Below, one piece after another: positions 1 through 64,000 of a stretch of DNA of 64,000 bases. The DNA comes from a bacterium (GTDB lineage: Bacteria; Orphanbacterota; Orphanbacteria; Orphanbacterales; Orphanbacteraceae). The translations under genes were made by a program, and so were the position numbers. How positions within the stretch are numbered: the first letter of the stretch is position 1; each line of letters begins with the position of its first letter. Where the stretch lies: positions 1 to 64,000 of the forward strand of contig JALGYY010000043.1 of assembly GCA_025782575.1 (NCBI GenBank), read 5' to 3'. The notes under the pieces were generated by a model, which made no database searches, was not told the DNA's origin, and saw nothing but the letters and a program-made list of their open reading frames with translations.

Positions 1-174
1 CAGGTCGAGGCATTCAACGGTGAGGAGTGACGTTTCGGAAACTCGCAGACCGTAGTGGTAGATGACCCAGAAGAGCGCGCGGTCGCGAGTGTCGGAGATC
101 ACGCGGAAGAACGCCGCAACCTCCGCCTGCGAGAGATAGCGCGGGATGAGAAAGTGAGAATCGATGTCGGGCAT
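1..174 (-). CDS. Tyrosine recombinase, partial (cut by window edge)
   Basis: The reverse strand reads from an ATG at 174 into a 58-residue fragment that runs off the left edge. It contains YLSQAEVAAFF followed by TRDRALFWVIYHYGLRVSE and a leucine-rich stretch. This is the start of the catalytic domain of phage-integrase-family tyrosine recombinases, where the R of GLR is the first catalytic arginine. There is almost no N-terminal SAM-like core-binding domain before it, so the gene is either a short XerC/D-like relative or N-terminally truncated. Such enzymes integrate or excise mobile DNA or resolve dimers. Its presence fits the mobile-island character of the left part of the window. The R-H-x-x-R-Y catalytic residues lie outside the window, so activity cannot be judged. 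Confidence 0.75.
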   Translation of the reverse strand, partial: MPDIDSHFLIPRYLSQAEVAAFFRVISDTRDRALFWVIYHYGLRVSETSLLTVECLDL

Positions 175-905
175 GGGTATATCGGGTATGGATGAGAGGA
201 CTTTGTATGCGCACCCTTTAGACAATAGGTGCAGTCGCTTTGAATCGGATTGGTTTACAATGGGTTAGCTCGTCGCTATTGACGATAGAATCCTGAATTG
301 CCGGTCAGTTAGGCGAGGTCTGAACAAGTCACGAAAAGTGGAGAAGAGGCCGGAATCGGCTTGTTTTCAGTAGTTTAGGTCCTGTAGTGGGAACTGTCAA
401 AATCGGGAGTGCACGGTATGTCTAAAGGGCGCAGTAATGACTTGGCTACAATAGGCTCTCAAGGGGAGATGTGTCAAACGAAAACGACGTGTTATCCTCA
501 TATGTGTTGACTCTCAATGCTTAGCTATATTCGGTCAGGGCCGCTACGCTCGCCATCAGGCGATGGTAGGCCGAGGATGTAAGTATTGGTTCTTGCAGGC
601 ATGCATCACCTGCTGCTAGATATGCTTCATGGGGTTCGTGTCATCTGACAATCTGATTTCGCATAGCCAGGATGGATCTTTTCGGATTGGGAAGGCTCTT
701 CTGTCCAACAAGAGTCTATACAGAAAGCTCAACTAGGGACAAGCAGGCGGTGCAGAGAAGTGAAACTGCTGTGGATTTGCGAATATACTTCATGACTTAT
801 TAGGGACAGTATATTTAGAGGTTTGCCCATGCTTTTACATGATTATCAGTTTCACTGCGTCCGAGGGGAAACTGATTAAGGAGCACAATAACCGGGGGGG
901 CGGAA
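175..905. other. 731-bp stretch without a convincing gene
   Basis: The region lies between the divergent recombinase fragment and the first phosphoribosyltransferase gene. Only short frames are present, for example about 30 codons from the ATG near 418, and none has a recognisable product. The composition is noticeably more AT-rich than the right half of the window. A small inverted repeat (CCATC…GATGG) lies near 553-566. It may be leftover mobile DNA plus the promoter region of the downstream PRTase pair; no clear -35/-10 pair could be assigned. Confidence 0.4.
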
Positions 906-1484
906 TTGAGTACGGGAGAGAGAATCAGTTCTAGACAAGAGAGTGCAAAGAAAGCTGTTAACCTTGGGCTTCTAGTGTTTGCGCCATCCGGACAATCGTT
1001 TAAGACCCAAAAAGGGCAGAACAAACCCTACATAACGGACAGCCGTGGCGCAGGCACCAATCTGCCCCTGCGAAAACTGGTTATCCGCAGATTACAAAAG
1101 GAGCTTGCGAGTTTACCTGAGTTTGACGTATTAGCGAGCGTCGTTCGTGCGGGTACTATGTGGGCATGCTGGTTGGCATGGGAACAGAATCTACCGCTGG
1201 CAAACGTGTTGACCAAAGGACCAAGAGAGTCGGGACTTCGTCGAGAAGTGGAGGGTATGCTGCAGGGTCAGCGAGTTGTCTTGGTTGACAACTGGATAAG
1301 ATCTGGCTCTTCTGCGAAGGCAGCAATCGAGGCCGTACAAAGGGCCAAAGGAGTAGTTACCGGGATTCTTGTGATTGTAAAGGAAGGTCGCTCGAATATT
1401 GATATCCCCGTACAATCGGCGTGGGACCTGCCAGAGTTACTGAAGGCGGCCAAGGATCTCGGCCACATGGACCCATCACTCTAA
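906..1484 (+). CDS. Orotate-PRTase-like phosphoribosyltransferase (variant PRPP loop)
   Basis: A 192-residue type I phosphoribosyltransferase-like protein. Residues 31-46 (SFKTQKGQNKPYITDSR) match the substrate-loop segment of PyrE-like proteins, which reads F-x-x-x-SG-x-x-x-P-x-Y-x-D-x-R. Residues 124-141 (VVLVDNWIRSGSSAKAAI) are the PRPP-binding loop. The loop reads DN where the family normally has two acidic residues, so catalysis may be altered or this may be a partner subunit. Its C-terminus (ELLKAAKDLG) aligns with the same region of the genes at 1505 and 5621, making the three paralogs, but it lacks their final FYRSPK…W tail. The start is a TTG at 906 behind a G-rich run; a later start cannot be excluded. 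It is co-oriented with the gene 20 bp downstream. Confidence 0.7.
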   Translation: MSTGERISSRQESAKKAVNLGLLVFAPSGQSFKTQKGQNKPYITDSRGAGTNLPLRKLVIRRLQKELASLPEFDVLASVVRAGTMWACWLAWEQNLPLANVLTKGPRESGLRREVEGMLQGQRVVLVDNWIRSGSSAKAAIEAVQRAKGVVTGILVIVKEGRSNIDIPVQSAWDLPELLKAAKDLGHMDPSL

Positions 1485-1504
1485 CCCCAGAACGGAGCAA
1501 CGGA

Positions 1505-2182
1505 ATGCGATCAACGGTATGGAACGATGAGATCGGAGAGAATACGGCTCGAAGGTTGTTTGAGACCGAATCCTACCTTGTGGATTTCGGCCGTCCGCGG
1601 GACCAATGGTATGAGTGGAAGAGTGGGATTAGAGCACCCTGCTATTGCAACTGTCGTTACTTGAACCGATCCTACCAAGCGTACGAGGAATCGACGGCTT
1701 ATTTCGAGACGATCGCACGTTTGAAGTTTCCGGACGTAGACCTGATCGTAGGCTTGGCTTCTGCCGGAGTTTCATGGGCGGCACGCATCGCCGCTCGGTT
1801 TCGTCTGCCGTTGAGTTTCGTTCGGACGACGAAGAAGTCTTACGGGGTTGGTGAACTCGTGGAGGGGCAACCAGAGAGAGGCGCGAAAGCGGTCATAATC
1901 GATGATCTGTGCGGAAGTGGTGGAACGATAAATAGTGCGATCAATGCGATGCGGAATGAATTCGACATCCAAACCGTCGGGTTCATCACAATCACAAACT
2001 GGTGCTTTGAGCATATGTGGGACCAGTTTGATGGACTCGATCTCAGCATCCATTCGCTCACAAGTTACCCGCAGATCCTAAAGGTTGGACAGGAACTCGG
2101 AAAAATTACCACCAAGCAGGCAGAAATGTTGGGGGACTTCTATCGGTCGCCAAAACACTATACATGGCCAGATCTAGAGTAG
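1505..2182 (+). CDS. Orotate phosphoribosyltransferase-like protein
   Basis: A 225-residue PyrE-family-like type I phosphoribosyltransferase, expected to join a pyrimidine-like base to PRPP in the cytoplasm or do the reverse. WKSGIRAPCYCNCR (residues 38-51) is the substrate/PRPP loop. VGLASAGVSWAARIA (82-96) is the central strand-helix. AVIIDDLCGSGGTINSAI (129-146) is the PRPP loop with the usual DD pair. The C-terminus has FYRSPKHYTW, shared with the gene at 5621. The ATG at 1505 is chosen because GGAG lies seven bases upstream; a longer frame from 1421 would overlap the previous gene. A strong hairpin terminator follows at 2226. A separate housekeeping pyrE is likely elsewhere, so this is probably a specialised paralog; the true base is unknown. 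Confidence 0.8.
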   Translation: MRSTVWNDEIGENTARRLFETESYLVDFGRPRDQWYEWKSGIRAPCYCNCRYLNRSYQAYEESTAYFETIARLKFPDVDLIVGLASAGVSWAARIAARFRLPLSFVRTTKKSYGVGELVEGQPERGAKAVIIDDLCGSGGTINSAINAMRNEFDIQTVGFITITNWCFEHMWDQFDGLDLSIHSLTSYPQILKVGQELGKITTKQAEMLGDFYRSPKHYTWPDLE

Positions 2183-2225
2183 AGCCCCACAACGGTTCTC
2201 GAACTCAGGTGAGCAATGGCATGAA

Positions 2226-2265
2226 GCGCCCCCGGATCTTTTCTTGGGGGCGCGTCTTGGTTTTA
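2226..2265. terminator. Bidirectional hairpin terminator between convergent operons
   Basis: Perfect inverted repeat GCGCCCCC (2226-2233) and GGGGGCGC (2246-2253) with a 12-nt loop, followed on the plus strand by a T-rich tract (GTCTTGGTTTTATT). It lies between the stop of the second PRTase gene (2182) and the stop of the isochorismatase-like gene (2287), so it can end both transcripts. The minus side lacks a clear T-run. Confidence 0.8.
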
Positions 2266-2286
2266 TTCTGATAATAGGAAATGGGG

Positions 2287-2871
2287 TTACATCGTCTCCG
2301 CGAGGGTTTGGATCTTAGCGACCTTTTCAAGGAGCCTAAGAGACTGTTCATGGTCATCATCGTTAGCTGCCGCACAGGCGTCGCTGATGACCGTGACGCG
2401 GTAGTCTCGGTCGTGGGCATCGCGAGCACCGGCCTGAACTGCGAGATCGGTGGCTACACCGGAAATGAGAACGTCGCGAATACCACGATTGCGAAGTATG
2501 AGATCGAGCGGAGTACCAAAAAAAGCACTGACGCGGTGTTTCCAGAGAGTAACGTCATCGGGCCGGAACGAGAGCTTCGCATGAAAGTCCGTCGCCGGAG
2601 TTCCCATCTGGAGAGCACCGAACTTCTTCGCCTGACCGAACAGAGGTGAGGCTTCCGGTTGCTCACGGTAGTCGGAGGAGAAGCCGAGGCGGACGCCGAT
2701 GATCAGACCACCTGCGGTGCGAACGAAGTCGATCAGTGACGCTACGTTGTCAAGTGTCTCGTGACGTTGTGCAAATTCGGCGTAACCCTTACCAGCTAGT
2801 TTGCCCTTGGCATCGACGATCTCGTTGATGAAGTCGATGCAGAGCAGAGCCGTTGAGGTTGTTGGGGTCAT
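2287..2871 (-). CDS. Isochorismatase-fold hydrolase lacking the nucleophilic cysteine
   Basis: A 194-residue protein of the isochorismatase/nicotinamidase-like cysteine hydrolase family. The catalytic Asp (ALLCIDF, D13) and Lys (WKHRVSAFFGT, K111) are present. The segment that should carry the nucleophile reads ISGVATDLAVQAGARDA, with Ala144 where the family has Cys in GVxTDxCV. It therefore probably does not use the amide-hydrolysing Cys chemistry of nicotinamidases. It could act like the Cys-independent isochorismatases (EntB, PhzD) on a vinyl ether or another substrate, or be non-catalytic. It is the last gene of the minus operon. Its ATG (2871) overlaps the HAD stop by 4 bp and has a strong AAAGGAGGT upstream, so the two are translated together. 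Confidence 0.85.
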   Translation of the reverse strand: MTPTTSTALLCIDFINEIVDAKGKLAGKGYAEFAQRHETLDNVASLIDFVRTAGGLIIGVRLGFSSDYREQPEASPLFGQAKKFGALQMGTPATDFHAKLSFRPDDVTLWKHRVSAFFGTPLDLILRNRGIRDVLISGVATDLAVQAGARDAHDRDYRVTVISDACAAANDDDHEQSLRLLEKVAKIQTLAETM

Positions 2872-3554
2872 AGCGCTTGGACCTCCTTTGGATTAAGGAT
2901 TTGAAAGGAATTGTCGAGCAGATGCTCGAGCTCGTCGACACTGTTCACGAGGTGCGTAGGAGTCTTGCTGGACAAGTAGGACGCAGGGTGATAGCCGTAT
3001 CCGACGGCAATTATGTCGATCGGCACATCACGGCAGTAGAGAATGTCACTTTCTAGGTCGCCCACGTAAAGGGCTTCATCCGGAGTAAGATTCAGGCTGC
3101 CAAGGATGGCGTTGATCTTATCGGACTTTTTTCGCCGAAGTTCCCTACCGGCGATCTGGTAGATAGCGTTCTCGGTATAAGCCGGATCTTTTGCCAAAAC
3201 CGTGCGGACCGCAGGGCTGTAGGCAGAGGTCACGATAGAGCAGCGCTGTGGCGCGAGGCGGCCGAGGAGTCGCCCAACGCCTGGAAATGGTTTAAGAGTA
3301 TCGGCAACTGCCTTCATTTGCGCCGAGTGAAGGTCGAAGAAGCGCTTCGCGTTTTGTTCGGACAACCACCGATGAAAGCAGGTACGGAGAGAACCGGAAT
3401 AAACTACGGTCATGTCCTGGGGGCTGCTGACCTCGGGTATCCGTGCCTCAGGGAAATGCTTGTTTCGAATGGCATTGAAGGCATCCATGGCAGCTGCCAA
3501 GCTGTCGCAGAGAACGCCATCAAAATCGAATAGAATGTGCTGGATTTTGCTCAT
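2868..3554 (-). CDS. HAD-superfamily phosphatase/hydrolase
   Basis: A 228-residue HAD hydrolase, phosphoglycolate phosphatase/beta-phosphoglucomutase-like. Motif I is FDFDGVLCDS (nucleophile D10, acid/base D12). A cap domain spans roughly residues 17-85. Motif II lies in CSIVTSAYSPA, motif III is the Lys in RRKKSDK, and motif IV is YVGDLESDILYC. It likely removes phosphate from a small sugar- or nucleotide-phosphate. Its start overlaps the ribokinase stop by 4 bp and its stop overlaps the next start by 4 bp, so it is tightly coupled in the operon. With a ribokinase and PRTases as neighbours, a nucleoside monophosphate or ribose phosphate is a reasonable substrate guess, but the sequence does not prove it. 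Confidence 0.85.
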   Translation of the reverse strand: MSKIQHILFDFDGVLCDSLAAAMDAFNAIRNKHFPEARIPEVSSPQDMTVVYSGSLRTCFHRWLSEQNAKRFFDLHSAQMKAVADTLKPFPGVGRLLGRLAPQRCSIVTSAYSPAVRTVLAKDPAYTENAIYQIAGRELRRKKSDKINAILGSLNLTPDEALYVGDLESDILYCRDVPIDIIAVGYGYHPASYLSSKTPTHLVNSVDELEHLLDNSFQILNPKEVQAL

Positions 3555-4480
3555 AACGACGTCACCTCTTGCCGTAGAGCAGCCGTAACATCAGATCCGG
3601 TGGGCATCGATATCCCAGCCCCCATCCTTTGGACCGACACAGAAGCGGCGGCGTTGGCGTACTCGAGTGCCTTGTCTAGAGACGACCCAATTGAGAGTTG
3701 GCCGGCAAATGCTCCGACAAAACAGTCGCCAGCTCCCGTAGTGTCGACGACATCGACGGAGCGGCCAGAAATGGGAATCTCACGCTCACCGAGAATCGCG
3801 AGGAGACCGTGGCGCCCGAGGGTGACTACGATGACCTGATCGTCATGGATTCGGGCTTTCCGAGCGAGCCTAGCTATCTCCCCAGCTTCTGGATCTTCGT
3901 TGAGAGTCTCATTCGTAAGGAAAGAAAGCTCGGACTCGTTGACAATGAGTATATCTACAAGCTCCAGGAGTTTGTCAGAGAGCTCTTTTGCTGGCGCAGG
4001 ATTCAGGATCGTTGTGGCTTGTCGTTCCTTACCGTGGCGAAAGAAAGCCTCAATAGTAGCATCGGGGATCTCGAATTGGCTGATGAGGAGATCGCCCTTG
4101 TTGATTTCTACACTCGTCACATCATCAGGCAAGAGGTGGTCATTAGCACCAGGAACGACAACAATTGTATTATCGGAATCGGCCACCGTGATCAGAGCCG
4201 TGCCAGTCGGTGCGATTTCCGTCCGGAGGACATGAGTCAGATCAATATTTTGGTCCCGAAGAAAATGATCAAGCTGCTCAGCGAAGGCGTCTGTCCCAAG
4301 CTTACCGAGAAGGCAGGTATTGGCTCCGAGCCGCGCGGCAGCAACAGCTTGGTTCGCCCCCTTGCCACCAGGAAAATAATTCAATCCGTATCCACGAACG
4401 GTCTCTCCGACAGCTGGATGACGATCGGCGGACACGACGACATCCATGTTGATACTGCCGGCGACGACAACTTGATACAT
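3551..4480 (-). CDS. rbsK: Ribokinase (PfkB family)
   Basis: A 309-residue PfkB-family sugar kinase resembling ribokinase throughout: it converts ribose (or a nucleoside/deoxyribose analogue) and ATP to the 5-phosphate. The N-terminus is VVAGSINMD. GGKGANQA (38-45) is the family signature that contacts the sugar. DTTGAGDCF starts at residue 246, with Asp252 as catalytic base in the anion hole. Length is normal. A strong AAAGGAGA precedes the ATG. It follows the LacI gene by 21 bp. Ribose-5-phosphate feeds PRPP, the co-substrate of the PRTases around it, which makes a joint ribose/nucleobase pathway plausible. No ribose ABC transporter or rbsD is present nearby. Confidence 0.9.
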   Translation of the reverse strand: MYQVVVAGSINMDVVVSADRHPAVGETVRGYGLNYFPGGKGANQAVAAARLGANTCLLGKLGTDAFAEQLDHFLRDQNIDLTHVLRTEIAPTGTALITVADSDNTIVVVPGANDHLLPDDVTSVEINKGDLLISQFEIPDATIEAFFRHGKERQATTILNPAPAKELSDKLLELVDILIVNESELSFLTNETLNEDPEAGEIARLARKARIHDDQVIVVTLGRHGLLAILGEREIPISGRSVDVVDTTGAGDCFVGAFAGQLSIGSSLDKALEYANAAASVSVQRMGAGISMPTGSDVTAALRQEVTSL

Positions 4481-4501
4481 GTGTTTAGATCTCCTTTCGA
4501 A

Positions 4502-5554
4502 TTAGGTGTTGTGGGGAAGTGGCTTGGGTCCGGTTCGACCGGCATAGCCGATAAAGGGACTACTGACCGATGCGCGGGGGATTAATTTGGGTTTGATCTG
4601 AACAGTGTCAGGTGAACGGCGGGGATCTTCGTTGCTTTCGGAATCTTTGATTCTGCGGAGAAGAAGGCGCGAAGCCTCATGCACGAGTTCATCGACGGGC
4701 TGCGCGATGGTGGTCAGAGCTGGGTAGACCCACTGGGACCATCCAATATCATCGAAGCCAATGATGGAGAGCTCTCGTGGCAATACCCAGCCATCCTGCT
4801 GAAGTCGCTGCATTAGTCCGATAGCCATAAGGTCATTGGCAGCGAGTACGGCTGTGGGGCTCTCGTTAGGGGACATCTGAATCAGGCGCTCGGCGCACTC
4901 GCGGCCGGACGCGGGCGTGTAATTACCCTCGAAGATCCAGTCCTCCTTGAGCGCTAGGCGGTTTCTTGCCATGGCATCTCGAAACGAATTGAATCGCTCT
5001 GTGGCTGTCTCTGTACCTTCGAGGCCTTTGATATAACTGATCCGTTCGTGCCCGTATGTGTGCAGGTAGTCGACAGCGCAGAGTGTGCCGTGTCTACTAT
5101 TGACCATCACCGTATCTAGATTGCCAGCAGGGAGGCGTCGATCAAAAACGAGAACAGGGAAAGGGTCCGTAGCAATCAAGTTGAGAATACCATCCGAACC
5201 TTGCCCGCTCGACGTGTAGATTAGACCCTGGACACCGAGATCTCGGAAACGCTGAACAAGCTTGAGCTCTCTTTCGATGCGGCCTTCGGAGCTAGAGACA
5301 AGGAGGTGGGCGCCCATATCTTCGAGGACATGCTCGAAGCGGAAGCAAAGATCCGAGAAATACGGATTTGAGGAGTCCGGAACGATGAGGCCGACAACGA
5401 TCATGTCTGGAGAGAATCCAATCTCTCTCATCGCCGCGAGAACACGGTTCTTAGTATCAGTGGCTACGTTCGTTCGTCCGTGGACCACTCGTGATACGGT
5501 TGCTGGGGAAACCCGGGCTCGGGCGGCCACATCTTGGAATTTGAGTCTCTTCAT
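4502..5554 (-). CDS. LacI-family transcriptional regulator
   Basis: A 350-residue LacI/GalR-type repressor. The N-terminal helix-turn-helix with hinge is VAARARVSPATVSRVVHG (about residues 8-25), followed by a periplasmic-binding-protein-like effector domain (PDSSNPYFSDL … VLVFDRRLP … LAANDLMAIGLMQRLQQDG … IGFDDIGWS). It most likely senses a sugar or nucleoside and controls the surrounding minus operon, in which it is the second gene, between a PRTase and the ribokinase. A candidate operator is the 15-bp palindrome at 6404-6418 next to the operon promoter. The start ATG at 5554 has GGGAGATCAGG just upstream. A hairpin-forming repeat separates it from the PRTase gene. Confidence 0.92.
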   Translation of the reverse strand: MKRLKFQDVAARARVSPATVSRVVHGRTNVATDTKNRVLAAMREIGFSPDMIVVGLIVPDSSNPYFSDLCFRFEHVLEDMGAHLLVSSSEGRIERELKLVQRFRDLGVQGLIYTSSGQGSDGILNLIATDPFPVLVFDRRLPAGNLDTVMVNSRHGTLCAVDYLHTYGHERISYIKGLEGTETATERFNSFRDAMARNRLALKEDWIFEGNYTPASGRECAERLIQMSPNESPTAVLAANDLMAIGLMQRLQQDGWVLPRELSIIGFDDIGWSQWVYPALTTIAQPVDELVHEASRLLLRRIKDSESNEDPRRSPDTVQIKPKLIPRASVSSPFIGYAGRTGPKPLPHNT

Positions 5555-5575
5555 CCTGATCTCCCGAAGACTTAA

Positions 5576-5616
5576 TACTCGGCAGCCCTGAGCATGCGCC
5601 CTTGGTCTGCCGAGTA
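5576..5616 (-). repeat. 10-bp perfect inverted repeat between PRTase and LacI genes
   Basis: TACTCGGCAG (5576-5585) and CTGCCGAGTA (5607-5616) form perfect arms around a 21-nt loop, in the short gap between the PRTase stop (5621) and the LacI start (5554). There is no U-run, so it is not a standard terminator. It may be an mRNA processing or stabilising stem, or a second regulatory site that sets differential expression inside the operon. Confidence 0.55.
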
Positions 5617-5620
5617 GACG

Positions 5621-6337
5621 CTAGGAAGACTTGGCCATGTCGCTGGCAAAGCCGGTTAGGGTGGTGAGGTCCCACCGGTGTGTTTTTGGCGATCGGTAAA
5701 AGTTGGCCAGCTCCGTCACCGCATCTTCCGTCAACAACCCGACTTCACGGGCAGCATTCAGTAGTTGTGGGAAACTGGCTAACGCACGAACCGGGATGCG
5801 AAGGGGATCGAATATATCGCGCATCACGGTGAAGTCCCAGTTCACAACACTCTGAATACCGATCGCTTTAACTCTGGTTTCCTCCTCCAGGCAGACGATT
5901 GCATCCTGAACACTGGATCCCGACGCAACGAGGTCGTCAACGATGACCGCCTTTGCCTCGGCAACTGGATATCCCGCTACACGCCCCTTGATCCCGTGCT
6001 TCTTCTCAGTCTTGCGAATCCATGCATGGGGGAGAGAAAGCTCGTGCGCAACCGTTGAGGAGACGACAATCCCGGCTTCAGCGATGCCGACCACACAGTT
6101 GGCCGCAGGGAAATTCGATCGGATAGAGCTGACGAGAGAATTGATGACGACTGCACGCGCACCAGGATCGCTATTTAGCGTCCGGATGTCCGTATAAACT
6201 GGTGCGCGGATGCCGGACTTCCAAGTGAAGAAATTCTGCTCGGATACTACGGAAGCAATGCGATATGCCCCCGCCGAAACGAGTGCTCGCGCTACTTGTT
6301 CACTGGTTGGTCCATATACAAGGGTCGGTCGGATCAT
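5621..6337 (-). CDS. Orotate phosphoribosyltransferase-like protein, first gene of minus operon
   Basis: A 238-residue PyrE-like type I PRTase. Recognisable parts are FFTWKSGIRAPVYTDIR (residues 36-52, substrate loop), VVGIAEAGIVVSSTVA (82-97), the PRPP loop AVIVDDLVASGSSVQDAI (130-147) with both acidic residues, and the tail FYRSPKTHRW. It is clearly paralogous to the gene at 1505. The ATG at 6337 is preferred over an upstream ATG because TGGAGGTGTTC precedes it directly. It opens the operon PRTase-LacI-ribokinase-HAD-isochorismatase and is preceded by a promoter and palindromic operator at 6373-6418. The base used is unknown. Confidence 0.82.
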   Translation of the reverse strand: MIRPTLVYGPTSEQVARALVSAGAYRIASVVSEQNFFTWKSGIRAPVYTDIRTLNSDPGARAVVINSLVSSIRSNFPAANCVVGIAEAGIVVSSTVAHELSLPHAWIRKTEKKHGIKGRVAGYPVAEAKAVIVDDLVASGSSVQDAIVCLEEETRVKAIGIQSVVNWDFTVMRDIFDPLRIPVRALASFPQLLNAAREVGLLTEDAVTELANFYRSPKTHRWDLTTLTGFASDMAKSS

Positions 6338-6372
6338 GAACACCTCCATTAATCGGGGCCTGAACATCATCC

Positions 6373-6401
6373 AATCTAGATCAAGAATACGCGCACTGCA
6401 A
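6373..6401 (-). promoter_or_regulatory. Probable sigma70-type promoter of the PRTase/LacI/ribokinase operon
   Basis: On the minus strand TTGCAG (6396-6401) and TAGATT (6373-6378) are separated by exactly 17 bp. This is a moderate -35/-10 match, placing the start of transcription about 30 nt before the PRTase ATG. The palindromic operator lies immediately upstream of the -35. Confidence 0.45.
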
Positions 6402-6403
6402 GA

Positions 6404-6418
6404 TGAAAGAAACTTTCA
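6404..6418. promoter_or_regulatory. Candidate LacI-family operator
   Basis: TGAAAG-AAA-CTTTCA is a perfect palindrome with 6-bp arms around a 3-bp centre, nested in a second inverted repeat AAGATGAA (6400-6407) / TTCATCTT (6422-6429). GAAA…TTTC half-sites are common in LacI-family operators. It abuts the -35 element of the operon that encodes a LacI protein, so autoregulation is likely. Assignment to this regulator is inference. Confidence 0.5.
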
Positions 6419-6429
6419 CGCTTCATCTT

Positions 6430-6879
6430 CCACTAGGGATCGAAGCAACACTCCACAAGTATATCATTAATAGCGCGTTACTGTCTAGATGTTGCTTAAT
6501 CGCAGACCACTTTAGACGGGCTTTATGAAATATGTTCAACTCTGTCACTCTTCCGGGTTGCCGTTATTGCCGTCGAACTGGTATAGAAACCCTTTTGGGT
6601 TGCCCGATGTCCCCAGCCTAAACCTCGCGTGCACGGTGGCCTCGAAGAAATATACCCGAGATCCTGCGGATCCCTCTTCTCCGGCCAAGAACCTGAGCAT
6701 TCTGCTTGGTTATTACTCGGTCAGTAAGTATAGAGTTAGGCGTCCCAGATCATCTGGTCTCTCTCAAGTAGATCTCCGTATTTCTTAAGCCTGCCGCATG
6801 GTACCCGTGGAAGCGAAAGACAGATTGGGTCCACCAAATCCGCCCCGTCATTCATCAGGATCACCTGAACCGAACATGA
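6430..6879. other. 450-bp stretch without a convincing gene
   Basis: The region lies between the operon promoter and the group II intron end. The longest open frame (6525-6788 on plus, 87 codons) has no recognisable motif and no ribosome-binding site, and I do not accept it as a gene. The side nearest 6880 would be the 3' exon of the intron, that is, its former insertion target. Confidence 0.4.
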
Positions 6880-7330
6880 GTCGAGTAGCGCGGGGGGATC
6901 TCACCCCCACGCCCTCCCAGAACCGTGCGTGAACTTCTCGGCTCATACGGCTCAGGTCATCCAGTTGTACTCGATTTCTTGGTAAGCGCCCGATGAGCGA
7001 ACAGCATCGGCTGACGAGCGCGGACTCGGGACAGCCTCCGATCCGCCTTCAAGACCGCCCGCTTGAACCGTTTGTACTTGCGCATCGCCCAGCGGACGAG
7101 CGCACGGTCCACCGATCGCAATATCGGATACAGAGCCGACCGCCGAAACGCACCATAAGTACTGGATCCACCTTCGAAGCATCGGGTTCAGTAGCTGAGC
7201 CAAGCCATTTAAGTTCATGCCGGATCGGCGTGGGATTTCCCAGGTCCGTCGCAAGTGTTGCCGTAACGTCGTGGCGGCCTGCCGGCTGACGGCCGGACTG
7301 ATGACCTGGCCCCCTGAAACCGGTCCAGAT
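6880..7330 (-). mobile_element. Group II intron remnant: maturase C-terminus, domain V and domain VI
   Basis: On the minus strand a degenerate reverse-transcriptase/maturase tail reads SPAVSRQAATTLRQHLRR … LAQLLNPMLRRWIQY, then, after one extra base near 7157, AFRRSALYPILRSVDRALV and RWAMRKYKRFKRAVLKADRR, ending at a TGA. Three bases later comes a 34-nt domain V (6920-6953: GAGCCGTATG … GCACGGTTC, with the catalytic AGC), then a GGGGG/CCCCC domain VI-like stem and the typical end CTACTCGAC at 6880. The 5' ribozyme domains and most of the reverse transcriptase are missing. The element is therefore a 5'-truncated, frameshifted relic unable to splice or move on its own. Confidence 0.85.
6956..7330 (-). 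pseudogene. Group II intron reverse transcriptase/maturase, truncated and frameshifted
   Basis: Only the maturase X-domain and C-terminal region remain. The LNPMLRRWIQY motif is the conserved X-domain helix, which in intact proteins continues as YYGAFRRSALYP. Here CAGTAC-TTATGGTGCG carries one extra base, so the continuation is in another frame. The stop codon lies three bases from domain V, the usual layout for introns whose ORF fills domain IV. Confidence 0.8.
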
Positions 7331-7381
7331 CGTTAAGTTAGGATTTTGATACGATCGGGCCAAATGAAAGGGGGCATTATT

Positions 7382-7438
7382 ATGACTAGAAAGGGATATT
7401 CGGCCGAGCAGATCATCGGAAAGGTGCGGGAATCCGAA
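7382..7438 (+). pseudogene. IS3-family OrfA fragment (N-terminus only)
   Basis: ATG ACT AGA AAG… encodes MTRKGYSAEQIIGKVRESEI, the standard beginning of the IS3-family OrfA helix-turn-helix protein (usually M-x-R-K-x-Y-S/T-x-E-Q-I-I-x-x-L-R-E-x-E). About 19 codons remain before the frame runs into unrelated IS481-like sequence. No terminal repeats of the IS are visible. Confidence 0.65.
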
Positions 7439-7443
7439 ATCAT

Positions 7444-7514
7444 GCAGGTGAAGGATCCTCTCGACAATCCTCGACAGATACGGCCAGAGATGGTCGAGAA
7501 GATCCTTCACCTGC
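7444..7514. repeat. 22-bp near-perfect inverted repeat at the junction of two IS fragments
   Basis: GCAGGTGAAGGATC (7444-7457) and GATCCTTCACCTGC (7501-7514) match perfectly. After one mismatch the match continues for 7 bp towards the centre (7459-7465 / 7493-7499). The left arm looks like an inverted copy of the IS481 coding sequence in the right arm, that is, a fold-back duplication made when the fragments were joined. Confidence 0.7.
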
Positions 7515-7630
7515 GAACCCAGTACCATCTCGGGCCGCAGAGAATTGCATGGTATCTGGAGCGCTATCATGGGTTCCCGACATCGCGTTCCAGCGTTTAC
7601 CGTACCCTGGTCCGCAAGGGAATGCCACAT
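7466..7630 (+). pseudogene. IS481-like transposase fragment (DNA-binding domain)
   Basis: The encoded stretch RPEMVEKILHLRTQYHLGP followed by QRIAWYLERYHGF and SSVYRTLVRKGMP matches the second helix-turn-helix region of IS481-type transposases. The DDE catalytic core is missing, because the frame ends at 7681 in unrelated sequence. It shares one reading frame with the upstream IS3 OrfA fragment, giving a meaningless chimera. Confidence 0.7.
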
Positions 7631-7716
7631 TCTTGGCTAGGGTATCACCCTCTCCCCAGAGAGGTTCCCGTCGAAACGTGACGGATCGCTTGTTCCTCGG
7701 TTCATCTTCTATGCCT

Positions 7717-8646
7717 CTACCAGTCCATGGTGCATTCAGAAGGGCGCTCCATCTCCCAGACCATCTGCCCGTTCCTGTCGATGTAACCAAACTGCACCGT
7801 GTAGCGCCCTTTCCCCTCGAACTTGAGCGCCCGAAACACCCTCGCGCGGCCATCTTGGAAATCGTCCGCCCGTGCGAATTGCGGCTCTATGATCACCTTG
7901 CCGATTCTATCACAGTAACCGGCGGCCCCCTCCGAATAGAATACAGCGAGTCCATCATGGAAATCGCCCGGCCGCCCTTCTTCTCGCTCGAATACAATAC
8001 CTCCCTTGCGATCTATGCAGCAGATCTTCATATCTGGCAAAGCAATCACAGAGGCGAGTTCCTCGGAGAACCGCCTCGCTCTTGAGAAGGTAGTTTCGAA
8101 CGCCTGGGTTCCATCTCGCTCAATGTAGATCCACGGGGCTGTTCGTGATTGTCGAACCGGGGCAAGGCCGTCAGAGAAGGAGCGTGCGTCCTCGAACTGA
8201 AGATCGAAGACGTACTCGCCCTTCCTGTTGATGAACCCCCAATTCATATCAATTCGAACGGCGCACAGATCCTCGGCGAATTCGTCGACACCGTCAAACT
8301 GGAGAGGTATCACGACTTCGCCGAAACGATTGAGGAATCCATGCTTGTTGTTCTTCACAACATGCGCAAGCCCCCTGTCGAACGACCAGATCTCGTCGTA
8401 TTCGGGCTTCATGACCAGATGACCGGATCGGTCCAAGAAACCCCAAGAACCACCGCGTCTGACTGCACCGATTGTCCGAAATGGCTTGGCAAAGTCGAAC
8501 TGGGGCTGAATGACGACCGTCCCTTCCCCGTCTATGTAACCCCACTGACCGTCGGCCACGATTGGGTAGAGCGATTTCTTGCCGCATCCGGAAACCACGA
8601 GCACAAAGCAAAGTACGGCGAATCGAGAAAGGAATGTTGTCCGCAT
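7717..8646 (-). CDS. WG-repeat lipoprotein
   Basis: A 309-residue predicted lipoprotein. The ATG at 8646 starts a signal peptide MRTTFLSRFAVLCFVLVVSGC with a lipobox cysteine. The mature part is a chain of about seven WG-type repeats, with units such as GQWGYIDGEGTVVIQPQFD, SWGFLDRSGHLVMKPEYD, KHGFLNRFGEVVIPLQFD, NWGFINRKGEYVFDLQFE and GYIDRNGQMVWEMER. These repeats probably build a beta structure; their biochemical role is poorly known. It is divergent from the membrane-protein/ATPase pair, separated by a hairpin-forming region. Starting upstream of 8646 would put 31 unlikely residues before the signal peptide. Confidence 0.85.
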   Translation of the reverse strand: MRTTFLSRFAVLCFVLVVSGCGKKSLYPIVADGQWGYIDGEGTVVIQPQFDFAKPFRTIGAVRRGGSWGFLDRSGHLVMKPEYDEIWSFDRGLAHVVKNNKHGFLNRFGEVVIPLQFDGVDEFAEDLCAVRIDMNWGFINRKGEYVFDLQFEDARSFSDGLAPVRQSRTAPWIYIERDGTQAFETTFSRARRFSEELASVIALPDMKICCIDRKGGIVFEREEGRPGDFHDGLAVFYSEGAAGYCDRIGKVIIEPQFARADDFQDGRARVFRALKFEGKGRYTVQFGYIDRNGQMVWEMERPSECTMDW

Positions 8647-8759
8647 CCAAAACCTGGAGGTCGGCACATGAAGTAACCATGTTGAGATACAGAGCAAGCC
8701 ATTGCCAATCGGACTTCCACTCTTGCCGTTTTCTCCCATCGCGCCCTCCGATTCCTTGT

Positions 8760-8795
8760 GGTCTTGGGGAGCGAGGAACCGCGCTCCCCAAGACC
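8760..8795. repeat. 14-bp perfect inverted repeat with 8-nt loop
   Basis: GGTCTTGGGGAGCG (8760-8773) and CGCTCCCCAAGACC (8782-8795) form a strong hairpin in the divergent intergenic region (8647-8973) between the WG-repeat lipoprotein and the membrane-protein gene. Neither side has a T-run, so it is not an ordinary terminator. It could be an operator, a transfer-related site or a remnant terminator. The rest of this 327-bp gap shows nothing else. Confidence 0.65.
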
Positions 8796-8973
8796 TTGAG
8801 ATTCAGGATGCTCTTTTCCGCTAGACTACCGAGAACTGAACCACAATACAAACATTCCTCAACAACGCACTTCCTACCATTTAACTTCAATCCCATTGCA
8901 GTCTGAACATCGCTCTTCTATAATTAAGCGAGTATTTGTGACCGACGTCCCTTTCATTTGAGGGAGGCTCCAT

Positions 8974-9696
8974 ATGCTGAAAGTCCTTTCCGCCCTTGCG
9001 TTTTCACACTGGTCCACGCTCATCGGGAACTTCCAGGCATCCCCGAAGGAGTTCTACACATCTGTCGAGGCGTCATTGGAGCAACGCGAGATTCCAGACA
9101 TCCAGACATCCCGAGTCGTCTATCCGGAAGGTGGCGCGTTTTCTCCACGTCGGGAATATCTTCGTGTGAAGAGCGGAGATCACCTTTTCGATATCTGCGG
9201 TGCACCGTTCGGAACTGGTTTCTTCTTCTCTTCGTGGCTCACGATGAAGGAGCGACGATGGGGGTATCTTTGGGGAATCGTCCTGCTCGTAGTGGTTTCT
9301 CTTGCCACGAGGTTACTCTATCCGCTTCTCGCTCCCCCGATTACGAGTCTCATCGGGTTCCCCTTGATTATCATGGATTCGACGGGACAATCGATTCTCT
9401 ACGGTATGGTGGCAGCGCTGGTCTTTTTCGGTATCCTCTGGATCTCCGCGCTCTTGGCGCGCATTGGTTCTCCGTGGCTTGAGGAGGCGATACTCTCCAT
9501 CCCTCTTGTTAATCTGCTCTACGCTTGGATCTTCCGGCCACTGACGTACTATCGCGTTGATACAATGCTCATGTTTGAAAAGTCGGTCCAGGCTGCCGTA
9601 CTCGAAGTCATCGACGAGATGACATCTGCCAAAGGTATCCGGTCGCTTTCGGATGATGAACGCAAACCCATCCACAGGGGATTTCTGAAGAGATAG
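8974..9696 (+). CDS. Membrane protein preceding the coupling ATPase
   Basis: A 240-residue protein I cannot place in a named family. It has a soluble N-terminal part (about residues 1-90) with a possible weak hydrophobic start, then three hydrophobic segments: WGYLWGIVLLVVVSLATRLL (about 96-115), a second at about 138-160 (ILYGMVAALVFFGILWISAL), and a third near 168-188 (ILSIPLVNLLYAWIF). A short charged C-terminus follows. GGGAGGCTCCAT gives a strong ribosome-binding site before the ATG. It ends 9 bp before the ATPase gene, so the two form an operon. By analogy with conjugation systems it may anchor or gate the ATPase in the inner membrane, but this is inference from position and topology only. 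Confidence 0.7.
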   Translation: MLKVLSALAFSHWSTLIGNFQASPKEFYTSVEASLEQREIPDIQTSRVVYPEGGAFSPRREYLRVKSGDHLFDICGAPFGTGFFFSSWLTMKERRWGYLWGIVLLVVVSLATRLLYPLLAPPITSLIGFPLIIMDSTGQSILYGMVAALVFFGILWISALLARIGSPWLEEAILSIPLVNLLYAWIFRPLTYYRVDTMLMFEKSVQAAVLEVIDEMTSAKGIRSLSDDERKPIHRGFLKR

Positions 9697-9705
9697 GCTG
9701 ATTAG

Positions 9706-12700
9706 ATGTCGCAGCATGAAGATCCTCGCACTCCAAGTGCCAGTGAGTTCCTAACCGCCCAGTTTTACAACTGGGAGCAGCGCGGCCGTGGGTGGCTACT
9801 CTGGAGCCAACCGGTAGACATCGAGCCCCCCTTCGAGCCATTCCGTTTTCACCAGACTGCTCCGAGAGGTCCTGCACTCGACGACGGTAGAAAGCCCACG
9901 ATCCTGAGCCGGCTTGCGGACGGTCTCTCAACCCTGGTCTCCGGGCAGCAGGCAAGGACTTCCAATGGAGCTGATGAAGACCACGAAGAAGTCCAACCCG
10001 CACCATACAGTTGCGACTCGCCTGTTATCGAATACCGACTCTCAGCTCCACCGGATCTCAAGATAGCAAGAGACACAGCCGAGCAGTTCCTCCTGAGCGT
10101 CCCTCCCACCCTTTCCCCGATCGCTTTTGAGGCAATCGGGACGACGGACTCTCTCACTCTCCAAGTGGCGTGTCGTGAGAACGATACCACTCATGTCCAT
10201 GGCCAACTCCGAGCCCACTTTCCCGACATTGCGTTCACTGTCCAAGACAGCTCCCTCATTCACAAATGGGAAGCCGCGCAAGAGGGACACCTTGTCATCG
10301 TGGATCTCGGACTTTCCCAGGAATTCATGCTTCCCCTGCGAGCTTTCAAGAACTTCCAGACAGACCCACTCACAGGTGTGCTTGGAGCTCTCTCCGAGCT
10401 TGAAGACAGGGAAATCGCGGTTTTTCAGGTGCTTTTCCAACCTGCCCGCCACCCGTGGGCTGATAGCATCATCCGCTCCGTTACGGATAACGAGGGTAAG
10501 AGTTTCTTCGTCGATGCCGCCACAATGCCCCGTGTGGCCAGGGAAAAGGCATCTCGACCGCTGTTCTCGGCGGTCATCCGTCTTGCGGCAACAAGCCCAC
10601 GGCCCGATCGTGCTTGGCACATTGTCAGAGCCATAAGCGGAGCACTTCAAGCATACTCAGAGCCTACAAGCAACGAGTTTATACCCCTCTCCAATGACGG
10701 CTACGATCCGGTGGACCATCTTGAAGACCTTTTCCTCCGGCGGAGCCGACGGAGTGGAATGCTCCTGAACTCCGAGGAGCTCGTCTCTCTTGTACATCCT
10801 CCCTCGGATACGGTGCGTATTCCGAAACTCCTGCGTGAAGAACGGAAGACCAAACGAGCCCCTGCGCTCGCAACAGGAAACGACCTCCAACTCGGGAAGA
10901 ACATTCACTCGGGCCAGACAGTTGATGTGTCTTTGAACCCGGAGCAGCGCTCCCGGCACATGTACGTAATCGGAGCTTCCGGGACGGGCAAGTCCACCCT
11001 TCTCCTCCATCTCATCACGCAGGATCTCGAAAACGGGCAGGGTTTCGGAATCCTCGACCCCCACGGGGGTCTCATCGACGAAGTTCTCGATCGAATCCCG
11101 GAGAACCGCGTGAAAGATGTTGTGATTCTCGATCCTGCGGACGAGAACTTTCCCGTCGGGTTCAACATCCTCTCAGCTCACTCGGAGCTTGAGAAGACCC
11201 TGCTTTCTTCCGATCTCGTCGCGATCTTTCGAAATCTGTCGACGACCTGGGGCGACCAGATGAATTCTGTCTTCGCGAATGCGATCATCGCGTTTCTCGA
11301 AAGCACGCGTGGGGGCACGCTTGTCGACCTCCGGAAGTTCCTGCTCGACGTGACGTTCCGGAACGACTTCCTCGAAACCGTGGACGATCCGGAAGTGGTC
11401 TACTTCTGGAAGAAGCAGTTTCCGATGCTCTCGGGGCGTCCCCAGACGCCAATCCTCACCCGACTCGATACTTTCTTACGTCCGAAGCTTATCCGGAACA
11501 TGGTGGCCCAGAAGGACGATCGAATCGATCTCGGTGAGATCATGAACACAGGGAAGATCTTCCTGGCAAGGCTATCCCAGGGGGCAATTGGGGAAGAAAA
11601 CGCCCGGCTCCTCGGTAATCTCATCGTCGCGAAGCTCCAGCAGATTGCGATGAGCCGCCAGGAGATGGCGGAATCGAAACGCCGTCCCTTCTACTTCTAC
11701 ATCGATGAGTTCCACAACTTCATTACGCCGACCATGGCACAAATTCTTTCGGGCGCCCGGAAGTACCGCCTTGCACTGATCCTGGCACACCAAGATCTCC
11801 AGCAGATTGCGAGTCGGGATACTGAAGTTCTCAACAGTGTCATTTCGAACCCCTACACGCGGGTTTGTTTTCGGGTCGGAGATCAGGACGCGCGAACACT
11901 GGAGAAGGGATTTGCAGACTTCGATCGGAAGGATCTTCAGAACCTCGGGACTGGACAGGCCGTAATCCGGGTCGAACGGGCGGAGTACGATTTCAACATC
12001 GATACGCCACTTCCTCCCCCAGTGGATCCCGAAGAGGCTACGATCCGGCGCAGAGCAGCCGTTGAGCATTCTCGGAAGGCCTATGCTCGCAATCGAGATG
12101 AAGTTGAGGCTCTCATTCGCGACTCGGCCGAAGCTCTACTCGGTATTGAAATCGGCCGGAAGAAGCGGGTCGAGCGTCCCACAACTCCAACTGCACCCGT
12201 CGCAAAGGCAAAACCCGAAACCCCTCCAGCGCCTCCTACAACAGCCAAGCCTCGCAGAAAACGGAAAGCACCGGAGTCTCCCTTGCTACCCGGACGAGGC
12301 GGTCAGCAGCACCGGTACCTTCAGGAACTCATCCGGCGGTGGGCAGAGTCAAAGGATTGGCAGGCCTCTGTTGAGGAGCCGATCTTGGACGGCATGGGGA
12401 ATGTCGATGTAGCTCTTCGCCGAGGCGAACATACTGTTGCGTGTGAAATCGGAGTATCATCACCTCCGGAACGCGAGCTGGAGAACATTCAGAAGTGTCT
12501 GGCCGGCAGCTTCGATCAGGTTGTCTGGATCTCGACAGAGAAGAAGACGCTCGTTAAAGTCCGTGCCCTCGTATCGACGAATATCTCGAAAGAGGATCGC
12601 GAGCGAGTAACCGTGGCCACGCCGGATGAGGTCTTCTCGGTCCTGGAGGCGATTGACGCCGAAGAGGCTGGAGGCGAGACAACAGTCCGGGGATATCGCG

Positions 12701-12810
12701 TAAAGGTACGGTATCAGCCCGTTTCCGGGGAAGAGAAGGGAATGAGGCGACAGGCGGTTTCGCAGGTCATCGCGAGGGCCCTCAGCAGGCTCAACGCGAA
12801 ATCTGAATAG
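9706..12810 (+). CDS. TraG/HerA-type DNA-translocating ATPase with nuclease-like C-terminal domain
   Basis: A 1034-residue protein resembling type IV coupling proteins and other FtsK/HerA-superfamily ATPases. Residues about 1-330 are a large unassigned region. Walker A is GASGTGKSTLLLHL (about 422), followed by ILDPHGGLIDEVL. Walker B is FYFYIDEFHNF (about 660), followed by the AHQDL sensor segment. A Pro/Lys-rich linker (about 815-860) leads to a domain (about 870-990) with GNVDVALRRGEHTVACEIGVSS. This has the D…E-x arrangement of PD-(D/E)XK folds but lacks the lysine after E. It likely moves DNA through or along the membrane with the upstream membrane protein. No relaxase or mating-pore gene is present in the window. 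Confidence 0.8.
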   Translation: MSQHEDPRTPSASEFLTAQFYNWEQRGRGWLLWSQPVDIEPPFEPFRFHQTAPRGPALDDGRKPTILSRLADGLSTLVSGQQARTSNGADEDHEEVQPAPYSCDSPVIEYRLSAPPDLKIARDTAEQFLLSVPPTLSPIAFEAIGTTDSLTLQVACRENDTTHVHGQLRAHFPDIAFTVQDSSLIHKWEAAQEGHLVIVDLGLSQEFMLPLRAFKNFQTDPLTGVLGALSELEDREIAVFQVLFQPARHPWADSIIRSVTDNEGKSFFVDAATMPRVAREKASRPLFSAVIRLAATSPRPDRAWHIVRAISGALQAYSEPTSNEFIPLSNDGYDPVDHLEDLFLRRSRRSGMLLNSEELVSLVHPPSDTVRIPKLLREERKTKRAPALATGNDLQLGKNIHSGQTVDVSLNPEQRSRHMYVIGASGTGKSTLLLHLITQDLENGQGFGILDPHGGLIDEVLDRIPENRVKDVVILDPADENFPVGFNILSAHSELEKTLLSSDLVAIFRNLSTTWGDQMNSVFANAIIAFLESTRGGTLVDLRKFLLDVTFRNDFLETVDDPEVVYFWKKQFPMLSGRPQTPILTRLDTFLRPKLIRNMVAQKDDRIDLGEIMNTGKIFLARLSQGAIGEENARLLGNLIVAKLQQIAMSRQEMAESKRRPFYFYIDEFHNFITPTMAQILSGARKYRLALILAHQDLQQIASRDTEVLNSVISNPYTRVCFRVGDQDARTLEKGFADFDRKDLQNLGTGQAVIRVERAEYDFNIDTPLPPPVDPEEATIRRRAAVEHSRKAYARNRDEVEALIRDSAEALLGIEIGRKKRVERPTTPTAPVAKAKPETPPAPPTTAKPRRKRKAPESPLLPGRGGQQHRYLQELIRRWAESKDWQASVEEPILDGMGNVDVALRRGEHTVACEIGVSSPPERELENIQKCLAGSFDQVVWISTEKKTLVKVRALVSTNISKEDRERVTVATPDEVFSVLEAIDAEEAGGETTVRGYRVKVRYQPVSGEEKGMRRQAVSQVIARALSRLNAKSE

Positions 12811-12836
12811 CCATCCACACTTAGAATTGTTACTTC

Positions 12837-15800
12837 TCACCGAATGATTACGTGCCTCTTCTGCACGAATCCCATAGGCGTCTGTACCCGGATGAAGTAG
12901 ACGCCTGAGCCCACCCTTCTCCCATCCTGACCTTTGAGATCCCACGGAACGTCATTCTCACCCTCTTGCAGTACCTTGCCAGACATCCTCGTGACAACTC
13001 TTCCCGCAACGCTGTAGACGACCACTTCGGCTCTGCAAGCCTCCGACACACCAATCATAAGGTGTACCTTTTCGCGACCCTCAGGCACTACATTCAGGCT
13101 CGGTGCGGAGACTGTCGGTGCCGGTTCGCTCTCCTCAGGTTCAGGAGGTTCAGGCTTGATCAGTTCCACAACCTGATAGGCAATTGGATCACCGGCACCG
13201 CCGATGGAATTTGGCCCATTGTCGTCAATCACACTCAGCCACCCGAACAACTTGTTCACATCTCGATGATACGGAGTATCCTGGTTGGTATCGATGGAAT
13301 GGCCATAGTAGCGTGCCACTTCCTCGCGCACGCCCTCTTCAGCGCAAAAGTAGTAGCAGTTCCACGCCGCGTTATCCACGATATACGCTCCGTACCCTAC
13401 GAGTGCGTCGAAGAGCTTCCTGCCGACTTCAGTCACCAGATCCACCCTATGCTTCTTGAGCGACTCCGGAATGGCCAAGAGCGACCCCATGCAAACATAC
13501 GGGTTATTGCCCGTGTAAAGTGGGTCATTCCCGTCCGGATCCCAATTCTTATCGCTCTTCCCTGCAGGCCAGCGAAAACTCCCAGGGCCTCGACAAAGCA
13601 AACTATCATTGACCAGAACCTTCAGAACATGGCGGATCGGCTCAGTCATGATGAGTTCGCCCCTCCGGATCGTCCCGCCAATGCTGGACAGTAGAGAGCC
13701 CCCATGGCCGCCGAGAATGCCGTCCCCATATATACTCTGGTTTGGGAAGTTCTCTCCATCCTCGTCCCTTGGAGGGACACCGTAAACATCACCCCCAGTT
13801 TCGCAGCGAGCGAGAGCATTAGATTGGACCAGGGTATCGCCGCCGGGCTGAAGAAACGCAGCCGTATTGTTCGGTGTCTCTGGGGGGTTAACATCTGGGA
13901 CAATCAAATCGTCCGGCACATGGGTGTAGACACCCGTCGGCTTTTCACCGCTACACCGCTGGGTAGACCAGCCGTCAAGATCGTCGTAAATTTCCCTAAC
14001 GGGATCGTCCTCGTCGGCTACTATCCAATGAATCGCATCGATACCAACAGCGCTCGCAGGACCGAGTCCCGCTACAACATATTGAGCCTCTGACCCAATA
14101 GGCGTACTCCAAATCGCATCGCGAGAAAATGGCTGCTTGTACTTGTCCCGTTGACTAAGGTCGTCTGGTATCATTTCCAATAGGATATCGCTAATCTCAT
14201 ATATTCCTGCTTGCTTCCCAAGGCCGAAGACGAGTCTACTCTCAAGAGTGCTCTCGATCGCGAAACCATTCAGTACATGAGGTCCCCCTGATGACGACAA
14301 AGTAATCCTTCCGCCCTTTTCCAATATGTTCTTTCCCATTCGCGGGTCCCCACGCCCGAGAAAGACATCTATTGTCGCATCTTCATCCCCTGGCCCGACG
14401 TACTTGCCGTTGAACGAGAGTCGATACTGCCATCGATCTGCAAGGACAATTGAATCTTGCTCTAGGTAGCTCGACCACGGATCGGATCCATCCTCCGTTC
14501 TTGTGACACGGGCCACACCATTCTCCAAACGGACATCACCTGATACGTGCCAACAGGCGGTTTTCGCATAATCCGGCGATGCCACCAGATTCGGGGGTTC
14601 GCAGAAGCAGATATCACGTTCTTCGAGACGGACATTTCGAATCCAGTAATCCCCGGCGACATTTCCGAACGCGAAACTGAGAACGCCATTATCAGCATCC
14701 GCAGGCGAAGTCAGCACCGTATCGATTGTGAACCACCCATTCCACACAGGCTGCGCGTGCTTGTAATAGAGCGGATTCCAATCCTCGGAATCGGTCGGAA
14801 TGACCAACTCGACATGTGCCACTCCGCCTGGAGTTGTCGACATGACTTCCGCATGGAAGTAGTAGTGCTTGTCCGTACGGAAGGATAGATTCTCCTGCCG
14901 AATCTGTGTAACCCAGACAGAATCGGAATCCAAACTTGAGTACATATGCCCGGCCATCTCACCATCTGGATCAGGCTCAACGGTGAATCGATCCTTGCCC
15001 GTTCGATGTTGAAACGTCCAGCAATCTCGATCATCGAAGCCCCCATCCCCAATCATGCTCCCGGGATCGAATTCACAGTGTAGCTCCTCAAGCAGAATGT
15101 TGCCGATCCTGCAAGTCCCAACATCCTGACCCATCGCATACACCAACTTTGCGCCCTCAATAGACCGATCCTCGGCGAGGGTGAATGCAGCAGACTCTAT
15201 TAATACAGGACCACCATCTACGCGTAGAGAATCCCATGGTCCAATGACCTCATTATCCTGATTTTGGATCGTAACCCAAATATCCATTGGGCGATCCGTT
15301 GCGATAGTCTGGCTCAGCCTATATTTCCTTCCCCTTGAAATTGGGAGGTTTGGTTGAAACAGTTGCGTCTCCCAAAACTCCCCGGGAGCAGACGACCAGA
15401 TCGCGGCAACCTGTTCGCCTTCTGCGTCGTTCTCGAACCAGAAACGATCCCCAACCCGATGCTGTCGTCCCCAACAATCCAACGACTCAAATGTAGGGGC
15501 AGCAATGAGCTGTCCAGGGTCCCGACGACAGTCAGTTTTCCGCAAGACAACACCCTCAATCCAAACGTCACCCGAGACCTTTCCCAATGCAAGGACGAAG
15601 CGGGATCTCGGGTCCGATTCCGTCGCCGTGAAATTCTCCCATATCTGTTGGGGTTGACTATCCAGCTCAAGATCCTGCCATAGACCATACCACTGCCACG
15701 GCGGTCCCCGGTTTTGCGAGATTGCCGTAATCGTGCAGGTTTGACTGCTCCATGCCCTGAAGGATAAGTGATAGTCTTCTCCAGCTTCAAGAGGTACGAG

Positions 15801-17468
15801 CTGGAGAACGGCGACTGCGTCGTATGCGCCATGTTGGACGGATGCCTGAAGACGTCCGTCAAATGAGAAGGTCGCAGCATCATCCAGATTCCAAATCGTC
15901 CAGCAGCCACCACCGTTGAACGATCCATTGGCGAGCAGGCTGCCTTGATCCGTCCCACACTCTGGGGCTGGTGGTGGATCAGAATGCCACTCCACATTGC
16001 CGTCTCTGAGAATCATGTAATGCTGTTCGTCGCCCGGGAGCATGAAGTTTTGAAGCTTGTACTCTGTCGACTCATCCCAATTCTCTGGATCTCGACTCAT
16101 ATACCAATCACGGGTCGGTATCCCGTAGACATCGGCACTCCCCTCTTGCCACTTCTCCCAAAATTTCCCATAGAGGTAGTAGGCTTCATTCGTCGCAAGG
16201 GTGTTCCACTTTGCGTTCTTAGGATGGTAGAAGATAGCCCCAGGACCATTCGTTCCACCAGCATATCTTTGAATGTAATAGGCGCTTGTCAACCCACCGT
16301 ATCGGCAATGTTCTCGACTTGCCGAACCCATTGCACTCCCGACCACCGGTTGACATCCGTTGCGCTCATATGCCATCGCAATCAGGTAGGAAAAGTTGGG
16401 ATCCCATCCGTGATTCGTCCACCCGGACGCAACGCTGTTTGTGTATGGAAAGACCTTTACTTCGTTGCCATCTGGACGGTTCTTGACGTATTCTAAATAC
16501 CCGGTTTGAAAATCCTGCCGCCTGTGGTCGGCGCTCTCCAGATTGTATTCATTCGTGATCGGCATCCCGAGAGAAGAGCGAGGCCCGTTCAGATCGTTCC
16601 ACCCATCACCATTCCCATCATGGTAGAAGCCGAGCTTGATTGTATAGGCCCGCCTGCCACCGCCTAGGGCGTCGTAGACAATCGCGCAATCACTATAGGA
16701 TCCTCCTGACCACGCCTGGGCGTAGCAGTTTTCGGGTATGTTTCCGGCCCGATAACGCCTGCTGTACTCGTAGGGACGGAAATACCAGTGGATTCCGTGA
16801 TAGTCTCCTGCCTCGTCGTTCCGTGTACCGAAAACCTCGGACCCCCCGCTCGATATCAACTCAGCATCGAAAACTCTTGTGTTCATGGAAACGTAGTGTT
16901 TGTCTCCATATCCTGACATACAGTCGCATGGCTCGGGGTAGCCGTACAGCTCATTCCCATCCTTGATGTAGTGAACCTCCACCTCCGTATAGTCTCTAAT
17001 TGATGGATTACTTGTTCTCTGGGTCTGAAAGTGAATATGAGGAGAAGATTGGGTTTCGGTTACACCGACACCGCCACAGAATCCAAGGACTTGACCCTGG
17101 CTAACAAACTCACCATTTCGCACGATGATATTCTGGAAGTGAGCGAGACGCCCATAGTAGCCTTCCCCGTAGTCGAGAATTACTACGTTCCCATAAGCAC
17201 TATTGGTCCCGTCTTGCCGTTTAGCACGACCGGCGAATGTAACCCTGCCACCTAGCGGTGCAAGCACCGGGTATCCTAGGTCCTCTCCACCAACGAGATT
17301 GAAATCCCATGCAGCGTCTCCGGTGTGTGAATAGCCTCCATTCCACCCCTGTGAGCACCACCAATCGTCCCCTGCCATGTATGGAAGCTGTAGATTAGTC
17401 GGTTGCCCAAAGATGCTGATAGGCCAAAACAGCAACGTTATGAACGCGATTCCCATTGGGCGGGACAT
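12837..17468 (-). CDS. Giant exported M23 peptidase with carbohydrate-binding-like repeats and sorting tail
   Basis: A 1543-residue exported protein. The start at 17468 has AGGAGAAG just upstream and gives a clean signal peptide (MSRPMGIAFITLLFWPISIFG). The first part is an M23/LytM-type zinc peptidase: HTGDAAWDF holds the first ligands, and AHFQNIIVRNG … QGQVLGFCGG … SPHIHFQTQ holds the catalytic HxH. Two LGFP-like segments follow (SSLGMPITNEY, VYGIPTRDWY). Then come four Cys-containing carbohydrate-binding-like repeats, each beginning like DPGQLIAAPTFESLDCW or DPGSMIGDGGFDDRDCW. A mostly unassigned stretch follows, and the end is a FlgD/type-A-sorting-like tail (VGSGVYFIRVQTPMGF). It probably cuts peptide cross-links in cell walls or extracellular polymer. 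The PsbP-like gene upstream ends 42 bp before it. Confidence 0.85.
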   Translation of the reverse strand: MSRPMGIAFITLLFWPISIFGQPTNLQLPYMAGDDWWCSQGWNGGYSHTGDAAWDFNLVGGEDLGYPVLAPLGGRVTFAGRAKRQDGTNSAYGNVVILDYGEGYYGRLAHFQNIIVRNGEFVSQGQVLGFCGGVGVTETQSSPHIHFQTQRTSNPSIRDYTEVEVHYIKDGNELYGYPEPCDCMSGYGDKHYVSMNTRVFDAELISSGGSEVFGTRNDEAGDYHGIHWYFRPYEYSRRYRAGNIPENCYAQAWSGGSYSDCAIVYDALGGGRRAYTIKLGFYHDGNGDGWNDLNGPRSSLGMPITNEYNLESADHRRQDFQTGYLEYVKNRPDGNEVKVFPYTNSVASGWTNHGWDPNFSYLIAMAYERNGCQPVVGSAMGSASREHCRYGGLTSAYYIQRYAGGTNGPGAIFYHPKNAKWNTLATNEAYYLYGKFWEKWQEGSADVYGIPTRDWYMSRDPENWDESTEYKLQNFMLPGDEQHYMILRDGNVEWHSDPPPAPECGTDQGSLLANGSFNGGGCWTIWNLDDAATFSFDGRLQASVQHGAYDAVAVLQLVPLEAGEDYHLSFRAWSSQTCTITAISQNRGPPWQWYGLWQDLELDSQPQQIWENFTATESDPRSRFVLALGKVSGDVWIEGVVLRKTDCRRDPGQLIAAPTFESLDCWGRQHRVGDRFWFENDAEGEQVAAIWSSAPGEFWETQLFQPNLPISRGRKYRLSQTIATDRPMDIWVTIQNQDNEVIGPWDSLRVDGGPVLIESAAFTLAEDRSIEGAKLVYAMGQDVGTCRIGNILLEELHCEFDPGSMIGDGGFDDRDCWTFQHRTGKDRFTVEPDPDGEMAGHMYSSLDSDSVWVTQIRQENLSFRTDKHYYFHAEVMSTTPGGVAHVELVIPTDSEDWNPLYYKHAQPVWNGWFTIDTVLTSPADADNGVLSFAFGNVAGDYWIRNVRLEERDICFCEPPNLVASPDYAKTACWHVSGDVRLENGVARVTRTEDGSDPWSSYLEQDSIVLADRWQYRLSFNGKYVGPGDEDATIDVFLGRGDPRMGKNILEKGGRITLSSSGGPHVLNGFAIESTLESRLVFGLGKQAGIYEISDILLEMIPDDLSQRDKYKQPFSRDAIWSTPIGSEAQYVVAGLGPASAVGIDAIHWIVADEDDPVREIYDDLDGWSTQRCSGEKPTGVYTHVPDDLIVPDVNPPETPNNTAAFLQPGGDTLVQSNALARCETGGDVYGVPPRDEDGENFPNQSIYGDGILGGHGGSLLSSIGGTIRRGELIMTEPIRHVLKVLVNDSLLCRGPGSFRWPAGKSDKNWDPDGNDPLYTGNNPYVCMGSLLAIPESLKKHRVDLVTEVGRKLFDALVGYGAYIVDNAAWNCYYFCAEEGVREEVARYYGHSIDTNQDTPYHRDVNKLFGWLSVIDDNGPNSIGGAGDPIAYQVVELIKPEPPEPEESEPAPTVSAPSLNVVPEGREKVHLMIGVSEACRAEVVVYSVAGRVVTRMSGKVLQEGENDVPWDLKGQDGRRVGSGVYFIRVQTPMGFVQKRHVIIR

Positions 17469-17509
17469 TTCTTCTCCTAGCTCGGACGATGGTGCAATAG
17501 GGGGAATAC

Positions 17510-18151
17510 TCAACCCTGCTTCATAGTCAGCAGAATTCCCCTACAAGTCTCCTGTATGTAGTCGAAATCTGACGCATGAGACATTGACGACAGTTCTGCT
17601 GTTCGGTAGAAACCGAATCGAAATACCAAGCTCCCGTCTTCATTCGAGAAATAGTAGGAGGATGTCACTTGTGCATTCGCGCTTCCTTCCATTGCTAGGA
17701 GCGCTGGGAACTCCCCTACTGAAGCATAGGTTCTTGATAGGTGGGTCAAGCCGGTGTTATCAGCGTACAGCCCACTTCCATCGACCCATGTGGTGAGCGT
17801 ACCGTGATCGGATGGGTTTACAAAGACCTGGAGGGTACAACGGCCTGCCGGCGCGAACGCAATAGGATTCCTATCTGGTTCGATGGTTATCGCTTGTATT
17901 GCTTCAGAAGCGAGGTAGACGCCACCTTCTTTCATTGGCTCAGTTACTGACCAATCGGTCGGGTAGCGGAAACTGTACCCATAGTCAGAGTTCTCGTAGG
18001 TCTCCCAGTCGCTTGTATCAACTAGTTGTCCCGTTATTGTAGGAGACTCTTTACTGTCTGGCGACCATAAGATAGACCGTAGGAGAAGTAATGCAGCCGC
18101 CAGTGTCGCCACGGCTACTATTGACAATGCAGGTTTGGTTCCGATCTTCAT
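17510..18151 (-). CDS. Membrane-anchored PsbP-like protein
   Basis: A 213-residue protein with an N-terminal hydrophobic anchor (about residues 9-28, LSIVAVATLAAALLLLRSIL). The soluble domain opens with YGYSFRYPTDWSV, the hallmark of PsbP-like/Mog1-fold domains, and has a pair of cysteines (GRCTLQVFV … QETCRGIL). Such domains occur in many bacterial surface proteins unrelated to photosynthesis; function is unknown. It ends 42 bp before the M23 peptidase start and shares its direction, so the two are probably co-transcribed. Confidence 0.65.
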   Translation of the reverse strand: MKIGTKPALSIVAVATLAAALLLLRSILWSPDSKESPTITGQLVDTSDWETYENSDYGYSFRYPTDWSVTEPMKEGGVYLASEAIQAITIEPDRNPIAFAPAGRCTLQVFVNPSDHGTLTTWVDGSGLYADNTGLTHLSRTYASVGEFPALLAMEGSANAQVTSSYYFSNEDGSLVFRFGFYRTAELSSMSHASDFDYIQETCRGILLTMKQG

Positions 18152-18353
18152 AGCACGTATCTCTTATCATATAAAACGTCGTTCGTCAAGAGGCTAGATT
18201 GGAAGACATGAGTGAACAGAGATCGCACGCCAAGACTCAATCGATTGAGATAAGATCACTTCCGAGGCCTGACTGGATGAGTCAACGCCAACAGTGGTAG
18301 TATTGGGGTGATGGGTAGTTCGGGTATGTCATCCACGTGATAAGGGATCTCTG

Positions 18354-19868
18354 ATGGTTCAGAGGCCAGAGACAAAACAAGTCGGTATCTGGATCCGCGT
18401 CTCGACTGAAGACCAAGCCCGTGGTGAGAGTCCTGAGCACCACGAGCGCCGGGCCCGCGCGTACGCCGAATCGAAAGACTGGCGCGTTCGCGAGGTGTAT
18501 CACCTTGAAGCTGTATCTGGAAAATCGGTCATGGGGCACCCAGAAACGAAGAAGATGCTCTGCCATCTTGAGTCAGGGCACATTACAGGCCTCATCTTCT
18601 CCAAGCTTGCACGCCTAGCCCGGAATACGAGGGAACTCCTCGATTTTGCTGACATCTTCCGGGATAGCGGCGCGGACTTGATCTCCCTTCAGGAGGCAAT
18701 CGACACAACTTCACCTGCGGGCCGCCTATTCTACACGATGATAGCCGCTATGGCCCAGTGGGAGCGGGAGGAGATTTCGGAGCGTGTAGCCGCCTCGGTT
18801 CCCATTCGGGCAAAGCTAGGGAAACCTCTCGGAGGGGTCGCCCCGCTAGGTTATCAATGGAAAGATAGGAAACTCATTCCCGATCCAGCGGAAGCACCCG
18901 TCCGAAGACTCATCTATGAGCTCTTCCTCGAACACCGAAGAAAAAAGGCAGTTGCCCGGATTTTGAATGAAAGAGGTTATCGCACACGAAAGGGCGCAAA
19001 GTTCACGGATACGACCGTGGCTCGTCTCCTTCGAGATCCCTCAGCAAAAGGGAAACGCCGCGCCAACTATACAAAATCCAAGGGGGACGGAAGAGGCTGG
19101 AGATTGAAACCCGAGGAGGAGTGGATCTTCGTCGATATCGAGCCCATCATTTCTGAGGATCTCTGGAACCAATGTGCCGCCCTCCTCGATGAGGATCGCC
19201 TCCGGGCACAACGACGCGGACCGAGACCGACCCACCTCTTTTCCGGCGTGGTCTTTTGCCACTGTGGGAGAAAAATGTACGTTTCGAACGACTCCAAGGA
19301 TCTAAAATACGTCTGTCGGGACTGCCGGAACAGAATCTCGAAGAAGGATCTGGAGACGATATTCCACGAGCAACTAAAGGACTTCTTCTTTTCGCCAGAG
19401 GAGATTGCCTCGTACCTGGATCAAGCGGATGAGACCATACGGAAAAAGCAGGAGGAATTGAAGGCTCTGGATGCGGAATTCAAGAGTGTGGAATCCGAAA
19501 TGGAAACGCTCTACCGGCTCTACCAGAAGGACGGAATCACCCCGAAGGGCTTCAGAAGAAAGTACGACCCCCTCGAAGAGAGACAGTCTCAAATAGAGGC
19601 GGAAATCCCAAAACTCCAGGGTGAAGTGGACTTCCTCAAGATCCAGTATTTGTCAAAAGATACAATACTCTCCGAAGCGAAGGATCTTGCGACCCGCTGG
19701 CCCCAACTGGACGCCTCTGAAAAACAACAGATCATAGAAAACGTTGTCCAGAAAGTACTTATAGGCAAGAGCGACATCGAATTCGACCTGGCATACCTGC
19801 CATCTCCTTCGGAGATAGCCGGTAAAAGGCAACGTCCAAACAGGGATTCATCGCCGCAGCCAGCATGA
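18354..19868 (+). CDS. Large serine recombinase (site-specific integrase)
   Basis: A 504-residue large serine integrase. The resolvase catalytic domain begins [17 protein letters not shown] with nucleophile Ser17 and includes [17 protein letters not shown] and [13 protein letters not shown]. The recombinase domain follows with [19 protein letters not shown] zinc ribbon (FCHCGRKMY … CRDCRN) precedes a long coiled coil (about 345-440), and then a C-terminal part. It cuts and rejoins attP/attB. Its 3' end lies in the interrupted comM gene. The last codons (N-R-D-S-S-P-Q-P-A-stop) are comM antisense sequence, so integration supplies its stop codon. A purine-rich AAGGGA precedes the ATG. Confidence 0.95.
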
Positions 19869-20892
19869 ACTGCGCGGGGTAGCTGACCGACCCGATCGAT
19901 CGCGCCAACCGGACAACCCCCTCCTCAATCGGTTGCCTCAAGAGCTCAATCACGTTCTTCTTGAATTCAGGAACCTCATCGAGAAAGAGAACACCCCGGT
20001 GGGAGAGGGAGATTTCACCCGGCCTGGGAATAGTCCCCCCTCCGACCATGCCGGCATCGGATGTGGAATGATGGGGCGCTCGAAACGGTCGGCGCCGCAT
20101 CAGGGTCGACGCCGTCGGAAGGAGCCCGGCCACCGAGTAAACACTCGTCACCTCGAGCGACTCCTCCCTCGATAAACCGGGGAGAATAGAGGGAAGCCTT
20201 CTGGCGATCATTGTCTTGCCCGACCCAGGCGGCCCGATGAACAGAATATTGTGCCCACCCGCTGCGGCGACTTCGAGTGCGCGTTTCGCATGTTCCTGCC
20301 CTCGAACATCGTTGAGATCGGGACCCTCCCCCTCCGGCTCACCAGTTCCGTTTCGGGGACTGTAGGGATCTGACCCATCCGGAAACCGAATCTTCTCGAC
20401 AGCTTCCGCCAACGTCGAGGCGGGCCAGACTTCGAGCGATCCTCCGACGGCGGCCGCTTCTTCCGCATTCTCCATCGGAACGATGATGGCCCGCACCCCG
20501 GATTGCCTGGCACAGATGGCGAGAGAGAGTACTCCCCGAACGGGACGGAGCCGCCCATCCAGAGAGAGCTCCCCCACAGCGAGCACATGATCGGCCGGAG
20601 CGCTTTCGATCTGTTCGGATGAGAGCAGGATGCAGATTGCGATCGGGAGATCGTACAGTGCACCTTCTTTTCGCATCCCCGCCGGCGCAAGGTTGATCGT
20701 GATCCGCCTCGTCGGAAACTCGAACTCTGAATTACGGAGTGCGGCGGCCACTCTCTCCCGTGACTCCCGGACCGATGTGTCGGGCAACCCGACTACTGTG
20801 AACGAGGGAAGCCCGGCCCCGAGGTCGGCCTCTACCTGTACGAGGTGGGCGTCGACGCCGAAGAGTCCCCCCGACAAAACGCGCGCGTGCAT
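19759..20892 (-). pseudogene. comM: comM/YifB Mg-chelatase-like ATPase, interrupted by integration
   Basis: A 377-codon frame whose first about 351 residues are a good ComM/YifB protein. It has the N-terminal Lon-protease-like domain ([22 protein letters not shown]), Walker [33 protein letters not shown], and LFLDEVPEF. Homology ends right after AAAMNPC. The normal CPCG… continuation and the whole C-terminal domain are replaced by 26 codons that are antisense to the serine integrase. ComM is a hexameric helicase that aids branch migration in natural transformation. The truncated product should be inactive. ComM genes are known integration targets of other mobile elements. The ATG at 20892 has AGGAGAGACAGG upstream. 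Confidence 0.9.
19832..19850. other. Attachment-site junction (attR-like) inside comM
   Basis: ComM homology, read on the minus strand, stops between the MNPC codons (19840-19851) and the following LDVAF codons, while the serine integrase coding sequence lies on the left side. The crossover should thus lie within a few bases of 19840. The matching other junction, with the 3' half of comM, is not found to the left in this window. Confidence 0.6.
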
Positions 20893-20960
20893 TTCCTGTC
20901 TCTCCTCCTCCCATGGTCCGTTCTCCGGCGAAGCCGTCGAATCGAGTTTCCAGCTCCTGT

Positions 20961-20989
20961 TTGACTCGCCTGGGCGCGAACGCTATGTT
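20961..20989 (+). promoter_or_regulatory. Sigma70-type promoter for the GT39-like gene
   Basis: TTGACT (20961-20966) and TATGTT (20984-20989) are separated by exactly 17 bp in the divergent comM/glycosyltransferase gap. The predicted start near 20996 leaves a leader of about 23 nt with GGGGAGGA before the GTG at 21019. Confidence 0.6.
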
Positions 20990-21018
20990 CCTCCTGAGCC
21001 GGGGAGGAACTGAAAATC

Positions 21019-22626
21019 GTGGACCGCCGATCGATCATCGCAGCCCTTACGATCTTCCTGATCGCGCTGGTATTCCGTCTCCTGTTCATCGCTGATTTTC
21101 GAGAATCCCCCTATTTCGATCACCTCATGATCGATGCCGCATCGTACGATCGCTGGGCACAGGAAATCGCATCGGGCAATTTCTTCGGTGATCGCGTGTT
21201 CTATCAGTCCCCCCTCTACCCTTATTTCCTGGGCGGGGTCTACTCGATCTTCGGCCGTGACTTTCTCGCTGCCCGGATCGTGCAGGCACTGGTCGGGTCG
21301 CTCACCTGCCTCTCCCTTCTCTTTCTGACCCGCCGGCTCTTCGGTCGCGCGGCCGGCTGGATCGCCGGTGGTTTGGCAGCTGTCTACTCGACGTTTATCT
21401 TTCAGGACGCCATGCTTCTGAAATCAGTGGTCCTCTTCCTATTTCTCTCCCTTTCCCTACTGCGGATCAGTCAGGCGATCGACTCAGGGCGAAGCGCTCC
21501 CCTCTTCCAATCCGGACTCCTCTTCGGAATCGCCATCTGCGGCCGGGGCAATCTGCTGTTCGCGCTCCCCCTCTTTTGTCTATGGCTTTACGTTCGGGTG
21601 GATGGCACCCCCGCACTCAGACGACTGAGAGCCCCCCTGATCTTTCTGACAGGCGCGATTCTCGCCATCTCCCCGGTTACCGTCAGGAATCGAATCGTCG
21701 GTAATGACTGGGTCCTCACCGAATCGGATGCCGGCATCAACTTGTACGTGGGAAATAACCCTCACGCCATCGGCATCCACCAGCCTCCCGATGAAGTCCG
21801 TACAGTCCCCGAGCATGAGGAGATCGACGCAAGGAGAATCGCCGAGCTCGATCTCGGACGGGCGCTCAAGCCGTCGGAAGTTTCTCGCTACTGGATTGAC
21901 AAGGCGATCGACTTCGCCCTGACCCATCCGCTGAAAGAGCTGAAGCTGATCGGCCGGAAATTCCAGCTCGCGTGGAACTGGTATGAGGTGCCGGACAACT
22001 ATAATCAGTATTACTTCGCACGGGTCTCCTGGCTCTTCCGCGGCCTCCTGCCGACGTTTCTTTTCGTCGCCCCCCTTTCCCTGTTCGGCATGGTCGTCAC
22101 ATTTCGGGACTGGAGACGGAACGGCTACATGCACCTGTTTGTATTTGCCTATCTACTCTCGCTTCTCGCGCTCTACATCACATCTCGGTACAGATTGCCT
22201 ATTTTGATCGGTCTCATCCCTTTCGCGGCAGCCGGCATGGTCGAGGCGTTTCGTTCGTTCAGGAGTGGTCGCCCGGTGCCACTTGTCCGGGCTGTACTGA
22301 TCCTCGTCTCTGTCACGCTCTTCTCACGATTGGACCTGTTTGAAGCCTACGGTTTTTCCAAACAGGAGATGGAAGTCGCCACATTTCATGCGATGGACGG
22401 GAGAATAACTGAAGCCGAGGCGGCTTTTGAGCGAGCGGTCACGGAGGCAGCGAACTCCGGTGATCTTCATCTCGTCCACTTGAACCAGGGGATTTTCTTT
22501 CGCAACATCGGCCGCACAGATGATGCCATCCGCGCATTTGAAAGTGCCTTGCGCGCCGAACCAGGATTCACTCCCGCTCGTACCGAACTCCTGAAACTTC
22601 GCGGTTCCAGCGGAGAGGATCATTGA
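21019..22626 (+). CDS. GT39/ArnT-like membrane glycosyltransferase with TPR C-terminus
   Basis: A 535-residue polytopic membrane protein of the GT-C fold (dolichyl-phosphate-mannose-protein mannosyltransferase-like). After a first membrane helix, FDHLMIDAASYDRWAQEIA and the loop FYQSPLYPYFLGGVYSIFG carry the acidic and aromatic residues typical of the first periplasmic loop. About ten further hydrophobic segments follow. The last about 100 residues form TPR units (MDGRITEAEAAFERAV, IGRTDDAIRAFESALR). It probably transfers a lipid-linked sugar to protein or lipid on the periplasmic face. The GTG start is supported by the promoter and ribosome-binding site. It is convergent with, and overlaps by 7 bp, the M6 protease gene. 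Confidence 0.8.
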   Translation: MDRRSIIAALTIFLIALVFRLLFIADFRESPYFDHLMIDAASYDRWAQEIASGNFFGDRVFYQSPLYPYFLGGVYSIFGRDFLAARIVQALVGSLTCLSLLFLTRRLFGRAAGWIAGGLAAVYSTFIFQDAMLLKSVVLFLFLSLSLLRISQAIDSGRSAPLFQSGLLFGIAICGRGNLLFALPLFCLWLYVRVDGTPALRRLRAPLIFLTGAILAISPVTVRNRIVGNDWVLTESDAGINLYVGNNPHAIGIHQPPDEVRTVPEHEEIDARRIAELDLGRALKPSEVSRYWIDKAIDFALTHPLKELKLIGRKFQLAWNWYEVPDNYNQYYFARVSWLFRGLLPTFLFVAPLSLFGMVVTFRDWRRNGYMHLFVFAYLLSLLALYITSRYRLPILIGLIPFAAAGMVEAFRSFRSGRPVPLVRAVLILVSVTLFSRLDLFEAYGFSKQEMEVATFHAMDGRITEAEAAFERAVTEAANSGDLHLVHLNQGIFFRNIGRTDDAIRAFESALRAEPGFTPARTELLKLRGSSGEDH

Positions 22627-25600
22627 CTCCCGGACCTTCCGTCACCGGTCGCCCGGCTGAGGAGCATGATCTTCTTTGTGGCTGCCGGTAAGTCACCAAC
22701 TTGAACTCGTAGGAAGTAGATACCCGAGCCAAGATTCTCCCCACGATCACTCAGGCCGTCCCAGGACATATCCCGGAATCCGGTAGAGACTCCCGGAATT
22801 GTCCGACTGCTTACTCTTCGCCCTCGAATATCATAGATAGCAATCGTAATCGTCGTCTCACTCTTCCCCGTACCTTCGGGTACAGCTACTTCAAAGCGCA
22901 CCGTCCCAAGCCCCGGATGGGGCCCGAGGAGACGGATTCCCCCGTTCTGCGGCCGGCCCGGAACGGTGGCGGTGATCGGACCATAGCGCGTGTCCCCGGT
23001 CGGCATAAACAGGTTCACATAGTAATCCCACTCAGTCGGCTCTTCGCCGGGAGGAAATGAGTGATCCCTATAGTAGTAGTGCCCCGGCCCGTCGATTACT
23101 CCCTCCACGATCGCCTGACTCCCCTCCGGCCCCGCCTCACCCCGGGGGAAGCGGAACACGGCGTACCGACCTGCCGGGACATTCCCCTCGACCCGCCACT
23201 CGATAAGCACCTCGCTGACATCTTCGCGGAGACCGGCGAATCGGAACCGAAAACCGGCGGTCGGATCGCGCATTGTTTTCGGCAAGTCGAGAGCGACACC
23301 ACGAACGCTTTCCGGTGATACACCGTGATCGATCCAGACCAGCGTGCTCCCCGAAAAAGCGGGCGAAGAGATGCCGTCACGGAGGAACGCAGCAGGATAA
23401 GCCCGCCCCCCTTTCAATCGGCGGACGAGTAATGTGACGCCCCCATCACACCGCTCCATCCAGGCGATGATCTGAGCGTCAAGACCGATCCACTCAATCG
23501 GTCTCGTTGCCGTGTGAACCGTATCGGTCGCCCCGATCGGCCCATCTCGAAAGAGAATGAAGTTCTTCTCACCGACCTTTTCGATCCAGGCGAATCCTCC
23601 GATCTCACTCACATCCCACATGATTGGCTGCTTTGCGAGAACCGGATTGTCTATCGATCGACTCTCGAAGTCATAACGGTTCAGTTTCCAATCGGCGCCG
23701 AGTCGCTCCAACCAGAAAAGGGCCGATTGATTGAGGAGTGGTCTGCCGTCGACACTCCCCTCGATGGGGATGTGCTTGATGGTACCTCCCGCCTCCGTGT
23801 ACGAAACTCCTTCCCCACCTGCTCCACAGACCGGTTCGACCCAGGCGATCCGTCCACCGCCGAGAGCCGGCCTGGATGCTTCGTTCCCTTCCAACGAGAG
23901 CGCCGTTCGCTCCCCCGTTTCGAGAACGAGCTTTTCTATCCGGCCCTCGGCGACGTACACAATCTGCCCTTTCCCGGCGACGACTTCGGTACCACGAACC
24001 TGGCGCCCTTGGATCTCCGCCTGCCGGTTGATGTCATACGGCAGGAGCCAACCCAATACGCCTCGAACCAGAAGTGGTGAGTTCCAGCTGATTTCCTCTG
24101 TAGGAAGATCAAACCCGGGTATGATGAAAGACCGGCCGGGGATCGCCCGCGGAATGGGCACGATCAATCGATTGTCGGCGGTGTCGGTCTCACGAACGCC
24201 GGGCACGATCTCTACCTGAAGCGAGTCCGGCCTCAGGTTCGGAAACGGTAATACGAACGGGATTATGGTCTGAATCGAAGTCCCCGGTTCGAGGAGACCG
24301 AGCGGGATTCGAACGCGAGACTCCTCTCCCCCGGTCGAAAGACCGGCCTGAAGAGTGGCCGGACGGGATGCTTCGCTTCCCCGGTTCACCACCTCTACAG
24401 GCACATCGATCGTGTCGCCGGCCCAGGAACCGGCAAAGAGAGCAGTCGTGTCGATGAGTACCGCGAGATTTTGATAGTCAGTCGTGGTTTCCGGAACGCG
24501 GCCCGATCCTTTTCGGTCGCCTCGGGCGGTCGCCCAGGCGGGCCGCATTTTTTTCTCTCCCCTGATCTCAAAACGATCCCAACCCCGTTCGGAATCCTGG
24601 ACGATCAGTTCCCATATACCGTTCCTGTCCAGGTCGGCGAGAATCGGAATGCCGGCTAGCCCTACCGGAGGAATCGGCCACCCCGGTACGGGAACAGCGT
24701 CCGGGTCCCATGCGAACAGGCCGCCGGCAACAGTCGCTCCGATAATTTCGAGATCACCATCCCCATCGACGTCGGCAACCAGCGGACTCCTTTGAAGACC
24801 GAACCCGGCCTGAACCGGCCACCCGGGGAGCACGACTCCCCGTTGATCGACCACGAAGAATCGATTGCCTGCGAGGGCGACCACCTCGTCGGCGCCATCT
24901 CCATCCAGATCGCAGGCGGCGACATGAGCTCCCGACAGACTCTTCCCGGTCGCTACCGGCCACCCCGGAAGGGACCGGCCGTCCTCATGAAATGCATGGA
25001 TGTTTCCCGCCCCGTCGATCGTGACCAGCGCCGGCGCACCGAACTGCGCCACTACCGGCGCTGCTTTCACGCCGGATCGGAGTTGGACAGGCCAACCGGG
25101 CGCGTGACTCCCATCACTATCGAAGAGGGCGAGTTTGCCCTGATTTGTTCCGATGGCGATCATCTCAGCCATAGCCCCGGGGAAGACGCACGGCCCGGTC
25201 AGGTTCTCTCCACCCGGTTCCAGAGGCCAGCCGTCTCTCTCCTGCCCATCCACTCCCAGTCGATGGACAGCGCCCCCCCCGGTGACGACGATCGACCAGG
25301 ACAGGTCACTCTCTCTCAGAAGTAGCAGGGCGTTCCCCCCTGGCTCTCCCGAAAGAAGAGGCCAGCGCCCGATCCGGGAACCGTCCTCATCGAAAAGAGT
25401 GACCGTCCCCTCTTCGTCGATGCATGCGACTTCCTCCCGGCCATCCCCATCGATATCCGCCATCACCGGAGTTCCTGAGAGTGGTGCGGTCAGTTGGGCC
25501 CAGGCGGTCCGCCTCCCCTCTTCGTCGATCCGGTCAATACGGCCGTCAAGCGACGCGACGAGAATTCCTCCTTCATGAATCGCGGGTCCCCCCACACCCC

Positions 25601-27218
25601 AGGAATCGGAGGTGACCGGCCATCCGGGACCGTCTGCAGGAAGCACTTGCAGCGCAATCGTGTCGGGTGTCACCGATACTCCCTCGCCGCCGGACACCAG
25701 TAAATGAACGATATCCGGCCCCCGCTCGCCGATGGAAGGGCGGACAAGGAACCGGGGAGAATTCTCTGATGTCGTCCGCTCCCCGGGTTGAAGAGCGGGC
25801 ACCGCCGGCGTGACCCCTCTCACCGACAGGTGCCCCTCTTCTCCGTCCAGCCCGAGGTTCCAGGGACCGGACGGGCCGTCTCCACGATTCCGAACGACGA
25901 GTTCAACCTCACCCTCCAGACCGGCCACAAGCCGACCGAGTCGTCCTCCGGAGCGCACATATACATGGCGAATCTCGATCTCCGCTTTCATCGGCTCGTA
26001 GAGAGTTCCATCTACCGCGATCGAAGAGCCGAGGACCTCGAAACGGAGAGCAACGCCGGTCCGGTCGCCGATTCTTGTCCTGCTCGAGGGGGTCGATTCC
26101 GAGTGAAACTCCCAATTCCCCGTGGTTCCCGGAAAGAGATCTCCGGAGTCACCCGTCGACCTTCCCGGGGGATTCGATTCGAGATCGAATCGACCGTCCG
26201 CCTGTTCAAGCGCGACTCGATAATGATCCGGATCGTCATTATTGCTATATCGATCATTGATATGAAGAATCTCGATTCCCCCAACCGGCAACAGGGAATC
26301 GATTCCGGCCTGTTCCCTGTTGGATAGAAGGAAGTATTCGGCCACGCTCCCCTTCATGGGAAGTCGAAGAGGTGGATCCCCCGGTCCGGGGACGACTCGC
26401 CACTCCCTCCGATCGGGAGGGCCGCTCACCGGCACCCCGAGCATGACACGGCTCCAGGCATCCAGGCCGACAGGGCTCTCTCCTCGCCCCGCCCAGGCCC
26501 CATATGCCATGAGTGACCAATATCCGAGACCGAGTGATCGAAGCGTTCGGTCATAGAGATCAGGCAACCCGAGGAGATGGCCCGCCTCGTGCGCATAGAC
26601 ACCGAGCTTGCCGTCTTCCGGCAGAAAAGCCGCTGTCCCGACGGGCGGGCCTTCGTCCCCCAGATCGACATTTCGTACCTGGGACCAGATATCGTCGTCA
26701 CGCCCGCTCGATTCCGCCCCTGGACCGGCATGAATGAAGAAGATCCCCTCTGCCGTCCCGTCGCCGTCCCAGTCGTAGCGGCTCCAATCCCTCTCCCTAC
26801 CGACTTCTTCGATCCCGTCGTAAGCGAGGTGAGAAAGGTCGTTCCTGTAGACGCGCATGCTGTCACGAAGTGTGATCCAGCTGAGCACTTCACCTCTCAA
26901 ATCGACAAGCCCCCCCGTCGCTTCACTCCAGAATGAAGCCAGCGAGCCACTCTCCCCGAAAAGAAGTGCTTCATAATAGGAAGGGGGATGGAGATTTCTG
27001 TCTGCTTGCCGGTCGATTGTCTCGAACAAAATGACGAGGACCGGTCCCCCCTGGTTGGGCTCCGGTAGAGCAAGAGGGCGAACCGTTCGCTTCCAGATCT
27101 CTCGGGTTTCCTCGGAAAGATCCCTTCCCGGTTCCGGAGGAATCATTCCCGGGACATCCCGGCACCACAGAATCAGAAACAGTCCCGCGATCCCCGCCTC
27201 TCGAATCGACAACGGCAT
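22620..27218 (-). CDS. Giant secreted M6-family metalloprotease with FG-GAP repeats and sorting tail
   Basis: A 1532-residue exported protein. After a signal-peptide-like start comes an M6 (immune inhibitor A-like) zinc protease domain. Its motif HEAGHLLGLPDLYD lies at residues 210-223, with the supporting GYWSLMAYG. The middle carries several FG-GAP/VCBS-like beta-propeller units (ADIDGDGREEVACIDEEG, CDLDGDGADEVVALAG, ADVDGDGDLEIIGATV). A CARDB-like stretch follows, and the protein ends with a FlgD/type-A sorting-like tail (YDIRGRRVSSRTI … LGSGIYFLRVQVGD). It likely degrades extracellular proteins and is exported to or anchored at the surface. GGGGGAGATCGCC precedes the ATG. Confidence 0.9.
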   Translation of the reverse strand: MPLSIREAGIAGLFLILWCRDVPGMIPPEPGRDLSEETREIWKRTVRPLALPEPNQGGPVLVILFETIDRQADRNLHPPSYYEALLFGESGSLASFWSEATGGLVDLRGEVLSWITLRDSMRVYRNDLSHLAYDGIEEVGRERDWSRYDWDGDGTAEGIFFIHAGPGAESSGRDDDIWSQVRNVDLGDEGPPVGTAAFLPEDGKLGVYAHEAGHLLGLPDLYDRTLRSLGLGYWSLMAYGAWAGRGESPVGLDAWSRVMLGVPVSGPPDRREWRVVPGPGDPPLRLPMKGSVAEYFLLSNREQAGIDSLLPVGGIEILHINDRYSNNDDPDHYRVALEQADGRFDLESNPPGRSTGDSGDLFPGTTGNWEFHSESTPSSRTRIGDRTGVALRFEVLGSSIAVDGTLYEPMKAEIEIRHVYVRSGGRLGRLVAGLEGEVELVVRNRGDGPSGPWNLGLDGEEGHLSVRGVTPAVPALQPGERTTSENSPRFLVRPSIGERGPDIVHLLVSGGEGVSVTPDTIALQVLPADGPGWPVTSDSWGVGGPAIHEGGILVASLDGRIDRIDEEGRRTAWAQLTAPLSGTPVMADIDGDGREEVACIDEEGTVTLFDEDGSRIGRWPLLSGEPGGNALLLLRESDLSWSIVVTGGGAVHRLGVDGQERDGWPLEPGGENLTGPCVFPGAMAEMIAIGTNQGKLALFDSDGSHAPGWPVQLRSGVKAAPVVAQFGAPALVTIDGAGNIHAFHEDGRSLPGWPVATGKSLSGAHVAACDLDGDGADEVVALAGNRFFVVDQRGVVLPGWPVQAGFGLQRSPLVADVDGDGDLEIIGATVAGGLFAWDPDAVPVPGWPIPPVGLAGIPILADLDRNGIWELIVQDSERGWDRFEIRGEKKMRPAWATARGDRKGSGRVPETTTDYQNLAVLIDTTALFAGSWAGDTIDVPVEVVNRGSEASRPATLQAGLSTGGEESRVRIPLGLLEPGTSIQTIIPFVLPFPNLRPDSLQVEIVPGVRETDTADNRLIVPIPRAIPGRSFIIPGFDLPTEEISWNSPLLVRGVLGWLLPYDINRQAEIQGRQVRGTEVVAGKGQIVYVAEGRIEKLVLETGERTALSLEGNEASRPALGGGRIAWVEPVCGAGGEGVSYTEAGGTIKHIPIEGSVDGRPLLNQSALFWLERLGADWKLNRYDFESRSIDNPVLAKQPIMWDVSEIGGFAWIEKVGEKNFILFRDGPIGATDTVHTATRPIEWIGLDAQIIAWMERCDGGVTLLVRRLKGGRAYPAAFLRDGISSPAFSGSTLVWIDHGVSPESVRGVALDLPKTMRDPTAGFRFRFAGLREDVSEVLIEWRVEGNVPAGRYAVFRFPRGEAGPEGSQAIVEGVIDGPGHYYYRDHSFPPGEEPTEWDYYVNLFMPTGDTRYGPITATVPGRPQNGGIRLLGPHPGLGTVRFEVAVPEGTGKSETTITIAIYDIRGRRVSSRTIPGVSTGFRDMSWDGLSDRGENLGSGIYFLRVQVGDLPAATKKIMLLSRATGDGRSGSQ

Positions 27219-27426
27219 GGCGATCTCCCCCTCTTACCGAAAGGAGAGAGCAATCGCCGTACCGGCGCGCTACATTGGAAGAAATGTCCGAAGGATCCGG
27301 GAAGCGCCTGCATGAATAGGTTTGTAAGGACCGGAGGGCGATTCCAATTGACGGATCAATCAATGGAGCCGCCTACAACGTGGTCGACTGTGCCAACTTG
27401 ATAGGCGTCTTCATTGAAAATGGAGG

Positions 27427-28659
27427 CTAGTAATCCCAGTCCGGATGGGGAGTGGGAAGTCGGAGAAGCCAGTCAAGCTGCTCCAGAAGTTCGGGAGGTG
27501 CTTCGAGTTCATCCGTAACCGCAAGATTGCTCGCGCGGTTTACGCCGAGCCAGAGCCTTGTGAACGACCCGACCGTCGCTCGCATGATGGGGAGATCATT
27601 GGCCCGCCCGCGCTCCGCCTCCGACATCCCGCCGAGCGTCACGACATAGTCGCCGCCAATTCCGCGCCAATGAGCGTCATCTTCAAGAAACCGCTCGATC
27701 GGATCGGTCAGCTCAAGCTGAAAACGGACATCTTCTCCCCTGAGATGGGTCTTATTCAGACAGGCCTCCAGATCGCAGATCCGCGTCTGCCAATATGCGA
27801 TCGCCCGGTTGTCGCTGCAGAAATCCCCTTTCCGGCTGATCCGAAATTGGCGGATCGGTTGCCGGATCAGGTCCTGGAATTGAATTCCATGGGGGACGCA
27901 GAGCTTCACAAGCTCAACCTGATCGCCAAGCCCCTTGATGAGAATCATCAGCTCACGAAACTCCCGCCAGTTCCGATAGGCGAGCCAATCGATTCGCATC
28001 GGCCCGAACTCACCCTCGAACTTACCGCACCAGAAATGATGAGTCAGCCGACCAGTCTCATCTTCGAATCCGAGGCCGAAACCGTTATCCGCCCAGAGCA
28101 TCTCGGAGCGAGTGATTCCCGGCGGCGTCAAATCACACGCCCCGTGCCCCCTCATTCTCTCCAGACGGTTCGCATGGACCTTTTCCCAGTCATATTCGGT
28201 AAGTCGTACGGGAATTCCGATCTTTCCATCCACTGTCAACGCGGCCGGAGGAAAGGAGAAGAATTGCTCCGGTCCCCCGGTTCCGTAACCCAGCCGGTCG
28301 TAATAACCCTGCTCGAACATGCCGAGCGTCGAAACGGCCGCCCCTTCAGCCGCGTCCAGAGCAATCGCCTGTGCTGCAAGCTTCCCGGCGATCCCCTGCT
28401 TCCGGACGAGCCGGCCTGTGGCGACTGCGGTCACGCAAGAGAGCGGGAGCACTTCTTCTAAATAGTGAAGCGTCCCTGGCACGGTGAGCACGAGGCACTC
28501 CGCGGATCCATTCCAATCCGCGACAAGTCCGGTCCCTTGAGTGGTGAAATGATCGAGTCCTTCTTTGTGCTTCTTCTCATCATCGATCCAGCCCACTTCC
28601 CGCCAGATCCGGTGGGATGCTTCCCGGTCTTTCTCGGGATCGTAGGGCCGTATGATCAC
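27427..28659 (-). CDS. Eis-like GNAT acetyltransferase with sterol-carrier-type C-terminus
   Basis: A 410-residue GNAT protein with the layout of the Eis family. The N-terminal GNAT domain (IIRPYDPEKDREASHRIW … VTAVATGRLVRKQGIAGKLAAQAI) contains the R/Q-x-x-G-x-G/A acetyl-CoA loop. A second GNAT-like domain and a C-terminal SCP2-like region follow (LPIMRATVGSFTRLWLGVNRAS). Eis proteins acetylate amines, and in mycobacteria aminoglycosides; the substrate here is unknown. The start appears to be a GTG at 28659 after GAAAGG. It is the third gene of a probable operon behind the RAM-domain gene, 54 bp downstream. Confidence 0.85.
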   Translation of the reverse strand: MIIRPYDPEKDREASHRIWREVGWIDDEKKHKEGLDHFTTQGTGLVADWNGSAECLVLTVPGTLHYLEEVLPLSCVTAVATGRLVRKQGIAGKLAAQAIALDAAEGAAVSTLGMFEQGYYDRLGYGTGGPEQFFSFPPAALTVDGKIGIPVRLTEYDWEKVHANRLERMRGHGACDLTPPGITRSEMLWADNGFGLGFEDETGRLTHHFWCGKFEGEFGPMRIDWLAYRNWREFRELMILIKGLGDQVELVKLCVPHGIQFQDLIRQPIRQFRISRKGDFCSDNRAIAYWQTRICDLEACLNKTHLRGEDVRFQLELTDPIERFLEDDAHWRGIGGDYVVTLGGMSEAERGRANDLPIMRATVGSFTRLWLGVNRASNLAVTDELEAPPELLEQLDWLLRLPTPHPDWDY

Positions 28660-28713
28660 GATAATGCCTTTCGAGATACTGTCGAGGAATGGGACGGATG
28701 TTCTCGGGTTGCG

Positions 28714-28947
28714 TTACCAGTCGAGAATGAGATTCGTGGTCGTGCCCTGAATTCCCTCGGTGCCCCGGAGCTTACCGACAACCAGATCAAGGATCGCGGC
28801 GACGTCATCGGCCTCAATGAGACAGATGATGTCCTGCTCGCCTGCTGTCACATCGGCGGCCAGTACCTGGGGAATCGTACGCAGAAAATCTCGCACTTCG
28901 ACTTCACGACCGATATCCGTGTTGATTCTAAGATAAGCACGTGCCAC
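28714..28947 (-). CDS. Stand-alone Lrp/AsnC-type RAM ligand-binding domain
   Basis: A 77-residue protein formed only by the effector-binding (RAM/ACT-like) half of Lrp/AsnC regulators: YLRINTDIGREVEVRDFLRT, then VLAADVTAGEQDIICLIEADD, then GIQGTTTNLIL. There is no helix-turn-helix, so it cannot bind DNA itself. It may bind amino acids or modulate a full-length Lrp-family partner. The start is a GTG with GGAGTCGAC before it. It lies 18 bp after the lipoprotein gene, in the same operon. Confidence 0.85.
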   Translation of the reverse strand: MARAYLRINTDIGREVEVRDFLRTIPQVLAADVTAGEQDIICLIEADDVAAILDLVVGKLRGTEGIQGTTTNLILDW

Positions 28948-28965
28948 GTCGACTCCCTCCGCGAG

Positions 28966-29568
28966 TTAGTAGAATACGACCTTCCTCAGCGTCTGCAATT
29001 CGTCCCCGTCGAGCCGAAAACTGCCTCCCTCCTGAAGAGAGCCGCTGATTCGATTGATCCGTACTATGTATTCGATTCGCTCGCCGTCGCTCTTCTTCAG
29101 TTCCGTCCGAAAGATGTAGTCCGCGTCCTGTTCCTCCACCATGTCATAGCGATTGGGTGAGGCGAAGACATCGGCTAGCGAAACGCGGTCGATTACCCGA
29201 ATTATGTCGATGTATTTGATTCGTAGATCGAGTTTGGTATTCAGATAGTATCCGGAAAGCGCGTCGCTCCCGCCGAAACCGAGACCGGTATCAAACCGGA
29301 TATTCCGAACATCATATGTATCGAGATCGGTGTAGACCGTCGCGTGCTTATGAGAACGGAATGACTCATGGAACATGGCCTCATCGTCGTCCGGGATAAC
29401 CTGACCCTCTTCGCGCTCGGTTTGCGCCAGAGGGACACCCTCCTCTTCCGGGTCTCCTGCGCCCGCCAGATCGGAATCGAGAGCCGGCGCGCCGCATCCG
29501 GCGAGAATCAGGCCAAGAACCAACAGAAAGGAAAACGAAGCGAGAAAGCGAAGGGGATAGCGACGCAA
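28966..29568 (-). CDS. Hypothetical lipoprotein
   Basis: About 200 residues with a signal peptide ending in the lipobox LILAGC, a linker rich in Asp/Glu, and a beta-rich domain (about 75-200) containing DVRNIRFDTGLGFGGSDALSGYYLN and IEYIVRINRISGSLQEGG. I do not recognise the family. A TTG at 29568 is chosen as start because AGGGAG lies eight bases upstream and it gives a compact signal peptide. A GTG at 29625 would add 19 residues without a ribosome-binding site. It is the first gene of the operon with the RAM and Eis-like genes. Confidence 0.65.
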   Translation of the reverse strand: MRRYPLRFLASFSFLLVLGLILAGCGAPALDSDLAGAGDPEEEGVPLAQTEREEGQVIPDDDEAMFHESFRSHKHATVYTDLDTYDVRNIRFDTGLGFGGSDALSGYYLNTKLDLRIKYIDIIRVIDRVSLADVFASPNRYDMVEEQDADYIFRTELKKSDGERIEYIVRINRISGSLQEGGSFRLDGDELQTLRKVVFY

Positions 29569-29738
29569 TTTCAATCTCCCTGGATGAGGTAGAAACAGTG
29601 TCAAGTCCGAAATACGATTGACCACAATTCGATACTAGAATCCGCCATGGCCACCGTCAACGGATTTCGATTTGAGTAGCGGCTTCTCCACGCGTGCGCT
29701 ACATTTGCAGAGGGACCGAGTTCACCGGCGGAGACAAG

Positions 29739-30776
29739 ATGACAGACCAGTCTACGATCGAACCACACCCTGCGAGGTGGTGGCACCAGGAACAGGACGG
29801 CCGACTCCTCTGTACCCTATGCCCGCGGTACTGCCGGCTGCGAGAGGGCCAGGCCGGCTTCTGTTTCATCAGACAGAATCAAGAGGGACGACTCGTATCG
29901 TACGGTTATGGCCGCCCGACAGGGTTCGCCGTTGATCCTATCGAGAAAAAGCCGCTGAACCACTTTCTTCCAGGCACATCCATATTGTCGTTCGGTACCG
30001 CCGGCTGCAATCTCGGCTGCAAGTTCTGCCAGAACTGGACCATCTCCAAAGCGAAGATCGACGATACGAACAGCCTTCCGGCCACTCCGGAAGATGTGGT
30101 GCGCCTGGCGGAGCAGGAGAATTGCCGGTCCATCGCCTTCACCTATAACGACCCTGTTATCTTCGGCGAGTATGTGATCGATGTCGCGCGGCTCGCAAGA
30201 GCAGCCGGCATTCGAACGGTCATGGTTACGGCCGGTTATGTTACGGAAGAGGCGAGAGCGGAACTGTTCGAGCATATCGATGCGGCCAATGTCGATCTGA
30301 AAGCGTTCACTGAGGAGTTTTACCGGAAACAGACACTGGCCCATCTCGAACCTGTCAAGAACACTCTGATCTGGCTGAAGCGAGAGACCGACGTCTGGCT
30401 TGAAATCACCACACTTCTCATACCGGGTTTGAATGATTCGGCCGTCGAGGTCGGGCGGGAATGCGATTGGATACTCGAAAATCTGGGTGAGGAAATCCCG
30501 ATCCATTTCACGGCGTTTCATCCGGACTTCCGCATGCGCGATATTCCGCGCACACCGGATGAAACGATCATGAGAGCGAGGGACATCGCCCTTCGACGGG
30601 GTCTTCGATTCGTATATGTGGGAAATATGAATGATCGGGATGGTGCGACCACGTTTTGTCCCGGATGCGGGAATGCGCTGATCAAGAGGAGCTGGCATTC
30701 CGTGCTTTCAAACCGGCTCGACGGAAATCACTGCCCTGACTGCAGCCGGACGATCCCCGGTACCTTTCGTTCCTGA
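29739..30776 (+). CDS. amrS: AmmeMemoRadiSam-system radical SAM enzyme
   Basis: A 345-residue radical SAM protein of the family annotated as the radical SAM member of the AmmeMemoRadiSam system (PflA-like). N-terminal cysteines occur in LLCTLCPRYCRLREGQAGFC. The cluster motif is TAGCNLGCKFCQNW (CxxxCxxC), followed by SIAFTYNDPVIFGEYV and NVDLKAFTEEFYRK. C-terminal cysteine pairs FCPGCG and HCPDC suggest a metal site. The family's partners, an AMMECR1 protein and a Memo-like protein, are not in the window. The ATG at 29739 is preferred because GGAGACAAG lies directly before it. Confidence 0.88.
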   Translation: MTDQSTIEPHPARWWHQEQDGRLLCTLCPRYCRLREGQAGFCFIRQNQEGRLVSYGYGRPTGFAVDPIEKKPLNHFLPGTSILSFGTAGCNLGCKFCQNWTISKAKIDDTNSLPATPEDVVRLAEQENCRSIAFTYNDPVIFGEYVIDVARLARAAGIRTVMVTAGYVTEEARAELFEHIDAANVDLKAFTEEFYRKQTLAHLEPVKNTLIWLKRETDVWLEITTLLIPGLNDSAVEVGRECDWILENLGEEIPIHFTAFHPDFRMRDIPRTPDETIMRARDIALRRGLRFVYVGNMNDRDGATTFCPGCGNALIKRSWHSVLSNRLDGNHCPDCSRTIPGTFRS

Positions 30777-30896
30777 CAATCCGCCTGTTCTCTCCAGTAT
30801 GCTGATAGGGGCTTCCGTCCCACGAACCTGCGGAAGTTTGGTATGATTGAGAAACTTCCTGCTGTCAGACGTAGCGAATTCCAGATGGAGAATTAC

Positions 30897-32666
30897 ATGC
30901 ACGCGAATTGGACTCTTCCGATCCGGCCGGTACTGTTCCTTCCGCTTCTTTTCCTTGCAGGCACCGCGTCCGCCCTGGATGTGATCGAAACGACGCCTTC
31001 AGGATATGACCTTGGTGTACCGATTACGATTTCCACGATTGAAGTGATATTCGACCGACCGCTCGATCCGATCCCGGCGGGAGCGATTCGGGTCTCCGGG
31101 GTCATGTCGGGCCTACATGACGGGATCGTCACTTCCTCGGGCGACACGCTCTCGTTCTCCAACGGCGGAAAGCCCTTTCTTCCGGGAGAAATGGTAAACG
31201 TAAACATTCGGCGTGATGTCGCTTCGACACTCGGTGACACTCTGTTTGGAGGCCATTACTTCGGCTTCACGATCGCTTCGGGAGCGGCTCCTTCCCAATG
31301 GGGTCCCCGCCAGGGTTACGGCGCTGAAAACATCCCTTACTTCATTCACGGCGGCGATCTCGACAATGACGGCACACCCGACCTCGCCGTCCCGAATGAA
31401 GGGACCAACAATGTTTCGATCTTCCTGAATGACTCGGGCGACGGTGTTTTCACCAGTCACACTGACTACGGTGTGGGACAGACCCCCTCCTCTGTCTTCG
31501 GGGAGGATTTCGATAACGATGGCTGGCAGGATCTAGCAACCGCGGACATCAACTCGGGAACAATGACCGTGCTGCGCAATCAGGGTGACGGCACATTCGC
31601 GAGTACAGGCACCTATGCCGCGGGGATCCAGACCCGCCAGGTTCACGGCGGTGACTTTGACGGCGATAACGACATTGACCTCTGCGTGACGAGCACGTCT
31701 ACCAATGAGGTCTTTATCTATATCAACCTGGGGGACGGTACGTTCTCAGCCGGCGTTTCCTTCACGGATGTACTCGACTGGCCGTTCGCCATTCATGTCG
31801 CCGACGTCGATAAAGATGGTGACCTCGACATCGGCGTGGCCTGCCAGATCGGCGACAGCCTTGTGATCATGAGGAATGACGGAACTGGTAACTTTACGAA
31901 CACCGGGCATTATCGCATCGGAAATGGCCCGTGGGATCTAAACGGTAACGACATGGACGGCGATGGAGATTTCGATTTTGTCTCCGTCTCGACCTTCTCA
32001 GACAGAGTGCACATGCTGCGAAATGACGGAACGGGAGCCTACCCGACCAGAAGCACCGACCTGACCGGTAATTTCCCGCTCGCCGTTCATCCGGCCGACC
32101 TGAACGGTGATGGCCACATCGACATGGTTACCTCCGCGTTTTTCGGGTCTACCGTAGAAGTCTTCCTGAACAATGGGGCGGGGAACCTCGTAACGGATAC
32201 AATCATGAGTCTGCCCCTTGCCGGCTCTTTCAGCTGGGCGAGTGACCTCGACGGCGACGGCGATCTCGACCTGGCTGTCGTTGATGAATCGATCGACTCC
32301 CTCTACGTGTTCTATAACGGCAGCACACCCACCGGACTGGATCAGATCGACAACCTCCCCCCACTTCTAGGTCGCGGGGTTTATATCACGCCTAACCCAT
32401 CGCGCGTAGGGGCGGGGGTTCGCATATTCTGGGGCACCCGCTCCGGACCAGGGGCGGATGAGCGGAACAACTCTCACGTGAAAATCTACTCGATGAACGG
32501 CCGGCTCGTCCGCGACCTCGGAAGAATAACTTCCCTGGCGCTGACCGAGGGGCTCTCGTGGGATGGCCGGGATGATCGAGACCGCCCGGTCTCATCCGGC
32601 CGTTATCTCATTATGATTGATCGAGAAGGAGAGCGCCGATCAGGATCCGTTCATATCGTACATTGA
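30897..32666 (+). CDS. Secreted FG-GAP/VCBS repeat protein with sorting tail
   Basis: A 589-residue exported protein. The ATG at 30897 follows GGAGAATTAC and begins a signal peptide ending TASA. The first domain (about 25-120) is a bacterial Ig-like/SbsA-type module (VITISTIEVIFDRPLD). About seven FG-GAP units follow, with calcium-binding-like loops (GGDLDNDGTPDLAVP, GEDFDNDGWQDLATA, GGDFDGDNDIDLCV, ADVDKDGDLDIGVA, NDMDGDGDFDFVSV, ADLNGDGHIDMVTS, SDLDGDGDLDLAVV), likely a beta-propeller. A FlgD/type-A-like tail (YSMNGRLVRDLG … SSGRYLIMIDRE) ends the protein. Function is unknown; surface binding is likely. Confidence 0.85.
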   Translation: MHANWTLPIRPVLFLPLLFLAGTASALDVIETTPSGYDLGVPITISTIEVIFDRPLDPIPAGAIRVSGVMSGLHDGIVTSSGDTLSFSNGGKPFLPGEMVNVNIRRDVASTLGDTLFGGHYFGFTIASGAAPSQWGPRQGYGAENIPYFIHGGDLDNDGTPDLAVPNEGTNNVSIFLNDSGDGVFTSHTDYGVGQTPSSVFGEDFDNDGWQDLATADINSGTMTVLRNQGDGTFASTGTYAAGIQTRQVHGGDFDGDNDIDLCVTSTSTNEVFIYINLGDGTFSAGVSFTDVLDWPFAIHVADVDKDGDLDIGVACQIGDSLVIMRNDGTGNFTNTGHYRIGNGPWDLNGNDMDGDGDFDFVSVSTFSDRVHMLRNDGTGAYPTRSTDLTGNFPLAVHPADLNGDGHIDMVTSAFFGSTVEVFLNNGAGNLVTDTIMSLPLAGSFSWASDLDGDGDLDLAVVDESIDSLYVFYNGSTPTGLDQIDNLPPLLGRGVYITPNPSRVGAGVRIFWGTRSGPGADERNNSHVKIYSMNGRLVRDLGRITSLALTEGLSWDGRDDRDRPVSSGRYLIMIDREGERRSGSVHIVH

Positions 32667-32854
32667 TCCGGGTAATGTCCGAGCATCAGGCGACGCACAA
32701 CCGAACGCTCAATATATAAATTACAATAATATGAAATATTACCGTATTGATATAATCACTTCCGTATATCGATATTTGTAGTATCGAATTATGAACATTC
32801 TATCTCTTGACTTTTTATATCGAAAGCCACTTCCCTCACACCGACCCGACCTGG

Positions 32855-33277
32855 TTACTTCCCCGAAACAGGGAGATGTTCGATCTCGATTCCGACTTTT
32901 TTGAATATTTCCAAGGAGTCTGACGAACGGTACTCCCGAGCGTAGTAGATCTTCTGCACACCGCCGAGATTGATCAGTCGCTTGGCGCATTGCACGCAAG
33001 GAAGGTGTGTTACCAGCACGATTTTCGGTGTATCCCGTCTTTCCACACAGTTGATAGTCGCGTTCTCTTCACTATGCAGGCATCCGCAGTTCCCCGGTTC
33101 TTCCCGGTCACACACGTTATCGAGGCCTGTCGCATTGCCGTTATATCCGACGGCAAGGATACGACGGTAGTCAACGGACGATATGACTGTCCCGACCTGG
33201 AGTCTGCGGCATGTACTCCGTTTGGCCAGCTCAAAGGCCATGTGCATATAGATTTCTGGAAAAGTGGGGCGATTCAT
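32855..33277 (-). CDS. dCMP/cytidine deaminase-like protein (ComEB type)
   Basis: A 140-residue zinc-dependent deaminase of the deoxycytidylate deaminase family. The zinc ligands and proton shuttle are H68 and E70 in CLHSEENA and C94 and C97 in LPCVQCAK. MHMAFELAKRSTCRRLQVGTV is the typical N-terminal helix and substrate strand. It probably converts dCMP to dUMP for dTTP synthesis, though other substrates are possible in this family. It starts 27 bp after the DUF4340 gene and is the last gene of the gld-like operon. The 188 bp beyond its stop are strikingly AT-rich and hold no gene. Confidence 0.88.
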   Translation of the reverse strand: MNRPTFPEIYMHMAFELAKRSTCRRLQVGTVISSVDYRRILAVGYNGNATGLDNVCDREEPGNCGCLHSEENATINCVERRDTPKIVLVTHLPCVQCAKRLINLGGVQKIYYAREYRSSDSLEIFKKVGIEIEHLPVSGK

Positions 33278-33304
33278 GGCTTTCCCCAGGTAAGAATAAG
33301 GCTT

Positions 33305-34297
33305 CTAAGACTCGCCGGCACTGCTGTCCGGGAGAGCCGTCTCGTCATCGGCGTCACTCGTATCGGGTGGTGCCGGTACGATAAGCTCTTCCGTAGGTCG
33401 GGTGAAGTTCAGCACCCTGGATGACGGGACCACGTACAGTACCTCGTCCTCTCCCCGATGGACGTACTTGCCGGGAGAATCGGGCCGGTCCTGGCCGAGA
33501 ACGAGCTGATGGGAATCCCCGGCAGCCATCGTCACGGTTACTGTCGCCACAGGCTCATCGAACCCGGCCGAATCCCATTCCTCGGCGGGCGGAATCTCGA
33601 TAGCGGTCAGCCGGGTGAGTACCCGGGCCATGGCAATGACGTAAGGCCCCGCAGGAATGTACCCCGGTGGCTCCTGGATGATCCATTCTTCGGCACCCTC
33701 ATAACTGAAAACCAGTTTTTCGTCCCCCCGGATGACCTCCAGACGGCGCATGTCCTCGTATTCCAATGTGAAAACGGTCAGGTCTTTCCAGGATCGACCC
33801 CGCCGGTCGAACTGATTGCGAACAGACGAGTGCTGCAGGAAGACTTCGTCCCGCGAGGCATCTCGCACATAATTACTCGAGTAGTCCTGACTGCTTTTTC
33901 CAATATAGAAGTGAGCGACGGTCTCACCGCCTGAGCCGACGACAACGCCTATCGCCTGGGCCGAATCTACTTCAAATTTCTCGTGCTTTTCCGGACGCCG
34001 GGAGACGACGTCATCCGCACTCAGCTTGTGGATTTCGGAGAGCAGACGATCGACACCGTCCGGGTCCGCCGCGAAACCTTCCTGGCTGGCAACTACCCAT
34101 CCACCCTCCTCGCGGAGGAGTTCGACATCCTCGTCGGCATCGATCGAGATTTGATCGACCGCTGATGTATCAAGCTCGGCAAACAGCCGTCCCCCATCGG
34201 AACCGGATCGTTCCGGCAAAGACGGCCGTGCGAGAAGCACAATAATACCTATGATTCCGATGAGGATCACGCCGAGTACGACAGGGTTTTTCGTCAT
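33305..34297 (-). CDS. DUF4340-domain membrane-anchored protein
   Basis: A 330-residue protein with one N-terminal membrane helix (VVLGVILIGIIGIIVLLA) and a DUF4340 domain containing VDQISIDADEDVELLREEGGW, WKDLTVFTLEYEDMRRLEV and VHRGEDEVLYVV. DUF4340 proteins are regularly encoded after GldG-like ABC auxiliary genes, as here. The start overlaps the GldG-like stop (ATGA-type). GGAGGTGGGATC precedes the ATG at 34297. It probably works outside the membrane with the ABC complex; the substrate is unknown. Confidence 0.85.
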   Translation of the reverse strand: MTKNPVVLGVILIGIIGIIVLLARPSLPERSGSDGGRLFAELDTSAVDQISIDADEDVELLREEGGWVVASQEGFAADPDGVDRLLSEIHKLSADDVVSRRPEKHEKFEVDSAQAIGVVVGSGGETVAHFYIGKSSQDYSSNYVRDASRDEVFLQHSSVRNQFDRRGRSWKDLTVFTLEYEDMRRLEVIRGDEKLVFSYEGAEEWIIQEPPGYIPAGPYVIAMARVLTRLTAIEIPPAEEWDSAGFDEPVATVTVTMAAGDSHQLVLGQDRPDSPGKYVHRGEDEVLYVVPSSRVLNFTRPTEELIVPAPPDTSDADDETALPDSSAGES

Positions 34298-35916
34298 GAT
34301 CCCACCTCCCCGAGAAACGACGCCGGGCTTTTCCGTCGCCGCCCCGCCCACCGGACAATACCGAAGAGCGTCACAAGAAGAGGAATACCGAATGTCACCA
34401 GGAAGCGAACGCCGGTCTTGGCCCTCTCTGAAAGATCTTTGAGCGGACGGTCAGTCGCTCCGCGGGACCGGATCGAAATGAGATCTTCGCCCAGCGTCAG
34501 CCAATCGACTGCGTTCTGAAGGAACAACGAGTTCGCGCCGAACTGATTAATCATATTGTCCAGAATGGCGTTCCCCGTACCGACCACGACAATGCGAGTG
34601 GGCATACCGTGAGTAATCATCTCGGCTTCGCCGGACGCTGCCACCAGGACATCTTCTCCCCCGGGGATCAACTTCTCTGGAATTGCTTTTCCTTCGAAAT
34701 AGCTCGGGAACGGACCGGCCGCGACGATGGCCATCGGGTAGGGATCCTGCGGCTCACGTGGCTGATCCGGGAACCGCTGCTGCGGGTTCAGATCATAGCG
34801 CCCCGTCATGAGCCAGGCGTATGGCGATGACGAAAGCAGTGTGTCGACCTGGACCGAATCGGGCGGCTCCGCGGCCGACGCCACGGACGAACACCAGGGA
34901 AGTACGATTCCCTCGAGCTGGTTCACGATCGGATTGGTCTGGTCAAAGCCTGTCCTCTGCACCTTCGGCCAGAATGGATAGGCGATCGTAAACGTTAGAA
35001 ACCCCTGATTGAATGCAGCAAATTCAGAATAGCGATCGAGGACCAGATTTTCACCGACCAGGATGCCGTAGTGTTCGAGTAGAGGGCGGAGCCCGGATGT
35101 TCGAGGGGCAGCTGAAATCGCCCCATCGGCCATGACAATCGGATCATGAAAGAGGAGAAGCTCCCCGCCACGCATGACGAACTGGTCGATGACATAGAGA
35201 GAACGTTCGCTCAGGCCGTCCGGCATGACGAGAATCAGCGTTTCTACGTCGTCAGGGAGAAGATCACCAGTCGCCAGATCAAACTCGATCACGTCGTACT
35301 GGCGGCCAAGTAGCTCAAAAGCAGTAGCGAGCCCCGCCTCTTTCGTCGCCTCCGGAGTGCCGCCGACCAGCGCGATCCTCGGCGCCTCTTCCTGGTAGAC
35401 CTTGATGATCGCCGCTGTCAGATCGTACTCCAGATTTTCCACTCCCTGCACCACCGGGATCGCTTCGTGCCTGTCTTCATAAAGGACCGCGATACCGAGA
35501 TAGGCATTCGCGATCTGCGCTTTGTCCTGTTCGATTATATTCAACTGCACCTGGGGAATGCCGAGCAGGCGGACACGCCGTTCCAGTTCAGGATCTCCTG
35601 ACGGATCTTCCCACTCGATCAGCAGATTCTCTTTGCCGTAGGCCTGGTACTCGTCGAGCAGGTCGCCTACCTGCTGGGTCAGCGTGACCAGATAAGTCGG
35701 GAGATCACTCGAGAAGTAAACTTTGATGTTCACGACATCGTCAAGCCCGCTCAAGCGAGTTCTGGTCGCTTCCGTCAGCGTGTACTGACGGTCTTCCGTC
35801 AGATCGATACGGAAGAAATGATTCTGCGCGAGCAGGTTCAGGACGATCAGGCCGCCAAGAACGATCGCCGCAAGCAGAAACGAACTCGTTCCCCGTGATG
35901 TCTTTCTCGTATCCAT
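34294..35916 (-). CDS. gldG: GldG-like ABC auxiliary protein
   Basis: About 540 residues with an N-terminal transmembrane helix (FLLAAIVLGGLIVLNLLAQ), an extracytoplasmic ABC_transp_aux/GldG domain (RQYTLTEATRTRLSGLDDVVNIKVYFS … VEYDLTAAI-type core), and a second helix near the C-terminus (FLVTFGIPLLVTLFGIVRW). GldG forms an ABC complex with GldF and GldA; in Bacteroidetes these genes are linked to gliding, while elsewhere such complexes are of uncertain use. It overlaps the GldF-like gene and the DUF4340 gene slightly. ATG 35916 is chosen; a GTG at 35931 is possible. Confidence 0.82.
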   Translation of the reverse strand: MDTRKTSRGTSSFLLAAIVLGGLIVLNLLAQNHFFRIDLTEDRQYTLTEATRTRLSGLDDVVNIKVYFSSDLPTYLVTLTQQVGDLLDEYQAYGKENLLIEWEDPSGDPELERRVRLLGIPQVQLNIIEQDKAQIANAYLGIAVLYEDRHEAIPVVQGVENLEYDLTAAIIKVYQEEAPRIALVGGTPEATKEAGLATAFELLGRQYDVIEFDLATGDLLPDDVETLILVMPDGLSERSLYVIDQFVMRGGELLLFHDPIVMADGAISAAPRTSGLRPLLEHYGILVGENLVLDRYSEFAAFNQGFLTFTIAYPFWPKVQRTGFDQTNPIVNQLEGIVLPWCSSVASAAEPPDSVQVDTLLSSSPYAWLMTGRYDLNPQQRFPDQPREPQDPYPMAIVAAGPFPSYFEGKAIPEKLIPGGEDVLVAASGEAEMITHGMPTRIVVVGTGNAILDNMINQFGANSLFLQNAVDWLTLGEDLISIRSRGATDRPLKDLSERAKTGVRFLVTFGIPLLVTLFGIVRWAGRRRKSPASFLGEVGS

Positions 35917-35921
35917 TTCCG

Positions 35922-36638
35922 TTACTTCCACTTCCGGCTCTCAACGGCTCTTACGTTGAGATAGAGAAAGAAACCGACGACCGACAGGTAGTAGATAACA
36001 TCCCGGGAATCGACGACCCCCCGGCCGATCGAATCGAAATGAGCGCCCATGCCGAGGAACTTGAGGATCGGGACGAGTGCGGAAGGAGCACTGTAAACCA
36101 CGAACTCTTCGCCGACGATGAAGAGAAGAAAAGTGAGTGTCACTGCAATAATAAAAGCGATGATCTGGTTCTCTGTGAGACTCGATACGAAGAGTCCGAT
36201 CGCCAGATAGGCAGCGCCGAGAAGAACGGCGCCGAAATAACCGCCGAGCACCGGTCCGGCATCCGGATTGCCCAATAGAGCTGTCATAAGGGGGATCGAA
36301 AACGAGAGCGCCATGGTGACGACCAGAAAAAAGAAACTGGCCAGGAATTTGCCGAGAACGACTTCATGGTCCCGGACGGGAAGTGTCATGAGGAGCTCGA
36401 TCGTACCGAGTTTCTTTTCCTCCGCCCACAAGCGCATCGTAACGGCGGGCACGAAGAAGAGCAGAAGCCAGGGCAAGATACCGAAGAATCCGCGCATCGA
36501 CGCCTGGCCGACCAGGAAGAAACCCCTCATGAACAGCCAGGAGGAGAGCACCAGGAAGAACGTGATATAAATGTAAGCGACCGGCGAATCGAAATAGCTC
36601 CGGAACTCTTTGCGAAGAATAGTCCAGATGTTATTCAA
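35922..36638 (-). CDS. gldF: GldF-like ABC transporter permease
   Basis: A 238-residue ABC-2-type permease with six hydrophobic segments. It starts NNIWTILRKEFRSYFDSPVAY and includes the family-typical LWAEEKKLGTIELLMTLPVRD, a cytoplasmic coupling region. The best start is the TTG at 36638, eight bases after AAAGGAGG. It overlaps the end of the ATPase gene. With the ATPase upstream and the GldG-like gene downstream it forms a complete exporter-type ABC complex. Confidence 0.87.
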   Translation of the reverse strand: MNNIWTILRKEFRSYFDSPVAYIYITFFLVLSSWLFMRGFFLVGQASMRGFFGILPWLLLFFVPAVTMRLWAEEKKLGTIELLMTLPVRDHEVVLGKFLASFFFLVVTMALSFSIPLMTALLGNPDAGPVLGGYFGAVLLGAAYLAIGLFVSSLTENQIIAFIIAVTLTFLLFIVGEEFVVYSAPSALVPILKFLGMGAHFDSIGRGVVDSRDVIYYLSVVGFFLYLNVRAVESRKWK

Positions 36639-37581
36639 CGGAAGCCTCCTTTCGCGTGAGACTCCGGAACACATCCTCGAGACTTGCTTTCTCCGTTCGT
36701 AGTTCGGCGAGCGTCCAGTTGTTGGCTACCGCGAAACGAAAGACCTCTTCGCCGAGCCCGGACTGTTCGGTCCCGAATATTTCGATGCTGACGAGGCCGT
36801 CTGCCGAGCCGTCGGCTACTGATACTTCGCTCACGAACGGCGCCGCCCGCAAAAGATCGCCGCACCCTGCCGGATCTGACGAGCGTACGGTAATTGTAAC
36901 GCCCTCACCGCTACCATGACTCGCGGAAAGCTCTTGCGGCGATCCGGATGCGACGATCGCCCCCTCATCAATAATCAGGACCCGATCGCAGGTAGCGGAG
37001 ACTTCAGGAAGAATATGGGTGGAGAGAATCACAGTCTTCTCACGGCCGAGCTCCCGGATCAGCTCCCGAATCTCGATGATCTGATTCGGGTCGAGCCCGC
37101 TGGTCGGCTCATCCAGTATGAGAAGATCGGGATCGTGAATCATCGCCTGGGCAATACCGACGCGCTGCCGGTATCCCTTGGAGAGATGGTGGATCGAACG
37201 ACCGATCACCGAGTCGAGGCCGCAGCGCTTGACCATTCTTGCTATGCGCTCTCGTGTCTCCCCCGGAGAGATGCCCCGGATCTCCGCGACGAACCGCAGG
37301 AATTCCACCACTTCCATATCGCCATAGAGCGGTGCGCTTTCGGGCAGGTAGCCGATCCTTCTTCGAACGGCAAGCGAATCCTCGACGAGGTCGATCCCGG
37401 CAACGCTCGCCCGGCCGGAGGTCGGGGGTATGTAGCCGGTCAGAATGCGCATGGTAGTCGACTTCCCGGCCCCGTTCGGTCCCAGAAATCCGAGTACTTC
37501 GCCCCGGGAAACGTCGAATGAGACATCATTCACGGCGACTGTCCGACCAAAATGCTTCGAAAGATGTCTGACTTCGATCAT
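36631..37581 (-). CDS. gldA: GldA-like ABC transporter ATP-binding protein
   Basis: A 316-residue ABC ATPase: Walker A GPNGAGKSTTMRIL, Q-loop YLPESAPLYGDM, signature LSKGYRQRVGIAQ, Walker B LLILDEPTSGLDPNQ, and H-loop STHILPE. A C-terminal extension of about 90 residues follows. It energises the GldF-like permease and is the first gene of an operon of five (ATPase, permease, GldG-like, DUF4340, dCMP deaminase). ATG 37581 is used; a TTG three codons earlier is possible. Confidence 0.9.
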   Translation of the reverse strand: MIEVRHLSKHFGRTVAVNDVSFDVSRGEVLGFLGPNGAGKSTTMRILTGYIPPTSGRASVAGIDLVEDSLAVRRRIGYLPESAPLYGDMEVVEFLRFVAEIRGISPGETRERIARMVKRCGLDSVIGRSIHHLSKGYRQRVGIAQAMIHDPDLLILDEPTSGLDPNQIIEIRELIRELGREKTVILSTHILPEVSATCDRVLIIDEGAIVASGSPQELSASHGSGEGVTITVRSSDPAGCGDLLRAAPFVSEVSVADGSADGLVSIEIFGTEQSGLGEEVFRFAVANNWTLAELRTEKASLEDVFRSLTRKEASVE

Positions 37582-38073
37582 TGCTGACAACCTGGTTTAT
37601 TAAAGGAGAGGCGGATCTGTCTTTCCTCCCGGCTCCCGTGAGCCCGAACCAACTATTCTATGGTCGAACCGTCTGGTGTCAACCCCCTATTCGCTTGAGA
37701 GCATGCAATATCCGGGAGAGGGGATTCCGGCCCGAAAGGGGGAAATGCTCTCCGCTCAACCAGTGAGCGAGCATTCCGGTATTCCTGATGAGCCTGCCTC
37801 ACTCGATACCGCATGAGCCTGTTTGCGAGGGGGCCGATGGGGTACGTAGCACAGCCCTGCTGTTGGTATTGGCCGTTCTGATTTGGCCCGTCAGATGGCG
37901 ACGGCGAACGCAGCATGGTTTCTCTTCAATCGGGCTGCCTGATTGCGCGTAAATATCTCTCGATAATCTCACTTTATGCCCGGACCAAACCGGCCAGTTT
38001 CCGACCGCCTAAATGTCGGTCAGGAAGTTACCACCCTCGCGAAATGCAACGCCATGTAGACAACCCGAAAGAG

Positions 38074-38175
38074 AATGATGATCGAATCAACCAACGCGAA
38101 CTCCGCTGCAAGATCGAGTTCTCAGCGAGCGAAGACTTCATAAATGAACTCGCCAGATCCAGGCACTCCTCTCTA
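38074..38175 (+). pseudogene. Remnant of a DUF222/HNH-endonuclease-like gene
   Basis: The plus frame reads NDDRINQREL then RCKIEFSASEDFINELARSR. This aligns with the intact protein encoded at 61480-62607, which has YEIRFSASEEFCRDLERAKR in its central region. Identical positions include I-x-F-S-A-S-E-x-F and the following L and R. Neither the N-terminal half nor the HNH motif is recognisable nearby, so this is a short relic of a related copy. Confidence 0.55.
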
Positions 38176-38286
38176 ACGGGACCGCAGAACAAAGCTACGA
38201 ACAACTGCTCCGAAGGCTGCCTCTCTCCACACCGGTCGACCCTCCTCCCGGGAGAATTAGCGAGACGAGGCCGGTGGGACCTATTT

Positions 38287-38355
38287 AGTTCCGGGGACAC
38301 AATACTTAACTCCGCCAAACGGGGCGTGGGAGTTAAGTATTGTGTCCCCGGAACT
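38287..38355. repeat. Perfect 27-bp palindrome (REP/MITE-like hairpin)
   Basis: Arms at 38287-38313 and 38329-38355 are exact inverted copies around a 15-nt loop; the core reads GGGGACACAATACTTAA. It cannot be a simple terminator, since it carries no T-run and lies 168 bp upstream of the next gene. Its size, perfection and position beside decayed DNA suggest a mobile palindromic element such as those moved by Y1-type (REP-associated) transposases. No such transposase is in the window. Confidence 0.7.
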
Positions 38356-38522
38356 CGAGTCAGCGAGGGACGACAATCGGAGTCCCCCAGCGGCTCCTCG
38401 GGAGGAGGGGCGACCGGCGTGGAGGGACGCTCCCGGGTTTGGGGGCACCGGGGCTGATTGTCCCCCGCCTTGTGGGCGTGGCGGGGCGTACTCTATACTG
38501 CTCGCTGACGGAGGATTCGAGA

Positions 38523-39734
38523 TTGCCTGAAAAAGACTCATACGATGCGATCGTGGTAGGGGCCGGACCGGGAGGTTCGATCACGGCGCTCCGGCTTGCC
38601 CAGGGGGGCTGTTCGGTATTGCTCCTCGAGAAGCGCCGCAAAATCGGCGTTCCTGTCCGCTGCGCTGAAGCGACGGGATCCCGCAAAGAACTCGAACGAT
38701 TCCTTCCCGTCGAGGACGATTGGATTTCTTCGGAAATCGAGGGGATCCGACTGAATACTCCCGGAGGCACCGTCTTCGAAAAGGCTTTTCCCGGCGTGGG
38801 AGTCATGCTCGACCGGGAAAAATTCGACGCCGGACTCGCCCGAGCCGCCGCCCGGTCAGGAGCTGAAATCGTTACCGGGTGTGAAGTGACCGGCCTCCTG
38901 TTGGATGAGAGCCAGATTACGGGTGTTCGAATCAGGATGCGTGGACCAGAGAGCGAGGAGACGATCCGGACCCGGCTCGTTGTCGGTGCTGACGGCGTCG
39001 AATCTTTGATAGGCAGATGGGCCGGCATTCCGACCGGGTGGCGGTCGACAGAGATCTTCAGCTGCCTGGAGGCCAAAATCAAAAGCAGTCGCCCTTGCGA
39101 CGGACATCTGGAATTCCATTTCGGCAATCAAGTTGCGCCCGGCGGATATGGCTGGGCGTTTCCTAGGGAGGGAACGACCTGGAACGTGGGCGTCGGAGTC
39201 GATCCGGCCCGAACGAATCGCGTTCCCGCCCGCGTCTTCGCCGAGCGCATGATCCGGGCATTCGATTCAGAGTGCGAGATCATGGAGTGGCTCGGCGGGG
39301 CGGCCTGCCGTTCCCACTCGTTGAAACGGATCCACAGTGAGGGAATCGTTCTGGTAGGAGACGCCGCGCATCAACCCAATCCGTTGACCGGCGGGGGGAT
39401 CATGAACGCCATGGAAGCGGGCGATCTCGCCGGCCGGCTGGCAGCCGGAGGGCTCAGGCGAAATCGTGTCCAGCCTTCACTGGCGCGCTATGAAAAAGAG
39501 TGGCGCCGAATGGTCGGCCGCGCCAATGACGGGTACCTGAGACTCGCCGACATCATCTACCGTTACGACGATTCCGAACTGGAAAGTCTTCTTCAGACAG
39601 TAGGCGCCATTATCAACCGACAGATGGGAGGCACGAATATCCCCCGGTTTCTCCGCGATCTCTTTCGGCTCCCTCCCCCCGTTCTGATGGCAAGCCTTCG
39701 TCTGATCCCCATGAATCGGTGGGCGATCTTTTGA
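38523..39734 (+). CDS. Geranylgeranyl-reductase-family flavoprotein
   Basis: A 403-residue FAD-dependent oxidoreductase. The dinucleotide fold YDAIVVGAGPGGSITALRLA opens the protein, LLEKRRKIGVPVRCAEATG follows, LVVGADGVESLIGRW is the second FAD contact, and VLVGDAAHQPNPLTGGGIMNAM is the third. The family reduces isoprenoid double bonds or acts as a FixC-like electron-transfer dehydrogenase. The ferredoxin gene directly downstream suggests electrons come from ferredoxin. The TTG at 38523 is chosen because GGAGG lies ten bases upstream and the earlier frame is palindrome/intergenic sequence. It starts an operon running through lspA. Confidence 0.85.
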   Translation: MPEKDSYDAIVVGAGPGGSITALRLAQGGCSVLLLEKRRKIGVPVRCAEATGSRKELERFLPVEDDWISSEIEGIRLNTPGGTVFEKAFPGVGVMLDREKFDAGLARAAARSGAEIVTGCEVTGLLLDESQITGVRIRMRGPESEETIRTRLVVGADGVESLIGRWAGIPTGWRSTEIFSCLEAKIKSSRPCDGHLEFHFGNQVAPGGYGWAFPREGTTWNVGVGVDPARTNRVPARVFAERMIRAFDSECEIMEWLGGAACRSHSLKRIHSEGIVLVGDAAHQPNPLTGGGIMNAMEAGDLAGRLAAGGLRRNRVQPSLARYEKEWRRMVGRANDGYLRLADIIYRYDDSELESLLQTVGAIINRQMGGTNIPRFLRDLFRLPPPVLMASLRLIPMNRWAIF

Positions 39735-39955
39735 CCGGGCCGACCCGGAAGCACCCCTTCCTGGAGATTCTCCATGAACGGTGTATCTCCTGCGCCGCGT
39801 GTATCGCCGTCTGCGAACCGGAATCACTCGTGCTGCACGACCTCACACTTGCGTTCTCCAGCGAGACGTGCACATCCTGTGTGGAATGCTTTCGTGTCTG
39901 CCCCACGGCGGCGGTTGTCCCGATAAAGGGTCGTTACTACAGGGGAATCGGATGA
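39719..39955 (+). CDS. Small 2[4Fe-4S] ferredoxin
   Basis: A 74-78-residue ferredoxin with two complete cluster motifs, CISCAACIAVCEP and CTSCVECFRVCPT. It overlaps the reductase stop (start GTG 39719 or TTG 39731) and its TGA overlaps the lspA ATG. The tight coupling with the geranylgeranyl-reductase-like gene suggests it is the reductase's electron donor, as FixX is for FixC. Which start is used cannot be decided from the sequence. Confidence 0.82.
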   Translation: MGDLLTGPTRKHPFLEILHERCISCAACIAVCEPESLVLHDLTLAFSSETCTSCVECFRVCPTAAVVPIKGRYYRGIG

Positions 39956-40503
39956 ATATCGGAGCGAACAAGTCCGCCTCCCTCCTTCCACAGGTCACCC
40001 TGTTCGCCGGGCTGACAGTGATCGATCAGGGATCGAAGCGGCTCGCACAGATCCGGCTCGAACACGCTCCCGGATACCGTTTCCTGAACGATTCATTCCG
40101 TCTTCTCTACGCCGAGAATCGTGGCGGTTTCTTAAGCTTCGGCGCTGAACTTTCGGACGGACTGCGCTTCGCTCTATTCGTCGTGTTCTCGACAATCGGA
40201 CTTGCCGCTCTCGGCTGGCTTGCATGGAAGAGCCGCGACCAGGGAGCACGATACGTTACCGGACTCACGCTCATTCTTGCGGGAGGGGCGAGCAATCTCT
40301 TCGACCGGATCACCCACGGGGGAAAGGTCATCGATTTTATGAACGTCGGAATCGGGACACTTCGGACGGGGGTGTTCAACATCGCGGATATGGCCATTCT
40401 CGCCGGCACCGGCTGGTTGCTCTGGCAGCATGGGAGGCGCCGGTCGAAACTCTCTGCCGACATTAAGGAAGGGATGAGCAATGAAGCGTCCGACCCGGAA
40501 TGA
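39952..40503 (+). CDS. lspA: Lipoprotein signal peptidase II
   Basis: A 183-residue inner-membrane aspartic peptidase with four hydrophobic segments. Family boxes are DQGSKRLAQ (near the N-terminus), ENRGGFLSF (the usual N-x-G-A-A/G-F-S), GGASNLFDRITHGGKVIDFMNV with the first catalytic Asp region, and FNIADMAI with the second. It cleaves the signal peptide of diacylglyceryl-modified prolipoproteins before the lipobox cysteine, consistent with the several lipoproteins in this window. It overlaps the ferredoxin gene by 4 bp and the DinB-like gene by 23 bp. Confidence 0.9.
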   Translation: MNIGANKSASLLPQVTLFAGLTVIDQGSKRLAQIRLEHAPGYRFLNDSFRLLYAENRGGFLSFGAELSDGLRFALFVVFSTIGLAALGWLAWKSRDQGARYVTGLTLILAGGASNLFDRITHGGKVIDFMNVGIGTLRTGVFNIADMAILAGTGWLLWQHGRRRSKLSADIKEGMSNEASDPE

Positions 40504-41008
40504 GTATGAAGATTACTATCATCGATATGTAAAACGTGTTCCCGATGGAGACATTGTCGAGATCCTCAGCACCGAACTGGAACTTACTCTGGCGTGTCTG
40601 GCCGGTGTGGACGAATCTAAATCATCCTACCGGTACGCCGAAGGGAAGTGGAGCCTGAAGGAAGTGGTGGGACATCTGGTCGACGTAGAGAGGATGTTCG
40701 GCTTTCGCATGCTCTCGTTTCTGCGATCCGATTCCAGTCCTCTTCCTTCGTTCGATCAGGACGCCTACGTGGAGAACGCCCGGTTCGACAGCCGCACCCT
40801 CGCCGACCTTGTGGAAGAGTTCCGGCATGTCAGGCTCTCCCATATCCCCCTCATCCTCAGCATCGATGATAAAGAGGAAGTATTATCAGGCGTGGCGAGC
40901 GGGTTCACATTTTCCGTGCGTTCCATTCCCTACATCATGGTGGGACACGAAATCCACCATCGGGGCGTAATAGAGGGTCGCTATCTCGAGGGGAAAACCG
41001 ATGCCTGA
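40481..41008 (+). CDS. DinB/YfiT-family putative metal-dependent enzyme
   Basis: A 175-residue four-helix-bundle protein of the DinB superfamily. Typical features are YAEGKWSLKEVVGHLVDVERMFGFRML and IPYIMVGHEIHHRGVIEGRYL, with candidate metal ligands H65-like in VGHLVD and the HEIHH histidines. Members often act as thiol-dependent S-transferases or dehalogenases; the substrate here is unknown. It starts within lspA and overlaps tag by 8 bp, so it is in the same transcript. Confidence 0.85.
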   Translation: MKRPTRNEYEDYYHRYVKRVPDGDIVEILSTELELTLACLAGVDESKSSYRYAEGKWSLKEVVGHLVDVERMFGFRMLSFLRSDSSPLPSFDQDAYVENARFDSRTLADLVEEFRHVRLSHIPLILSIDDKEEVLSGVASGFTFSVRSIPYIMVGHEIHHRGVIEGRYLEGKTDA

Positions 41009-41582
41009 AAAGAAACGTTGCGCATGGTGCCTCGGGACTGAAATCGAACAGGAGTACCATGACGAAGAGTGGGGCGTACCTCTCCATGATGATCGCGTCC
41101 ACTTCGAATACATCATTCTGGACGGCGCGCAGGCGGGGCTCAGCTGGCTGACGATTCTCCGGAAGAGGGAAGGTTATCGGAAGGCTTTCGCGGGATTCGA
41201 TCCGGCCAAAGTAGCGAGATTCAGAGAGAGCAGGCTCGAGAAACTGCTGCTCGACCCGGCGATCGTCCGAAATCGCCTGAAAGTCTATTCAACCGTCAAG
41301 AATGCGAAGGGGTTTATCGCGCTCCAGAAGGAATTCGGATCGTTCGACCGTTATATCTGGCAATTCGTCGGAGGTAAGACGATCACGAACCGGCGGCGCA
41401 CAATGAAACAGATTCCGGCGAGCACTGCTGAATCGGACGCCATGAGCAAGGATCTGAAGGCGAGAGGTTTCTCATTTGTAGGAAGCACGATCTGTTACGC
41501 GTATATGCAGGCGGCGGGCATGGTGAACGATCATGTGGTCGGTTGTTTTCGCCACAAACAAGTCGCACGGGCGAAACGGTAG
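41001..41582 (+). CDS. tag: DNA-3-methyladenine glycosylase I
   Basis: A 193-residue Tag-family glycosylase that excises 3-methyladenine from alkylated DNA. It opens with KKRCAWCLGTEIEQEYHDEEWGVP, containing the zinc-binding cysteine and the catalytic-site acidic residues. DGAQAGLSWLTILRKREGYRKAF is the base-recognition segment, and the C-terminal VGCFRH supplies the last zinc ligands. Length is normal. It ends a chain of overlapping genes beginning at 38523, and is convergent with the DUF2203 gene. Confidence 0.93.
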   Translation: MPEKKRCAWCLGTEIEQEYHDEEWGVPLHDDRVHFEYIILDGAQAGLSWLTILRKREGYRKAFAGFDPAKVARFRESRLEKLLLDPAIVRNRLKVYSTVKNAKGFIALQKEFGSFDRYIWQFVGGKTITNRRRTMKQIPASTAESDAMSKDLKARGFSFVGSTICYAYMQAAGMVNDHVVGCFRHKQVARAKR

Positions 41583-41598
41583 CCTATCCGAATCAGGA

Positions 41599-42021
41599 TC
41601 AGGCGCCCGATTCGGGTTCGGGGACCGCGGGCTCCCGCCCGGGATCGACTTCTTCGAGCAGCTCTTCCGGTATGGGGAGGCGCCCCGCGAAACCGCTCTC
41701 GATCGAGTGGTACCAGGTCACCTTTTCTTCGTCACTCCTCCAGCAGAGAAGCACAGGCCGTCCGTCGATTTCGGAGGGGAAATCGACCAGGCCCATATGA
41801 AAGCTCCAGTCTTTGTACATACATCCGATCGATTCCAGCTCATCCATGAGCCGAATGATCTCGGAATGAATCGCGCGGAGCTTCTTCCGGCGCTCTTCGT
41901 TCTTCTCTAGAGCGGAGCCCTCACGGAACTCCACTCCCTTCTCCAGAATGTCCCCTACGATCCCCCTGACGAGGGGCAGGGTACGATTCGCTTCCGCGGG
42001 AGTGAATAGATGTCTTACCAT
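41599..42021 (-). CDS. DUF2203-family protein
   Basis: A 140-residue protein of unknown function. The start RHLFTPAEANRTLPLVRGIVGDI, the helical middle with LMDELESIGCMYKDWSFHMGLVDFPS, and VLLCWRSDEEKVTWYHSIESGFAGR are the conserved blocks of DUF2203. ATG 42021 is preferred since family members begin near this residue and GGAG lies nine bases upstream; an ATG at 42069 would add 16 residues. The C-terminus is Pro/Glu-rich. Confidence 0.85.
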   Translation of the reverse strand: MVRHLFTPAEANRTLPLVRGIVGDILEKGVEFREGSALEKNEERRKKLRAIHSEIIRLMDELESIGCMYKDWSFHMGLVDFPSEIDGRPVLLCWRSDEEKVTWYHSIESGFAGRLPIPEELLEEVDPGREPAVPEPESGA

Positions 42022-42207
42022 CCACCTATTCTCCATGAGAGAGGCTGTTTTGTCACCCCCCTGCGTCACCCGGGGCCCGGCCCATCAGGATACCGGCGAG
42101 AGAGGAGGCGGATTCCTGCTTGACTCCCCCCCGCCCGATCGCGCATTCTAAAAAAGTCAGGCGGGTTCCCGGAAGGAACCTCATCATTGAACCGTGCGAG
42201 GTTTGCC

Positions 42208-42879
42208 ATGAATCACACGATCCGCTACACCGCAGGCGCGCTCGTCCTCCTGTTGATGGCCGGCTGTACCGGCAAGCAGAAGATTATCGATCAACAGATT
42301 CTAGACATTTCTGTTCTCGAGGGTGAAGTCCGCTCTCTCGAGCAGCAGATATCCAAAGAGCGGGGAATCAACGAACGTCTGAATAACCAGCTCCGGACGG
42401 TGCTGGCCGAGTATGAAGAGAACGAACAGGTCCTTCTGGACAAAGTGGCCGGTCGGTCGATCGTCACGGTCTCCGACGGCGCCCTCTTCCAATCGGGCGG
42501 GACGACACTGACGTCCAGCGGAAGAGACATCCTCGATCGAATCGCAGGTGTATTCGACACCTATCCCGATCGGGAGCTACTGGTTGAAGGACATACGGAT
42601 AACGTTCAGATCAAGCAGGAGTTTCAGTCCAAGTTTCGATCCAACTGGGAACTCTCCTCGGCTCGCGCTCACTCGGCGCTCCACTACCTGAACGACAGAT
42701 ACGAGGTTCTTCCGAGCCGCATGGCGGCAGTCGGCTACGGCGAGCACCGACCGATCGCGGATAATTCGACGCCGGACGGACGGGCAGCGAACAGGCGCGT
42801 GGTGATCGTCATCGGACCGGTACTCGAAGGCATGGAGAGCGTCCGGCAGGCTGTTCCGATGGATCAGCCCATCCCATAG
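42208..42879 (+). CDS. OmpA-family lipoprotein (Pal/MotB-like)
   Basis: A 223-residue outer-membrane-type lipoprotein: a signal peptide with lipobox LLMAGC, a coiled-coil stretch (about 25-80, ISVLEGEVRSLEQQISKERG), and a C-terminal OmpA peptidoglycan-binding domain. The latter shows LFQSGGTTLTSSGRDILDRIA, LLVEGHTDNVQIK, LSSARAHSALHYLNDR and GYGEHRPIADN…NRRVVI, with the Asp and Arg that hold diaminopimelate. It links the envelope to the cell wall. The ATG at 42208 has GAGG seven bases upstream. A strong terminator follows. Confidence 0.9.
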   Translation: MNHTIRYTAGALVLLLMAGCTGKQKIIDQQILDISVLEGEVRSLEQQISKERGINERLNNQLRTVLAEYEENEQVLLDKVAGRSIVTVSDGALFQSGGTTLTSSGRDILDRIAGVFDTYPDRELLVEGHTDNVQIKQEFQSKFRSNWELSSARAHSALHYLNDRYEVLPSRMAAVGYGEHRPIADNSTPDGRAANRRVVIVIGPVLEGMESVRQAVPMDQPIP

Positions 42880-42916
42880 GGAGTGCCGCTCTTTTAAAAG
42901 AGTAACCAGCGTGATC

Positions 42917-42953
42917 ACGGACCCCTCGCTTGTCTAGAGGGGTCCGTTTTTTT
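42917..42953 (+). terminator. Rho-independent terminator after the OmpA-like gene
   Basis: ACGGACCCCTC (42917-42927) and GAGGGGTCCGT (42937-42947) form a perfect 11-bp stem with a 9-nt loop, followed by seven Ts. It lies 38 bp downstream of the OmpA-like stop and only about 37 bp upstream of the CYTH start. Confidence 0.93.
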
Positions 42954-42990
42954 GTCAATGCAGTGGCCGATGAGTGCCGGAGTTGAACGC

Positions 42991-43548
42991 GTGAGCAGAA
43001 ACATAGAGGTAAAGGCGCGATTGCGGGATCTGGCCGCAGCGGAGGAGACGGCGCAAAAACTGGGCGCCCACGGTCCCACCCGGCTCGATCAGGTGGATAT
43101 TTTTTACGCATCCAGGAGAGGCCGGCTCAAACTTCGGTGCGTGAATGATCGGTGGGAACTGATCGGATATCGCCGGGATGATCGTCCGGAGGCGCGGGGG
43201 AGCGACTATTCCCTTCTCCCCCTTTCCGACGCTGACCCGCTGGACACCATACTGAGAGACGCCCTGGGCAGACGAGGTGAGGTGAGAAAGAGGCGCATTC
43301 TCTATCTCCATGACAATGTAAGAATCCATCTCGACCAGGTGGAGAATCTGGGTACGTTCCTGGAATTGGAGGCCATCGTAGACGATCAGTGCGATGACGA
43401 GACGGCACTGGCCAAGATCAATCGCTTGTTACGGTCGTTCGGGATCTCTTCGGACAAGATCGAAAGCGGTTCCTATGCGGACCTTCTTGGATTCGGCGAT
43501 TCTACAGAAGACGGGCCCGTGAGCAGCGACTCGCACAGGAAGGATTAG
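42991..43548 (+). CDS. CYTH-domain protein (class IV adenylate cyclase/thiamine-triphosphatase-like)
   Basis: A 185-residue CYTH protein. The signature NIEVKARL (E-x-E-x-K type) opens the domain. LDQVDIFYASRRGRLKLR, VRIHLDQVENLGTFLELEAIV and KIESGSYADLL follow, supplying the charged residues that line the beta-tunnel and bind triphosphate and metal. Members hydrolyse inorganic triphosphate or make cAMP; the actual reaction is open. The GTG at 42991, eight bases after GGAG, is preferred to starts inside the terminator. It is followed after 1 bp by the selenoprotein candidate, so the two are co-transcribed. Confidence 0.85.
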   Translation: MSRNIEVKARLRDLAAAEETAQKLGAHGPTRLDQVDIFYASRRGRLKLRCVNDRWELIGYRRDDRPEARGSDYSLLPLSDADPLDTILRDALGRRGEVRKRRILYLHDNVRIHLDQVENLGTFLELEAIVDDQCDDETALAKINRLLRSFGISSDKIESGSYADLLGFGDSTEDGPVSSDSHRKD

Positions 43549-43549
43549 A

Positions 43550-44089
43550 ATGGCTTACATTCCTTATGTCAAACTCGACCAGCTCCCCGAAGAGTTCCGT
43601 CTGAAAGATGAAGACAATATTATTCGTGTGCAACGCGTTCACCCGCGAGCCATGCGGGATCACTACCAGATGTACGTCACTCTCATGCGGAGACCGGGTC
43701 CGCTGGCTCGAAGCCGGAGAGAGATGATCGCAGTTCTTGTATCCGCGCTGAACGAGTGCCGTTACTGACTCGTCCATCACGGGGCGGGACTCCGTGCGGC
43801 ACTGGAAAGCGAGGGGGAAAAGAATTCGGCTGAGATAGCTCGCCTCATCGGAGAAGACTACACTCGAGCGCCGATTACTCCTGCAGACAGGGCCATGCTG
43901 GATTACAGTCGCCTCCTCACTCTCTCACCAGGCAAGGTCAGAGAAAACGATGTAGCCCTTCTACGTGACGCCGGTTTCGATGATCGGGCGATATATGACA
44001 TCTGTGCGATCAACGGCTATTTTGCGATGGTCAATCGAATCGCGGACGGTCTCGGCATCGAGCTGGAAGACCTCTTAGAGAAGGACTGA
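43550..44089 (+). CDS. AhpD-like selenoprotein candidate (in-frame TGA = Sec73)
   Basis: One continuous frame of 180 codons interrupted only by TGA at 43766-43768. Read as selenocysteine it gives a 179-residue carboxymuconolactone-decarboxylase/AhpD-fold protein. Its active-site region is REMIAVLVSALNECRY-U-LVHHG, matching the AhpD motif E-x11-C-x2-C-x3-H with the second Cys replaced by Sec (C70, U73, H77). Homology on both sides is unbroken (downstream: LDYSRLLTLSPGKVRENDVALLRDAGFDDRAIYD). A hairpin suited to a bacterial SECIS follows the TGA. It is probably a thiol/selenol peroxidase or peroxiredoxin partner. If Sec is not inserted the product would be a useless 72-residue peptide. The ATG is preceded by AGGAAGGA. 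Confidence 0.85.
43778..43796 (+). promoter_or_regulatory. Candidate bacterial SECIS hairpin
   Basis: CACGGGG (43778-43784) pairs with CTCCGTG (43790-43796; one G·U pair) around a CGGGA loop. Sixteen nucleotides lie between the UGA and the loop, and G is among the first two loop bases. This falls within the usual bacterial SECIS layout (small apical loop with an early G, about 16-37 nt from UGA). It is inside the coding sequence, as expected for bacteria. Confidence 0.6.
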
Positions 44090-44097
44090 ATTTTGAG

Positions 44098-45861
44098 ATG
44101 ATTGCCCATTCGCTCCGGCTCGTTCCCTTTCTCATTTTCTTCGTCTGTGCCTCCCGATCGGCGGCGGACGCGATTCCGGTCTTCATCGACGGAGTCCATT
44201 CGGACTGGGCCGGTGTGAACCCGATGGCGACCGATCCGTCCGGGGACGGCGGAAATTCAGGTATCGACTTCATAAGCCTTTCCATCGCCAATGACGGACC
44301 GTCTCTTTTCATTCGTCTTCAGCTCCGGTTCCCGACTATCCTGCAGGAAGATAATGCCATCGCCCTCTATATCGATACCGATGACAACGCATCGACCGGC
44401 CTTCCCGTTTCAGGAATCGGCGCCGATCTCATCTGGCGGTTCGGCGGTCGAAATGGTGTCCGAAACGGGATCGGCACAGGCTGGGCGGGAGTCGGCATCG
44501 TTGCCTCCCCTTCCTGGGAATCAATCGATTTCGAGATTTCCATCCCACGTACGGCCGGACCGGGGGAAACGGCTCTCTTCACCTCCCCCACAATTCGTCT
44601 TCTCTTTCGTGATGAGATCCAGGGTGGAGATGCGATTCCGGCAGTCACACCGGAACCCTATGCTTTCGATGATTCCGATCCCCTTTTCCCCGAACCGATC
44701 TCTCCCGGCCGATCGCCCAGGCCGGCCTATCGAATCATGACTCACAATGTGGAACGTGACGGCCTCTGGAGGGACTCGAATGAACATACGCGGCTTGTCC
44801 AGGCGATTCAGCCCGACATTATCGCGTATCAGGAAATCTACAATCATGGCGCGGGGGAGATGAAAGCCTGGGTGGAGGCGCGGCTTCCGGGCGACTGGAA
44901 TATCGCGTACGACGGCAGGCAACTTCATACCGTATCCCGATGGCCGATCACGCAGTCGTGGTCGACGGCGGAAGGGCGGGCCTACGCGACACTGATCGAT
45001 ATCCCCGATGAATTCGGCAGCGATCTCCTGCTGATCAATCTCCACTTCCACTGCTGTCGAAGGGATCTCGACCGTCAACGGGAGATCGATGACCTGATGC
45101 GGTTCATTCGTGGCGCCCGGTTACCGGACGGGGGACTGGGCCTGCAACAGGGAACAGCCATCGTCATTCTGGGGGACACCAACATGTACGGTGACGCCCA
45201 TCAGGTCGAGACTCTTCTCACAGGAAACATCTTCGACAACAGTCGTTACGGCGGAGATTTCAGGCCCGACTGGGACGAGACGGATCTCGAGGCTCTCTAT
45301 TCACCGCACCTGAACTCGCGCCACTCCTTCACGTGGTACAACGAAGGGAGTGCCTACAGTCCGAGTCACATCGATAGAATCGCCTACACGGGAAGCGTAA
45401 TCGAACCGGTGAAGAGCTTCGCTCTCCACACTCCTCATGTCGATCCGGACACGCTGTTCGCCTATGGACTGGAAGAGTCTGATTCCAAAATCGCGTCCGA
45501 TCATGTTCCTCATGTGGTCGACTTCGTTCCAGCCTCGGCAGACACATCGTCAGAGGGTGAAGAAGTGGAGATAGAGGAAGCCGGCGAGGTACCGTCCCCC
45601 TCTATTGATCTGCGAATCATTCCGAACCCCATGAATCCGTCGACATCGATCGAGTTCACAATTGAACTGTCGGGACCTGTTTCTCTGACCATCTACGATT
45701 CTGCCGGCCGCCGGGTGGCGACGCTATTCGATGAAACACTGATTGCGGACAGTTATTCAGTCCGCTGGGCTCCAAACGGAGATATCGCCTCGGGGATTTA
45801 CTTCGCCCATTTGAAAACGGCCGGTCGGGATGAAACAAAAAAACTGATCCTGCTACGATGA
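44098..45861 (+). CDS. Secreted endonuclease/exonuclease/phosphatase-fold protein with sorting tail
   Basis: A 587-residue exported protein: a signal peptide (to about residue 24, SAADA); an N-terminal beta-sandwich with calcium-like acidic loops (about 25-205); and an EEP-superfamily catalytic domain (about 210-480). The EEP motifs are RIMTHNVERDG, IIAYQEIYNHG (catalytic Glu), LLLINLHFHCC, IVILGDTNMYGD (Asp and Asn) and SDHVPHVVDF (Asp-His). It probably hydrolyses nucleic acid or phosphodiesters outside the cell. The C-terminus IPNPMNPSTSIEFTIEL … ASGIYFAHLKTAG is a type-A sorting-like tail. It starts 8 bp after the selenoprotein candidate and ends convergent with a methyltransferase gene, overlapping by 9 bp. 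Confidence 0.87.
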   Translation: MIAHSLRLVPFLIFFVCASRSAADAIPVFIDGVHSDWAGVNPMATDPSGDGGNSGIDFISLSIANDGPSLFIRLQLRFPTILQEDNAIALYIDTDDNASTGLPVSGIGADLIWRFGGRNGVRNGIGTGWAGVGIVASPSWESIDFEISIPRTAGPGETALFTSPTIRLLFRDEIQGGDAIPAVTPEPYAFDDSDPLFPEPISPGRSPRPAYRIMTHNVERDGLWRDSNEHTRLVQAIQPDIIAYQEIYNHGAGEMKAWVEARLPGDWNIAYDGRQLHTVSRWPITQSWSTAEGRAYATLIDIPDEFGSDLLLINLHFHCCRRDLDRQREIDDLMRFIRGARLPDGGLGLQQGTAIVILGDTNMYGDAHQVETLLTGNIFDNSRYGGDFRPDWDETDLEALYSPHLNSRHSFTWYNEGSAYSPSHIDRIAYTGSVIEPVKSFALHTPHVDPDTLFAYGLEESDSKIASDHVPHVVDFVPASADTSSEGEEVEIEEAGEVPSPSIDLRIIPNPMNPSTSIEFTIELSGPVSLTIYDSAGRRVATLFDETLIADSYSVRWAPNGDIASGIYFAHLKTAGRDETKKLILLR

Positions 45862-46644
45862 TCGAGGATTGCGGGTTTCGGATTGATCAGCGAGTTCGAT
45901 TCGCTCGGCCCGGAGAATCACAGGGGAGCCGAAGCGGCCCGTGAGACCGGTCCCCGCAAGCAGCCCTTCAGCAAGGCTCGATAACCTGCGTGAACCCATG
46001 ATCCGGTGAATCACCATGGGCATCAGATATTCCCCGCACTTATCCGTAACCGAGAAATCCGCATGGCCGAACGCATGGCCGATCTCATCGTGGCTGAGCG
46101 GATGCCATGGTCTCGTGTGAGTTTCCAGTCTGTTTTTGGCACGGAAGAGGGATCCTGCAAAGCGCTGAAGCCCTCCGGCGGGAGGATAATCGACGATCAC
46201 GGTTTGCCGCGCCACGCGGGCCAGCTCGGCCACTAATCGGCGCCAATCGGGATAGTGAGTCAATAGACGAAACGCAAGAACCACATCGAATGACCGGTCT
46301 TCAAATGGAAGGGGAACAAGCGGTCCCGCCACAAAACGGAGCCGCCCGGGCCGTGTGAGATCGGTGAGTCGCTCCTCGCAAAGAGGATCACTTCCCAGAA
46401 TCGTAACGGAGTGTCCGTCTCGCTCGAGCGGCCGGGCTAGCTGGCCGTGACCTCCCCCCACGTCCAGAATGGAGAGACCCGTTGTCTCCGGCAGGAAACC
46501 GAGCGCGATCCGCTCCTGGACCTCGAGCATCCATGCTCCGACAGGCCCCTGAAACCGGGTCGCATAACCGGCGGACGCGGTGAACAGATCCGGATCGCCG
46601 GCGGACCGGTCAGATGAAGATTCTAGGGCTGACCCTCTCCTCAT
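45853..46644 (-). CDS. Class I SAM-dependent methyltransferase
   Basis: A 263-residue methyltransferase. Motif I is LSILDVGGGHGQLARPL, motif II VTILGSDPLCEE, and the post-motif region SFDVVLAFRLLTHYPDWRRLV, with VIVDYPPAGGL at motif III. This is a UbiE/type 11-like pattern. The acceptor is unknown; the C-terminal half may contact a lipid or small molecule. It diverges from the DTHFHLYP protein gene, and their 5' ends nearly touch. Confidence 0.85.
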   Translation of the reverse strand: MRRGSALESSSDRSAGDPDLFTASAGYATRFQGPVGAWMLEVQERIALGFLPETTGLSILDVGGGHGQLARPLERDGHSVTILGSDPLCEERLTDLTRPGRLRFVAGPLVPLPFEDRSFDVVLAFRLLTHYPDWRRLVAELARVARQTVIVDYPPAGGLQRFAGSLFRAKNRLETHTRPWHPLSHDEIGHAFGHADFSVTDKCGEYLMPMVIHRIMGSRRLSSLAEGLLAGTGLTGRFGSPVILRAERIELADQSETRNPRSS

Positions 46645-46661
46645 GCTACTCTGTCTCTCCC

Positions 46662-47471
46662 ATGGGAACGATCGTCGACACTCACTTCCATCTCTATCCT
46701 TGTTTCGACATAATCAGGGCGTTCCTGACTCTTTCATCCAACTTGACACGATTGTCTGGCGAGACCGGTCCATCAGAATCGACCGTTCGTGCTGCCATCG
46801 TGATTGACCGAGACGATACGAATACCTATGAACGAATCGCCGATGGATCGCTTCCATTGCCCGACCGATGGGCTCGGTCGCTCGATTCAGTGCCTGGCGC
46901 GATTCGAATCGATGACGCGGAGGCCCGCCCTCTCTTTTTCTTCCCCGGCCGGCAGATTCTGACCGCCGAGCGCATCGAAATACTCGCGCTTCTGACAACG
47001 CGCTCTATTCCAGGAGGAGCTCCTTCCGTGGAGACGGTTACGAATGTCAGCGAAGCGGGTGGGATCCCTCTGATTCCCTGGTCCGCCGGTCGTTGGATCG
47101 GGGATCGTGGCCGCCTGATCCGGTCACTTCTGGAGCGCCGGGCCGACAGCGGTCTCATTCTCGGCGACACCTCACTCCGTCCCTCGTTCTTTCCCAGGCC
47201 TGCCATCATGCGGGCGGCGGAACAGAACGGAACGACAGTTCTGGCCGGATCCGACCCTCTTCCTGTTCCAGGAGAGGAGCTGTGCGGAGGATCCTACGCA
47301 TCCTACTTTTCCGACACTTTATCACCGGATGATCCATCGACCTCGATCAGGAAAATTCTATCAGACACGAACGGACCGTTTCGCTCGATCGGCCGTCGAA
47401 GCAACCCGATTCGAACTCTCGGCCGTCTCCTCGCTCACGAAAGGTCGGAGCGCGCCCTTCGGGCCCCCTGA
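46662..47471 (+). CDS. Putative metal-dependent hydrolase (TatD/amidohydrolase-like)
   Basis: A 269-residue protein starting TIVDTHFHLYP, the beginning of a metallo-hydrolase TIM barrel (H-x-H metal ligands). The rest (IPLIPWSAGRWIGDRGRLIRSLL, GLILGDTSLRPSF, TTVLAGSDPLPVPGEE) fits a TIM-barrel-like fold, but I cannot assign a family or substrate. ATG 46662 is used; an ATG at 46614 would run back across the divergent methyltransferase start, and neither has a clear ribosome-binding site. Its 3' end overlaps the convergent membrane-protein gene by 111 bp. Confidence 0.65.
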   Translation: MGTIVDTHFHLYPCFDIIRAFLTLSSNLTRLSGETGPSESTVRAAIVIDRDDTNTYERIADGSLPLPDRWARSLDSVPGAIRIDDAEARPLFFFPGRQILTAERIEILALLTTRSIPGGAPSVETVTNVSEAGGIPLIPWSAGRWIGDRGRLIRSLLERRADSGLILGDTSLRPSFFPRPAIMRAAEQNGTTVLAGSDPLPVPGEELCGGSYASYFSDTLSPDDPSTSIRKILSDTNGPFRSIGRRSNPIRTLGRLLAHERSERALRAP

Positions 47472-48086
47472 CCGGCGAGCCGAGCGGATCGATCGCTTCC
47501 ATTCGTACCCGAACGATTCCCACCCATAGAGAAACAGAAAGAACGCCGACCAGGTCTTGGCAAGGTCTTCAATCGAGTAGGCCGGCGGCCCGCTCTTTCC
47601 CAGAAACTGGTCCGCAAGCACCGTAATCGCAAAGAGAGCTCCGGCGGAAATGAGCAGGCTCCAGAGCCCGGGCGGCTTCTCACCCAGATCGCCCATTCGA
47701 AAAACAAGTAACAGTTCGAGCGCCCCGAGTGCCCCGAAAAACACCCAGTCTGCCACACCGAACGTCTGAGAGATCGAGTGATGAAATAGAAAGCGTTCGT
47801 CACATCCGAGATAGAGAAAAAGGACCGCCTGGGAGAGATAAAAACGGGATCGTCCGGGGCTCTTATCGTCGGTCGTCAGGATGCGACTGGTCAGCAGAAA
47901 AAGAAGGGCCGCCCCCCAGAGAAGTGACGCCGTCAAAGTAGTGTTCAGTGCATACCCGATCGTCCCGCCGCGGATATCGGTGAAAAACGGGCGGACACCC
48001 TCGCGTCCCCCGACCATCTCGAAAGTAAGCAGCATGAAGCTGTAGAGTGTGAATCCGATGAGTGCGAGACGGAATGAGCCGGGCAT
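47361..48086 (-). CDS. Polytopic membrane protein of unknown function
   Basis: A 241-residue protein with about six hydrophobic segments: FRLALIGFTLYSFMLLTF, LNTTLTASLLWGAALLFLLT, FYLSQAVLFLYLGCDERFLFHH, WVFFGALGALELLLVF, WSLLISAGALFAITVLA and TWSAFFLFLYGWESF. ERFLFHH and WESFGYEW are charged spots between helices. No family is recognised. The basic, Arg/Ser-rich C-terminus overlaps the opposite gene, so the last about 37 residues may be poorly conserved. The start at 48086 has no strong ribosome-binding site. Confidence 0.65.
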   Translation of the reverse strand: MPGSFRLALIGFTLYSFMLLTFEMVGGREGVRPFFTDIRGGTIGYALNTTLTASLLWGAALLFLLTSRILTTDDKSPGRSRFYLSQAVLFLYLGCDERFLFHHSISQTFGVADWVFFGALGALELLLVFRMGDLGEKPPGLWSLLISAGALFAITVLADQFLGKSGPPAYSIEDLAKTWSAFFLFLYGWESFGYEWKRSIRSARRSGGPKGALRPFVSEETAESSNRVASTADRAKRSVRV

Positions 48087-48149
48087 CGAGCGAATCCCCC
48101 TTCGCTCGATAGTATCGGCAGAAGGAAGAGAGACCGCGAACCAGGCTCG

Positions 48150-50033
48150 CTACTGTCCGTGTATGAGCGTCTGGAGTGCCTGAGATTCCCGGAACGTGCC
48201 GAAAGTCATGAGGGAATCCAATAGCGAGGCCGCGCCGGATCGAAACACATCCAGAGGGAGATCCGGGTGATCACCAGGTTCGTCCGCTCGCCGATTATCG
48301 GTAAACAGATTATAGGAGATGGAAAACGAAGGGGGCGCGTGTTCGATTGATATCGGTACCTGGGAACAGTAAAGCTCCGGGTCATCATAATCTGCATTCT
48401 GCCCGGTTCGTACGATGATGTTTTCCACGCAATGGCCCGGTTCCGATTCCTCCTCGTCCTGCCTCGTAATCAGGATACCGCATGCCCCCGTATCGTAAAT
48501 GAGATTACGCTCGATCCTCGCGACAGGTCTTCCGTTGCCACCATCCCAATAGGCGATTCCCCACGCGAGAATCTCCTCGACGATATTTTCGGACACATCG
48601 GCCCGGGCATCGACGAATATGCCGATCCCTTTCCAGTAGCGGGTGATCCAGTTGTGCTCGATCGTGGCACGGCTGTCCCAGGTCACGCCGATCCCGACAC
48701 CACGACCTCCACCGATCGAACTTCCACGCGCCTTGTCGACGCCATCAATCCGGTTTTCTGCGATGTGGGCCCGCGCGCCGCGATAAAGGACGATACCATC
48801 CCATGAGTTTCGCTCGATTCGATTCCCTACGATTTCAAGATCCGCCCCCTCCCGTCCGACAATGCCGCATATTCCTACGACCGTCTTCGATACAACAGCA
48901 GGATCGCCGATATTTCCCGTTACCAGAAGGTTCTCGATCTTGACCGAACTCCGCCTCACGACAATCGCACCATCCGTTGACCGATCATCTACTCCACGTA
49001 CCCCGCCCGTCACTGTCAGATTCCGGATCTCACATCCATCGCAATCTTCGAACAGAAGACCGTACCCCGCCCCCGTCTCCAGGATCGTCTCGTCCGGTGA
49101 AGTCCCCGATCCTTCGATTACTATACCGGCGCCGGAAATTCGAAGTCCCACGGTGGTAGGAATGGCCGACGCCGGGTCTTCACAGTTGCCGCAGGTCGGA
49201 TCCAGGTAGGCTGTCGCATCAAGGCGATAGTGCCCGGGATCGAGAATGATCGTCGTGCCGGAAGGGAGCTTTCCATCTGCATCCGTCATGTTTCCGAGCG
49301 TTTGCATCAGTTGACCCGGTCCCGGTCTTCGCCGGATGCCGGTATCGACCACGAAGAGAAGCATATATTGATAAGGAAGGGTCACTTCACGGGCGAGCTT
49401 ATACCCGGCGGCGCGGAACTCCTCTTCCACCTCGCCTGTTGTGAGCTTGGCGGAAGGGGGTGGCCCGATCGGGAGCGGACCGGGGAGGAAGTCGACGATC
49501 ACGACACGCCCCCCGGGTGCGATATCCCCCTTCAATCGTTTCAGATAGGCGACGCGATCGCTGATGTGATGATAGGTATCACACACAAAGACAACATCGA
49601 CTTTTTCGGGGATCCGCGGGTCATCAAACGAAGCAAGAACGCTGGTCAGATTGGAGAGACTTTCCGTGACGGCTCGTTCATTCAGAAAACGGACCATGTC
49701 CGGTTCGATATCCACTCCGTAGACATGGCCCTCCCGTACGTGCGGCGCGAATCGAACCGGGAAGTAACCTGTTGCCGAACCTATGTCGGCGATCTTATCG
49801 TCCCGGCGGAGAGCCAGAAATCGGATGACCTTATCAGGCTGCTGCCAGCGATCTCTCTCCTCACTTTCAAACACGGCAGCCCATCGTTCCGCATCCTGAA
49901 AGCGATGATGTCCGTGCCCTTCCGCTTGCCGGTGAATGCCGACCTCCGGATGAGGCGTGTTTTTCGCCTGGCCCGCAACAAGACATCCGGCCACCAAAAT
50001 CAGAACGCTCCGCAGAATTTGTTTCGCTGCCAC
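48150..50033 (-). CDS. Exported methyltransferase fused to a right-handed beta-helix
   Basis: A 627-residue protein with a lipoprotein-type signal (ILVAGC). Residues about 40-240 are a class I methyltransferase: VIRFLALRRDDKIADIGSATGYFPVRFAP (motif I), VYGVDIEPDMVRFL, VDVVFVCDTYHHISDR and GGRVVIVDFLP. Residues about 245-610 are a NosD/pectate-lyase-like parallel beta-helix with regular units (LRISGAGIVIEGSG, CEIRNLTVTGGVRG, VKIENLLVTGNIG, LEIVGNRIERNSWDGI, AHIAENRIDGV, ATIEHNWITRYWKGI). The order signal-methyltransferase-beta-helix is unusual, because SAM is cytosolic. The start is a GTG with GGAG seven bases upstream. Confidence 0.85.
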   Translation of the reverse strand: MAAKQILRSVLILVAGCLVAGQAKNTPHPEVGIHRQAEGHGHHRFQDAERWAAVFESEERDRWQQPDKVIRFLALRRDDKIADIGSATGYFPVRFAPHVREGHVYGVDIEPDMVRFLNERAVTESLSNLTSVLASFDDPRIPEKVDVVFVCDTYHHISDRVAYLKRLKGDIAPGGRVVIVDFLPGPLPIGPPPSAKLTTGEVEEEFRAAGYKLAREVTLPYQYMLLFVVDTGIRRRPGPGQLMQTLGNMTDADGKLPSGTTIILDPGHYRLDATAYLDPTCGNCEDPASAIPTTVGLRISGAGIVIEGSGTSPDETILETGAGYGLLFEDCDGCEIRNLTVTGGVRGVDDRSTDGAIVVRRSSVKIENLLVTGNIGDPAVVSKTVVGICGIVGREGADLEIVGNRIERNSWDGIVLYRGARAHIAENRIDGVDKARGSSIGGGRGVGIGVTWDSRATIEHNWITRYWKGIGIFVDARADVSENIVEEILAWGIAYWDGGNGRPVARIERNLIYDTGACGILITRQDEEESEPGHCVENIIVRTGQNADYDDPELYCSQVPISIEHAPPSFSISYNLFTDNRRADEPGDHPDLPLDVFRSGAASLLDSLMTFGTFRESQALQTLIHGQ

Positions 50034-50162
50034 AGGTCGTCTCCTTCCCCGATCCGGAATTGATGCGGATAGAATACCATAGATCAGGCGGGTCTCTTGT
50101 CCGTGGTCATCATGACATGTAGAATGAGTGGGGCAATTCTATTCGGATTGATGGAGAATAAT

Positions 50163-52118
50163 ATGAAGCGAGGGTCCGCAATCAGCCGTTCGACTCCGAT
50201 CGCGCTGGTGGCGATTGTGGCGGCTCTTGTCTTTTCCAATACGATCGGCGGCGATTTCCTATGGGCGGATCACACCGTGATCCTCGACAAAAACGCCATA
50301 CTGCACTCCCCTTCCGATTGGATCAGCGCTTTCACCCGTCCGCTCTGGAATTTCACCGGTGCGACCTCCGAAGGTGGAGGAGGCTACTACCGCCCGATCG
50401 TGGCCGCTTCCTATACCATAGACCACGCTCTTTTCGGCGACTCACCGGCCGGTTATCACGTGACGAACATCACGTTGCATGCGCTGAACTCACTTCTCCT
50501 GTTACTTCTCTGCTCGGCCCTGTTCCCCCGGTCAGCGATTCCTCTTTCGGGCGCTCTTCTGTTTGCGGTACACCCGATCCACGTAGAAGCGGTCGCCTGG
50601 ATATCCGGACGGACCGGTCTTCTCGCGACGTTCGGTCTTCTACTCTCCTTACTGCTGTTCGTTCATTCCAGGCGGTCACCCTGGCTGATCGTAATGAGTA
50701 GTCTCGCCTTCGCGTTTGCACTCGGGTCCAAGGAATCGGCCGCCGTACTCCCCTTTCTCATACTGATCGTGTCACGGTATTCTCGGAAGAACTCGGAAGG
50801 GCAGCCGTGGAAATGGAGCATCCCCTATTTCTGCATATTGGGCGGCTATCTTGTTTTGCGATTTGCGGCATTGGGGGGTCTCGGTACGGGGAGCGGCGCC
50901 GCCCTTCCTCCGACAGTACTCCTCCCCACGATTCTAAGGGTGCTCGGCGACTATCTGCGACTCCTTTTCGTACCGTGGCCCCTTAGCACGAACGATGCGG
51001 TTCTACTCTCGACATCGGTAATCGACCTCCGGGCAATTTCTTCGATCGCGTTCATCGGGGCGGCTGTCTACGGAGCCAGGCGTTTTCTCGGTGATCGGAA
51101 AGAGGTGGGTTTCGGTCTCGCCTGGATGGGAATATCCGTTCTTCCCTTCCTGAACCTTGTTCCCCTGCTTCATTTTCGCGCGGAACGTCTCCTCTATCTC
51201 CCCTCCATCGGATTCGTAATCGTGATCGCCGCCATGCTCGACAAACTGACGGGCAAGGGAAAAGAAATACGACTCCCCTTCTCGAGAGGCGCCGCAGCCT
51301 TACCCTACGCCACCATCCTGATCGTTATACTGCTTGCCATGCTGACACTCTCCCGGAATGGGGACTGGAAAAATGACCGGGTACTCTTCAGCGACACGAT
51401 CAGCAAGGCAGAATACGCCCCCGAGGCCTTCTATATGCTCGGATTCAGCGCATTCGAGCAGGGAGCGTACGATCAAGCCGTTCCGCTCTTTCGGCGAGCA
51501 CTCGCTCTCGATCCCCGATATGTCGCCTTTCTCCCCACCCCCTGGGCGCACACCAATCTGGGGTATGCCCATTACCGGCTCGGTGATTTCGTGGACGCCC
51601 GAACGTCGTTCCGAAATGCTTTGGAACTCCTGCCGGGAATGGTCAAAGCGCGATTCGGTTTTGCCATCAGCGCCGCCGCCCTTGGCGAACACCGGAATGC
51701 GATCGAAATGTACAGGACCATCATCGGGAAAGACCCCGGTCATGTGGATGGGCATTACAATCTCGCCCTCGAGTATGAAGCGATCGATTCACTCGACGCC
51801 GCCCGCATCGAATACTCAAAGACACTGTCCCTCGCCCCCGAAAAGAGAGAAGCGGCAAAAAATCTCGGCGCCCTTCTCGCTCGAATGGGGGAATACAAAC
51901 TGTCACTCGAACAGTTCAATTACGCCCTGCGCCTGGACGACACCGATCCTAATATACATTTCAACGTCGGCTTACTTTATGCATCGACAGGTGACAGAGA
52001 AAGAGCGGTGGAAGCGCTTCAGTACGCGATCCGTCTCGACTCGACCTATACGGATGCGATTGATCTGCTGCGTGAAATCGGCGGAGACAATATTGATGAT
52101 GCCGGCGTAAAACCGTAG
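50163..52118 (+). CDS. TMTC-like GT-C mannosyltransferase with TPR repeats
   Basis: A 651-residue membrane enzyme resembling the TMTC (DUF1736) O-mannosyltransferases. After the first helix, NTIGGDFLWADHTVILDKNAIL contains the acidic catalytic-loop residues, and YYRPIVAASYTIDHALFGDSPAGYHVTNI and PIHVEAVAWISGRTGLLA are characteristic. About nine further hydrophobic segments follow, then at least five TPRs (about 440-640, units such as GAYDQAVPLFRRALALDPRY, LGDFVDARTSFRNALELLPG, MGEYKLSLEQFNYALRLDD). It probably glycosylates exported proteins recognised through the TPRs. ATG 50163 follows GGAGAATAAT. Confidence 0.85.
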   Translation: MKRGSAISRSTPIALVAIVAALVFSNTIGGDFLWADHTVILDKNAILHSPSDWISAFTRPLWNFTGATSEGGGGYYRPIVAASYTIDHALFGDSPAGYHVTNITLHALNSLLLLLLCSALFPRSAIPLSGALLFAVHPIHVEAVAWISGRTGLLATFGLLLSLLLFVHSRRSPWLIVMSSLAFAFALGSKESAAVLPFLILIVSRYSRKNSEGQPWKWSIPYFCILGGYLVLRFAALGGLGTGSGAALPPTVLLPTILRVLGDYLRLLFVPWPLSTNDAVLLSTSVIDLRAISSIAFIGAAVYGARRFLGDRKEVGFGLAWMGISVLPFLNLVPLLHFRAERLLYLPSIGFVIVIAAMLDKLTGKGKEIRLPFSRGAAALPYATILIVILLAMLTLSRNGDWKNDRVLFSDTISKAEYAPEAFYMLGFSAFEQGAYDQAVPLFRRALALDPRYVAFLPTPWAHTNLGYAHYRLGDFVDARTSFRNALELLPGMVKARFGFAISAAALGEHRNAIEMYRTIIGKDPGHVDGHYNLALEYEAIDSLDAARIEYSKTLSLAPEKREAAKNLGALLARMGEYKLSLEQFNYALRLDDTDPNIHFNVGLLYASTGDRERAVEALQYAIRLDSTYTDAIDLLREIGGDNIDDAGVKP

Positions 52119-52119
52119 G

Positions 52120-53058
52120 CTAGCCATGCTCGGCGACGATAGTGACCACCAGGTCGTTCATGCGAGCTTCTCTCGATCGAAACGAGCCGGTTAGATGAGG
52201 CCGGACCCGGGCTACGTATTCTTCGGTCAGGCTCTCAGTAGAAAAGACCTGGATATTCCGCCACCCTGCAAGTTCAAGATGCCGCACATACTCGTCAGGC
52301 CGCACGCGGTTCGGCGATCCATTGAACTTGAATCGATCGTAGAACCAGGCGGGATAGCGATAGATATTGAGTGGATCCACGTCGCGAATCCAGCGTGTGT
52401 GTGTCTTCAGATCGATCTCAGCCACGAAACGCCCCCCCGGAGCCGTGAGCTTACCGAGCTCTCCGATTGTCTTTCCTACATCAGAAAAATGCTCGAACGC
52501 CGCCTGACTGACAATGAGGTCGATCGAATTCTCTCCAAGCGAAGTGAGATCGAAGTCAGGCCGGCAAACATAGCGAATCGCTGACTCCTCACCCTCTCTG
52601 CAGAGATCCAGAGCCCTTCGCGCATCGGCGATTCGATTCTCCGGATGCCCATCCGTTTCCAGTGTTTGAAAAATGGTTTCGTAGAGTTCATCGGGGACAG
52701 AACCGACAAGTGGGTGAACATCGACCGCCGTATAGGTCGCCGCCCCCATAGCCAGCATGATCACGCCGACACCCAGGTTGTCACCCGGTCCGAGTTCAAG
52801 AACCCGTTTCCCACGCAGGAGAGTGCCGTCCGCCGGAGTCGACTCGAGGTGCTCCAACCAGCGGATGACGACCTGCCGATCGTAGGCAGCGGCTCGATCG
52901 ACCTCGGACAAAGGAAAGGTTCGGGGATTTGTATAACCGAGAAGTCCGTGGCGAATCTGGTTCAGTGGAAGAACGATCCCCCCGGCAAGGGCATGAAATA
53001 AATTTCGTATGGCGCCGGGGATCGGCGGCCGTGCGTGGTTCTCTTTCACGGCGGGCAT
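52120..53058 (-). CDS. Class I SAM-dependent methyltransferase
   Basis: A 312-residue methyltransferase. GKRVLELGPGDNLGVGVIML is motif I, YTAVDVHPLVG motif II, NSIDLIVSQAAFEHFSDVGKTI the post-motif region, and PGGRFVAEIDL motif III. An extra helical segment with DPLNIYRYPAWFYDRFKFNG follows, typical of sugar- or lipid-related methyltransferases. The acceptor is unknown. It is convergent with the TMTC-like gene (1 bp between stops). Confidence 0.87.
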   Translation of the reverse strand: MPAVKENHARPPIPGAIRNLFHALAGGIVLPLNQIRHGLLGYTNPRTFPLSEVDRAAAYDRQVVIRWLEHLESTPADGTLLRGKRVLELGPGDNLGVGVIMLAMGAATYTAVDVHPLVGSVPDELYETIFQTLETDGHPENRIADARRALDLCREGEESAIRYVCRPDFDLTSLGENSIDLIVSQAAFEHFSDVGKTIGELGKLTAPGGRFVAEIDLKTHTRWIRDVDPLNIYRYPAWFYDRFKFNGSPNRVRPDEYVRHLELAGWRNIQVFSTESLTEEYVARVRPHLTGSFRSREARMNDLVVTIVAEHG

Positions 53059-53326
53059 TGTATCACAGCCGACCGCGAGGAACGCCGGATTAGAATTTAA
53101 GTGATTGACTCACATGAAGTTCCGTCTTCCCCGGCCGAATCCCCAGGTTTAGGGTTGCCAAGGGGGTCTTCAGAGTCTATAGTGTCTTTGCCACCACGGG
53201 TGGGAGTTCGCTCAAGGGGAAACGACTTACTTCGAGATTTCTCCCTTACGGGACTGCAGGACTCGAAGCGGGCCGATTTTCCTCTGTGCTCCCACCCTTC
53301 TTTTTTTTCTGGATCTAATTCGCTTC

Positions 53327-53938
53327 TTAGGAATCGCCGCGGCAATACACCCGTATCCTGTTCCCCTGGTCCCCTTCCACCAGGTAATAGTCGATGTGTC
53401 GGAAGAGTTCGGCGCTGGCGGATTGCCCCGACTGACAGAGAAGCTTCTCCATACTCGACGCATCCCAGAATGGCGCCCAGTAACAACTCGCCCCCTCCGA
53501 ACGGATTACCGGAAGCGAACGAACCAGGGAAAAGAACTCGATCGGCTCAAGTGTAGAGAAAAAGAGCGATAACCCGCCATCTCCCCAGTAACGGCTGACA
53601 TAGCCGGTGAGAAGCCGGGGATCACGTAGTTCGAATACCATCGGCGCGCTTTGCCAATGCCCGTCGACCGATGAACCGAAGTCGCCCGTAAGCGGGAGAC
53701 GCGGAGACTCGGCCCGCTCGATTGCATGGAAGAAGTGCCTGTCAATCGCGCCTTCCCGGAGCAGGACGTAGGGCCGCAATCTACCCTCTTCCTCCCGGGC
53801 CAGGCCGGCTACAAGGACTCGAATCAGTTCGGCGGCCTCGCTGCGATGGGAAACGTCACCGTTCACTTCGATTGAGTGCCTCCACAATCTGTTTCGAATA
53901 AGCTGTTCCGTCTTGAGACGAATCGTGTCTACGAACAT
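53327..53938 (-). CDS. DUF4123-like protein (possible effector adaptor)
   Basis: A 203-residue protein. Its order of blocks, PYVLLREGAIDRHFFHAIE, then SAPMVFELRDPRLLTGYVSRYWGDGGLSLFFST, then PIEFFSLVRSLPVI, then ASCYWAPFWDASSMEKLL and HIDYYLVE, follows the DUF4123 pattern (aromatic-LLxGA; AP-x-L-x-x-L; WG…GIF; L-x-x-H/L-R; F/W-x-D-x-x-x-L-x-x-L). DUF4123 proteins are adaptors that load toxins onto VgrG spikes of type VI systems, but no such genes are near. Assignment is by eye; an unrelated protein is possible. It is flanked by gene-free stretches on both sides (about 270 and 150 bp). Confidence 0.5.
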   Translation of the reverse strand: MFVDTIRLKTEQLIRNRLWRHSIEVNGDVSHRSEAAELIRVLVAGLAREEEGRLRPYVLLREGAIDRHFFHAIERAESPRLPLTGDFGSSVDGHWQSAPMVFELRDPRLLTGYVSRYWGDGGLSLFFSTLEPIEFFSLVRSLPVIRSEGASCYWAPFWDASSMEKLLCQSGQSASAELFRHIDYYLVEGDQGNRIRVYCRGDS

Positions 53939-54086
53939 GGCCCACCCCTTCCGGTATTGGAGAGCGTCCTTACTTAATTATACCCAATAATACGGAAGAA
54001 GTTGCTTGATGAGACAAGAAAGTCGGGAAGATGCGAAAGGGACGTGACTTAGCTGCTGATTTTGTGAAATGACCGTGATCTGATCG

Positions 54087-57000
54087 CTATATGTCTTCCC
54101 ACGCCGGGCAGCCCCGGCGATAGGAACAACGATCGCACCAGGTTCCGCTCACCGGTTCGTTACACCCGGACAGATCCGCTTCGTCATATCGCCGCAGAAT
54201 GTCACGAGCGTCCGTAAGATCCGAGAGCGATGTGCTGACGAATTTCTGGTGGCGGGTCGCATAGATAGAAGCCCGCACGGGCGCTCCGTCCGCCGCCCAC
54301 CCGGTAACAGCAAGCGCGTAGAGTTCGAGAGAAAGCCGGTACTTTTCAATGAGATCGTCCGGTGCCGATCGGTCGGTCTTGTAGTCCACGATCCACCAGC
54401 CATCCTGATCGCGAATAAGAAGATCGATTACACCACGAAGAGGGCTTCTCTCGACAGGCACATAGAGGGAGAGCTCCGTCTCTCGAAAAGGGGCCTTGTC
54501 GATCCGCCCCGCTTCGGGCATTCGGATCAATTCGTCCTGCCAGCGAAGTACATCTTCTGATTCTTCAGACTGACCTGACAATGCCGTTCCAGCCCTCCCG
54601 GGTGCCGCCCAGAACCTCTCCATGATCCGATGAAACCGTACACCGAGCCGGGGGCCTTCCGCCGGCCCTCCGATACTCCCCTCCGGCCTGGCCGGAACGG
54701 GGAACATTCGATGCAGACCGAATTGTCGAGGACAACGGGCGAATCGCTCCACTTCCGAAACCGTCCGTCCCCCCTCTCTTGCCGGGGAAAGTGGCAGCTC
54801 TCCGTCGAGCAGACGAATGACACGGTCTGCCGCTGCCTCGTCGGCCTGTGAAGCGAGTTTGCCCGGATCACGCCAGATATCGATCGGATTGGGGGGGGGC
54901 GCACCCTTTATATCGGAAGGATCGGCCGGAGCGAGAATTCGAACGGGCACTCCGTGCGATTCGACCACACCATACCCTTCGTCCATGAAGAACTCAGTGG
55001 GGAGAGCGGCCAGCCATGATTTTCGAGGCCGGGTAGATCCGGCATAGCTCCCCGTAAGAATCAGATGGCGCTCGGCTCTCGTCACCGCCACATAGAAGAG
55101 ACGGCTCTGCTCGGCTTCACTCTCGAAATCATCGAGTTTCTTGATTCTGGCGTAGGTCCATCCATCTCCGGCTTCTTCGCTCTTTCCCCTGACGCCGATC
55201 CCCCATTTCTTATGAAACAGGAACGGCCTCGACTGAGCAGGCGGACGCCTCCCCATATCAGTTACAACCACAAGGGGGAACTCCATCCCCTTGGCCGCAT
55301 GTACGGTCAGTAGCCGGACCGCGGCATTCTCTTCGTCCAGAGCGGACTCCGGTTCTCTTGGACGTGTATAGCGATAGCGGGCGAGCAGGTGCAGAACCAT
55401 CGGCAACGTGAGATCACCCCGCCCCTCGATCGACCTCGTCAGTTCGAGAAGCTTGAACAGATTGGCTCTCCGGCGGAGCCCGTCCCGCTGCATCACGATC
55501 GACTCCAGATATCCCGTCTCTTCAATGAACTGCTCCAGCAGGTGCCAGGCCGGTTGCCGTCCCCGATGATCTCTCAGGCTCCGGAGGAGAGCGATAAACC
55601 GTGAGAGTCGCAAACGGCCGTCAACGGATAACCGGCCCTCTTCCAGGAACGGCGGGAGCTCGCTCCAGAGAAAATCCTGGTCCGATCGCTCCAGCAGTAT
55701 CTGAGTCAGATCATCATCCGCCATTGAGACAAGAGGGGATCGAAGAGCCGCTGCGAGAAGATGATCTCGATACGGATTTTCGATGAGTTGCAGCCCCACG
55801 AGAAGGTCGGTCACCTCTTTGGTCTGGAAGAAGCCCCGCCCGAGCGCGACGACCACCGGGATCCCTCGACGCCGGAGCGCCCGCTCGTAGAGTGCCATGT
55901 CAGTGGTACTCCGGAAGAGGAGCGCCATGTCGCCGTATCCGATTTCGTCGAGCCGGCTATCGCCGATCTCCTGCAACCGCGCGGCCAGGCTTTCCGCTTC
56001 CAGCTTGCGCGCATCCTGCGTGTTCTCCCCTCGAACACCGAGGAATTCGATCGACGGCACTTCTTTGGGATCGAACTCGGCGCCGGGGCGAAGGGTCTCG
56101 AAAGGAACCCGCAACTTCGTGTTCTGCTCCCAGAGAGAAGGAAACTGCTGGTTCACCCATGCGAGGATCTCTCCCCGCGATCGAAAGTTATCAGCAAGAT
56201 CGGCTCGATGAGTATCGCCGCCCAGCTGTTCACCCATTTCGACGAATGCCCCCACATCGGCATCCCGAAATCGATAAATCGATTGTTTGGGATCGCCCAC
56301 CGCCAGAAATCGTCCGGGCGACCGAAGCCGGCGGACAAGGTCGAGCTGGAGTTCGTTCGTGTCCTGGCACTCATCGAGTAATAGATAGCGAAAGCGGGAA
56401 CGGACTTCCCGGGCGATCGAATCCTGGTCGAGCAGCCGGACAGCCCGCTCCAGAAAATCGAGAAACTCCGCTACCCCCTCCTCCTGTTTTCTTTTGTCGA
56501 AATCCCGAAGAAAGTCTTTCGTAAACTCACCAAGAAGAATGCGCGCTTCTTTCGTTGACTCGTCGAGATCGATTTGCCGCCATTCCTGCATGAGATCGAG
56601 GAACCGGGAAACGTTGTCTTTTACGGCTGTCGCTACCCGACGTGTGACTGAACCGGCAACTTCCGCAAGAAGCGCCTGACGTTTGACCGATTCGAGTTGA
56701 CTGACCCCTTTCAGACGGTAGAGGGCCTCGATCTTTTCAAGGGTCTTTTCGGGAAGATCCTCACGGGGGAACTGCTCGAGAAGTTCAATCTCTTTATCGA
56801 GCGATCGGGCGACGTCCTGAACCGCCTCGGTCGTATCCGCCTCGAAGGAGACCTCATCGATTTGCCTCCCTGCGGTTCGAATCTGGCGAATGAGATCAAG
56901 AACAGGCGTGGGATCGACGCCACCAGGGTATTCAGGATCGGCGGCCCACCGGAACGCGAGAAAGAGCGCCCTCGTATCATCCCGACGCTCCCGCCACCAT

Positions 57001-57422
57001 CGTTCCAGCAGTCGGGACCAGATTTCCTCCTCCCACTCCTTCGCTTCAGCAGGATCGAGTACGCGAACCGATGGATCGAGCCCCACACGATCCCCATACT
57101 CCCGCACGATTCGAAAGCAGAAAGAATCGATCGTACCGATCGAAGCGTGGGGAAGATCGTGAAGCGCTTCCACACGGCCGATCTCCCGAAGCCGCCCCGC
57201 AATTCGCTCTCGCATTTCAGCCGCGGCCTTTTCCGTAAATGTGATCGCAAGAATCTCAGTAACGGGAATGCCGCGCTGAACATGAAGATGCAGGAAGCGC
57301 TCGGTGAGAACTCTTGTCTTTCCGGAACCGGCGCCCGCCGTCAACCAGATGTCGCGGTCCCCTGCTGTAACAGCTCCCCGCTGCGCTTCCGTCAGAGAAT
57401 CGAGTACGTTCGAATCACTCAT
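54087..57422 (-). CDS. addA: AddA-like helicase-nuclease
   Basis: An 1111-residue UvrD/RecB-family helicase fused to a PD-(D/E)XK nuclease. Helicase motifs are TAGAGSGKTRVLTERF (Walker A), ILAITFTEKAAAEMRERI, LLLDECQDTNELQ (motif II), VGDPKQSIYRFRDADV, VRLLTVHAAKGMEFPLVVV and LFYVAVTRAERHL. The nuclease core is RGVIDLLIRDQDGWWIVDYKTD. It also has FARCPRQF and the C-terminal CDRCSYRRGCP, an Fe-S-type cysteine set normally typical of AddB. With AddB it resects double-strand breaks for RecA. The ATG at 57422 overlaps the AddB-like stop (ATGA). Confidence 0.93.
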   Translation of the reverse strand: MSDSNVLDSLTEAQRGAVTAGDRDIWLTAGAGSGKTRVLTERFLHLHVQRGIPVTEILAITFTEKAAAEMRERIAGRLREIGRVEALHDLPHASIGTIDSFCFRIVREYGDRVGLDPSVRVLDPAEAKEWEEEIWSRLLERWWRERRDDTRALFLAFRWAADPEYPGGVDPTPVLDLIRQIRTAGRQIDEVSFEADTTEAVQDVARSLDKEIELLEQFPREDLPEKTLEKIEALYRLKGVSQLESVKRQALLAEVAGSVTRRVATAVKDNVSRFLDLMQEWRQIDLDESTKEARILLGEFTKDFLRDFDKRKQEEGVAEFLDFLERAVRLLDQDSIAREVRSRFRYLLLDECQDTNELQLDLVRRLRSPGRFLAVGDPKQSIYRFRDADVGAFVEMGEQLGGDTHRADLADNFRSRGEILAWVNQQFPSLWEQNTKLRVPFETLRPGAEFDPKEVPSIEFLGVRGENTQDARKLEAESLAARLQEIGDSRLDEIGYGDMALLFRSTTDMALYERALRRRGIPVVVALGRGFFQTKEVTDLLVGLQLIENPYRDHLLAAALRSPLVSMADDDLTQILLERSDQDFLWSELPPFLEEGRLSVDGRLRLSRFIALLRSLRDHRGRQPAWHLLEQFIEETGYLESIVMQRDGLRRRANLFKLLELTRSIEGRGDLTLPMVLHLLARYRYTRPREPESALDEENAAVRLLTVHAAKGMEFPLVVVTDMGRRPPAQSRPFLFHKKWGIGVRGKSEEAGDGWTYARIKKLDDFESEAEQSRLFYVAVTRAERHLILTGSYAGSTRPRKSWLAALPTEFFMDEGYGVVESHGVPVRILAPADPSDIKGAPPPNPIDIWRDPGKLASQADEAAADRVIRLLDGELPLSPAREGGRTVSEVERFARCPRQFGLHRMFPVPARPEGSIGGPAEGPRLGVRFHRIMERFWAAPGRAGTALSGQSEESEDVLRWQDELIRMPEAGRIDKAPFRETELSLYVPVERSPLRGVIDLLIRDQDGWWIVDYKTDRSAPDDLIEKYRLSLELYALAVTGWAADGAPVRASIYATRHQKFVSTSLSDLTDARDILRRYDEADLSGCNEPVSGTWCDRCSYRRGCPAWEDI

Positions 57423-60400
57423 GGCTTTTTCTCGCGCGCCGCGAGAACCACCCGGCAGAGATCGTGGAATGCGCAGCGCAGATTGCGGCATGTCTCGTCC
57501 GTTACCGGATCAACGGCGAACACTCCTGCCCTGATCGACTTCACAGTCTTCAGAGCATTCGCCCGTCCCTCTTTCAATCGCTTTTCGAATTCAGCTTCCT
57601 CCAGAACCTTGTAGCTTGCCGTGCTTTTCGGAGGGAAGTTCTTCTTCTCTACCTGATTCTTGCGTACAAAACCGGTTCGCGTTCCTCCTTTAGCGCTGAG
57701 AAGAAACGCACCTGCCGGTTTTTCTTTGCGCCACTTTGCTGCCGCTTCCAGGTAGAGGGGAAGCGCGAGAGATCGGCCGGCTTCCATGTCGGCATGATAT
57801 TTACTGCCGGCCGGATCGCCTCGTTTGTAGTCGATCACCAGAAACGTGTTGTCATCACTCTTGTCTATGCGATCGATTCGGCCTGATACTGCGGTCTTCT
57901 TGTCCAAAGCAATTGCGTTACCGGTCTTCACTCCGAATCGCACTTCAAATTCATCCGGGTGCCAGCCCCACTTTTCACGGAATGACTCGTCCTCCTGAAT
58001 CAGACCGGGCAGATTTTCAATCCAGAATGTCCGCCGCATATCGTGACCGACCTGCTCGGGGAATGGTCCTCGCAGGTTCTCGAACTGTTCGATCAGGCTG
58101 TTGTCAAGATCAGCGCCGTCACGAAGGGACTCTTCGAGAGACCGATGAAGCGCCCCACCCTCGGCGCTCGCGGTCGGCGTGAAGTCGTTGGCCGCATCTT
58201 CCTCGTCCAGCTTGTAAACGTGACGGGCAAGATAACGGAAAGGGCAGTCCTGAAAGTCCTCGAGTTCCGATACGGAAAACTCTTTCTTCGCCGCGACCCA
58301 TCGCACGAACCCGCTATCGCTTCTAAGTGAAACGGCGCGAAAAAAGTCGGCTGGCGGAACGGGCCCCCGCCGCCCGGTGCGTTCGATGAGACGTGCGGCG
58401 AGCGCGGCTCCCTCCCGGTCACCTTCCATTCGATCGAGCCGGGAGACCAGAAAGGGAGCGAGGTCATCTCCCGTGACGACCGAACGGACCGTCCGGAAGC
58501 GATCCGGGCCACTGCGATCAATCGCTTCGAACCCGGGCTCATCGCGAAGTTCGGTAGAGAACGGAGACTCCCCGCAATCAGCCCGGCCGGGACTGGAAGA
58601 GGGTTGAGAGAGATAGACGAGATCGGACCCCCTCGAAAATGCCCGTCGAAAAAGAAATCGTTCCTCTGCCCGATGGACTGTCCGGTCGGGGACACGATAC
58701 TGGCCGGTACTGTTCAGCAGCGCACGATCGGCTTCGTTCCAGAACGCGCCGGAATGATAAGGCCTCGGCAGATCTCCGGCCGTCAGACCGGCCAGAAACA
58801 GAACGGGGGCGCGGCGGTTTTCGCCATGCCTGTAATCGTCAACCACCACCCCCGACCGATTCGTTCCGGCGGAAACAAGAACACGTCTCACCTCTTGATC
58901 GAGCAGTCTGAGTATCGATCGAGCGGGGCGACTTGCAAGAGTCGGCGAGCTCTGGACGAAATCGGCGAAGCGATCCAGAAATGAAATCGTGCGGCTCAAA
59001 GCCGCGGCAATCGTCGGGAGATCCCTCTCGGAATAGGATTCGGGTACGATAGACTCTTCAATCGACTCATACCACCAGTCCCGGAGGGCGCGAACTACTG
59101 CCGCACCGACATGTCCGGCGATATCAGACTCCATCGCAAGAAGGGGCTCGATCCGTTCCGCCGCGATCCCGGGATGCTCTTTTGCAATCTGATCGGTCAG
59201 CTCCCGTCCGCCGGGAGGTTCCGGCCGGGTTCGCCAGAGTGCCACCACACGGTCGGCCAGGTCGGGTGCGACTCCGAACATACGATTCTTGAGACAAGGC
59301 TCAACCGTCTTTCTGGTCACGCCCTCCAGAGCGACCAACAGGCAATCGAGAAACGCCCGTCCAGGTGGAGTCGCGGCAAGCGGCAGACGGATCTGATAGT
59401 CCGCCTGTAGATCGAGGCGAGCGAACGCCGAACCGATCGCCTCGCGATACGGATCGACCGAACGAAATAAAACCAGAAAATCGCTGAGCGGCCGGTTCTC
59501 TTCTATGGTCAGTCGGCGGATCTCCTTACCAATCCGCTCCATCTCTTCCTGCCGCCCTCCCCCTTCGAAAAGAGTGATCCGAGGCGGCCGATCAGGGACG
59601 CTTTCTCTTTCGCTCAATGCTTCTTCTTCCCAATCCCCGATCTCCGCCAGCGAGGAAAGCGTCCGTTCGAGCGCATCTTCCATCCAGCCGTCGCCGTCCG
59701 GAGCCGGCAGAGTGACTCGTGTGATCGGTAGCGAATCGGCGAGCACCGACAGTAAAGAGAGCCGGACAGGAGAGAGTCGGTGAAATCCGTCTACAAGAAG
59801 AATGGTCGGAGCAGGTTCCGGAAGCCCCCCCTCGCGGATCAGGCGGGCGGCGAACTCGGGCAGTTGAGATCGGGCGATCAGGCCGCGCTCCGCGAGCTCA
59901 CTTTCATACATCTGCAGAAGCCGCCCCAGAACCTCAAGCCGTTCCGGAGATGACTCGAGCGAACCAAGCAGGCGCTCGACCTCGGCCGATCCGATTCCCG
60001 ATTCCTGGAGTTCGGCGATCCACGAAAGTATGGCGTGACGATAGCCGGCCGTTCCGAGACGGCCCTTAAGCGGCTCGGGAAGATGCCCGGCGAGGTCGAG
60101 AAGAAGAAGCGATTCCGCTTCTCTCGTCTCCGCGGAGAGAGTCTGCTCATCGGGCCAGTCGAGAAGACGGCGTGACCATTCTTCAAAGGAAGTGATGTTC
60201 TGATCCGCCAATCCCCGGCCGCCGGAGAGGGATGCGACCACATCACGAAAAGAACGGACCGCCCCGCCGTCGGGCAGAAGAACGAGCGCTCCACGACCGG
60301 ACGGACCGGCATGCTCGAGGAAGAGTTCTGCTGTTGTATGGGTCTTGCCGGAACCGGCCGGCCCCGTAATCAGGATCCGTCTGCGGGCGGACTCAGTCAT
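57419..60400 (-). CDS. addB: AddB-like helicase/nuclease subunit
   Basis: A 993-residue protein with the AddB layout: N-terminal Walker A ILITGPAGSGKTHTTAELF, degenerate helicase domains, and a C-terminal PD-(D/E)XK nuclease. The nuclease has GRIDRIDKSDDNTFLVIDYKRGD with catalytic D…D-x-K. Four cysteines for a [4Fe-4S] cluster are FQDCPFRYLA upstream and CRNLRCAFHDLC at the C-terminus (C-x4-C-x5-C here). Together with the AddA-like subunit it forms the end-resection machine. The ATG at 60400 overlaps the YhaM-like stop, so translation is coupled. Confidence 0.9.
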   Translation of the reverse strand: MTESARRRILITGPAGSGKTHTTAELFLEHAGPSGRGALVLLPDGGAVRSFRDVVASLSGGRGLADQNITSFEEWSRRLLDWPDEQTLSAETREAESLLLLDLAGHLPEPLKGRLGTAGYRHAILSWIAELQESGIGSAEVERLLGSLESSPERLEVLGRLLQMYESELAERGLIARSQLPEFAARLIREGGLPEPAPTILLVDGFHRLSPVRLSLLSVLADSLPITRVTLPAPDGDGWMEDALERTLSSLAEIGDWEEEALSERESVPDRPPRITLFEGGGRQEEMERIGKEIRRLTIEENRPLSDFLVLFRSVDPYREAIGSAFARLDLQADYQIRLPLAATPPGRAFLDCLLVALEGVTRKTVEPCLKNRMFGVAPDLADRVVALWRTRPEPPGGRELTDQIAKEHPGIAAERIEPLLAMESDIAGHVGAAVVRALRDWWYESIEESIVPESYSERDLPTIAAALSRTISFLDRFADFVQSSPTLASRPARSILRLLDQEVRRVLVSAGTNRSGVVVDDYRHGENRRAPVLFLAGLTAGDLPRPYHSGAFWNEADRALLNSTGQYRVPDRTVHRAEERFLFRRAFSRGSDLVYLSQPSSSPGRADCGESPFSTELRDEPGFEAIDRSGPDRFRTVRSVVTGDDLAPFLVSRLDRMEGDREGAALAARLIERTGRRGPVPPADFFRAVSLRSDSGFVRWVAAKKEFSVSELEDFQDCPFRYLARHVYKLDEEDAANDFTPTASAEGGALHRSLEESLRDGADLDNSLIEQFENLRGPFPEQVGHDMRRTFWIENLPGLIQEDESFREKWGWHPDEFEVRFGVKTGNAIALDKKTAVSGRIDRIDKSDDNTFLVIDYKRGDPAGSKYHADMEAGRSLALPLYLEAAAKWRKEKPAGAFLLSAKGGTRTGFVRKNQVEKKNFPPKSTASYKVLEEAEFEKRLKEGRANALKTVKSIRAGVFAVDPVTDETCRNLRCAFHDLCRVVLAAREKKP

Positions 60401-61412
60401 CGCCGCCGGACGACGAGCGCACCCGTTTGTAATAGCGGCGGAACATCGGGGCAGCCGCGGCGGGATCGGTAAAGGGCTTCTGCGGGTTCGGATCATTCGC
60501 GATCACCTGGCTGGTGTGCGCGATTTTCGCGTCCAGATTGTCCAGATGATGGATGAATACGGATTCGATACTCGCCGGTTCGATGGGCGCGCCGTACTCC
60601 CGATCGCCATGATGACTGAGGATCAGGTGAATGACCTCGGTTCGGAGATGATCCGGAAAGTCGGGCATGCTGTCGATCGCCCGATCCACACGGTACGCCC
60701 CGAGATAAACATGGCCGAGCATGGTTCCGTCAACTGTGTAGTCGTCGCCGGCGCGGTCCCCCTGCTCCTCGGTCTTGCCGATATCATGAAGCAGTAGACC
60801 GGCACGGACGAGATCCCATTCGAGCTCGGGATAGACAGGTTCGAGGGCGGAAGCGGCACGCAAAAGGGAGAGCGTGTGTTCCAGAAGTCCGCTCCGCCAG
60901 GCATGATGAATCCGCGTGGCGGCCGGCGCTTCTATGAACCGATCATAGAATCCGGAATCAGCAAACACAGCCTCGACAAGCCCGCGAATGTGGGAGTTAT
61001 CGATTCGACCGATACATTCCCTCAGCTCCTCTTCCATCTCCGGAAGCGAACGTTCACTCGATTTCTCGAGCAACGATCGATCTACTTCCTCGGGAAGGCT
61101 CGGCCGGATCCTGTCGACGATCATCTGAAGTTTGCCCTGGTAAGTATCAACTCGCCCACCGATCCGAATGGCATCCCCCTCTTCAAAGAGGTCCGCATAG
61201 GCATGGACCGAATCGTTCGCATCTCCCCTCGAACCGAAGTGACGCGCGCCGATCGATCCCGTCCGATCGGTCAGCTGGAGGTCGAGATAGGGATCACCTT
61301 TCCGGCTGATCCGAATGGTCTTCCGAGTCACACGATAGTGCTCGGTCACCTGATCACCTTCCCGCAGCGTATTGATGAACTGGCCCCGATGGCTGGTCTC
61401 TGTCGTACTCAT
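60393..61412 (-). CDS. yhaM: YhaM-family 3'-5' exoribonuclease (OB-fold + HD domain)
   Basis: A 339-residue protein. An N-terminal OB-fold (about 1-100: HYRVTRKTIRISRKGDPYLDLQLTDRTGSIGARHFG) is followed by an HD domain with IHHAWRSGLLEHTLSLL, LLLHDIGKTEEQGD (metal-binding HD) and HLILSHHGDREYGAP. This is the YhaM/CBF1 arrangement, a metal-dependent 3'-5' exonuclease on RNA and some DNA. It heads the operon with AddB/AddA-like genes. ATG 61412 is chosen because the promoter -10 ends ten bases upstream, implying a leaderless message; an ATG at 61466 lies upstream of that promoter. Confidence 0.87.
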   Translation of the reverse strand: MSTTETSHRGQFINTLREGDQVTEHYRVTRKTIRISRKGDPYLDLQLTDRTGSIGARHFGSRGDANDSVHAYADLFEEGDAIRIGGRVDTYQGKLQMIVDRIRPSLPEEVDRSLLEKSSERSLPEMEEELRECIGRIDNSHIRGLVEAVFADSGFYDRFIEAPAATRIHHAWRSGLLEHTLSLLRAASALEPVYPELEWDLVRAGLLLHDIGKTEEQGDRAGDDYTVDGTMLGHVYLGAYRVDRAIDSMPDFPDHLRTEVIHLILSHHGDREYGAPIEPASIESVFIHHLDNLDAKIAHTSQVIANDPNPQKPFTDPAAAAPMFRRYYKRVRSSSGGDD

Positions 61413-61422
61413 AATGGGGCGA

Positions 61423-61451
61423 ATTATATCCCCTCCCAAAGGCCTGGTCAA
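61423..61451 (-). promoter_or_regulatory. Near-consensus promoter giving a leaderless yhaM-addBA transcript
   Basis: On the minus strand TTGACC (61446-61451) and a perfect TATAAT (61423-61428) are 17 bp apart. The expected start, about seven bases after the -10, falls within about four bases of ATG 61412. Confidence 0.7.
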
Positions 61452-61479
61452 TCCGGTAGCGGGCATCTCCCCTCACCGG

Positions 61480-62607
61480 TCAACGGTCCGCAAGTGACAT
61501 TTCGCGGGCGGCCAGTCGATTATGCTTCCCGCAGTAGATCCGGAGATTATCGAGCGTATGTTCCCCGCCCCGGCAGAACGGTCTGATGTGATCGATCTGT
61601 AAGTGTGCGGTCGATCCGCATCGGATGCCGTCTCCACTGACATAGGTGCAGCGTCCCTCATCCCGAGTGAAGACCGCATCGCGAAGACGGGACGGAATGT
61701 GTCGCGAACGGGCGGGCGATGCCTGAGCGCCCTCGTCGGAGGACTTCTTTTCAGTTGCTGACCTTGCTCCGCCCACTGTTGCCGGATTGCCCGGCGATTG
61801 GCTCCGTAAGTCGCCTCGCGACTTGCTCTGCTTTCCGGCTTCTCTCTTTTTCCGCCGCGCCTCTTTCCGCTCAGGGTCGCGCTTCTCCAGCAGGTCCTTG
61901 AGCGCTCGCCCCAGGATCGCTTCCAGATTCCAGCTACGGGAGCAAACCCTCTTCGCCCGTTCCAGATCCCGGCAGAACTCCTCGCTCGCGGAGAATCGGA
62001 TCTCGTAACGGTGCCGCAGGGACTCTATCGGGTCGGTCCCATTCTGGGAGTCAGCCTCGAACTCAGGCGGCGGAGATTTCGCATTGCAATCAGTCCCGGA
62101 CCGGGACTGACTGGCGAATGGATCGGACTGAAATAGATCATCGGAATCAGCCCCGTTCATCCCAATAGCCGGTGTTGGGTTCTTGCCGATCGGCCGGACC
62201 GAGTCCCGGATCTTCGGCGCTACCCGGCGGGAAGCGGCGATCTTCTCAATCTCGACATACAGCTTCCCTGAGACTTCCTCGAACAGTGTCTTGGCATTCT
62301 CATCTGTCAGCAGTCCGGCTATATGAGAGAGCCCGCACGCCGTGATCTTACGATCTGTGAGCAGAATCCGGGCCGTGGGATACTTCTTCAAGCATCTGGC
62401 AGCCGCAATGTACCGTCCCGCTTTGGAGCGGGAGTACATCCATCGACGAGTGCAGTAATCGAATAAAGATGAATAACCTTCGGTCAGGTAGAGAGATCGC
62501 CGATCAATCTCATTCAGGCAATCCAGAATCGCAATCGTCAACTCATTCTCATTTCGGACCGCCCGGTCTGCCCTTTGAACAATCTCACTGTTTGAAAGCT
62601 GCCTCAT
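61480..62607 (-). CDS. HNH endonuclease with DUF222-like N-terminus
   Basis: A 375-residue protein. The N-terminal helical region (about 1-120: ENELTIAILDCLNEIDRRSLYL, YSSLFDYCTRRWMYSRSKAGRY, ACGLSHIAGLL) resembles the DUF222/13E12 part of many repetitive HNH proteins. The middle contains YEIRFSASEEFCRDLERAKR. A Lys/Arg/Ser-rich linker leads to the C-terminal HNH domain: IPSRLRDAVFTRDEGRCTYV, HLQIDHIRPFCRGGEHTLDNL and RIYCGKHNRL. It likely nicks or cuts DNA; such genes spread like selfish elements. A decayed relative lies at 38074-38175. The ATG at 62607 has no strong ribosome-binding site. Confidence 0.87.
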   Translation of the reverse strand: MRQLSNSEIVQRADRAVRNENELTIAILDCLNEIDRRSLYLTEGYSSLFDYCTRRWMYSRSKAGRYIAAARCLKKYPTARILLTDRKITACGLSHIAGLLTDENAKTLFEEVSGKLYVEIEKIAASRRVAPKIRDSVRPIGKNPTPAIGMNGADSDDLFQSDPFASQSRSGTDCNAKSPPPEFEADSQNGTDPIESLRHRYEIRFSASEEFCRDLERAKRVCSRSWNLEAILGRALKDLLEKRDPERKEARRKKREAGKQSKSRGDLRSQSPGNPATVGGARSATEKKSSDEGAQASPARSRHIPSRLRDAVFTRDEGRCTYVSGDGIRCGSTAHLQIDHIRPFCRGGEHTLDNLRIYCGKHNRLAAREMSLADR

Positions 62608-63046
62608 CGCCCGCTTGCATCATCGTCATCCCCCTCCTGTTCCACCTGTCGATCCAAGCCCCACACACATTCTAACACCCCCTTTTTCGGCTTCGAGGGA
62701 GGCGCTACAAGATCGGTCGCAGCCGGACTTGAAAACTAAATCGAGAAGATCGCATTCAATCGACCAATGATAAAGAGAGGCGTTCTGAGGCGATCCGGGT
62801 AGAGGCTGCGAGACGAGCGAATTCGACAGGCTCCAGAACCTGTCAAGCAATATTTCTTGAAATTGGTAGAAAATTCAAATAGTGTCGGGATCCTCAAAGC
62901 GCCTCATAACGTCCTTTATGATGCACTATCATGAATCCGGTATCGACCTATGTTGGGCGCCTACCCGACGAAAGTTTATCGAATGAGGACAAGCCGGCGG
63001 GTCGTTTCCTGGCCAGGCCGTGACCGGAGCCACCGGGTATCAGCAA
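62608..63046. other. 440-bp intergenic region without a gene
   Basis: AT-richer than the flanking genes, with only short frames. It would contain the promoter of the HNH gene on the minus strand; no clear -35/-10 pair was found. Nothing else is recognisable. Confidence 0.4.
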
Positions 63047-63075
63047 AGGGCCCAGGTCTCTGACGCCTGGGCCCT
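63047..63075 (-). terminator. Terminator of the SDR gene
   Basis: AGGGCCCAGG (63047-63056) and CCTGGGCCCT (63066-63075) form a perfect 10-bp stem with a 9-nt loop, 40 bp downstream of the SDR stop on the minus strand. The T-run after the stem is short (TTT), so termination may be partial. Confidence 0.7.
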
Positions 63076-63114
63076 CTGGGCAGGATGTGTTTCCCGTGAA
63101 TATGGCCTTGCTTA

Positions 63115-63879
63115 TCAGCTGGTAACGAACCCCGCCTTTGAGCCGCCTCCAATAGGAAGAGAGTGACCGGTAACGTAACTGGATTGATCAGATGCGAGGA
63201 AGAGAACAGCCGGGGTTATTTCATCGGTGGTTCCGGGACGCCCCATGGCAACGATCGAATTGAAGGCATCGGTGTTTCCGCCTGTTGCATTCTCGAGCAT
63301 CGCGGTAAGAATCGGCCCTGGCGCAATGGCGTTGATGCGGATGTTTTCCTTGGCGACCTCCAGAGCAACAGACTGGGTGAGCCCTTCAATCGCAAACTTG
63401 GATGCAACGTAGGTGCTCATCCCCGCAACTCCTCGAGAGCCCAGAACCGAAGAAGTGTTGATGATCGAGCCCCCGCCACGCTTCCGCAGTGCGGGGATCT
63501 GCGCGCGGAGCGCGTTCCAGACGCCTCGAACGTTCGTATTGATAATGGTATCGAATGCAGAGTCGTCGATATCGGTGATCATCCCCGACTCGCCGTCCGT
63601 ACCGGCGTTGTTGAACGCGACGTCGAGACCACCGAACTCGGACTCGGCGAGATCCACAAGGGCCTGAACTTGCGCCGGATTGGTAACATCAGTCTTCAGG
63701 AAGACCGCGTTTCCGCCGGTGTCGCGGATGCGCCGGGCCACGGCTTCTCCTTCGTCCTGCCGGCGGGCACCGAGGACAAGAGATGCACCAGCTTCTGCGA
63801 ACGCGAGTGCGGCCGCTTCACCGATGCCGGAGGAGGAACCGGTAATGAGGACAACTTTGTTTTTGAGCGTGGAAGTCAT
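63115..63879 (-). CDS. SDR-family NAD(P)-dependent oxidoreductase
   Basis: A 254-residue classical short-chain dehydrogenase. The cofactor motif is VVLITGSSSGIGEAAALAF (TGxxxGxG), then DVAFNNAGTDGESG (NNAG), the catalytic Ser in IINTSSVLGSRG, the YVASK pair (YxxxK), and APGPILTAML. It is closest in pattern to 3-oxoacyl-ACP reductase or glucose-1-dehydrogenase-like enzymes; the substrate is unknown. ATG 63879 is chosen because AGGAGATATTTGCA precedes it. It is a single-gene transcript ending at the hairpin at 63047-63075. Confidence 0.93.
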   Translation of the reverse strand: MTSTLKNKVVLITGSSSGIGEAAALAFAEAGASLVLGARRQDEGEAVARRIRDTGGNAVFLKTDVTNPAQVQALVDLAESEFGGLDVAFNNAGTDGESGMITDIDDSAFDTIINTNVRGVWNALRAQIPALRKRGGGSIINTSSVLGSRGVAGMSTYVASKFAIEGLTQSVALEVAKENIRINAIAPGPILTAMLENATGGNTDAFNSIVAMGRPGTTDEITPAVLFLASDQSSYVTGHSLPIGGGSKAGFVTS

Positions 63880-64000
63880 TGCAAATATCTCCTGTTCTAT
63901 CCGTCTTTCACGGGTACATGTATTCGTTGTTAAGAATTCAAACAACTGCAGCTGCTGATCGTGGCCTTGCGAGGGGCCCGACCATCCACTTTCCTTCTCG

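Follow-up and report, generated by a model that had tools for sequence, protein, structure and literature searches.

The DNA analysed here, referred to as the window, is a stretch of 64,000 nucleotides, and within it one reading frame, running from an ATG at position 43550 to position 44089, is interrupted solely by the TGA at 43766-43768, which is codon 73. The active site of the translated product reads E58-x11-C70-R-Y-U73-x3-H77. The coordinates, the motif and the lone TGA, all of which had been given in an initial annotation made from the sequence alone, were reproduced by translation. The features of the locus are as follows.

42187-42879, forward strand: OmpA-family lipoprotein-like gene, next upstream of the CYTH gene and kept in the same two genomes as the latter (G001 and G002)
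42991-43548, forward strand: CYTH-domain gene, with a likely GTG start at 42991, ending 1 nt before the start of the predicted selenoprotein gene
43550-44089, forward strand: AhpD-like (TIGR01926) predicted selenoprotein gene, 179 residues including U73, with its own TGA stop at 44087-44089
43721-43723, forward strand: E58 codon; E58 begins the AhpD-type proton relay and does not vary among 60 homologs
43757-43759, forward strand: C70 codon; C70 opens the CxxU pair and likewise does not vary among the 60 aligned homologs
43766-43768, forward strand: in-frame TGA, codon 73, predicted selenocysteine (Sec) in the second position of CxxU
43778-43780, forward strand: H77 codon, relay His; the SECIS-like hairpin starts with this codon
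43778-43796, forward strand: bSECIS-like hairpin (stem strands CACGGGG and CTCCGTG, loop CGGGA), 7 bp, 5-nt loop with G at loop position 2

The order of the OmpA-like, CYTH and selenoprotein genes is kept in G001 and G002, two genomes of the same family as the host, and co-transcription within this family is plausible. The adjacency to a CYTH gene, pointed out in the initial annotation, was thus confirmed, but its conservation is limited to the host's own family, as CYTH was not found by tblastn (1e-5) at the loci of the other relatives outside it. Downstream, on the forward strand, lies a gene (44098-45861) for a probable secreted protein with a weak match, below the cut-off, to the C-terminal sorting domain PF18962 (E 8.7e-5). 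A relative of this gene adjoins the selenoprotein gene in G001, and in G002 its place is occupied by a relative of the window methyltransferase gene (45853-46644, reverse strand).

In profile searches, the AhpD-like protein scored above the curated cut-off of the peroxidase-related model TIGR01926 (119.3 bits versus 81.8, E 1.5e-34) and also matched the CMD domain PF02627; TIGR01926 was likewise matched by all 60 aligned homologs. The relay pattern E-x11-C-x2-C/U-x3-H is present, and the columns of E58, C70, position 73 and H77 are invariant among these homologs when TGA is read as Cys. The pattern is shared with AhpD of Mycobacterium tuberculosis (TIGR00777), in which the relay consists of Glu118, Cys130, Cys133 and His137 (PMC3141380), corresponding to E58, C70, position 73 and H77, respectively; however, by score the window protein is placed outside this AhpD-proper subfamily (17.3 bits versus a cut-off of 191.95). 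Similarly, NF041238 (AhpD_rel_CFYUT) has an AhpD core with CxxU in common with the window protein, but it is a different, longer family, whose cut-off of 175 bits was not reached (59.3 bits). PA0269-like proteins have a chain topology unlike that of AhpD (PMC3141380).

For the analysis of codon 73, relatives were collected with a query carrying Cys at this position, so the search was not biased towards TGA. In the 131 homologous loci, of which some represent one gene counted as two overlapping loci (112 distinct proteins were left in the tree set), the column holds TGA in 111, TGC in 15 and TGT in five cases, and no other codon. The alignment suggested in the initial annotation therefore yielded only Cys codons or TGA, and the 20 loci with a Cys codon provide the homologous Cys column by which an in-frame TGA of a bacterial selenoprotein gene is recognized. 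In the TGA loci, Sec always takes the second position of the motif and the first one is Cys in nearly all. TGA was found at codon 73 in all of the 80 best relatives from named genomes (genome_contigs collection), which span Gemmatimonadota, Acidobacteriota, Chloroflexota, Calditrichota, Planctomycetota, Armatimonadota, Latescibacterota, Krumholzibacteriota and other lineages. Closest to home, a gene of 60% identity is present in both G001 and G002, and there too codon 73 is TGA. A tree of the Sec and Cys forms needs six label changes; given the uncertainty of the root and of several long branches, no direction of the Sec/Cys change is claimed.

The coding sequence, for which a continuation of 106 codons past the TGA had been proposed, is indeed conserved in the relatives on that side. 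On both sides of the TGA, pN (0.23-0.33) is lower than pS (0.59-0.85; NG86), which indicates that purifying selection on the protein continues past the TGA. Given the retention of the TGA at codon 73 and the constraint past it, it is very unlikely that the TGA stems from a sequencing error or that the gene is in decay. In particular, the misreading of a TGC or TGT codon, named earlier as a possible refutation, was rejected, as relatives, including those of the same family, have TGA at the same codon and constraint is seen on both of its sides. Genetic-code reassignment was also rejected, because TGA terminates many other ORFs of the window; as stated in the initial annotation, it is an ordinary stop elsewhere, ending 14 of the 27 frames of 300 or more codons. 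When the window was searched by codon usage for further genes with TGA read-through, the known gene was outranked by many frames, and the scan was uninformative.

The hairpin at 43778-43796 begins 9 nt after the TGA, with a spacing of 16 nt from the TGA to the loop, exactly as described before (7 bp, early loop G). Its computed energy is -9.0 kcal/mol. According to the published bSECIS model, the loop should have 3-9 nt with a G in its first two positions, the stem 4-16 bp, the spacing should be 16-37 nt and the energy at most -7.5 kcal/mol (PMC13188914); the window hairpin (7 bp, CGGGA, 16 nt, -9.0 kcal/mol) agrees with the model in every respect. An equal or better model-fitting hairpin accompanies 2.6% of all 2000 window TGAs (both strands, any frame). 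Alternative folds of the region compete with the hairpin, and it had no match to a SECIS family in Rfam. Taken singly, it is only suggestive. Against synonymous-codon shuffles of this gene alone it was not significant (p about 0.12), and it was therefore judged on the whole family instead.

The family-wide pattern is strong and convincing. A hairpin of -5 kcal/mol or better occurs in 98 of 111 TGA genes versus one of 20 Cys genes, and at 19.5% of the other positions within the TGA genes; at -7.5 kcal/mol, the corresponding values are 69 of 111, none of 20, and 8.7% of other codons of the TGA genes. For the covariation analysis, 55 Sec homologs, mostly picked from those with a hairpin near 16-17 nt, were aligned without gaps. 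In this set, both sides were changed in 15 stem cells, compared with 3.6 in shuffles, and 82.6% of the cells were paired (30-55% when the stem was slid). These figures overstate independence, as the homologs share ancestry and register played a part in their selection. The clearest covarying column pair (17-27) has G-C in 38 sequences and C-G in 13. In two clades (L025, L031, L105-L109 and L112; L068, L076 and L080-L082), the best hairpin is found farther from the TGA, at about 24 or about 28 nt. A consistent hairpin of the 16-17 nt type was not seen in a Planctomycetota clade of Sec homologs, and some Chloroflexota likewise differ.

Searching the host genome (4.88 Mb, 95% complete) for selA, selB, selD and tRNA-Sec, as had been advised, brought to light all four components of the selenocysteine pathway that had been postulated for this organism: SelA (524 bits), a full-length SelB (379 bits), SelD (379 bits) and one tRNA-Sec, which scored 72.7 bits, over the Rfam cut-off, and was called by ARAGORN too. 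The selD gene (L018, G000:C46:271946-272869) is itself interrupted by a TGA, at AG-U-AAK; a simple model-fitting hairpin was not found there by our script. In addition, a TGA interrupts at least four other genes of the host genome that belong to known kinds of selenoprotein. Together with the machinery, these genes show that Sec is in general use in this organism.

Outside the window, a deiodinase-like gene (L160, G000:C19:1960-2400; PF00837, E 3.6e-33) has a TGA in FGSYTUPPF and a hairpin of -10.1 kcal/mol that fits the bSECIS model. A peroxiredoxin gene (L158, G000:C46:149435-149821), located outside the window on the same contig, encodes TPGUT; the script did not find a simple bSECIS-model hairpin within 60 nt. 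Model-fitting hairpins are present in a thioredoxin-like gene with TGA in WUSGC (L159, G000:C13:433942-434301) and in the gene of a small CMD protein with TGA in CHPU (L161, G000:C17:5626-5835).

As for the relatives, 12 genomes carrying the TGA form were sampled, and SelB was detected at E<=1e-60 in 11 of them. Genome G067, with TGA copies (L035 and L145), has a strong selA, and a SelB match at E<=1e-60 was not found in it, the gene being either fragmented, diverged or absent from the assembled sequence. SelB is also present in four of five Cys-form genomes and hence separates Sec from Cys genomes poorly.

Although TGA is the commonest stop among the long frames of the window, it is very improbable that it acts as a real stop (or represents a sequencing error) in a once Cys-encoding gene, leaving a pseudogene or a truncated protein, since 111 homologous loci over many phyla share it at codon 73, purifying selection continues after it, the genome contains Sec machinery and the hairpin covaries. 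Judging from the sequence evidence, the window gene very probably encodes a selenoprotein belonging to the TIGR01926 branch within the AhpD family, with U73 specified by the in-frame TGA. The machinery genes, the conserved TGA and the conserved hairpin suggest that SelB with Sec-tRNA would recognize the hairpin after the UGA and that Sec would be inserted at position 73.

A structural model obtained with AlphaFold2 from 60 homologs reached a pLDDT of 95 (folding without an alignment gave a pLDDT of only 44 and a useless model). In it, the AhpD helix-turn-helix is made up of helices 54-67 and 71-87, and the turn holds C70 and position 73; in the predicted fold, C70 and U73 would open the second helix, beside the helix bearing E58 and near H77. 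The closest fold match in the PDB was 2prr (TM 0.86, 32% identity). It belongs, with 3c1l, 2pfx, 6k40 and 2oyo, to the peroxidase-related Cys forms, which have the fold in common with the window protein (TM about 0.8-0.87). Two of these structures, aligned residue by residue, have CxxC where the window protein has CxxU; the Cys-form proteins have Cys at position 73 and need no SECIS. The debrominase Bmp8 and sestrin-2 were more distant fold matches, and a sestrin was also among the sequence matches.

By analogy with AhpD, we consider it moderately likely that the protein runs a peroxide cycle. The likely substrates would be organic hydroperoxides, reduced through a Se-S cycle, in which the E58/H77 relay may keep U73 as a selenolate, a U73-C70 selenenylsulfide would arise, and a cellular dithiol (a lipoyl or thioredoxin-type protein) would reset it. 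The protein may serve in peroxide defence or redox signalling, as put forward in the initial annotation.

It is possible, if doubtful, that C70 attacks the peroxide and U73 resolves it or accepts electrons, in which case Sec would speed reductive recycling, not the attack. This is brought to mind by sestrin-2, a human relative of AhpD found among both the sequence and the fold matches, which retains just the first of the two Cys residues (Cys125, aligned with C70) and relies on it alone for catalysis (PMC4674687). The constant second position of Sec in the TGA loci, with Cys nearly always in the first, speaks against it. In Sec peroxidases, selenium usually occupies the attacking position, which would argue for U73 here.

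That the natural reaction is another thiol/selenol redox step, e.g., recycling of a partner peroxiredoxin or reductive dehalogenation, appears unlikely. Such steps have precedents in Bmp8, which shares the AhpD fold, and in AhpD itself, which acts as an adaptor for AhpC (PMC3141380), and the host has many AhpC/TSA proteins, one of them with TPGU; nevertheless, the nearest solved relatives are annotated as peroxidase-related or antioxidant, and the adjoining genes include no dehalogenation or peroxiredoxin gene.

The gene is a new example of an already listed selenoprotein family. An AhpD-like protein with TIGR01926 and CxxU appears in table 1 of PMC13188914, which cites the Sargasso Sea study of 2005; the latter described 27 genes for AhpD-like proteins with CXXU, for one of which a SECIS was shown (PMC1088965), in line with the statement of the initial annotation that such selenoproteins are known from environmental sequences, and hundreds more came from the Global Ocean Sampling study (PMC2398784). 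The window gene shares with the listed family the TIGR01926 model, the CxxU motif and the bSECIS past the TGA; there is no defining difference, and the window copy has a CYTH neighbour.

The window gene leaves the knowledge of selenoproteins unchanged in kind. Ordinary gene callers would truncate this gene, and the analysis confirms its full frame. One bacterial genome gains by it a Sec gene with good support, together with a small selenoproteome. The alignment of the family shows SECIS pairing and amino-acid constraint overlapping in the same codons. We tentatively propose that the subfamily is near-obligately Sec-containing over many uncultured phyla, that its SECIS is locked in the codons of the active-site helix, and that the hairpin register has apparently moved in two side clades (spacing of about 24 or 28 nt from the TGA to the loop); if true, this would provide a natural series on the shift of SECIS position inside one protein family.
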